DNA from: a virus
Virus record (IMG/VR): IMGVR_UViG_3300014491_000075
Coordinates: 1 to 30,967 of that record
DNA length: 30,967 nt
Reading direction: 5' to 3' (one strand)
Every line of letters begins with the position of its first letter. Position 1 is the stretch's first letter. The notes under the pieces were generated by a model. It saw only the letters and a program-made list of their open reading frames with translations, ran no database searches and was not told the origin of the DNA. Positions 1-30,967 of the stretch are shown here, in pieces. A program made the position numbers and the translations under genes.

Positions 1-26
1 CGGATTGATTCGGTATCGTCTTGCAT
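1..26 (-). CDS. start of an unidentified reverse-strand gene, cut by the left edge
   Basis: Only the first codons are present (MQDDTESI), running off the left edge of the window. The call rests on an ATG whose complement lies at 24-26, preceded on the reverse strand by AGAAGG (35-40) with 8 bases between, a good ribosome binding site. It lies downstream of, and in the same direction as, the reverse gene at 109-474, so the two may be co-transcribed. Too little is visible to assign a function. Confidence 0.45.
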
Positions 27-65
27 TGTTGTAGCCTTCTGTTGAGTGTGAGTGATTTATGGAAA

Positions 66-80
66 CGACGTGAAACGTCG
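66..80. repeat. short perfect hairpin between two reverse genes
   Basis: CGACGT (66-71) and ACGTCG (75-80) form a perfect 6-bp inverted repeat around a GAA loop. It lies in the gap between the stop of the reverse gene at 109 and the start at 26. No U-run follows in either direction, so an intrinsic terminator is not supported. It could be an RNA hairpin or a protein site. Confidence 0.4.
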
Positions 81-108
81 GCATCGCTATGTCAAACAGA
101 ACTTTAAC

Positions 109-474
109 TTATGCTTCCTCCTGTTCGAGAGAGAGAAGTTCAGCTAACACTTTCGACGGGAGTGCAGCTTTGATGGCGAGTGCTAAGGCGCGCATTTGAG
201 CGCCTTCGGCTGACTCGCCTTCACCACTAACGATGTGACGCTGCCCGCCATAAATGGCGGCAACGTCTGCCGTCCACCGTTGTCCTTGAGCATTGGCGCG
301 TTCAATCGTCACGGTGACGACTTCAAGTTCGAGTGCGATGGATTGCGCGATGGCGACGAGTGTAATTGCTCTCATTTGGTCGGTTGTAGCCTTTCGATAG
401 CTTGCGCTTGACTCCAGAACAGCCGTGACACCTTCGAGGTTGCAATTCGACGATCTTGTTTCGTGGACCGTCAC
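109..474 (-). CDS. hypothetical protein, reverse strand, next to the head operon
   Basis: I do not recognise this family. The open frame is up to 137 codons. Reverse-strand starts at GTG 522, GTG 474 or ATG 375 are all possible. GTG 474 is preferred because GGGAAA lies just upstream and it avoids overlap with the forward protease gene. The product would be about 121 residues. Its middle reads like alternating strand and helix (residues ELEVVTVTIERAN, then an alanine-rich helix) and the C-terminus is glutamate-rich (SLEQEEA). There is no signal peptide or membrane segment. It is divergent from the head genes with essentially no intergenic space, so any promoter for the head operon must lie inside this gene or further left. 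Confidence 0.5.
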   Translation of the reverse strand: MTVHETRSSNCNLEGVTAVLESSASYRKATTDQMRAITLVAIAQSIALELEVVTVTIERANAQGQRWTADVAAIYGGQRHIVSGEGESAEGAQMRALALAIKAALPSKVLAELLSLEQEEA

Positions 475-503
475 AGGGGTTTCCCGGCGTCCGGTAAGGG
501 GTG

Positions 504-2084
504 ATGGGCGTGCCGGATACACGAGAGGCCAACGCAGCTTCCGGGGGAGGTGCGCTCTACCGACCCCTGGGTGTCGGTCCCCGCCTCGCGCTCAAGCTGA
601 TTAGCTCGAAAGCCCTACGCCGAAAGGCCCCATTTAAGGAAGCGGCGGCGATCCTGGGCAACGGGCGGCAGCACCTCGACGTGTCGCCGGTCCTGTTGGA
701 TTCCTCGACGGCGAGCTATGACGCGCCAACCCGTACGGCCCAGGTCATCATCCTTGAGGTCGGTCGCGGCAACTCACGCGACAAGCACTTCTATGGTGCT
801 GATACGATCAGAAAAGCTGCTGTTGATAAAGTATTCGACGGCGCGCAAGCTTACGCTGATCATCCTGGTCTTGATGAAGACATCAATCGACCGGAGCGTA
901 GCGTAAGAGATTTGGTCGGCTATTACTTCAACACACGCGAGGTTGAAGTTACAAATTCGACCGGTGAAACAGTGCCTGCACTTGCTGCAAGCATGAAGAT
1001 ACAAGAGGGCGCTGATTGGGCGATAGGTTTAATTCGCGAAGCGATCTCATTCAACACGCGTTACCCGAACAAGACGTACGTTGGCATTTCCATTAACGCC
1101 GATGGTGACGTGTCGCCCGCAATCGTTGATGGTGAGCAGGTCAACTATGTTCATCGTATTACCGAAGCGTTCTCGGCAGACATGGTGACAAAACCGGCGC
1201 GAGGCGGTAAGTTCCTCGCACTTGTGGAGTCGCAAAGCGGTTCTCACAAACCAACCAAAAAGGAACAAGCTGTGGATACAAAGATATTCGAGTCCGCTGC
1301 TCGACTTCGGAAACAAGAAGGTAGCGGCGAGATTGACAGGGATGAGTTTCGTTCGCTCGTCGCTCTCATCGAAGCGGAGCAAAGCAAAACGATGGGCGCA
1401 ACTCTCGGCGAGTCAGCAGCTAACGAGAAAGACCTTCTTGAGTCTCTATCGGAAGCTGACAAGAACGTATACAACAGTCTCGATGAGGCCGACAAACCTC
1501 CGTGGCTAACAAAGAAAATATCCGAAGCCAAACTCAAGGCGAGCAAGACGCGTGAAGCGGACGGCGCTGACGGTCAAGACGGCGAGGATGGCGAGGATGG
1601 TGAGGATGGTCAAGACGGCGAGGATGGTGAGGATGGTGAGGACGGCAACGACGGTAAGAATGGAAAATCAGTGAAAGAATCAGTGCGCGAGTCCGATCCG
1701 AAGAAAGCTCATCCGGCGCTATTCGCTGCTGCACTCCGCGAAGCGCGCTCGGCGGTGAGCGGTGATGTCGCAGCACTGCGCGCCCAGGTTGCCGAGATGA
1801 CCGCACGGAGTACGATGCGCGAGAGCATCGACACCGCGAAGCGCAAGCTCACCGAATCGTCGCTTCCTGCGGCGGCGGCAACGATGTTGATCGAATCGCT
1901 TGTCGGCAAGTCGTCAGGCGAAATGGATCGACTCATCGAGGCGCAGGTCGCATACCTCGATATGCTGGGCGTCAGCAAGACCAACAAGCAAACCGCAGGG
2001 GCCGGTGAGAAAACACTGCCGCTGCGCGAGTCCGAGTCGAAGGCGAACGAATCGTTCATCTTCGCAGGAATGGGCGGTAACTAA
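504..2084 (+). CDS. capsid maturation protease with C-terminal scaffold-like region
   Basis: This protein probably cleaves and scaffolds the immature capsid. Numbered from ATG 504 (526 aa), residues about 75-240 look like a prohead protease of the herpes-assemblin-like serine class. AYADHP carries the likely catalytic His (about H120), followed by RSVRDLVGYY. YVGISINADG carries the likely nucleophile (about S196). Residues 353-389 form a Gly-X-Y repeat (GAD, GQD, then many GED). The remaining part (about 400-500) is rich in Ala, Arg and Glu and is predicted to be helical, as in scaffold domains. It lies directly before a capsid-associated gene and the major capsid gene, the usual place. The start is uncertain: GTG 501, ATG 504 or GTG 510. 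AAGGGG at 496-501 is best spaced for GTG 510. The family assignment is from motifs and context only. Confidence 0.75.
   Translation: MGVPDTREANAASGGGALYRPLGVGPRLALKLISSKALRRKAPFKEAAAILGNGRQHLDVSPVLLDSSTASYDAPTRTAQVIILEVGRGNSRDKHFYGADTIRKAAVDKVFDGAQAYADHPGLDEDINRPERSVRDLVGYYFNTREVEVTNSTGETVPALAASMKIQEGADWAIGLIREAISFNTRYPNKTYVGISINADGDVSPAIVDGEQVNYVHRITEAFSADMVTKPARGGKFLALVESQSGSHKPTKKEQAVDTKIFESAARLRKQEGSGEIDRDEFRSLVALIEAEQSKTMGATLGESAANEKDLLESLSEADKNVYNSLDEADKPPWLTKKISEAKLKASKTREADGADGQDGEDGEDGEDGQDGEDGEDGEDGNDGKNGKSVKESVRESDPKKAHPALFAAALREARSAVSGDVAALRAQVAEMTARSTMRESIDTAKRKLTESSLPAAAATMLIESLVGKSSGEMDRLIEAQVAYLDMLGVSKTNKQTAGAGEKTLPLRESESKANESFIFAGMGGN
1563..1670 (+). repeat. tandem 9-base repeat encoding collagen-like Gly-X-Y triplets
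   Basis: Twelve consecutive codon triplets start with glycine: GAD, GQD, GED x3, GQD, GED x3, GND, GKN, GKS. The DNA is an imperfect 9-base tandem repeat close to GGTGAGGAT. It lies in frame within the capsid protease gene, between the protease domain and the helical C-terminal part. There is no proline in the Y position, and nearly every third residue is aspartate. Confidence 0.9.
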
Positions 2085-2086
2085 CG

Positions 2087-2596
2087 ATGCCGAGCGGTGC
2101 AGGAAATACGTTCAGCTATAAACTGTCGGACGGCAGTATCATTCTCATTCCCGATCTTACCGGTGTGTTGCCGGTTTATCAGGGTCAAATTGCTGTTTGG
2201 GATGCGACTCTCAACGGCGGCAACGGCGGCGTTCGCGCAGCATCAACGCAAGCCGACATCGCAAACTTTATCGGTGTTGCAGAACAAAACTCGATTCTCA
2301 ATTCGCTGCTCGAACAGCTTCCTACGGTGCGCGTCGGATTCCAAGGCGTGTACTACTTGAACACGACGGCTGCCGAAGTTTACAAGTACGGCACAAAAGT
2401 GTTCTTCAACGAATCCATTGCCGGTGCGTTGCAAGTCACGAGCAACACAAACGCGGGCGCACGTACGATTGCGGTTGGCTACGTGATCTTGCCCAATCAA
2501 ACAATGCTTGCCGGTATTACCACTGTCACCGGTGCTGCGGGAGTTCAAATCCCGGTTGCAATCATCGGTCAGTGGCCGGTCGTCGGACTCGCGTAA
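2087..2596 (+). CDS. small capsid-associated protein, probable head decoration protein
   Basis: This is a 169-residue, glycine- and alanine-rich, mostly beta-type protein with no membrane segment. It starts 2 bases after the protease stop, with GGGCGG upstream. The reading includes an IPDLTGVLPVYQGQ stretch and a hydrophobic C-terminus. Size, composition and its place between maturation protease and major capsid protein fit a capsid-stabilising decoration protein (DUF2190-like or gpD-like). That function is inferred from context, and I see no diagnostic motif. A minor head protein is the main alternative. Confidence 0.55.
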   Translation: MPSGAGNTFSYKLSDGSIILIPDLTGVLPVYQGQIAVWDATLNGGNGGVRAASTQADIANFIGVAEQNSILNSLLEQLPTVRVGFQGVYYLNTTAAEVYKYGTKVFFNESIAGALQVTSNTNAGARTIAVGYVILPNQTMLAGITTVTGAAGVQIPVAIIGQWPVVGLA

Positions 2597-2611
2597 GGGA
2601 GCGCGTACAAC

Positions 2612-3733
2612 ATGGCACGTTTATCATTGTTGCAGCGCCAAACCGCGAATCTCGAAGCGCAGCAAAACCGCCTCGCCGAATCCATCCGTAAACGGATGAA
2701 GATCGAACCGAAGAATCTCGTCAATCTTATGGAAAGTGACGATTTCTCGCTCAAGCGTCTGCGCGAGAACTGCGTACGCAACGAGTCGCGGCTGATGGAA
2801 GCGAATGCGGATTCCGCGTTCGGTCAGTTGCTGCGTTACGGTGTGCAGCACTTCATGTTCGACGCCTATCAATCGGTGTCGGATTTCATCTATCCCGATC
2901 TCGTCAGTGTTCGGCCCAGCACGAATCGCCAAGAGTGGTACGCACCGCTTTACGGCGTCGAGATTCCTCGTGACGTTCCCGTTGGAGGAAAGTTCGAGGA
3001 CAGCAAGATCAGCGGACTCGACCGTGAGTTGGTCAACAAGAAAGTTGGCCGCATGTTCAGCGTCGAACGCGAACTTATCGACGATGATCAGACCGGTCAA
3101 GTCGAACAACGCGCAAACGGACTCGGCGAACGCCTCCGCTACAAAGAAGAAGCCGACGTTCTCGGCGTCGATGTCTTCACGCTAACCCCGCTCGGTCGCG
3201 GTGTCGTCGGCGCTGCTGGTGTGTCGTACACGACCGCGAAAGGCAATCGACCAACGACGTACGCGAATCTTGCGCAAGCGGGACTCGAAAACGCCGACAT
3301 CGCACTTCATAACATTCTCGATCCGGTCGGTAATCGGATCATGGTCAAACCGAGTTTGTTGCTCGTGTCGCCTGCCGATAAGTTCAATGCTGCAAAGTTG
3401 TTGAACTCAGCGTTGCAACCGAGTGTACCGGGTGCTCCGGGGCAAACATACACAACGGCGTCGTCGGGCTTGATCGGCTATACCGGTACCGTCAATGCGC
3501 TGCAAGGGCTCTACACATTGAAAGTGTCGCGCTTCTTGCCCGCAAACTACTGGTATTTGATTGAGCCGAAAACGTCCATCGTATTTCAAGATCGCGATCC
3601 CTTGGAACTCACGATGGAAGCGCGTGACGCCGGTACGTCATTCGAACGCGACGAGTACCGCTGGCGCATTCGTCGCCGGTATGCGACCGATGTTCTCGAA
3701 TACCTGTACCTGTATTGCGGCAACGGCGTGTAG
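2612..3733 (+). CDS. major capsid protein, HK97-fold type
   Basis: This 373-residue protein should build the icosahedral shell. ATG 2612 follows AAGGGAG (2595-2601). The N-terminal 60 residues are charged and helical. They are followed by features common in HK97-like major heads: an extended region around residues 85-140 (FIYPDLVSVRPS, then WYAPLYGVEIPRDVPVGGKFED), a long helix-forming stretch (ANGLGERLRYKEEADVLGV) and a C-terminal beta-rich part with PANYWYLIEPK and FERDEYRWRIRRRYATDV. The latter is typical of the P-domain end of capsid subunits. Position after protease and decoration genes supports the call. No separate cleaved propeptide is obvious. Confidence 0.85.
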   Translation: MARLSLLQRQTANLEAQQNRLAESIRKRMKIEPKNLVNLMESDDFSLKRLRENCVRNESRLMEANADSAFGQLLRYGVQHFMFDAYQSVSDFIYPDLVSVRPSTNRQEWYAPLYGVEIPRDVPVGGKFEDSKISGLDRELVNKKVGRMFSVERELIDDDQTGQVEQRANGLGERLRYKEEADVLGVDVFTLTPLGRGVVGAAGVSYTTAKGNRPTTYANLAQAGLENADIALHNILDPVGNRIMVKPSLLLVSPADKFNAAKLLNSALQPSVPGAPGQTYTTASSGLIGYTGTVNALQGLYTLKVSRFLPANYWYLIEPKTSIVFQDRDPLELTMEARDAGTSFERDEYRWRIRRRYATDVLEYLYLYCGNGV

Positions 3734-3834
3734 TTTGCAACGTTTGCAATCAACGGCAACATTGTTCGCAAGAATCATGCTCCGTTTGTTGCAGAGTCGC
3801 TCGTGAACGTAACGCCTGCATAAAAGACCTGGGG

Positions 3835-3858
3835 CGGAAGGGACCTGATGCCCTTCCG
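3835..3858 (+). other. strong hairpin after the major capsid gene
   Basis: CGGAAGGG (3835-3842) pairs perfectly with CCCTTCCG (3851-3858) around an 8-base loop. It lies in the 152-base gap between the major capsid stop (3733) and the next start (3886), the longest forward-strand gap in the head module. No U-run follows, so it is not a classic intrinsic terminator. It may stabilise or delimit the capsid mRNA, or cause partial attenuation before the connector genes. It ends 12 bases before the AAAGGA ribosome binding site of the next gene. Confidence 0.6.
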
Positions 3859-3885
3859 TCTCGGGGCCAAGAAAGGATTACCAAT

Positions 3886-4299
3886 ATGGCTAGGATTCGT
3901 GAAGGTACAAGCGGTGGCACCGATCTACTCGATCCGCAAGATCGTATAACGGATAGCGAACGCAGCGAGAAGATCGAACCGTTAAACGAGCGTATCGAGG
4001 ACTCGCTGACTGCTGCACTCCAAGCAGTGCTTCGTCGCGATCCTGGCGGGTATGTTGCGCAAAAGCAATACGTGATCATGCGCGAGAACCTTCGTGACAC
4101 AGAGATCGTGTTCGACAGGTTCTATTTCATGCTCAATCTGTTGGTGGATATGCTGCCGTCGCCAATGAGCGAACCGGAGCGCGTGGCGACCGAAGCTCAC
4201 GTCAAGGAACACGCTAAGTACGCCCAGCAATCAGATTTGAAGTATCTGCCAATCGTCGGCACTGCATCGTTAAGCGACATCGAGAACGCGCTGCGCTGA
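3886..4299 (+). CDS. hypothetical head-connector region protein
   Basis: The open frame extends back to 3715, but ATG 3886 is the likely start: AAGAAAGGATT at 3870-3880 is a good ribosome binding site and the upstream part overlaps the capsid gene. The 137-residue product starts MARIREGTSGG, is highly charged in its first 50 residues and has a helical middle (FDRFYFMLNLLVDMLPSPMSEPERV). It has no recognisable domain. The next gene starts immediately after its TGA. The location between major capsid and tail genes suggests a role in head completion or connector assembly, by context only. Confidence 0.65.
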   Translation: MARIREGTSGGTDLLDPQDRITDSERSEKIEPLNERIEDSLTAALQAVLRRDPGGYVAQKQYVIMRENLRDTEIVFDRFYFMLNLLVDMLPSPMSEPERVATEAHVKEHAKYAQQSDLKYLPIVGTASLSDIENALR

Positions 4300-4965
4300 A
4301 TGGCTACGACTCTTGCCGCGCTGATCACATCATGTCGGACTATCGCTGCTGATGGCCCGTCTGATAACTTTCAGCGCGCTGAGAACGTCAACGATGCTGA
4401 GTTTGGATTTCCAATCGACGGCTACAACACCACGTTCGTGACAAAGAATATACCGGTTGTTCCAGGTGGCTTTCAAAAGGTTGTCGTTGATAATATAACT
4501 CTCGTGCCGACTGCATATACTGTCAATGAAGCGATTGGTGAGATCGTACTTTTAGTACCACCGTTGACTAGTATCTACGTGTCATACTACTTCTATTTGT
4601 TCGCTGACGTTGTGTGGACGGAGTTTATTGTCGGAGCATTGCAGCTAACAAACCTCTCTAGCGGCGTTGTTCTGACTGATGTTGCTTCGCTCCCTGAGAA
4701 CTTCATTCCGGTCGTCAAAGCGTATGCGAACTCCTATTTCTGCCGCCGTGTCGCGAATCAAACCGGTCTATGGTACAACCAACGCTTACAAGAGCGCGTT
4801 GAAGATCGTGACAATATCAGCGCAAAGTGGTTGAGACTCGCGGAGTCGGCGCAAAAGCAGGCTGATGCACTGCTTGTCCAAGCGTATTCCGGTAATGCAT
4901 CTCAGAATGCGCCATCATTTCGCATCGGCGGTTTCCAACCGCAATCGTATACGCCGAGTCGTTGA
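4300..4965 (+). CDS. probable head-tail connector or head completion protein
   Basis: This 221-residue protein starts with ATG directly after the TGA of the upstream gene. The N-terminal half is beta-rich (FPIDGYNTTFVTKNIPVVPG, then ITLVPTAYTVNEAIGEIVLL). The C-terminal half is helical (NQRLQERVEDRDNISAKWLRLAESAQKQADALL). The pattern of a beta domain followed by a helical domain of this size, in this gene position, fits an adaptor that docks under the portal or a related connector subunit. I do not recognise a specific family. The gene overlaps the next one by a TGATG junction, implying translational coupling. Confidence 0.55.
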   Translation: MATTLAALITSCRTIAADGPSDNFQRAENVNDAEFGFPIDGYNTTFVTKNIPVVPGGFQKVVVDNITLVPTAYTVNEAIGEIVLLVPPLTSIYVSYYFYLFADVVWTEFIVGALQLTNLSSGVVLTDVASLPENFIPVVKAYANSYFCRRVANQTGLWYNQRLQERVEDRDNISAKWLRLAESAQKQADALLVQAYSGNASQNAPSFRIGGFQPQSYTPSR

Positions 4966-5378
4966 TGGGCATCGTCGCCGGATCGCTGCGTAACGGAACG
5001 TTTCAATCGAAACCGATCATGGATTTGGTTTATGAATGCTCGGTCTTTCGGAGCAGCCATTCATATACCGGTGCCGGATCGTTGCGGGTATCGTACGCGT
5101 TGCTTCCCGGCGTGACCCCGTGTGATGTCGCGCCGCTGACTGATATGCTCGTATTGCCGGAGGCTGGGCAAACCGAGATCGTCACGCACGTCGTTCACTT
5201 TCCTGCCGGTACCAACATCGCTACGCGTGACGTGATCAAGATCGTGTCGTCACGAACTGGCTTCGGATCAATCGGTACGTGCTATTACATTACCGATGTG
5301 TTGCTACCGTCCGAGTCAATTTCTTATGTGCGGTGTCGTGCAACAGTCGGTAAAGAGCCGACAACGGGCGCATCGTGA
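4965..5378 (+). CDS. probable head closure or connector protein
   Basis: ATG 4965 overlaps the preceding TGA (TGATG). A TTG at 4962 is possible but less likely. The 137-residue product is predicted to be mainly beta (YECSVFRSSHSYTG, SLRVSYALLPG, EIVTHVVHFPAG, IKIVSSRTGFG), with no membrane segment. Small beta-barrel head-closure proteins normally occupy this slot between adaptor and tail terminator. That assignment is positional. Its stop overlaps the GTG of the next gene. Confidence 0.5.
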   Translation: MGIVAGSLRNGTFQSKPIMDLVYECSVFRSSHSYTGAGSLRVSYALLPGVTPCDVAPLTDMLVLPEAGQTEIVTHVVHFPAGTNIATRDVIKIVSSRTGFGSIGTCYYITDVLLPSESISYVRCRATVGKEPTTGAS

Positions 5379-5851
5379 GCTATACGCTACAAGTCTATCT
5401 TACTCAAATGTTCCAGGCGAATGCTGCTCTCGCGGCGTTGCTTGGCTCTCGATCTGACGGCAAGCCGTCTGTCTTCCCGTATCATCATCGTGACATAACA
5501 AACCCGACATATCCTTTGATTACCATTGCGCGTTACGGTTCCAAAGTAAACAACGCTATGTTCAGCGACACAATGTATGCAACCATGATGGATGCGCCAA
5601 AGCTCGCGATATGCTCATGGTCGCTAGATGATGTCGATGAGGCTGTTGCGGTGATGACGATTATTCGCAATACCATTCGGCCACCGTCGTTTGCCCCCGG
5701 TAATGCGTACTTCGCGGGCTACAAATTGACCGAACGAAGCTATCGTGACGATCTCTTTGATGAATCAATCTCTGCATATCATGTGCATTGCGAATATGAT
5801 GGATGGGTTCAAGAAAAGTACGGAAACCCGCAGCCGGTACCGTCCCAATGA
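5375..5851 (+). CDS. probable tail terminator / tail completion protein
   Basis: GTG 5375 overlaps the upstream TGA (GTGA), giving a 158-residue protein. It begins with a helix (LQVYLTQMFQANAALAALLG), then strand-rich sequence (PSVFPYHHRD, YPLITIARYG), then a long helix (DVDEAVAVMTIIRNTIRP) and further strands. A helix followed by an alpha/beta core, at about this length and position, matches tail-terminator proteins of the DUF3168/gpU kind, which cap the tail tube and join it to the head. The assignment is from architecture and gene order. Confidence 0.55.
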   Translation: MSYTLQVYLTQMFQANAALAALLGSRSDGKPSVFPYHHRDITNPTYPLITIARYGSKVNNAMFSDTMYATMMDAPKLAICSWSLDDVDEAVAVMTIIRNTIRPPSFAPGNAYFAGYKLTERSYRDDLFDESISAYHVHCEYDGWVQEKYGNPQPVPSQ

Positions 5852-6186
5852 AACTGATCGCACATCAGCGGTGCAATAGCTCACGCTGGGATGTGTCGCT
5901 CCGACATGTCGAGCCACATGCGGTTGTCGAGCTACGGATTACCAATACGATGAACGGGCGGCAGGTCGAGCATTATGTCGAGAGTGACGGTGAAGGGCTT
6001 GCAGTCGTAGACATTCCCGATTTCGATGAACATCATTCAATCCTGGCGCGTGTGTTAACAGAAAGTAACGGTCAAGTGCTGCATCGGTTCTTGTTCGACA
6101 GTAAGGACGATCCAAGAAAGCTCTCGATGTCGGCAGCAACAGTTCTCCAAGAGTCAGATAGCGTAATGCTATCTAAGGAAAGCTAA
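5848..6186 (+). CDS. hypothetical tail-region protein
   Basis: ATG 5848 overlaps the previous stop by 4 bases (ATGA) and is preferred over an upstream in-frame ATG at 5803 that would overlap it by 49 bases. The product is 112 residues. The middle alternates strands (WDVSLRHVEPHAVVELRI, then HYVESDGEGLAVVDIPD, then SILARVLTESNGQVLHRFLF), suggesting a small beta-sandwich domain. There is no known motif. It lies between the tail terminator and the tail tube gene, so a tail assembly role is likely but unproven. Confidence 0.6.
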   Translation: MKLIAHQRCNSSRWDVSLRHVEPHAVVELRITNTMNGRQVEHYVESDGEGLAVVDIPDFDEHHSILARVLTESNGQVLHRFLFDSKDDPRKLSMSAATVLQESDSVMLSKES

Positions 6187-6191
6187 ACGCT

Positions 6192-7025
6192 ATGTTCAAC
6201 TTTTCAGCAGGTCGTGCGCGTATTCTTCCACCTCCCATTGCCGGTGTAGCACAAAGTTATCTCGAACTCGGCGTTGTGCAATCGGCATCACTCGAACTCA
6301 AGGTTGACTTGAAAGAGCTTCGCGGCGCATACAGATACCCAATCGCGGTGGCTGATGGAAAAGGCACGGCGAGCGGCAAGGTAACGTTCGCCCAGCTTTG
6401 GCCGAACACACTTAACGCGATCTTGAGCGGAACACTCTCGAATCCGACGACGGGCACAACGTTGTCCCCGCAGCCACCGGTAGCAATCGTTGGTGAAGCG
6501 CATTCAATCTCTGCTGGCGGTACGGCAACACTCACTCAAGCTGCGTTGATGGTTACTGGGTCCGAGGTCATCACGGTGCTTGATGCCACCGGTGATGCCG
6601 TATTCTACACACGTACGACAGGAACGGCAGTATCGTCGTCAATCGGCGGCAAGACGGCGGGCACGTACACAATCACTGCGGGTGTTCTCACGTTCGCATC
6701 GGCCGATGACAATCTCAATCTCCTGGCGAGCTATCAGTATCTTCCTGTAGCTGCAACCTCAATCAACAATGACAAGATTGCGCTCGCTCAAATCGGCATG
6801 AACAACGCACCGACGTTTCAATTGATGTTGATCGGAACTGGCGCGAAGAACATCTACAACAGCACGGCGCAGCAATTCATCGTGCAATTGAACGCATGTC
6901 TTGCGCCGAGTTTGAAGATGGATTTCAAGCTCGATGACTTTACGATGGCTGATCTCGATTACCAAGCGTTCATCGACGTGAACGGCAATCTGGGCAACAT
7001 CTACATGATCAACCCAGGCGGCTAG
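6192..7025 (+). CDS. major tail tube protein
   Basis: This 277-residue protein probably polymerises into the tail tube. ATG 6192 is preceded by AAGGAAAG (6176-6183). The N-terminal part (LGVVQSASLELKVDLKELRGAYRYPIAVADGKGTASGKVTFAQL) shows the two features common in siphovirus tube proteins: early beta strands with a K-DLKELRG loop, and a helix-start FAQLWPNTL. An inserted beta domain (about residues 95-185, Thr/Gly-rich) may be an Ig-like or tube-surface domain. The C-terminal KMDFKLDDFTMADLDYQAFID resembles the end of gpV-like tubes. It ends the first forward block and is followed by a terminator. Confidence 0.75.
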   Translation: MFNFSAGRARILPPPIAGVAQSYLELGVVQSASLELKVDLKELRGAYRYPIAVADGKGTASGKVTFAQLWPNTLNAILSGTLSNPTTGTTLSPQPPVAIVGEAHSISAGGTATLTQAALMVTGSEVITVLDATGDAVFYTRTTGTAVSSSIGGKTAGTYTITAGVLTFASADDNLNLLASYQYLPVAATSINNDKIALAQIGMNNAPTFQLMLIGTGAKNIYNSTAQQFIVQLNACLAPSLKMDFKLDDFTMADLDYQAFIDVNGNLGNIYMINPGG

Positions 7026-7046
7026 TCGTTCAGCGGACGGCAAATG

Positions 7047-7080
7047 AAAGAGCCGGTGAGTTGCTACACCGGCTCTTTTT
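7047..7080. terminator. intrinsic terminator between converging transcription units
   Basis: AAAGAGCCGGTG (7047-7058) pairs perfectly with CACCGGCTCTTT (7067-7078) around an 8-base loop. A five-T run ends at 7080 on the forward strand. Read on the reverse strand the hairpin is followed by TTTCATTTG, so weaker reverse termination is possible. It lies 22 bases after the tail tube stop and 24 bases beyond the end of the reverse cassette, so it can serve both directions. Confidence 0.9.
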
Positions 7081-7103
7081 CATTGGTTGCGCTGCGACGA
7101 TCT

Positions 7104-7481
7104 TTATTTCTTGGTCGTCGGCGTGAACGCGGTGATGGACACAGTGAGTCGGCTGACGGCCCACCCGAGCGCGCCGAGAACGTCAGCCGTGGCGATGCTA
7201 TCGAGCTTTGTAATGGCACCCGTTGCGAGGCTCCCCACGATAGCTTGAACGATGCCGCGTGATTGTCCCGGCAACACGTCGTAAAACGCGTTGAGGGCGG
7301 CGGTGGACACGTCGGCAACGATGCCGGGTACCGCGCCGCTCACATGGCCGATCACGCTATGTGCGAACACGAGAGCGTCGGATGCGATCACTTGTCCGAG
7401 TCCAACCGCGTCGGCGACCGGCTTCTGTACGGCCGGATCGCTCGCGAGGATCGCCGTGTAGTTCGTTGCTGGTGTCGTCAT
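7104..7481 (-). CDS. small alanine/valine-rich protein of unknown function, reverse cassette
   Basis: This is 125 residues, read against the surrounding tail genes. It is rich in Ala, Val, Ile and Gly, with several amphipathic or hydrophobic stretches (VIASDALVFAHSVIGHVSG, then GIVQAIVGSLATGAITKL, then VLGALGWAVSRLTVSI). None is long and apolar enough to call a certain membrane span. There is no signal peptide or motif I recognise. Its ATG overlaps the stop of the upstream ribbon-helix-helix-like gene by 4 bases, so it is translated as the second gene of a two-gene unit. Candidate ideas are a membrane-associated accessory or superinfection factor, or a virion-associated protein. None is supported by homology. 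Confidence 0.75.
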   Translation of the reverse strand: MTTPATNYTAILASDPAVQKPVADAVGLGQVIASDALVFAHSVIGHVSGAVPGIVADVSTAALNAFYDVLPGQSRGIVQAIVGSLATGAITKLDSIATADVLGALGWAVSRLTVSITAFTPTTKK

Positions 7482-7759
7482 ACGCTGGTTTCGGCGGCGC
7501 TCCGAATCGGTGCGAAGCCGTTGAGGTGCTTGTACGTGAGAAGGGCGATGTAATTGTCCGGTGTACGCCGATCCGTCTTGGCGAGATCGTTGAGCCTTTT
7601 GATTTCGTCGGCGTCGGTGATGCGAAATGTGATGCTCAAACCTTCGGCCTTTGCACGAGCTTTGCGTGGCGCTTTCGCCGGTACTGCTTCACTGTGCGGT
7701 GTCGTCACGGCGGTGTCGCCTTTCGCTGCTGGCCGAGCCACTGTTGCGCTACTATTCAT
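7478..7759 (-). CDS. ribbon-helix-helix-like DNA-binding protein, reverse cassette
   Basis: This 93-residue protein has a basic, Ala/Pro-rich tail (residues 1-40, with APRKARAKA). A compact C-terminal part follows that reads as strand-helix-helix: GLSITFRITDADEIKRLNDL, then LAKTDRRTPDNYIALLTYKHL. The strand SITFRIT, followed by two helices, resembles Arc/MetJ-type repressors, in which paired strands enter the DNA major groove. It starts at the complement of 7757-7759 with AAGG about 10 bases upstream. A run of palindromes (7771-7818) overlaps that ribosome binding site, which suggests self-regulation. The fold is inferred from pattern; no search was possible. Confidence 0.6.
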   Translation of the reverse strand: MNSSATVARPAAKGDTAVTTPHSEAVPAKAPRKARAKAEGLSITFRITDADEIKRLNDLAKTDRRTPDNYIALLTYKHLNGFAPIRSAAETSV

Positions 7760-7770
7760 TGGTCATTTAC

Positions 7771-7818
7771 CTTGCAAGACAATTGGTGAGTTGCAACTTC
7801 GCAATTGGGCAACGTTGC
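7771..7818. promoter_or_regulatory. array of palindromes, operator-like, upstream of the reverse regulator
   Basis: Five perfect palindromes are packed into 48 bases: CTTGCAAG (7771-7778), CAATTG (7780-7785), GTTGCAAC (7790-7797), CAATTG (7802-7807) and GCAACGTTGC (7809-7818). They form an imperfect direct repeat of TTGCAA followed by AATTGG. The larger palindromes have centres 19 and 20 bases apart, about two helical turns. The first overlaps the ribosome binding site of the ribbon-helix-helix-like gene. This is the expected arrangement for cooperative operators of such a protein. Operator function is inferred. Confidence 0.55.
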
Positions 7819-7941
7819 TGTTGTGAAGTATCCGTGTTTTGCTCGTACTTTCCTGTCGGAATGTGTTGTATCGTATCAGAGTTTTGCAACGTAAAAGTGC
7901 CGAAAGTGTAGCGCCAAGCATAACAGAAAGTGAAGGCAGCA

Positions 7942-8496
7942 ATGAACGGTTCATCGACACTCGATCTAGCGCGACAGCAGCAGGGCGTTGGCCCAGCGGC
8001 GGCAGCATCATCAAGGAAGAACGAGCGCGTCTGGAAGATGTTCAACGACGTGGAGAAGGTCGCCGCGATCAAAGGCGCGTCGTCTACGATTACCATTGGC
8101 AGCGGTCACGAGGCGCGTGAGGTTCGTATCCGGCCCTTGAACCCGCGAACGCTTATCACGTCCTACGGACTTATTCGGGACATCCTCGTTCCGCTCATGA
8201 AGGCGTTCGAGCCGAGTCCCGATGGATCGCGGCGCGATGTCAGCATGCAGTCGATCTTGAGTTCGCTGGGTGACAATATCGACAAGGTGCCCGAACTCAT
8301 TTATGTGATCTTGCAGCGCGGCAACGAGATCAGCAAAGATTGGCTCGATGAGAATCTCGACATCCTTCTCGACTTGCAGCTTATCATTCCGATCTTTCTC
8401 ACACAGAACGGACTTGGTAAGCTAATGGGAAACGACGAGGCGGCGATGAGCGCCGCGAAACAAATAGTGGACGCGTCCCCGCAGACGGTGGCATAA
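7942..8496 (+). CDS. tail assembly chaperone (gpG-like)
   Basis: This protein should coat or escort the tape measure during tail assembly and is not expected in the finished virion. ATG 7942 is preferred over GTG 7930 because GAAGG (7932-7936) is correctly spaced for it. The unshifted product is 184 residues: a low-complexity start, a beta-type segment (STITIGSGHEAREVRIRPLNP) and then a long helical region (LITSYGLIRDILVPLMKAF to DLQLIIPIFLTQNG). Near its end, at codon 163, lies a G GGA AAC slippery heptamer, after which ribosomes can move to the -1 frame and continue to 8864. Position directly before the tape measure gene and the frameshift signal make the call strong. Confidence 0.85.
   Translation: MNGSSTLDLARQQQGVGPAAAASSRKNERVWKMFNDVEKVAAIKGASSTITIGSGHEAREVRIRPLNPRTLITSYGLIRDILVPLMKAFEPSPDGSRRDVSMQSILSSLGDNIDKVPELIYVILQRGNEISKDWLDENLDILLDLQLIIPIFLTQNGLGKLMGNDEAAMSAAKQIVDASPQTVA
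8427..8456 (+). promoter_or_regulatory. programmed -1 ribosomal frameshift signal
   Basis: GGGAAAC (8427-8433) is in the zero-frame phase G GGA AAC, matching X XXY YYZ exactly. Six bases later GCGGCG (8440-8445) pairs with CGCCGC (8451-8456) around a 5-base loop, a six-pair all-GC stimulatory stem. The -1 frame has a stop at 8418-8420, just upstream of the heptamer, and is then open to 8864. This is the classic arrangement for the G/GT tail assembly pair of siphoviruses. Confidence 0.9.
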
Positions 8497-8864
8497 CCAA
8501 CGGCGTTCACTTTCTCTGTCGCTGGTATGGTTGGACGACTGACTACGTGTGGGACACGCTCACATTTGCTCAATTCCTAATTGCGATTGAGGAAATGCAG
8601 ACGCAGCAACGCGCAGAGAACGGCATCACCGAAGTGATCATCGGCTACGTTGGTGAAGAACCGCTCGATCAAGCAGGTCGCGGAGATGTCACCAATCTTA
8701 CTGAACTCGGAACGCAGTTCATGGATGCCGGTACGCTTTACCAATCTTCGCTTGACGGTCTGCCCGACGACATTCGCAGCGTGGTTCTCGCCGAAGCGCA
8801 TCGTCAGGAAACCGGCACGGTTCTTCCAGCAACGTTCTATAAGCTAGACAAGAAACCGGAGTAA
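8433..8864 (+). CDS. tail assembly chaperone frameshift extension (gpT-like part of a gpGT fusion)
   Basis: This frame is entered by -1 frameshifting after the AAC at 8431-8433. It adds about 143 residues to the first 164 of the upstream protein, for a fusion of about 307. A separate start at GTG 8547 would give only 105 residues and would discard open, conserved-looking sequence before it, notably HFLCRWYGWTTDYVWDTL. This resembles the YGW..DYV motif found at this point in many tail chaperone extensions. The C-terminal part is helical (FAQFLIAIEEMQTQQRA) and ends in KKPE. It stops 4 bases before the tape measure gene. In the family, both the short and fused forms are needed at a fixed ratio for tail assembly. 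Confidence 0.85.
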   Translation, partial: RRGGDERRETNSGRVPADGGITNGVHFLCRWYGWTTDYVWDTLTFAQFLIAIEEMQTQQRAENGITEVIIGYVGEEPLDQAGRGDVTNLTELGTQFMDAGTLYQSSLDGLPDDIRSVVLAEAHRQETGTVLPATFYKLDKKPE

Positions 8865-8868
8865 GATA

Positions 8869-11800
8869 ATGGCCGACGCTGAGATCAGCTTAGTCGCATC
8901 ACTGCAAGCCGACATTACTGACTTCGTAGATAAGTTTCAGCATGATGTGCCGCTCGCAGTGCAGGGCGGTATGAAGTCGGCCCAGGATGCAATCAACAAA
9001 AGCTCAAGTGCGATACAAGGATCGCTAGGCGGTTTCATCGATATCATTGAGCAGACAACGAATCTCCTTCACGCAACAGAGATCGCATTTACAGCGACCG
9101 GTGTGGCAGCAGTAACGTTCTTTGATCTCCTTGCGAATGATGATATTAAAGACTTCGGCGGTGAAATAGTAAAGATCACCACATCGCTTGAGAGCATGGG
9201 TCTTGTTTTGGTCGATGCTGTTGCCATTGTTGGCCTAAGTCTTGCGAATATTACCAAAGGTATTGATGAAGCTGGAAAGACTGCGTTAGCAGTGAACCGC
9301 ATTGCCTTGACAGCTTTTAACAGTCCACCACCGGAACCATTCGAGGCGTCACGCAAAGCTGTAAAAGCGTTTTCCGATCAATTATCTATTAGCACTGGCA
9401 TCGCGCAGCGTAAAATCTTAGACGGCATCGACACACTTACAGATTCAAATACGTCAATTGCGACATCAATGAAGATGACTGATGAAGCTGCAAAGTATGC
9501 TATTGCAACCGGAAAGGATTTCGCGACTGTTGAAAGTGAGTTGACGCAAGCACTCGCTGGTAAAACATCAGCAGCGGTAGCGGACAATATAATAACAGAT
9601 AAGCAGGCCAAGGAAGGTATTAAACTTTCGGAAGTCTATAAGTTGATGGAAGAACGCATTAGGGGTGGCGTTGAGGCTTATAGCAATAGTTTACCCGGTG
9701 CGATGCAAATCACAGCAAATCATTTTACGGAAATGATGAGTCATCTAGCTGATGATAGTGGAATAATACCCATTCTCACAAAGATCGCGCAATGGGTTGA
9801 CAGACTATTGCCAGCCATTAGACGACTCGCTGATGCTGGTATTGTCATACTCCAAGCGGCGTTTCGCGCTCTCAAACCAACGATTGACGTCATAATTGCG
9901 GCGTTTGAAAAGCTCGAACCAATTGTTGTGAAGTTTGCTCTCACGACGGGAAATCAGATATGGGCAGCGTTCAAATCTATTATTCCGACCATACAAGCAT
10001 TTGCCACAGCATGTCTTGCCGTAGGACAAGCGTTATTTACTGAACTTCTCCCACGGATTGAAGATTTGTGGCGCTCGTTCATGTCACTCGCACCCTCGAT
10101 GGCAGATGTAATCAACAACAGTCATTACTTTAGTGACGAAATAAAAGGTTTATGGCCGGGGTTGAATGCAATTACCGAGCGAATCGGCGCGTGGAATAAG
10201 TCGATGGATGCGTTTCATCCAGCATTGCGTGGTGCCTCCGATAGCGTAAAGATATTCGAGGATTCGTTACGTGCTATAGAGCCACTTGTGAAGATACTCG
10301 CTCCATTGGTGCGCCAATTAGCATACGATTGGATTCGCAACTTTGAACTTATGATATTGGGCTATAAGTTAAAGTTAGATACCATGAACTTTCAAACAGA
10401 TATATTCGCCGCAATCTTTGAGGGTAAATGGAAAATCTTAGGCAGCGACATCCTAAAGATCACGGTAGACTTGGGGATGTTGCTAGATGCAAATGCGTAT
10501 CATTTCTTTAGTCAATTGATTCTTGGTACTCAGGCGTCGTTTGACATGTTGATCGACGTTGTGAAACGTGGAAGCGATCTTCTCGATGATGCTTTAAGTT
10601 TTGATGCTGCACGTCGCAAAAGAGCATTGCAAGAGGCTATAAACTTCGACGACGGGGAAACATTTGCGGATTATTATCAAAAACGCAAAGATGCGATGCA
10701 AGGCTTTTTAGACTACGCCGGTTCCGGTGCCAGTACGGGTGATGACGAACTCACAAAGTATTTGAAGAACGCGTCAAAGGAAGCTGACGGATTCCTGACC
10801 GCAATTCAGAACATTCTCAATGGCAAAGACAATATAGTTCAAGGCCACAAAGACACGAAGCCACCTCACACTGATACAGATACGATCAAAGAGTTAAAAG
10901 AAGGGCTATTTCCATACGAGGAGGAGATACGAAAGACCGGCGTTCTGCTCGAAGAACTTGCAATCAAACAAGCCGCCATCGGTAAGATCGACACGGCGGA
11001 GAAACTGGCTTATTCGCAAAAGTTACTGAATGAACAAATAAGGCTAACGAATCTCGAATCACGAGAACAAGCTGCACTTGCCGCCGCAGATCGTGAAGCA
11101 GCAGCAAAAGTCACGAGTATGATCGGGCATTATGATGGCGATACGACGGAGCCGTTGGTAACATCGCAAAACCTACTTCGATTTAGTATCGATACGCTAC
11201 GTGAGGCGATTGAGAGCAAGAAGAAAGATCGTACATACGATCCTGCACTACACGCAGCGAGTGGTGGAGTGCTAGGTAATATGGATGCACAAAATGACAC
11301 GAACAAACGAAACGCTGCACCAAAACCAGCATTTGATCCCGCATTAAGCGCCGCGAGTGGCGGAGTGCTTGGTGTTAAATCGGACATTATACCGATCATT
11401 CCAACACGTCCAACATTGAATCCGACGACGAATCCCACACTGAATCCGACACCTACAATTATCGAGGCCATTTACAGGTGGCTAACGTCACCCATGTTTG
11501 GCGTAGCCAAAGCCGCAACATTGCCGAGTGAGTCAATTCACCCGCAACACGGCGTTGCTAAACCTGCTTCCGCATCAAAAACAACATATACGTTCGATGA
11601 GATCAAGGCGTTATGGGCGGGCACAGGCGCAGACGATGACTTACAGACAAAGATGGCGTTTGTCGCAATGGCGGAGTCAAGCGGCAACTCGAACGCCGTT
11701 GGGAAGAACAAAGGTTCTAAACAATTAGACGTTGGCTTAATGCAGATCGGAACGGGTGGTGAGGCTGGTGATCGAGGTTCTGTTGCTTCTCTAAAAGACA

Positions 11801-14454
11801 TTACCAATAATCTGACCTGGGCTGCGTCATTGCTGGCGGCTCACAAGGATGATCCGTCTATTCCGTGGGCAGCGTCAAAGCATAAATGGGGTCCGATGTA
11901 TGACGCATATAAGCGTGGTGATAAAACACCGTATACAGATGCAGGTGCAGGTTCACCTGACAAGCCAGTTGGAGCATTGACAGATGAGCAAAAGACAGAA
12001 CAGGATAATGCGAAGCGCGCAGCGGCACATGAGTTCACAATAGGCAGCAGCACCCATGACATCGAGAGCCTAAAACTTCAAGCGGAGTCCGTCAAACTGC
12101 GGCGACAGGAACGTGACATAGCTCTTACGTTTGATACGGATCGTGGTGGCGATGAGCAATTATCAACGAAGTCACGTTTAGCTGCGCTTGATGATGCGAT
12201 TCTCAATACCACTCGTGAAATCGTAGCAACGGGCCATGAACAAGAAGTTCACAATGAGAAACTAGCAAAGCTTGAACTACAACGAGCGGACGTTCTCGAA
12301 ACGCATCGTGAGCTAATGCAAGAGTCGGGTGCGAAGGCGGATCGAGCAAGTCAGAATGTCAATCTGGAAGCCGGGATCAGTGCGCGTGATATTACCGCTG
12401 CACATACGCCGGGTCGTGCTGGGGCAATTTCAGCCGCCAAGAATGCAGCGGCGGAAGCTGATGCCGCCGATAGGCTGACCGAAGCGCACAACAATCTCCT
12501 CGACGCGCAAAACGATGAACGTGACGCGTCCAATAGATTGACGCAAACAAAGCGTATCGAAGGCGTGACGGAAGATCAAATCCAGGCAAAGCGAAACGCG
12601 CTTCAAGCGGCCACCGATAAAGTCACGCAGTCAGCGACAGCGTTGGCAGTCGCCCAAGATCAATTGCGTCAGGCGTTACAGACAACGACAGTTGCGGTAA
12701 CGGACGTGCGGTCGAAGCTGCTGTCAATGGCCCAGGCGGTCGCCGGTCCTGTGATCGACGCCCTCAATATGATTGGTGAAAACATCAATCCGCTCGTTGC
12801 AATCTTTTTGGCACTGTTTCAGAAGTCTAAGAGCTTCAACGACATCATGATTATCATGGGCAAGATCATTGATCAAGTTGCGCGCATCTTCGATGCGATG
12901 CGACCGGTGATCGACTTGCTGCTTGGTGTATTGGTCGGCGTCGTAAACGTATTTCTGTCGATGTATAACATTATTGTGACGCTGCTCGATGTGTTCGGGC
13001 TGGCAATTCAGAAGGTAAAGCTTGTTACCGATTCGCTCGACGGAATGAATCAAGCTGTTCCGATGTTGCAAATCACGCATGACATTCCAACCATGAATGA
13101 ATTAAACTCGGGAAAGATTAGCGATCTTGTCGCGAAGCAAAACTCAACCAACGATCTATTGACGGGTTTTGACGCGCAGCTATCGCATCTTGGTGAGATC
13201 GCCGGAACTGCGCTTGGTATCTTTTCGCTGATGAAGATATTGGTCGCAATTGAATCCGGTAAGAGTATTGCGAGTGCGTTTGGGAGCGTTCTCAACTTCT
13301 TTGGGATCAAGAACACGCTTGGCGCTGCGAAGGATGTGATGGCGGCAAATGTTGTCGGCGGTCAAGCTGCACCGCTTGGCGGTGAAACGATCCTACCGAA
13401 TAGTATGGCGGCAAACCTCCTCGGTGGTCAGGCTGCGCCCCTTGGTGGTGCTACAGTCGCAGCAAGTGATGTGTATTCCGGCGCGTCGATTAGCGCGATG
13501 TCGGGTGCTGACACTACCGATGCGGTTCAACAGGGGGTTGATGGCGCGCAGATCACGACGCAGATCGGGAGCGTGGCGAAGAACACGGGCGGCATCAACG
13601 CGATGAGCACCGGCATGAAGGATAGCCTCGCCGGGATCGCGGGCAACCTAGCAGGCGGTGCCATCAACAAGGCGCTCGGCGGCAACGCGCAGGATGCAGC
13701 GGCGCTCGGCTCTATCGGCGGAACAGTCGGCGCAATCTTCGGCGGCCCCATCGGTTCGGCAATCGGCTCATTCGCCGGTGAGATCATCGGCGGCATGTTT
13801 GGTCCGCACTACACAGACAATAAAAACCCTGACATAACAAACGCGCAGATCAATGGTGAAGACTACGGTCAAGCAATGGCGAATCTCCAAGGTTCCGGCA
13901 TAAACGGAAGCGCCATGATGACTGCGAATAATAAGCAATACACTGCACAGGGAAGTGATGATTTCCTCCAACAGATTTCAGCGTATATTGCTCAAGGCGG
14001 TAAGGGCCTCAGTGCTGCATTGTTAAAAGAGTTCACGGGTGCAACCAGTATCACCGGCGGTAAGAATGGCATCCTTGATCTTGCGAACGGCGTCAATGAA
14101 CAGTGGCAGCAGCTTGTGAATGATGCGAACACAGCAATGGCGGCTATCACAGCATCGGGCAGCAACACAGCAAACACAATGCAGTCGCTTCTCAGCGGCG
14201 CTACAAACTTTGATGTAACGCGACTGTTTGGCAATGGTCAAAGCGTAATGCCGGGTGGATCGACAAGCGTTTCGAGTCAAAACACGTCACTCGGCAACAC
14301 GACGGCTGGTCTTGTCGTCAACATTGGGACAGTGAACGGCACGGATGCGCGCACGTTGCAGTCAGCGTTCCAACCGATCTTTGATGAGTTCGGACGACAA
14401 TCGCAGATTACCGCCCGTACGCAGTCGTCGATGGTTGGACGGGGAGGACTGTAA
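8869..14454 (+). CDS. tape measure protein with internal lysozyme-like domain
   Basis: At 1861 residues this is the largest gene and sets tail length. ATG 8869 follows the chaperone stop by 4 bases. The protein is mostly helical. A hydrophobic, membrane-like stretch lies at about residues 1345-1380 (LLLGVLVGVVNVFLSMYNII), and a Gly/Ala-rich hydrophobic region at about 1580-1650. A Pro/Thr/Asn-rich linker (about 845-860) precedes a lysozyme-like domain at about 905-1023. There FVAMAESSGNSNAVG carries the likely catalytic glutamate E936, and DVGLMQIG (954-961) is the second signature of transglycosylase-type lysozymes. Such a domain would open peptidoglycan during DNA entry. Charged coiled-coil sequence follows (about 1040-1300). 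Two short internal duplications occur at 790-835 and 1491-1527. Confidence 0.92.
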   Translation: MADAEISLVASLQADITDFVDKFQHDVPLAVQGGMKSAQDAINKSSSAIQGSLGGFIDIIEQTTNLLHATEIAFTATGVAAVTFFDLLANDDIKDFGGEIVKITTSLESMGLVLVDAVAIVGLSLANITKGIDEAGKTALAVNRIALTAFNSPPPEPFEASRKAVKAFSDQLSISTGIAQRKILDGIDTLTDSNTSIATSMKMTDEAAKYAIATGKDFATVESELTQALAGKTSAAVADNIITDKQAKEGIKLSEVYKLMEERIRGGVEAYSNSLPGAMQITANHFTEMMSHLADDSGIIPILTKIAQWVDRLLPAIRRLADAGIVILQAAFRALKPTIDVIIAAFEKLEPIVVKFALTTGNQIWAAFKSIIPTIQAFATACLAVGQALFTELLPRIEDLWRSFMSLAPSMADVINNSHYFSDEIKGLWPGLNAITERIGAWNKSMDAFHPALRGASDSVKIFEDSLRAIEPLVKILAPLVRQLAYDWIRNFELMILGYKLKLDTMNFQTDIFAAIFEGKWKILGSDILKITVDLGMLLDANAYHFFSQLILGTQASFDMLIDVVKRGSDLLDDALSFDAARRKRALQEAINFDDGETFADYYQKRKDAMQGFLDYAGSGASTGDDELTKYLKNASKEADGFLTAIQNILNGKDNIVQGHKDTKPPHTDTDTIKELKEGLFPYEEEIRKTGVLLEELAIKQAAIGKIDTAEKLAYSQKLLNEQIRLTNLESREQAALAAADREAAAKVTSMIGHYDGDTTEPLVTSQNLLRFSIDTLREAIESKKKDRTYDPALHAASGGVLGNMDAQNDTNKRNAAPKPAFDPALSAASGGVLGVKSDIIPIIPTRPTLNPTTNPTLNPTPTIIEAIYRWLTSPMFGVAKAATLPSESIHPQHGVAKPASASKTTYTFDEIKALWAGTGADDDLQTKMAFVAMAESSGNSNAVGKNKGSKQLDVGLMQIGTGGEAGDRGSVASLKDITNNLTWAASLLAAHKDDPSIPWAASKHKWGPMYDAYKRGDKTPYTDAGAGSPDKPVGALTDEQKTEQDNAKRAAAHEFTIGSSTHDIESLKLQAESVKLRRQERDIALTFDTDRGGDEQLSTKSRLAALDDAILNTTREIVATGHEQEVHNEKLAKLELQRADVLETHRELMQESGAKADRASQNVNLEAGISARDITAAHTPGRAGAISAAKNAAAEADAADRLTEAHNNLLDAQNDERDASNRLTQTKRIEGVTEDQIQAKRNALQAATDKVTQSATALAVAQDQLRQALQTTTVAVTDVRSKLLSMAQAVAGPVIDALNMIGENINPLVAIFLALFQKSKSFNDIMIIMGKIIDQVARIFDAMRPVIDLLLGVLVGVVNVFLSMYNIIVTLLDVFGLAIQKVKLVTDSLDGMNQAVPMLQITHDIPTMNELNSGKISDLVAKQNSTNDLLTGFDAQLSHLGEIAGTALGIFSLMKILVAIESGKSIASAFGSVLNFFGIKNTLGAAKDVMAANVVGGQAAPLGGETILPNSMAANLLGGQAAPLGGATVAASDVYSGASISAMSGADTTDAVQQGVDGAQITTQIGSVAKNTGGINAMSTGMKDSLAGIAGNLAGGAINKALGGNAQDAAALGSIGGTVGAIFGGPIGSAIGSFAGEIIGGMFGPHYTDNKNPDITNAQINGEDYGQAMANLQGSGINGSAMMTANNKQYTAQGSDDFLQQISAYIAQGGKGLSAALLKEFTGATSITGGKNGILDLANGVNEQWQQLVNDANTAMAAITASGSNTANTMQSLLSGATNFDVTRLFGNGQSVMPGGSTSVSSQNTSLGNTTAGLVVNIGTVNGTDARTLQSAFQPIFDEFGRQSQITARTQSSMVGRGGL
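11236..11373 (+). repeat. 14-residue duplication within the tape measure gene
   Basis: The segment (Y/F)DPAL(H/S)AASGGVLG is encoded at 11236-11277 and again at 11332-11373, 32 codons apart. The two copies differ by synonymous and a few non-synonymous bases. It falls in the flexible region before the lysozyme-like domain. Confidence 0.85.
13339..13449 (+). repeat. 15-residue duplication near the end of the tape measure gene
   Basis: MAANVVGGQAAPLGG (starting 13339) and MAANLLGGQAAPLGG (starting 13405) are encoded 22 codons apart. The copies differ at two adjacent residues and at several silent sites, so the duplication is not recent. Confidence 0.85.
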
Positions 14455-15371
14455 TGCCAATCGGTGCGTTCGGTGGCGGCGGGTTATCACCCGGCGCAGG
14501 CGTCACGGTTCAAGGACAAACGCCGCAGCTTGCGTTTGGATCATATCTATTTCCAATAACGTTCCAGGAAACGTCTCGTCTCGTCACGCTACCTTTCGAT
14601 AAGAAACACATCCCGTTCAACTACGGTGATATGGTCGCGGTGAATACAAGTCCGAGTGCAAGAGACATTCAGATTAGCGGCCCAGTTGGTTCACTGATCG
14701 TCGGGAGTTCCGGCAACACGTTGGTCACCGCAGCGGACTTAGAAGCCGAACGCGGTTTGCTCGCTGGGCTGCAATTGCTAGGCCGTCAAGCATTATGGGT
14801 TGGCCCGCAGCAGTACATCTTCGCGTATTTGGAATCGTTTGAGCATAAGTTTTGGCAGGATGCTTACGGATGGCGCGTTGCTGATTGGGTGTTGAAGTTC
14901 TACTGCGACGATCCGCGCTATTATTCGTCGCTTCAAATCATGATGAGTGATACCGTTGGTGCGAATCTCGGTATGACGACAGTTGGGAATGTGCGCACTT
15001 ATCCGACGTTTACGTTCTCACTTAGCAGTGGAAGCGGCATTGGTCCTTATGTTACTGCATCAGCTAGTACAGGGTCATTGATGGTACGGTTTTCACAGCT
15101 TATCATGGTCGCAGGATCGACGTTGGTAATTCAATGCGATCCGCGACCGAATACGCGCTCTGCTGCGGCACTATATACAGCCGCTGGTGTTACCGTCAAC
15201 GCATTGCAGTACATCAGCGTGGCGAATAATGACCTGTCAAACAATTATGATGTTGGCGAATGGTTTCCGTTTATCGACCCGCATGATGGCGGAATAAACC
15301 TCATACACGGGTTTACGTCAGGATCACCAACTTGCACCTTTACCGCACAGTATAATGACCGATACTTATGA
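14454..15371 (+). CDS. distal tail protein (Dit-like)
   Basis: This 305-residue protein probably forms the hub ring joining tail tube and tip. ATG 14454 overlaps the tape measure stop by one base and has a strong GGGGAGGA site just upstream. The N-terminal half has LFPITFQETSRLVTLPFDKKH, then ALWVGPQQYIFAYLESFEHKFW, and then VADWVLKFYCDDPRYYSS. The W.L.F.C.DP.YY pattern is typical of siphovirus Dit N-terminal domains, where the belt strands end. The C-terminal half is beta-rich, like the galectin-type domain of larger Dit proteins. Order after the tape measure and before the Tal-like gene supports the call. Confidence 0.7.
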   Translation: MPIGAFGGGGLSPGAGVTVQGQTPQLAFGSYLFPITFQETSRLVTLPFDKKHIPFNYGDMVAVNTSPSARDIQISGPVGSLIVGSSGNTLVTAADLEAERGLLAGLQLLGRQALWVGPQQYIFAYLESFEHKFWQDAYGWRVADWVLKFYCDDPRYYSSLQIMMSDTVGANLGMTTVGNVRTYPTFTFSLSSGSGIGPYVTASASTGSLMVRFSQLIMVAGSTLVIQCDPRPNTRSAAALYTAAGVTVNALQYISVANNDLSNNYDVGEWFPFIDPHDGGINLIHGFTSGSPTCTFTAQYNDRYL

Positions 15372-18109
15372 GTTCTCCAATTGTTCAATTCGTATGGCAG
15401 ATCGCACCGGGGCTTGATCCATATATTACTCCTTGGACTACAGCGTTTCGAGTCCCACCAACTGTCGGCAATCGACTCGTTGCTGTTGCGAATGCGTTAG
15501 AGGGCGCACTCGTCAATGCAGCGGGTGGTTGGACATTAGAATGCAGTGCGCGGGTGGCGACCGGAGATAGTTACAGCACATGTGCAGTGTCGAAGATCGT
15601 GACGGCGGCAGACGCGCAAAGTAACTTGATTCAACCGTTCGTGATGGATATTTATGGTTATGTCATCAGCGTGTGGGAAGTTGCAGGCGGTGGTGCGGTT
15701 ATCGGTGCGCAGACGGTTGTCGATGAAGTAGGACTGTCATATTCTGATGCCGCGATAACGGCGAGCAGCGCATGTGTAGCGTTATCAATTGGAACAACCA
15801 ATGCTGCTCCACTAACGCTTGATATTACTGATACGTGGATCACTGATTCAAATGTCCCGCGCAATGCATCGTTTGATGGTGTTGCGTATGTGTGTGCTGC
15901 TCATTATCAATATGCGAGCGGCGCGAGTGTATCACGTACGGTAACATACAATGAATCCGGCAAGATGTCGTCAACGCTTATTCTTGTGTCAGGGACGTTC
16001 ACGCCGGAAATCTATACACCAGTTATTCATGGAGTTGGGATCACGCCTTCGGCATCGGTCCCACAAGCGTTGCCCGAACAAGTAAACACATACAAGATTA
16101 TCATTTACGATCATTATGGGCATATCGTGGACTTACCGCAGGATATTCAGTCGTTCAGCTTCGAGGACGTTGTGAACGGCGGAAGCGGTGCAGGATCGTT
16201 CTTCGTCAAGCGGCAGTATGTCGATCAGGGTTGGCTAGATTATCAATATCGTGTGCAACTCTATCTTAATGGGTCAACATACCCTTGGTACGACGGGCGG
16301 ATTGTTGAGTTTGACCCACAGCAGTTTACAACGAATGATGAAGAAGGCATCACGGTAGTCTGCGAGGGATGGAGTACGCAGCTTGCTTATGCAATTGTGT
16401 CTGAGGTGTATACACCGACTACAGTTGGAACAACTGATGCGACACAAACGGTGCCGTTCATTCCGGCTGGTGCAACCAGTGTCGCAGGCGGAGTTCTCGA
16501 CGCTGATGTGTATCTGAATCACATTCTCAGCACGTATGTAGATAATGCATCATTTCGGGCGTCAGTATGTCCATCGTTACCCATAATTCTTGATGCACTA
16601 AGTTTTGATGGCACAAATTTAGATAGTGTTATTGACCAGATCGTGAAGCAGGTTCTTGCTGACAGCACGTACTTGTACGAGTGGTGGGTTCGTGGTTCTA
16701 ATGACGGCGGTTTGCCGGGTATTGTCATTCAACCGCAGCAGCTTCCGCCGACTACTGGTACGTCTGCTTCATACTTTGCACCGCCATCAACGGTCGGGCC
16801 ATTGCGCGGATCAAAGCAAACGAATCTGATTGTCGAGTTCAAGAACTCAACGATCTATGAGGACATGAGTCAGAACGTATCACGCGGCTTATATAACATG
16901 ATCGCGTTGTACGGCGGCGTCGTCAACAATGTGCAGATTTATGGTTCCTTCAAAGATTCCGTATCGATGGCGTGCTACGGAACGCGGCAACAAAAGGTAA
17001 CGAACTCAAATCTGATGTCATCGCAAACGTTGGCAACCTACGCGGCAGCGTACCTACTGCAAAACGGCTATCCGCAACCGCAGGGCAGTTTCAAAAAGGT
17101 CTATATTGACGACTTTGCACGTGCTGGTCAGTGGTTTCAAATCCTAGAGGGCGGGGTTGGTCAAGGTGCGTCTGCGTACGATGGAAGGATGTATACAAGC
17201 GCGTATATCGGTGTGCCGCAAGCAGAGGGCTCATCAGTCACAACGGGTGCAAATGCGCCGTCAGAGTTATCGGGCGGCGGGACATTTACTCGCCCAGCTT
17301 ACGGGTTTGTTCCTGACGATCAGATGTTCACTACAGCGGCAGCGAGCAGTAAGCCGTGCCGCGCAATTCGAGTTCTCGTCACGATGCAAGAACAGACACA
17401 TCGCATTGAGCAACAGGTGTTCACTACAGCACCGCGTCCGTTCATTGATCATATCTTCTATGGTGCAATCAATTACACGCTTAATAGTCTTGCGAGTGCA
17501 GCCGGTGCGCAAAACCCGGCGCAACTGCTGAGCTACTTCATAACTGATGGAGCACCATCGATTGCACCTACTACTGGTGCAACATCATCGAACCTCATTC
17601 CCGATCCGTTGTTTAATAAGGGCACGGTTTGGGATACAAACGGCCACTCGAATAATTCATACAGTACGGTATGGTCATTTGGGTTGATTGACAATATCTC
17701 GTTTTGGATTCAGAACATTGGTACGGCTGCTGCGCCTATTGGTCAGCTACAGCTTGGAGGTGCATACGGCGGTCAAAGCTTAAACTGCACGGCACTCTCG
17801 AAAGCGTTCGCGTACGATCCTGGTACATATACGCTTTCATTCACAGTCAATCGCGCAACCGCAGATGGATTAAGTCCGTCATGGTCACTTGTAAAAGATA
17901 GAGGACAAGGTATATGGGCGTCAGCTTATGGTTCCGCTGATATAATTGCTGGCACGACGGCTATCGCAACGGTCGGTGCAACACACACGGTAACATTGAC
18001 ATGGACAAACACTGGTGTAGTGCCGTTGATTGCGCATGTGTTTTTTCAAAGTAACGGCGTACGGTTTATGACAACAGGAAATCCCGTCCTGGCGTTCACA
18101 GCATCATGA
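15368..18109 (+). CDS. tail tip protein, Tal-like / gp37-like, with a possible C-terminal binding domain
   Basis: This 913-residue protein overlaps the Dit-like gene by ATGA. Residues about 1-215 form a beta-sandwich-like domain (PTVGNRLVAVANAL, GGWTLECSARVATG, GYVISVWEVAGGG). Residues about 240-680 hold the likely tail-hub core: YKIIIYDHYGHIVDLPQDIQ, YRVQLYLNGSTYPWYDGRIV and EEGITVVCEGWSTQLAY. This resembles the ring-forming part of Tal or gp37-type minor tail proteins, which close the tube. The last 170 residues (SSNLIPDPLFNKGTVWD, then GTYTLSFTVNRAT) start like the carbohydrate-binding jelly-roll modules often found in phage adhesins (NLI.DP.F). Receptor binding is therefore plausible but inferred. 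No protease motif was seen. Confidence 0.7.
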   Translation: MSSPIVQFVWQIAPGLDPYITPWTTAFRVPPTVGNRLVAVANALEGALVNAAGGWTLECSARVATGDSYSTCAVSKIVTAADAQSNLIQPFVMDIYGYVISVWEVAGGGAVIGAQTVVDEVGLSYSDAAITASSACVALSIGTTNAAPLTLDITDTWITDSNVPRNASFDGVAYVCAAHYQYASGASVSRTVTYNESGKMSSTLILVSGTFTPEIYTPVIHGVGITPSASVPQALPEQVNTYKIIIYDHYGHIVDLPQDIQSFSFEDVVNGGSGAGSFFVKRQYVDQGWLDYQYRVQLYLNGSTYPWYDGRIVEFDPQQFTTNDEEGITVVCEGWSTQLAYAIVSEVYTPTTVGTTDATQTVPFIPAGATSVAGGVLDADVYLNHILSTYVDNASFRASVCPSLPIILDALSFDGTNLDSVIDQIVKQVLADSTYLYEWWVRGSNDGGLPGIVIQPQQLPPTTGTSASYFAPPSTVGPLRGSKQTNLIVEFKNSTIYEDMSQNVSRGLYNMIALYGGVVNNVQIYGSFKDSVSMACYGTRQQKVTNSNLMSSQTLATYAAAYLLQNGYPQPQGSFKKVYIDDFARAGQWFQILEGGVGQGASAYDGRMYTSAYIGVPQAEGSSVTTGANAPSELSGGGTFTRPAYGFVPDDQMFTTAAASSKPCRAIRVLVTMQEQTHRIEQQVFTTAPRPFIDHIFYGAINYTLNSLASAAGAQNPAQLLSYFITDGAPSIAPTTGATSSNLIPDPLFNKGTVWDTNGHSNNSYSTVWSFGLIDNISFWIQNIGTAAAPIGQLQLGGAYGGQSLNCTALSKAFAYDPGTYTLSFTVNRATADGLSPSWSLVKDRGQGIWASAYGSADIIAGTTAIATVGATHTVTLTWTNTGVVPLIAHVFFQSNGVRFMTTGNPVLAFTAS

Positions 18110-19161
18110 GCGCGCCCATTGTTCGCTACGGTGCGATGACAGGATATTTCGGTGTCTATGGGATGGCGACATATACACCACCAAGCACTTATACATTTCA
18201 AGGTGTCACCTACAATGGACTTCCACTGATCGATATTGGACTTGCACAGTTGTACGCTGCCGACACGACGCTGAGTGAAACTGGTCAAGGTGATGGCTCT
18301 TACACGGTGACGTTTGCTTGGAACGAACAAGCAGTATACGGTCCTGGCAATCCGCAATTCGACGGCGACACGGAAACGGTAGTTGGCCCAGCACTTCACG
18401 TATGCAAGCGAACGAAGAATAATGCAATCGCTTCGCCGTACGATCCGCGTGTGCATAAGCTGACGGAGTATCTTGTCGTCAATGGTTTAATCACTGGTCA
18501 GCGTGATGTGCGTATCATGGGCGCATCAAATTCCGATCTAACATCGACGGCATCGACGACGGCAACGGGTAATTCCACAGCATCTAACGTCACATCAGTT
18601 GGTGCAACGGCACCGCTTGCGAGCAGTGGCGGATTGACTCCGGTCATTTCCATTGCCTCTCCGATTCCGGTTGCGGACGGCGGTACGGGGACTGCAACTC
18701 CGGCGCTTGTTGCAGGGACCGGGATCACGATTGCAGGTGTGTGGCCCGACAACATGATCAGTTCGACGGGGTCGGGTGTTTCGGCAGTCACCGCAAGCGC
18801 GCCGCTCTCAAGCACGGGCGGCGGAACGCCAAACATCTCTCTTTCGATCCCACTGCCGATAGCTGATGGTGGCACCGGCACAGCAACACCAGCACTCGTA
18901 GCTGGGACCGGAATCACGCTGTCAGGTGCATGGCCCGACACGACGATTAGTGCATCAGCATCTGGCAGTACAACGCTTGGTACTCTCACCGATATTGATT
19001 TCACGACCCTTGGGCCGGGAAAAGTGCTTGCGGCTGTTGCGAGTAGCGGTAAGCCGTATTCATTCATCGCACTGACAGCAGCGAACATCAGCCTCGGTTT
19101 GACTGCTGAAGATGGAACACAGCTTACGGCAGAATCCGGTCTGCTTCTTTACTCGAACTAA
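18106..19161 (+). CDS. tail fibre-type protein with two GGTG repeats
   Basis: This 351-residue protein overlaps the tip gene by ATGA. The first 140 residues are a probable attachment domain with strand and aromatic-rich sequence (YTFQGVTYNGLPLIDIGLA, SYTVTFAWNEQAVYG). A Ser/Thr-rich linker follows. Then come two copies of a roughly 60-residue unit (about 164-220 and 226-284) containing APL.S.GG.TP.ISI and ADGGTGTATPALVAGTGIT, a repeat known from many phage fibres, where it forms trimeric beta structure. The C-terminus (TAEDGTQLTAESGLLLYSN) is short. A receptor-contacting or fibre-shaft role is likely from the repeat family. Confidence 0.75.
   Translation: MSAPIVRYGAMTGYFGVYGMATYTPPSTYTFQGVTYNGLPLIDIGLAQLYAADTTLSETGQGDGSYTVTFAWNEQAVYGPGNPQFDGDTETVVGPALHVCKRTKNNAIASPYDPRVHKLTEYLVVNGLITGQRDVRIMGASNSDLTSTASTTATGNSTASNVTSVGATAPLASSGGLTPVISIASPIPVADGGTGTATPALVAGTGITIAGVWPDNMISSTGSGVSAVTASAPLSSTGGGTPNISLSIPLPIADGGTGTATPALVAGTGITLSGAWPDTTISASASGSTTLGTLTDIDFTTLGPGKVLAAVASSGKPYSFIALTAANISLGLTAEDGTQLTAESGLLLYSN
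18595..18960 (+). repeat. two tandem imperfect repeats in the fibre gene
   Basis: Two units about 63 codons apart each encode APL(A/S)S(S/T)GG.TP.IS followed by (V/I)ADGGTGTATPALVAGTGIT and .WPD..IS. Protein identity is high, but the DNA has many silent differences, consistent with an old duplication kept by selection on the protein. Confidence 0.9.
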
Positions 19162-19173
19162 GAAAGAACATGC

Positions 19174-20055
19174 ATGGCAACCGAAGCTATCTCTGGACTC
19201 CCGACAGCAAGTTCCGTCAGCGGCAGCGACATTGCTGTAATCAATCAATCAGGTACGACTAAGACAGCGGCATTATCATTGATTGCCGGGTTGGCAACAG
19301 GCGGCGGTAGCGGAGGTATTACAGCAGCGGCAGGTGTGCCGCGTGGAGCGGGAACAGTTGGGCAGTTCGCTGCATCGTCCGATGGCGTTCCCGGTGCGTT
19401 GCTATTCGGTTATGTCACAAGCGGAGTGTTTCCCATACCGATAAATTGGGGTGTGTATGCCCTTGGTCTTGCGGCGGCAGGCGTTGCGACTGTCCCGATG
19501 ATGCGCGGAACCACGTCCGGCTCACTACTGATTTCGTTTCTCACGCAGACATCAACAATTCAAGCAACGTTGAATACCGGGTGGACTTCGATCTATCTTA
19601 ACAACGGCCCGACGCCGGTCATCGAAGCAGCTTGGGCGTGGGCAGTAGGCGGTGCGGCCGATACAAAGCCATACACACTAACATCAACGGAACCGGGATG
19701 TATTACCATTCTCGAAATTGCAAATGCGAATACATCGTCGCCGATTGCGTCAAGCTATAACGGTAACGAAGGCAATACGTTTGCACCTAGCGCAAATCAG
19801 TTAGTTGTCGCGTGCGTGTCGATGCTTTATCCAACGCCGCTTGCTACTCCGCCTGGGTGGATGAAAACGCAAATGGTCAATGCTAAGACGATAAACTCTT
19901 CTCAGCAACTTATAGCGGCGCCGTTTGTTGTTCCACTCATTGCAGCAAATACTAATGACGTGGCTACATTCGGACCAACCCTTAATCTGACAACCGGGTT
20001 TGTGGCAATCGCGCCCGGTTCGGCGACGGAAAACTATTGGGCACCAATTGGATAA
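19174..20055 (+). CDS. second tail fibre or tip-adhesin protein
   Basis: This 293-residue protein starts at ATG 19174 after AAGAAAG. The opening (MATEAISGLPTASSVSGSDI, then INQSGTTKTAALSLIAGL) is a sequence type common at the start of phage fibre and spike proteins, probably an attachment segment. A glycine-rich hinge (GGGSGG, about residues 48-53) follows, then a beta-type domain from about 110 on with GWTSIYLNN, PVIEAAWAWAVGGAAD and PGCITILEIANANTSSPI. That domain resembles in layout the first domain of the Tal-like protein at 15368. A host-binding role is inferred. No enzymatic motif is seen. Confidence 0.65.
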   Translation: MATEAISGLPTASSVSGSDIAVINQSGTTKTAALSLIAGLATGGGSGGITAAAGVPRGAGTVGQFAASSDGVPGALLFGYVTSGVFPIPINWGVYALGLAAAGVATVPMMRGTTSGSLLISFLTQTSTIQATLNTGWTSIYLNNGPTPVIEAAWAWAVGGAADTKPYTLTSTEPGCITILEIANANTSSPIASSYNGNEGNTFAPSANQLVVACVSMLYPTPLATPPGWMKTQMVNAKTINSSQQLIAAPFVVPLIAANTNDVATFGPTLNLTTGFVAIAPGSATENYWAPIG

Positions 20056-20067
20056 TAAGGAGACATC

Positions 20068-20358
20068 ATGGCAAGACTGCGGCGGCGATTCACAATCATT
20101 GATCACGAGGACGCAAACTGCGTGGAGGTTGGCAAAGCATATGTGCTCAGCCCAGCAAAGAATCCGGCCGATCTTGCGGCGCTTCATACGCTTGCGGAGA
20201 ACGTTGAACCGGAACTCGCAGCAGACATACGTGCGCACATTGCTGAAATCGAATCGTTTCCGCACCGGCAACTCGGCAGCTACGGTGCGAAATGTTTACC
20301 TCACGTTACACATCCAAAAGTAGTCGAGTTTGCACAGAACCGATTGAAGGGAACATAA
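20068..20358 (+). CDS. small protein of unknown function before the endolysin
   Basis: This 96-residue protein has an excellent ribosome binding site (AAGGAG, 20057-20062) and a start at ATG 20068. The N-terminus is very basic (MARLRRRF). The rest is charged and helical (DLAALHTLAENVEPELAADIRAHIAEIE). No membrane span or motif is visible. The next gene starts at its stop (TAATG), so it is coupled to the endolysin gene. It could be a lysis accessory or fibre-assembly factor. I cannot tell which. Confidence 0.7.
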   Translation: MARLRRRFTIIDHEDANCVEVGKAYVLSPAKNPADLAALHTLAENVEPELAADIRAHIAEIESFPHRQLGSYGAKCLPHVTHPKVVEFAQNRLKGT

Positions 20359-20792
20359 TGCAACACATCAACGACGCAGGATTATCATTGATCGAATCAT
20401 TCGAGGGTGAAAGACTACGTGCTTACCCGGACCCTGGAACTGGTTCTGATCCTTGGACGATAGGGTTCGGACACACTGCACAAGTGCATCCGGGCGAGAT
20501 CATCACCCATGCCCAAGCAATTGCATTTCTCAAAAGTGATGTTGCGAATGCCGAGAATGCAGTCAGCAACGCATGTAAAGTAACGCTGACGCCGAATCAG
20601 TTCAGTGCGTTGGTATCGTTCGAGTACAACACCGGTGCGTTTCAGAACGGTGCGCCAATTGTGAAGTGCATCAACGCGAAAGATTGGCACGGCGCGATGA
20701 CGCATTTGAATCTGTACGTCTTTCCACCGGCTGCAACGCCAGGGCTTACACGTCGGCGTGCAGCAGAGACAAAGCTGTTTAACACACCATGA
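20358..20792 (+). CDS. endolysin, T4-type lysozyme (GH24)
   Basis: This 144-residue enzyme should cut the glycan strands of host peptidoglycan to release progeny. ATG 20358 overlaps the preceding TAA and has GAAGGGAA upstream. An in-frame ATG at 20292 would overlap the previous gene and lacks support. The T4-lysozyme catalytic triad can be read: E16 in FEGERLRAY, D25 in YPDPG and T34 in WTIGFGHT. The helical second lobe includes LTPNQFSALVSFEYNTGAF, and the C-terminus has the GLTRRRAAETKLF signature of this family. There is no signal peptide or N-terminal anchor, so it should need a holin to reach the wall. Confidence 0.92.
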   Translation: MQHINDAGLSLIESFEGERLRAYPDPGTGSDPWTIGFGHTAQVHPGEIITHAQAIAFLKSDVANAENAVSNACKVTLTPNQFSALVSFEYNTGAFQNGAPIVKCINAKDWHGAMTHLNLYVFPPAATPGLTRRRAAETKLFNTP

Positions 20793-21121
20793 ACGTTCCG
20801 GCAAATTGGTTCCAGGATGGGCAGCATTTACTAGTGCTTGGTGGCGGAGTGATTATCTTCGCCGGTCAAGCGGTTCAGTTTTGGCGGCAGAACGTCGGCA
20901 ACGAACGGGTGCGCGAACTGCACAACATCGTGCAGTCGAACGACAAGGAAATCTTGGGCGAATTGTCAGCCGCGCAAAGGTCGCTTGATAAGGTCGTGAC
21001 CGCTATCGTTGGCCGCGTAGATCGACGCAAAAGCCCGCCGGGGAAGCCGCCGATATGGGCTAACGGGGGCGCAGGAAGGCGCGCTGGCGATGCAGGGGGA
21101 CCACCCCCTGCACCGGCTTAG
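20789..21121 (+). CDS. candidate holin or lysis-associated single-span membrane protein
   Basis: This 110-residue protein overlaps the endolysin gene by ATGA. One membrane span lies near the N-terminus (about 14-33, LLVLGGGVIIFAGQAVQFW). A charged, probably coiled-coil segment follows (NVGNERVRELHNIVQSNDKEILGELSAAQRSLDKVV), and then a basic, Gly/Pro-rich tail ending in PPPAPA. Position after the lysozyme suggests a holin with one span, or a spanin-like partner. No lipobox cysteine is present, so an o-spanin is unlikely. The gene's last codons contain a GC-rich hairpin, and its stop overlaps the stop of the converging reverse gene. Confidence 0.6.
   Translation: MNVPANWFQDGQHLLVLGGGVIIFAGQAVQFWRQNVGNERVRELHNIVQSNDKEILGELSAAQRSLDKVVTAIVGRVDRRKSPPGKPPIWANGGAGRRAGDAGGPPPAPA
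21091..21112. other. GC-rich hairpin at the converging ends of two operons
   Basis: TGCAGGGGG (21091-21099) pairs perfectly with CCCCCTGCA (21104-21112) around an ACCA loop. It lies in the last codons of the candidate holin gene, just before the overlapping stops of the forward and reverse operons (21118-21121). No T-run follows on either strand, so it may be a pause or RNA 3'-end stabiliser rather than a standard terminator. Confidence 0.6.
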
Positions 21122-21570
21122 CTGTCGTCTGTGCCGTCCTTCGTCAGTGTCAGCGACACATACTCGACTTGCGCGCCTTTGAGTGTCGCGGCAAATTCAT
21201 CGAGCGTGATGTCACCGCGCTCGATCATCGCTGCAACGTATGTATGATCCGGCGCACGAGTGTAGGCAGCAAGTGGCGCTGATTTGCTGTCGAGCAGCAC
21301 GAGCAGCTTACCGTCGTCGGGTTTGCGGCGATCCTGTTTGATGCGGCGCGCTACATAATGATAGCCGCTGCCTTCATCGAGCGTAAACGACTTCGCATCA
21401 ACATCGGTCGGTATGATCATGTTGAGCTTTTTCTTTAATGCGGCCTTGTCTTTCTCTAATTGCTTTTCAAGAGCTTGAAGACGCGCATATTCGCGAACGA
21501 TCTCGATTGGATCGTTCACATAGTCTTTCTGCCGTAACTTTGCGAAGGTTCGTTTCTCTGAAGCGTTCAT
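21118..21570 (-). CDS. coiled-coil protein of unknown function
   Basis: This is the last gene of the reverse operon, about 150 residues. The start is placed at the complement of 21568-21570 (MNASEKRTF), which has AAGGATG upstream and overlaps the previous stop as ATGA. A longer frame to 21630 lacks this support. Residues about 25-50 form a charged helix likely to be a coiled coil (ARLQALEKQLEKDKAALKKK). The rest is mixed alpha/beta (YHYVARRIKQDRRKPDDGKL, AAMIERGDITLDEFAATLKG). No catalytic motif is seen. Being co-translated with a helix-turn-helix protein and an SNF2 helicase suggests a role in DNA replication, recombination or regulation, by context only. Confidence 0.7.
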   Translation of the reverse strand: MNASEKRTFAKLRQKDYVNDPIEIVREYARLQALEKQLEKDKAALKKKLNMIIPTDVDAKSFTLDEGSGYHYVARRIKQDRRKPDDGKLLVLLDSKSAPLAAYTRAPDHTYVAAMIERGDITLDEFAATLKGAQVEYVSLTLTKDGTDDS

Positions 21571-21827
21571 GATAGCATCCTTTTCTGTCGTCCAATCAAA
21601 CGGCGGCGCTTCGCAGCGAAGTCGCCCCAATGTGCGTTGTCGATTATCACTTTGATCTGTCGTGCTTCTTCGAGTGTGAATCGGCGAGTTGTTTTGACAC
21701 CGAACTTAATCCGATGGCGCGGTTCCGGTAGCGTTCCTTCACTGAAATGCTTACGCATGACTTGTGGATGACGACCAACGAAGTCCGCGAGTTGATTCAT
21801 ATCGAGCAGCCGTATGTTGTCGCTCAC
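21567..21827 (-). CDS. small helix-turn-helix protein, excisionase/MerR-like
   Basis: This 86-residue protein reads LLDMNQLADFVGRHPQVMRKHFSEGTLPEPRHRI, then RRFTLEEARQIKVII. The pattern is a helix-turn-helix, then a short wing with proline and basic residues, then the LEEA helix, as in MerR-type and excisionase-like small DNA-binding proteins. The C-terminus is strongly basic (AAKRRRLIGRQKRM). It overlaps genes on both sides by ATGA, so it is made together with the SNF2 helicase. It may be a regulator or a DNA-targeting partner. No integrase is seen here, so a role in excision is not supported. Confidence 0.7.
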   Translation of the reverse strand: MSDNIRLLDMNQLADFVGRHPQVMRKHFSEGTLPEPRHRIKFGVKTTRRFTLEEARQIKVIIDNAHWGDFAAKRRRLIGRQKRMLS

Positions 21828-23569
21828 TGTGCCTGCGCTTTCTGTGTCAAATTGTCCGCGTGAAGCTCCTTCTTGTCGAGTACCTTCTCAATGCCGTGGT
21901 CGATAGTAAACTCGCCGTCAGGATGTTTCGCTGTCGGCGGTAACATAGCGAGCAGCGTATACACATTGATGCCGGTGTGCGCCTCTGAACCGATCCTGCG
22001 GGCACGAGCTTCAAACTGATCGACGTACGCCTGTGACCATTCTTTGTCGATGTGGATGATCGCAGACGCGGCGGTAAGGTTGATTGCTTCCCGACAAGCA
22101 GCAACACTTGCAATCAGAACGCTGCACTCGGGATCGCTTTGGAACCGCGCAATTGCCTTGTCGCGATCCGACATTTTCATTGTGCCAGTGACTACAACCG
22201 GATCAAAACCTCCAAGCTCGCGTTGAAGCTCGCTGATCACTTCGAGAAATTGGGTACCAATCAGAACTTTCTTGCCGCTGGCTACAAGGTCTTCGACCAA
22301 GCTCAGTGCTGTCGCCGTCTTTGATGACACATAGTCGCGTTCGAGGAATTGCGCGATGCTTGACGTTATCTGTTTGAGCCGCATGACGACGGTCTGCTTG
22401 TCGATCCGTTCGCCATCCTCATCAACGAGCGTGTCGAGATAGAGCAATGACTGCTTCTCAGCAGCACGATAGCGCAGCGTTTCTTCGGGGTTGAGCATCA
22501 CTTCAACATTAGTGCGAATGAACGGCGGCAGTCCCGGCATTTCCTCGTCTTTAACACGCCGGATCATGGAATTACCAATCATACCGCGCAGTTTCACGAG
22601 GCCGTCCGGTTTGTAGCCAACCACCATCTTGAGTCGCTTTACTCCACCGGGCGAGTACGTGATCGTCTTTAACGTTTGTTGCTCAAATGTCTTCCACGGT
22701 CGCCTGTCGATCTCAAGCCAATTCAGCACGTTCCATGAATCCTCTGCTGAGTTCACAATGAACGTTCCGGTCATTGCTGTTTTACGATTCGCTTGCAGTG
22801 CATGGATCGCGCTTGCCTGTCGCGCTTGATTATCATTCAGCGGCGTTGACTTCGCTAAGTGAGCTTCATCTAACACGATCCAATCCCAATGTCGGCGTCC
22901 GAGTTCGTCAATGTCGGCGCGCATGGTCTGCCATGACACAACGAAGTAGCGGAGTAAATGATTGGGATCGCTCGTGAGCAGCTTACGACGTTGCGCGACA
23001 GGTCCGCGAAGCAAATGAATGTCACACGGAATACTGAACATCTCAAGCTCGTTGCGCCAATTGCTAACGCTTGATGCTTTGGCGACAATCAACACGTTTC
23101 GCATGTTCGCGCAGCCATCTTGACGGCGACCTTCTTCGTGAACGTATGACACGGCGTCGATGAGTTGCTTGGACTTACCAAGGCCCATTTCATCGAGCAA
23201 GAGGGCATACTTGTGCTTGATCAGCCAAGACGTGCCGGTGGCTTGGTAGTCGGCGGCAGTGAGGCCGAGGAGCGTGTTCTGCTCGCCCCATGTCGGGCGC
23301 AGGGGCCGAAGGTCGCCCAGTACTTCCGTAGGCTTCGTATGCTCGAACGGATCGGCGGGAACGAGGTCGAGCAGCGTTGGGTCCTCGATCTTGATCGCGC
23401 CGGTACCCACAGCTAGGCAGAACGCGGGGAAGCCGTCACGGGGCACCATCCATCCCCCCGGCGCAAGGCGCGCACCAGGGACGCTCTTAGCGGCTGCTAT
23501 GAGCCACGGATCATGCCCGAATTGAAGCTGCACGGTATCGCCCTGGGCGACGGCAACGACACGACTCAT
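21824..23569 (-). CDS. SNF2-family DNA helicase/translocase
   Basis: This 581-residue protein is predicted to hydrolyse ATP to move on or remodel DNA. The superfamily 2 motifs are present: DEMGLGKS (126-133, Walker A), WIVLDEAHLAKS (230-241, DEAH box), AMTGTF (265-270, motif III) and QFEARARRIGS (about 518-528, motif VI with arginine fingers). VLIGTQFLEVISELQRELGG lies in the second RecA-like lobe. Residues 1-60 (LIAAAKSVPGARLAPGGWMV) look like the HARP-type fork-binding region of SMARCAL1-like enzymes, a weaker inference. Phage SNF2 proteins are usually linked to replication or recombination. It is coupled by ATGA to genes on both sides. Confidence 0.9.
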   Translation of the reverse strand: MSRVVAVAQGDTVQLQFGHDPWLIAAAKSVPGARLAPGGWMVPRDGFPAFCLAVGTGAIKIEDPTLLDLVPADPFEHTKPTEVLGDLRPLRPTWGEQNTLLGLTAADYQATGTSWLIKHKYALLLDEMGLGKSKQLIDAVSYVHEEGRRQDGCANMRNVLIVAKASSVSNWRNELEMFSIPCDIHLLRGPVAQRRKLLTSDPNHLLRYFVVSWQTMRADIDELGRRHWDWIVLDEAHLAKSTPLNDNQARQASAIHALQANRKTAMTGTFIVNSAEDSWNVLNWLEIDRRPWKTFEQQTLKTITYSPGGVKRLKMVVGYKPDGLVKLRGMIGNSMIRRVKDEEMPGLPPFIRTNVEVMLNPEETLRYRAAEKQSLLYLDTLVDEDGERIDKQTVVMRLKQITSSIAQFLERDYVSSKTATALSLVEDLVASGKKVLIGTQFLEVISELQRELGGFDPVVVTGTMKMSDRDKAIARFQSDPECSVLIASVAACREAINLTAASAIIHIDKEWSQAYVDQFEARARRIGSEAHTGINVYTLLAMLPPTAKHPDGEFTIDHGIEKVLDKKELHADNLTQKAQAQ

Positions 23570-23844
23570 AGGTTACCGAGTTCCCCGCTCGGCGCGAACT
23601 CTTTCCCACAGTATGAACACACTTCGTCTACGGAAATAGGCTCGTAATCGCACAAGCATCTCGGACTTTGAGGCTCCTGTTGACCTTCATTGCAGTCAGA
23701 CCCATGCCAAAGTCGCGAGCCGTTGGAGTGATAATGCCAGCGGGTTCCGCCAGCATATCTACGACACGTTATCGTCGGCTCGTTGTTCAACGGCTCAACC
23801 CCGGATCGACTCCACGAGCATGTTGTGAAAGGCAACAAGCTCAT
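23566..23844 (-). CDS. small cysteine-rich, possibly zinc-binding protein
   Basis: The C-terminal end is well supported because its stop overlaps the helicase ATG (ATGA). Two sets of cysteine/histidine motifs occur: CRRYAGGTRWHYHSNG followed by SRLWHGSDC, and CLCDYEPISVDEVCSYCGKE. These fit one or two zinc-binding sites. The start is unclear. ATG at 23844 gives 92 residues with a 50-base overlap into the upstream gene and no clear ribosome binding site. TTG at 23790 gives 74 residues, has GGGG upstream and starts 4 bases after the upstream stop. Function unknown; a nucleic-acid-binding accessory is a reasonable guess. Confidence 0.5.
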   Translation of the reverse strand: MSLLPFTTCSWSRSGVEPLNNEPTITCRRYAGGTRWHYHSNGSRLWHGSDCNEGQQEPQSPRCLCDYEPISVDEVCSYCGKEFAPSGELGNL

Positions 23845-24028
23845 TGAAACAGGTATTGCGAGCAAGTTCCCAAGCCTGGGCGATTGCTGCATCGCCGTCA
23901 TCTTCATCGATCTCGATCTCGACGTGTGCAGCAGGCTTTACGTTTGCGTACCGGTCAGCGTCGTTGCGCGTCAGCGGTTCGAGCGGTGTGGTCTTCTCAA
24001 GCGTGAATGCGATGGTTCTAATTTTCAT
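23795..24028 (-). CDS. small acidic protein, first gene of the reverse operon
   Basis: This 77-residue protein starts at the complement of 24026-24028 (MKIRTIAFTLEKT). An acidic central run (HVEIEIDEDDGDAAIAQAWEL) is followed by a helix (ARNTCFNELVAFHNMLVESIRG). The ribosome binding site is weak (GAAG about 10 bases upstream). It is the first reverse gene after the divergent control region, so it is probably the leader gene of the operon. No family is recognised. Its reading frame is free of stops, but its short length makes the call moderate. Confidence 0.6.
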   Translation of the reverse strand: MKIRTIAFTLEKTTPLEPLTRNDADRYANVKPAAHVEIEIDEDDGDAAIAQAWELARNTCFNELVAFHNMLVESIRG

Positions 24029-24084
24029 TCGTTGCTAACTTCAATTGTGGATTGAGCAATGAGTTGAGTACATGACGTGATAGA

Positions 24085-24132
24085 TCGTAACACAAACCCA
24101 TTGCATTGACATCCACGGGGGCGTAGTATGAC
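24085..24132. promoter_or_regulatory. candidate divergent promoter region between reverse operon and replication operon
   Basis: On the forward strand TTGACA (24106-24111) is a perfect -35 box, but the best -10, TATGAC (24127-24132), is only 15 bases away. On the reverse strand ATGTCA (complement of 24107-24112) and TACGAT, with a 17-base spacer, is a weak match to the consensus for the reverse operon. The two -35 boxes would overlap. This is the only back-to-back gap in the right half, so a control region is expected here, but the exact promoters are uncertain. Confidence 0.3.
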
Positions 24133-24151
24133 GGAACGCCTTTACGCAATG

Positions 24152-24183
24152 AAAAAAGCCCCGGAATCATCACCCCCGAGGCT
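24152..24183 (-). terminator. intrinsic terminator facing the reverse strand
   Basis: On the reverse strand, AGCCTCGG (complement of 24176-24183) pairs with CCGGGGCT (complement of 24157-24164). One G-U pair gives an 8-pair stem with an 11-base loop, followed directly by a run of U ending at the complement of 24152. On the forward strand the same stem has a C-A mismatch and no U-run, so the element is directional. It lies between the replication operon and the reverse operon promoter region. Confidence 0.7.
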
Positions 24184-24189
24184 CATTCA

Positions 24190-25206
24190 TTGCTCACTAA
24201 CTTGGAAAGGATCAGAACTCCGTTGCAACAACAGACTAACACGCGCAGCGTTGCGCGTCAACCTCGTATACGTTACGGCAGCATTAACGTTCTACAAGCG
24301 GCGCATTTAACGTCATACGCGCAGTTCAGAACATTCTACGTCCTGACAACGTACGCGAACGAACATGGCGTATGCTTTCCATCACTTGCAACGTTGATCG
24401 CGGAAACAAAGCTATCACGTCCAAGCGTGTACCGCGCACTAACGCATTTATTCAAGACCGGTCTTGTCACGCGCATGCAGCATGACAACCGGTTTTTTCA
24501 ATTGCACGAGTCGCCGCTGGGCGACACGGAATGTCTCACTAATGAGACGGATTCGGCGCTTGAAAGTCTCACGGCTGATACATCAAAGTCTCATGGGCGA
24601 GACAGCCTTCCTTATAGCAACAAACCCAATGAACACCCCCAAGGGGGAGAGGCCGACGTGAGCAATCCCAAGATCACGAACATCACGAGCCGTCAGCCCA
24701 GCGCACCAACGCCAGTTCGCGAGTTCGGCAAATACAGCAAGCAGAAGCAATGGGCGGAAGCTCGCCCAGCTTCTAACGAATCACAACGCTTGGCAGAACA
24801 CATACGCAAGCTCACCGGCATTGTGATCACCGACGCGCATAAGTTCGACACGGTGTCTTACGGTGAGCCTGTCTTACATCAGTACATCGACGAAGCGTGG
24901 GGCATTCGCGATGCGCTCAAGTCGGATCAGTTCGCGGTATTCAATGCTGCGAAGGTGTTGTATTACGCCGCCAATCGTGATCGTTTGCGTTTGAGCACTG
25001 GCGCGGATCGCAGGGAAGCGTACCTACGTGATCGCGTTGTTCATGTTGATCGCGTGTTGACCGAGATGTTAAAACTACCACGTGATCAACGACTCATCCA
25101 ACTTGCCAAACTCATAGACGCGTTCCACGTCACGCGGCAAGAACTGTCAGGGCGTGTCGATCATGCCGAACTCGATGAGTTGTCTTCGTGCTTTGTCAAT
25201 ATCTGA
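24190..25206 (+). CDS. replication initiation protein with winged helix domain
   Basis: This is up to 338 residues. It probably binds the phage origin and recruits the helicase loader, like lambda O-type initiators. Residues about 40-105 form a helix-turn-helix/winged-helix domain: YAQFRTFYVLTTYANEHGVC, then LIAETKLSRPSVYRALTHLF and KTGLVTRMQHDNRFF. A Ser/Pro/Asn-rich linker (about 130-185) joins a helical C-terminal domain (about 195-338), the likely partner-binding part. The start is uncertain: TTG 24190 has no ribosome binding site. TTG 24223, following GGAAAGGA, is better placed. The gene overlaps the loader gene and heads the replication operon. A transcription regulator is the main alternative. 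Confidence 0.7.
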   Translation: MLTNLERIRTPLQQQTNTRSVARQPRIRYGSINVLQAAHLTSYAQFRTFYVLTTYANEHGVCFPSLATLIAETKLSRPSVYRALTHLFKTGLVTRMQHDNRFFQLHESPLGDTECLTNETDSALESLTADTSKSHGRDSLPYSNKPNEHPQGGEADVSNPKITNITSRQPSAPTPVREFGKYSKQKQWAEARPASNESQRLAEHIRKLTGIVITDAHKFDTVSYGEPVLHQYIDEAWGIRDALKSDQFAVFNAAKVLYYAANRDRLRLSTGADRREAYLRDRVVHVDRVLTEMLKLPRDQRLIQLAKLIDAFHVTRQELSGRVDHAELDELSSCFVNI

Positions 25207-25720
25207 TCGTCTAGTGCTTGCAAACATACCGAAGCGTTATTTCACGCCGGATCGCGAACGTTTACTTCGCGCTGTTCCTGTGATTTACGATACTTACGTT
25301 AAGTTTGTTGATGAGTGGTTGCTGTATGGATCAAAACTCGTTGCAATCAGAGGTGCGGCGAAAGCTGGCAAAACGTCGGTTGCCACCGGCATTATGATCG
25401 AGATTATCACTCGTCATTATGATGCGAACGAGCGCGAAACGAATCCGTTCTTATATGTCAACGCACCGTCAGCGTTTGCCGAGATCGCGAGAACACGTTT
25501 CGTTGAGCCAAACCTTAATTCACGCATGGCGGAAGCTGGACTCTTGATCATAGACAACATCCACATGCTAGACGTACGCGATGTAGCGAAGTTGTGTGTG
25601 CTTGTAATGCAACGATGCGATGAGCAGAAGTCAACGATTGTAACGATGACTCCGACATTTGATACGAATGACGTGAGCTTTCAACAGAACGTATTAGAGG
25701 GAAGGATCGTAATATTATGA
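25163..25720 (+). CDS. helicase loader ATPase, DnaC-like
   Basis: This 185-residue AAA+ type protein probably loads the replicative helicase. From ATG 25163, Walker A is GAAKAGKTS (about 64-72) and Walker B is LLIIDN (about 127-132). VTMTPTFDT near 160 may be the sensor region. Its length is shorter than full DnaC (about 245) and DnaA-like sequences, and the N-terminal helicase-binding part is short. It overlaps the initiator gene by 44 bases. Starts at GTG 25154 and ATG 25175 are alternatives. The ATGA junction with the helicase gene shows coupling. Confidence 0.8.
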   Translation: MPNSMSCLRALSISDRLVLANIPKRYFTPDRERLLRAVPVIYDTYVKFVDEWLLYGSKLVAIRGAAKAGKTSVATGIMIEIITRHYDANERETNPFLYVNAPSAFAEIARTRFVEPNLNSRMAEAGLLIIDNIHMLDVRDVAKLCVLVMQRCDEQKSTIVTMTPTFDTNDVSFQQNVLEGRIVIL

Positions 25721-27027
25721 TCGCTGAGTTGCTTAGTCGTGTTGTGTCACATCACGAACTGATGCCGAACGACGCTCGCATGAAGAAAGTCTTCTTCGAG
25801 TCGTTCAACATCGAATGGGAGTATTTAGTCGATTATCATTCGCAGTTTCACGCGTTACCGAATGTAGCGACGTTCTGTGGTCAGTTTCCTGACTTTCCAT
25901 ACATTTCTACGGAACGCAATGCACAATGGCTGCTCGATGAAGTTGAGCAAACGTACATCGAGGGACTCAATCGTAAGATCACCGATGAGTATGCGGAACG
26001 CAACAAACTCAATCCGCGTGATGCTGCGAAGTGGCTTGGAAACGAGTGGCGCGCTACGCTGATGCCGTACGCTTCGATTAGCGTCGGCGTACCGGATGAG
26101 TTCACTCATGGTCTTGAATCGTTCACACGTTGGAAACATCGCGAAGGCGAAAGCACAACCGGCATTCCGAGTGGCTTTCACTTGCTCGATACGGAAACAT
26201 CAGGAACGCAGCGTGGCGAGATCGAGATGTGGTTTGGTCGACCGGGTGAAGGTAAGTCGCTCTACTTACTTTATGGTGCGATTGCAGCTACACGAGCCGG
26301 GTACAACGTGTCATATCTTTCGCCTGAGATGTCGATTACCGAAGTTCGCGCACGATACGATGCGTTCATGTTAAACGTATCAGCAAGAAAGCTCCTTGCG
26401 CGTAGCATGTCGCCGGATGAGTTTGAGAGTACGTTTGCGTTCGCGAGGACAGTATACTCATCGCTCGATTCATGGGGTGAGATGTATGTACGTGAAGCGC
26501 AGGGGCACGCGGGGCGATTCACCGTAGCGGACTGTGCGCGGATCATCGAACTCGATCATTGTGATCTTCTTGTCATCGACGGGTTGCTATTCATTGACCC
26601 AACCGACATGAACGTTGATGTCCGTAAACGACTCACGACGCTGATGGAAGAACTCAAAACACTATCGGTCAGTTCCGGCGTACCGATTCGGCTCGCACAC
26701 CAAGCGAATCGTAAAGCAGACGAAGTTAAGGCGAAGCGCAAAGGCTGGCTCACAGATTACATTCCCGATCTCGGTAACTTCGCGGAAGCTGGCGCCGTCG
26801 AGCAATTTGCTAATAAGGCGATTGCCATTCGTCAAATCGGTAATCGTGTATTCCTCGCGCTTCGTAAGAATCGCAACGGTGAAGCCAAGTTGTTCATGTC
26901 ATTCCACCATGACATAGATCGCGGAATTATCTCGGATGCTAAGGTCGAAGATGGTTTAGCAGAAGTTACGCGAGCGTTACCGCCTAATGTACCACCTCCT
27001 CCAAGCAATCAAGGCCGTCCGTTCTGA
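25717..27027 (+). CDS. replicative DNA helicase, DnaB-like
   Basis: This 436-residue ring helicase is predicted to unwind DNA ahead of the fork. The C-terminal RecA-like ATPase domain has GRPGEGKS (174-181, Walker A), LSPEMSITEVRARY with the likely catalytic glutamate (about E204), and LLVIDGL (about 283-290, Walker B). The VPIRLAHQANRKADE segment and the charged region after it fit the later DnaB motifs. The N-terminal part (1-125) is helical but shorter than and unlike the classic DnaB N-domain. The end is proline-rich (PPNVPPPPSNQGRPF). It overlaps the loader by ATGA and the primase by TGATG. Confidence 0.88.
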   Translation: MIAELLSRVVSHHELMPNDARMKKVFFESFNIEWEYLVDYHSQFHALPNVATFCGQFPDFPYISTERNAQWLLDEVEQTYIEGLNRKITDEYAERNKLNPRDAAKWLGNEWRATLMPYASISVGVPDEFTHGLESFTRWKHREGESTTGIPSGFHLLDTETSGTQRGEIEMWFGRPGEGKSLYLLYGAIAATRAGYNVSYLSPEMSITEVRARYDAFMLNVSARKLLARSMSPDEFESTFAFARTVYSSLDSWGEMYVREAQGHAGRFTVADCARIIELDHCDLLVIDGLLFIDPTDMNVDVRKRLTTLMEELKTLSVSSGVPIRLAHQANRKADEVKAKRKGWLTDYIPDLGNFAEAGAVEQFANKAIAIRQIGNRVFLALRKNRNGEAKLFMSFHHDIDRGIISDAKVEDGLAEVTRALPPNVPPPPSNQGRPF

Positions 27028-27971
27028 TGGCACGACCGCGCATCTATGATCGCATCGACAAGTTGGCGCGCTACACACCGGCTTGCGTCGAGCTTGGCTT
27101 ACGTGAGATGGGCTGCGACATGAAGATAGGCCCGAAGGAAGCGGTGCTGCGATGCTGCTTTCACAACGACAAAGGCAAGCCGAACCTGTACGTCAATCTC
27201 GACGACAAACCCGGCGTTTATCATTGCTTTGCATGCAACGCAGCCGGGAGCTTCGAGGGCTTCGTGATGGGTTACATGTCGTGGCCGATGTTCAAGGCCG
27301 TGATGCAGTGCCGCGAATGGGCACGGCGGGTGGTGAACGAGCCGCCCCCTGAAACGCTGCCGAAGCTGGTGACATTGTCGGATGAGGATCGCCTTGCTCC
27401 ATACCGCTACCGGCATGCTTACGTCTATGAGCGCGGGTTGACCGAGGCCACGGCCCAGCGATTCGACATCGGCTATGATCGCACAGCGAATGCGATCACG
27501 ATCCCTTGGTTCTCGTCGAACGGCTCGCTCGTTGCGATTAAGCGGCGCAGTATTCTCTCGAAGTATTACATCTTCGAGGCCGGTTCCGATCTCAGTGCGA
27601 CGTTGTTTGGCTTGAGTCATGTGCGTCAGCATGCGTATTTGTGGATCGTCGAAGGCGAGTTCGATGCGATGTTTATGGATCAATGCTTTCGCATCGCACA
27701 CTTTGATAATCATCATGCGACTGCGCTCGGCGGCAAGTATCTTCATGATGAGCAAATCACCGCGTTGTGCCGACGTGAGCCGGTATCCATTGTTCTCATG
27801 TTAGACAACGACAGTGCTGGCAGGGAAGCGCAGGCACTTGTCAAGCGTCGGCTGCTGTCGAGAGCGGTCGTTGTTGATGCGCCGTATCCGTCCGAGGATA
27901 CGCACGATCCAAACGGTTTATCATTCGAGCAAGTCATTCAACTTGCACACCTAACAGCGAAAGGCAAATAG
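27027..27971 (+). CDS. DNA primase, CHC2 zinc finger plus TOPRIM
   Basis: This 314-residue enzyme makes RNA primers for lagging-strand synthesis. The zinc finger has CCFH (C43-x2-H46) and CFAC (C67-x2-C70). The middle, about residues 115-200, corresponds to the N-terminal part of the catalytic core. TOPRIM motifs are IVEGEFDAM (E209) and LMLDNDSAGREA (D260 and D262, the metal-binding pair). At 314 residues it is a short primase without a separate helicase-binding C-terminal domain. It overlaps the helicase gene, so the two are likely made together. Confidence 0.9.
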   Translation: MARPRIYDRIDKLARYTPACVELGLREMGCDMKIGPKEAVLRCCFHNDKGKPNLYVNLDDKPGVYHCFACNAAGSFEGFVMGYMSWPMFKAVMQCREWARRVVNEPPPETLPKLVTLSDEDRLAPYRYRHAYVYERGLTEATAQRFDIGYDRTANAITIPWFSSNGSLVAIKRRSILSKYYIFEAGSDLSATLFGLSHVRQHAYLWIVEGEFDAMFMDQCFRIAHFDNHHATALGGKYLHDEQITALCRREPVSIVLMLDNDSAGREAQALVKRRLLSRAVVVDAPYPSEDTHDPNGLSFEQVIQLAHLTAKGK

Positions 27972-27974
27972 CAA

Positions 27975-28625
27975 ATGGCACGTGGTCTACAAGCAGCGAT
28001 GCGTATGCACGAGGAGAACTCGGGCATGGGATATACACCTTTCAAGATCGAGAAAGACAAGGGTACCGAGCAGGTTCGCGTATTGCGCGTTCCTGATGAG
28101 TGGGTCAGTTTGTGGATTCACAACGTTTGGGAGAAAGTAAAACCAACGCGTTGCGCTGCTACCGAACAACAGATCGACGGCGAAACGAAGGAAGATCGCA
28201 AGACATGCCCATTGTGCATGATGGACATTCCGCGATCCGTGAAGACGTATATTCCGGTGCGTGTTCGTGGTGATGATCATTCTGATCGGGTGCAAATGAT
28301 CGTGTATGGTCGCGATCACTTTGCACAGGTCGCAAACGTTCTTGACAACTTGCCGCAAGGTAAGGACATCACGATGTTTGACATCAAGATCGTTCGCAAA
28401 GGTGAGAAGCTGAACACGACGTACTTCTGGAACGTCGTCGCCGATCCTGATCTCGCTCGTCCGTTGAACGAAGCGGAGCTTGAGCTTGTCATACCGGACA
28501 TGGAAGAACTCATCGAGGTGAAGCAGGAACACGAGTTGCTTCGACGCGCAAACGGATTCGCACAAGCCGAGGCAGCAACGCCGGTTGAAGCGGGGTCAAG
28601 TAACGGTAAGAAAACTCCGTTTTAA
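27975..28625 (+). CDS. probable single-stranded DNA-binding protein
   Basis: This 216-residue protein starts 4 bases after the primase stop. It has strand-rich central sequence (KTYIPVRVRGDD, VQMIVYGRDHFAQVANVL, DITMFDIKIVRKGEKLNTTYFW) consistent with an OB-fold. Three cysteines (C60, C78, C81, with CPLC) may form part of a zinc site as in T4-type gp32. The C-terminal 60 residues are rich in Glu (EAELELVIPDMEELIEVKQE). It ends in KKTPF, where bacterial SSB would have an acidic DDDIPF tip. Place in a replisome operon supports the call; the family is not certain. Confidence 0.55.
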   Translation: MARGLQAAMRMHEENSGMGYTPFKIEKDKGTEQVRVLRVPDEWVSLWIHNVWEKVKPTRCAATEQQIDGETKEDRKTCPLCMMDIPRSVKTYIPVRVRGDDHSDRVQMIVYGRDHFAQVANVLDNLPQGKDITMFDIKIVRKGEKLNTTYFWNVVADPDLARPLNEAELELVIPDMEELIEVKQEHELLRRANGFAQAEAATPVEAGSSNGKKTPF

Positions 28626-28639
28626 TGCGGTGGTGTCGT

Positions 28640-28678
28640 GACTGTTGTGTTGTGCGTGTCAAGCTCAACACAACAGTC
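28640..28678 (+). other. 13-bp perfect hairpin before the DNA polymerase gene
   Basis: GACTGTTGTGTTG (28640-28652) pairs perfectly with CAACACAACAGTC (28666-28678), loop 13 bases. It starts 15 bases after the stop of the SSB-like gene and lies upstream of the likely polymerase start. There is no U-run, so it is not a standard terminator. It may be an RNA processing or attenuation element, a protein-binding site, or an origin-related structure. Confidence 0.75.
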
Positions 28679-28685
28679 TGTTCCG

Positions 28686-28708
28686 GTTGCCGCAAGAAGC
28701 GGCGCAAC
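28686..28708 (+). other. second hairpin before the DNA polymerase gene
   Basis: GTTGCCGC (28686-28693) pairs with GCGGC (28699-28703) and AAC (28706-28708), skipping a GC bulge, around an AAGAA loop. It follows the first hairpin by 7 bases, so the leader can fold into two adjacent stems. Confidence 0.5.
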
Positions 28709-28751
28709 TTTGCTAATAGTGTCTATGAAGAACGAGCGCACCGTGCAAACA

Positions 28752-30704
28752 ATGGAACTATTCGAGTTCTTGCCAAAGCCTAAAGGCGACAAGAAGGTAC
28801 TTCGCGAGCTAACGAAGCGCGAACGAACCGCAGTTGTCCCGCTAAACTTCACGTTTGTTCAGAACGTGGAGCAAATGCAAGCCTGTGTGCGAGCAATCGC
28901 TACTGCGCGCAAGTTTGTGTTCGATCTTGAAACGACCGGCGTTGATTGGGTTGATTGGTCGGTATGTATCGGTATAGCCGTTCGTGTCAACGCTAAGCAA
29001 GTCAGGGCGTGGATCATTCCGACGAGTATGCAGTATGCGGCGCGTAACTTCACGCCTGCCGAGATCAGAGACACGTTTCGGGAGTTCTTCGAGGACACTG
29101 GCATTACGAAGGTCGGACACAACATCAAGTTCGACATGCATAAGCTCTACAATACCTACGGCATCGAAACGTTGGGGCCAATCGAGGATGTCATGGTCGC
29201 CCAGCATCTACTCAACGAGAACGAGCGTCATGGCTTGGCAGCAATCGCAAAGAACTGGCTTAAGATCGACTCGTGGAAGTTCAAGCAAGACGGTCATTTC
29301 AATGTATGGCCGCTCAAGATGGCAACAACGTATCTCGGTTCCGATTGTGAACTAACATTGCGTGTTCATGAGTGGCAGAACTGTGAAGCGGAGGGCACGT
29401 TTCCGGTGCTGCCCGAACTCGCCAAGCTGTACTACGAAGTAGAGTTGCCAAACGTCGAGATCGCGTACGGCATGGAGCAGGCCGGTATCGGTTGGGATGG
29501 CGAGTATTTCGAGAAAGTCGTTAAGCCGGAAGTTCAAAGTAAACGTTCAGCAGCAAAACTCCGTGTGCAGGAAGTGATTGGGCCGGTGAATCTCGACAGT
29601 CCAAGTCAAGTTGCGAACGCGTTCTTCAATGGACTCGGACTAGATCGCATCGACGGCAACAGTCTCGACAAGAAGGTTCTCCGTAAGCTACGTGATTCAC
29701 ATCCGGTGATCGCACACTTCGAGGAGTATCGAAAGTATTCAACGTTGGATCGCATGTTTGTGAACGAGCTACCACTGCATGTTGTCAATGGTCGCATCCA
29801 TCCAAGTTTCCGCACACTCGGCACAAAAACAGGACGATATTCTTGCAGTAAACCGAATCTTCAACAATTACCGAAAGCGTCCATTGGGCCGCTCATTCGT
29901 CGTGCATTTATTCCGTCACCCGGTTGTGTTCTCGTCACGATGGACTATGGGCAGATCGAGCTTCGCTGGCTCGCTGAGCTATCCGATGACGAACGGCTTA
30001 AAGCTGCGTTCGACTCCGGTGAAGACATTCATAGCGCGACGTGCGTGATGATGTTTCCCGGTCAAGTCACGATGGAAATGCTCAAGTTGAACAAAGATCA
30101 CCCACTACGGGTGCGCGCAAAGACGATCAACTTCGGCATTCTCTACGGCATGGGTCCGGGGTTGCTCATGGATACGATCAACGCGCAAATTAGTGATATG
30201 TCGCAATGGGTTACGCTCGACGATTGCAAGGCGCTTATTGCGTTGTGGTTCGCGACGTTCCCGAACGTTAAGAAGTACGTCAATCGAATGAAGGCGCTTG
30301 TTTACCGGCAGGGCTTTGTAACAACAGTGCTCGGTCGTAAGCGTCGGTTGCCGGATGCAAAGTTGGATGATCGTATCAAGTCATCAATGGCCGAACGTCA
30401 AGCGGTCAACGCGCCGATTCAAGGCAGCGCAGCGGATATGCTCAAGGTCGCGTCGATCAAGATTCGCTCATTCCTTCGTAAGACACACTATCCGTTCACG
30501 CTGCTGCTTGCGATCCACGACGAACTTCTCATGGAAGTGCCGACTGAATGGTTGCGTCATCATCCCGGTTCGCTCAACGAGATTCGCGACGTGATGGCGA
30601 GCGCAATGCAGCTTCGCGTTCCTGTTGTCGTATCGGTGGATACGCTTTCGCGCTGGGGTGATAAAGTATTAGACGACGAGCTTGAGTTGAAAGAAGTTGT
30701 ATGA
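28752..30704 (+). CDS. DNA polymerase I-like family A polymerase with 3'-5' exonuclease
   Basis: This is the replicative polymerase. The start is set at ATG 28752 (650 residues, MELFEFLPKPKG). The open frame reaches back to GTG 28638, but those 38 residues look unlike coding sequence and contain two hairpins. ATG 28725 is also possible, and ribosome binding sites are weak for all. The exonuclease has FVFDLETTG (D58, E60) and VGHNIKFD. Polymerase motif A is DYGQIELR (D398). Motif B is R453-x3-K457-x3-F461-x3-Y465-G. Motif C is IHDE (D590). There is no 5'-3' exonuclease domain, so it is Klenow-like. A small protein is coupled after it by ATGA. Confidence 0.93.
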   Translation: MELFEFLPKPKGDKKVLRELTKRERTAVVPLNFTFVQNVEQMQACVRAIATARKFVFDLETTGVDWVDWSVCIGIAVRVNAKQVRAWIIPTSMQYAARNFTPAEIRDTFREFFEDTGITKVGHNIKFDMHKLYNTYGIETLGPIEDVMVAQHLLNENERHGLAAIAKNWLKIDSWKFKQDGHFNVWPLKMATTYLGSDCELTLRVHEWQNCEAEGTFPVLPELAKLYYEVELPNVEIAYGMEQAGIGWDGEYFEKVVKPEVQSKRSAAKLRVQEVIGPVNLDSPSQVANAFFNGLGLDRIDGNSLDKKVLRKLRDSHPVIAHFEEYRKYSTLDRMFVNELPLHVVNGRIHPSFRTLGTKTGRYSCSKPNLQQLPKASIGPLIRRAFIPSPGCVLVTMDYGQIELRWLAELSDDERLKAAFDSGEDIHSATCVMMFPGQVTMEMLKLNKDHPLRVRAKTINFGILYGMGPGLLMDTINAQISDMSQWVTLDDCKALIALWFATFPNVKKYVNRMKALVYRQGFVTTVLGRKRRLPDAKLDDRIKSSMAERQAVNAPIQGSAADMLKVASIKIRSFLRKTHYPFTLLLAIHDELLMEVPTEWLRHHPGSLNEIRDVMASAMQLRVPVVVSVDTLSRWGDKVLDDELELKEVV

Positions 30705-30937
30705 AGCTCACGGAGTTCATTCATATTGAGCGGCATGAAGCGAAAGTTGGCATGTCGTGTGAAGTCACGCCCGGTCATGTCTCGAAGCATTATGTGAAGA
30801 TATGGTTCGAGCGGGTTGGCATCGCTGATGGAAAGCCGCAAACAGCCCGGATCGAGCTTAATGCTTGTCCCGCATGCTTCGCGCAATTCGCACTTGATGT
30901 GTCTCAGATAGGCCGCGATGTCAGTACGGTACACTAA
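30701..30937 (+). CDS. small protein of unknown function, coupled to DNA polymerase
   Basis: This 78-residue protein overlaps the polymerase stop by ATGA. Predicted strands (KLTEFIHIERHEAKVGMSCEV, YVKIWFERVG, TARIELNACPACF) are followed by a short helix (AQFALDVSQIG). CPAC and an upstream Cys19 may bind zinc, but only three cysteines are present. I do not recognise the family. Translation coupling suggests it is made in step with the polymerase. Confidence 0.65.
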   Translation: MKLTEFIHIERHEAKVGMSCEVTPGHVSKHYVKIWFERVGIADGKPQTARIELNACPACFAQFALDVSQIGRDVSTVH

Positions 30938-30967
30938 GCCGCTTAGTCCGCTCGCGAAGTTTACGGC
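30918..30967 (+). CDS. start of a possible further gene, cut by the right edge
   Basis: ATG 30918 opens a frame (MSVRYTKPLSPLAKFT) that stays open to the window edge and would overlap the upstream gene by 20 bases. TAGG lies 5 bases upstream, a modest ribosome binding site. The overlap style fits the rest of the operon, but only 16 codons are visible. Confidence 0.35.
   Translation, partial: MSVRYTKPLSPLAKFT

Follow-up and report, generated by a model that had tools for sequence, protein, structure and literature searches.

A retained candidate regulator and an orphan partner gene on the reverse strand of a phage tail module

Reverse genes between two tail genes

The window, the whole stretch of DNA analysed here, comprises 30,967 bp of a single virus record (IMGVR_UViG_3300014491_000075). 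Two overlapping genes run on its minus strand between a putative tail-tube gene and a frameshifting tail chaperone gene. We call these genes A and B, and the pair with its control elements the cassette. An ATGA stop/start overlap couples A to B. The coupled reverse pair that an earlier note on this DNA had described is thus confirmed, both by the reading frames and by a homologous pair in a related phage (L004). The locus has the following features.

6192 to 7025, plus strand: late gene, putative tail tube (phrog_8234; named by position)
7047 to 7078, both strands: two-way hairpin terminator, common to the upstream tail gene and the cassette (12-bp perfect stem, 8-nt loop)
7104 to 7481, minus strand: gene B, Ala/Val-rich orphan protein of 125 aa (open reading frame; its start overlaps the stop of A)
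7478 to 7759, minus strand: gene A, probable ribbon-helix-helix protein of 93 aa (open reading frame; homologues at the same site and in the same orientation in L004, L003 and L017)
7771 to 7818, no strand: array of five palindromes, candidate operator for A (no other 50 bp of the window are as dense in palindromes)
7819 to 7842, no strand: copy 1 of a 24-bp direct repeat, candidate regulatory element (repeat search)
7864 to 7887, no strand: copy 2 of the 24-bp direct repeat, containing TATCAGAGTTTT (repeat search; comparison with L004)
7942 to 8496, plus strand: late gene, tail assembly chaperone, G part (conserved frameshift arrangement)
8427 to 8433, plus strand: GGGAAAC slippery heptamer, −1 frameshift into the frame running to 8864 (G-T product)

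The putative tail-tube gene matches phrog_8234, a family itself of unknown function; the name "tail tube" rests on position. Scans of IMG/VR with tail-tube and chaperone profiles yielded four relatives of the window (L002, L003, L004 and L017). All five phages carry a slippery heptamer in the chaperone gene, at almost the same position and with the −1 frame open in each case: GGGAAAC in the window and L004, CCCAAAA in L002 and L003, GGGAAAA in L017. This conserved heptamer, which leads into the next frame in every case, supports the identity of the chaperone gene. As read from its sequence, the gene is subject to a G/GT programmed −1 frameshift.

Elsewhere in the window, a second reverse block (21118 to 23907, minus strand) lies between the lysis and replication modules. 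It holds a SNF2-type helicase gene (phrog_62) and three small genes.

The hairpin downstream of B has T-rich tails on both strands and a fold z of about −5 on each strand. With its perfect stem, it bears out the earlier claim that the cassette and the tail-tube gene share a terminator. L004 has a hairpin at the same place with a different stem sequence, and in L002, L003 and L017 hairpins occur 3′ of the reverse genes.

Directly upstream of A lies the array of palindromes: CTTGCAAG, CAATTG, AGTTGCAACT, CAATTG and GCAACGTTGC. Each is 6–10 bp long and their centres are 8–11 bp apart. The palindrome array reported earlier is hence real, as the densest 50-bp stretch of its kind in the window; compared with shuffles of the intergenic region, palindromes are in modest excess (P 0.02–0.04). 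The sequence of the palindromes upstream of A is not conserved in L004, L017 or L002. The direct repeat has no further copies in the window. TATCAGAGTTTT, within its second copy, is the best conserved intergenic word common to the window and L004. Words common to the five intergenic regions are no more numerous than in shuffles. The second densest palindrome cluster of the window (24350 to 24509) lies inside a replication-type gene (24190 to 25206); it has CAACGTTG, TTGCAA and CAATTG words, which are present upstream of A too.

A scan with the sigma-70 motif, which may not be that of the host, found no promoter in the region on either strand. Hence, a minus-strand promoter for the cassette is something we infer.

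The proteins encoded by A and B

The A protein begins with a disordered N-terminus rich in Lys and Arg. A conserved core follows (about residues 39–82) with a predicted strand-helix-helix pattern. The earlier note had called this protein ribbon-helix-helix-like. The window protein matches no ribbon-helix-helix profile, and neither it nor any of its homologues reaches a curated cut-off. For the L003 homologue, the best NCBIfam match is the ORF56 plasmid copy control family (E 0.033, sub-threshold), which we take to be a ribbon-helix-helix family. For the L017 homologue, the best Pfam match is RHH_7 (E 0.045, and E 0.002 for one genome), again below the curated cut-off. A sequence search of the PDB returned no significant match for A or B; the only match of a profile built from L017 and L003 was 2k1o (E 0.5).

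An AlphaFold2 monomer model of A, made from four sequences, shows an extended stretch followed by two helices (50–62 and 67–81), with a pLDDT of about 60 and no strand assigned. Foldseek found no match for this low-confidence model. Taken together, the weak, convergent matches of the homologues and the compatible low-confidence fold suggest that A is probably a ribbon-helix-helix DNA binder. The earlier assignment is thus plausible, through the homologues and the compatible fold; profile cut-offs and structural matches do not back it.

Like ribbon-helix-helix regulators of the Arc/CopG/MetJ type, A is short and basic, has a predicted strand-helix-helix pattern and is preceded by candidate palindromic sites. 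In contrast to them, A has its core in the C-terminal part, behind a disordered stretch of basic residues, and it reaches no curated cut-off.

The B protein is rich in Ala (18%) and Val (13%). AlphaFold2 predicts it to be all-helical, but the model is poor (pLDDT 44). Its hydropathy reveals no clear transmembrane segment (best 19-residue value 1.55). Neither Pfam, PHROGs, NCBIfam, PADLOC nor the PDB holds a functional match, in agreement with the earlier note, which had likewise recognised no match for B. A tblastn-confirmed scan of viral contigs found a homologue of B, in L004 only, with 61% identity over the alignment. Viral contigs, bacterial and archaeal genomes and plasmids contain no homologue beyond it, and tblastn against 50,697 phage records gave no match. 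L002 encodes an Ala-rich reverse protein of 105 aa, but hhalign finds no relation to B, though the composition is alike.

Both genes have been under purifying selection since the window and L004 separated. By the Nei-Gojobori method, pS is 0.80 and pN 0.28 for A (53% identity over the alignment), and pS is 0.65 and pN 0.27 for B. For the flanking genes, the corresponding values are 0.69 and 0.23 (tube) and 0.53 and 0.20 (chaperone). A and B thus diverge at about the same rate as the flanking tail genes. Both proteins are therefore selected, and their genes have been passed down alongside the tail genes from the ancestor that the window and L004 share. Hence, the cassette is no recent insertion.

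The same gap in related phages

Reverse-strand genes occupy the gap between tube and chaperone in all five phages. The notion that siphoviruses rarely carry anything at this position is therefore untrue for this clade. In L004 both A and B are present, arranged and oriented as in the window and at the matching site. An A-type gene with this position and orientation also occurs in L003 and L017, without B. The A proteins of the window/L004 pair and of the L003/L017 pair align in hhalign with an E value of 7e-5 over 56 residues.

In L003 there is nothing 3′ of the A-type gene. In L017 the A-type gene overlaps at its stop with a very acidic open reading frame of 36 codons (about 9116 to 9226, minus strand), of which about half encode Asp or Glu. 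It could encode a DNA-mimic-like mini-protein in the slot of B, or it could be there by chance.

L002 has no A homologue and carries two other, unrelated reverse genes in the gap. A 72-aa reverse protein of L002 (within 10895 to 11430, minus strand) is homologous (36%) to an 86-aa plus-strand protein of L017 (8825 to 9085). The two homologues occupy the same gap on opposite strands.

In L003 several small plus-strand genes (10888 to 11829) precede the ribbon-helix-helix-type gene, one of them Cys-rich and zinc-finger-like. The gap is a hotspot of gene gain. In distant relatives (Brevundimonas phages Polewnik and Strzyga, Acinetobacter phage 5W and Pseudomonas phage KT1) the insert is absent and the site is empty.

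A tree of tube plus chaperone places L002 beside the window and L004 with weak support (56), and L003 with L017 (76). On this tree, the loss of an ancestral A in L002 is the simplest reading, not a firm one.

The cassette is thus not present or absent as a unit, the pattern that the earlier note had raised for related phages. As judged from gene content, the locus is a regulator slot (A-type genes in four of the five phages) with an exchangeable partner, not one present-or-absent block.

The records of L002 and L004 contain a tyrosine integrase. Hence, the clade is probably at least partly temperate. No integrase is seen in the window, which is a fragment, so for this phage lysogeny is deduced from its relatives. 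A search for prophage hosts with the tail-tube profile found none.

A proposed moron unit and its alternatives

To explain the cassette, we propose a prophage moron unit: a conserved autoregulator joined to an exchangeable effector. We consider this fairly probable. A minus-strand promoter within 7760 to 7930 would give rise to an A-B transcript, terminated at the hairpin that also serves the upstream late gene. Dimers of A would bind the palindrome array before their own gene and limit the expression of A and B. B would be the effector, translated by coupling to A. Because A would limit its own expression and that of B, small amounts of B could be made in the lysogen irrespective of the late operon. 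B looks like cargo from which the prophage itself or its host would profit.

A moron had already been suggested in the earlier note. The separate minus-strand unit, its own terminator, the operator-like palindromes, the empty site in distant relatives and the probably temperate clade all argue for it; the missing sigma-70 promoter argues against it.

Alternatively, A could mainly regulate the distal tail operon. It would bind within 7760 to 7930 and tune a plus-strand promoter for the chaperone, the tape measure and later tail genes, and B would be secondary. The terminator at 7047 to 7078 would otherwise cut off these distal genes, so that a new promoter or antitermination would be required. 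A is also the conserved part of the cassette and always lies directly upstream of the chaperone gene, and the most conserved intergenic word is nearer to the chaperone. However, L002 keeps the same tail operon without an A homologue, the palindromes adjoin A and are at least 120 bp from the chaperone start, and no plus-strand promoter was found. We therefore regard such a role as unlikely.

A type II toxin-antitoxin system would also place a small DNA-binder gene first, with an ATGA overlap and a palindromic operator-like array. A would then be a ribbon-helix-helix antitoxin and autorepressor, and B a toxin translated by coupling; their sizes (93 and 125 aa) would suit. Yet B resembles no toxin family or known toxin fold. 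In ribbon-helix-helix antitoxins the DNA-binding core is usually N-terminal, whereas the probable core of A is C-terminal. A-type genes also occur without B in L003 and L017, and because A persists without B we consider a toxin-antitoxin system quite unlikely.

It is very unlikely that A and B, instead of being prophage cargo, encode accessory proteins of the virion or its assembly that are made late and merely happen to be inverted. In favour, both genes are part of the tail module and have descended with it from the window/L004 ancestor, diverging at a similar rate, and the 72-aa reverse protein of L002 with its plus-strand homologue in the L017 gap implies that strand is not fixed for all occupants. 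Against it, the genes lie on the opposite strand with their own terminator, the partner is absent or replaced in close relatives, and the site is empty in distant ones.

The moron unit, our preferred reading, has counterparts among known systems. Tab of Pseudomonas phage JBD26 is a moron that is encoded within the late operon on the minus strand and has a promoter of its own. Experiments have shown that it acts through the tape measure protein to block tail assembly in other phages (PMC10884400). Like B, Tab is a small orphan whose gene lies on the minus strand in a late operon. It is also its own transcription unit and cargo expressed by the prophage, as we suggest for the cassette. In contrast to the cassette, Tab is located between terminase genes. 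Its companion is a plus-strand anti-Tab gene, where the cassette has a coupled, probably DNA-binding regulator.

On the HK97 map (GenBank AF069529), gp15 lies between the chaperone and the tape measure, and gp23 is annotated as a reverse moron with its own terminator. The gp15 protein is a predicted inner-membrane protein that excludes superinfecting phages (PMC10883804). Both are morons within the tail module, as the cassette would be. However, gp15 is on the plus strand and its position differs by one gene, and neither gp15 nor gp23 is annotated with a DNA-binding partner.

Tail-assembly-inhibition (Tai) systems are accessory genes of prophages, located in hotspots close to structural genes; in phages, they are mostly found upstream of the packaging module (PMC11364771). 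The cassette would share with them the nature of a prophage accessory gene near structural genes, but family searches (PADLOC, Pfam, PHROGs) reveal no sequence relation.

Reverse-strand morons in late or tail modules are thus already known (JBD26 Tab and HK97 gp23), and the cassette is ordinary in kind. What is new here is the orphan putative effector, and that the regulator is the conserved part while the partner is swapped.

B may protect the lysogen against related phages, either by superinfection exclusion or by interference with tail assembly or DNA entry. We put this forward tentatively: it is a guess, made because other late-module morons act in this way. A bolder idea is that the gap is a dedicated effector-swap slot, in which the ribbon-helix-helix regulator is kept and its coupled partners are exchanged, and that B is the first member of a new family of anti-phage proteins from prophages, with the tail or the DNA-entry machinery, encoded by neighbouring genes, as their target. 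We consider this idea doubtful as a whole.

Looking among the small reverse-strand genes of late modules is a productive way to find proteins of prophage defence and host modification. The locus offers one such case from an uncultivated clade, compact and open to testing, in which a retained candidate regulator marks the site and the orphan effector family has one homologue. If the idea of a slot is true, then the regulator would be usable as bait for further effectors in related phages.
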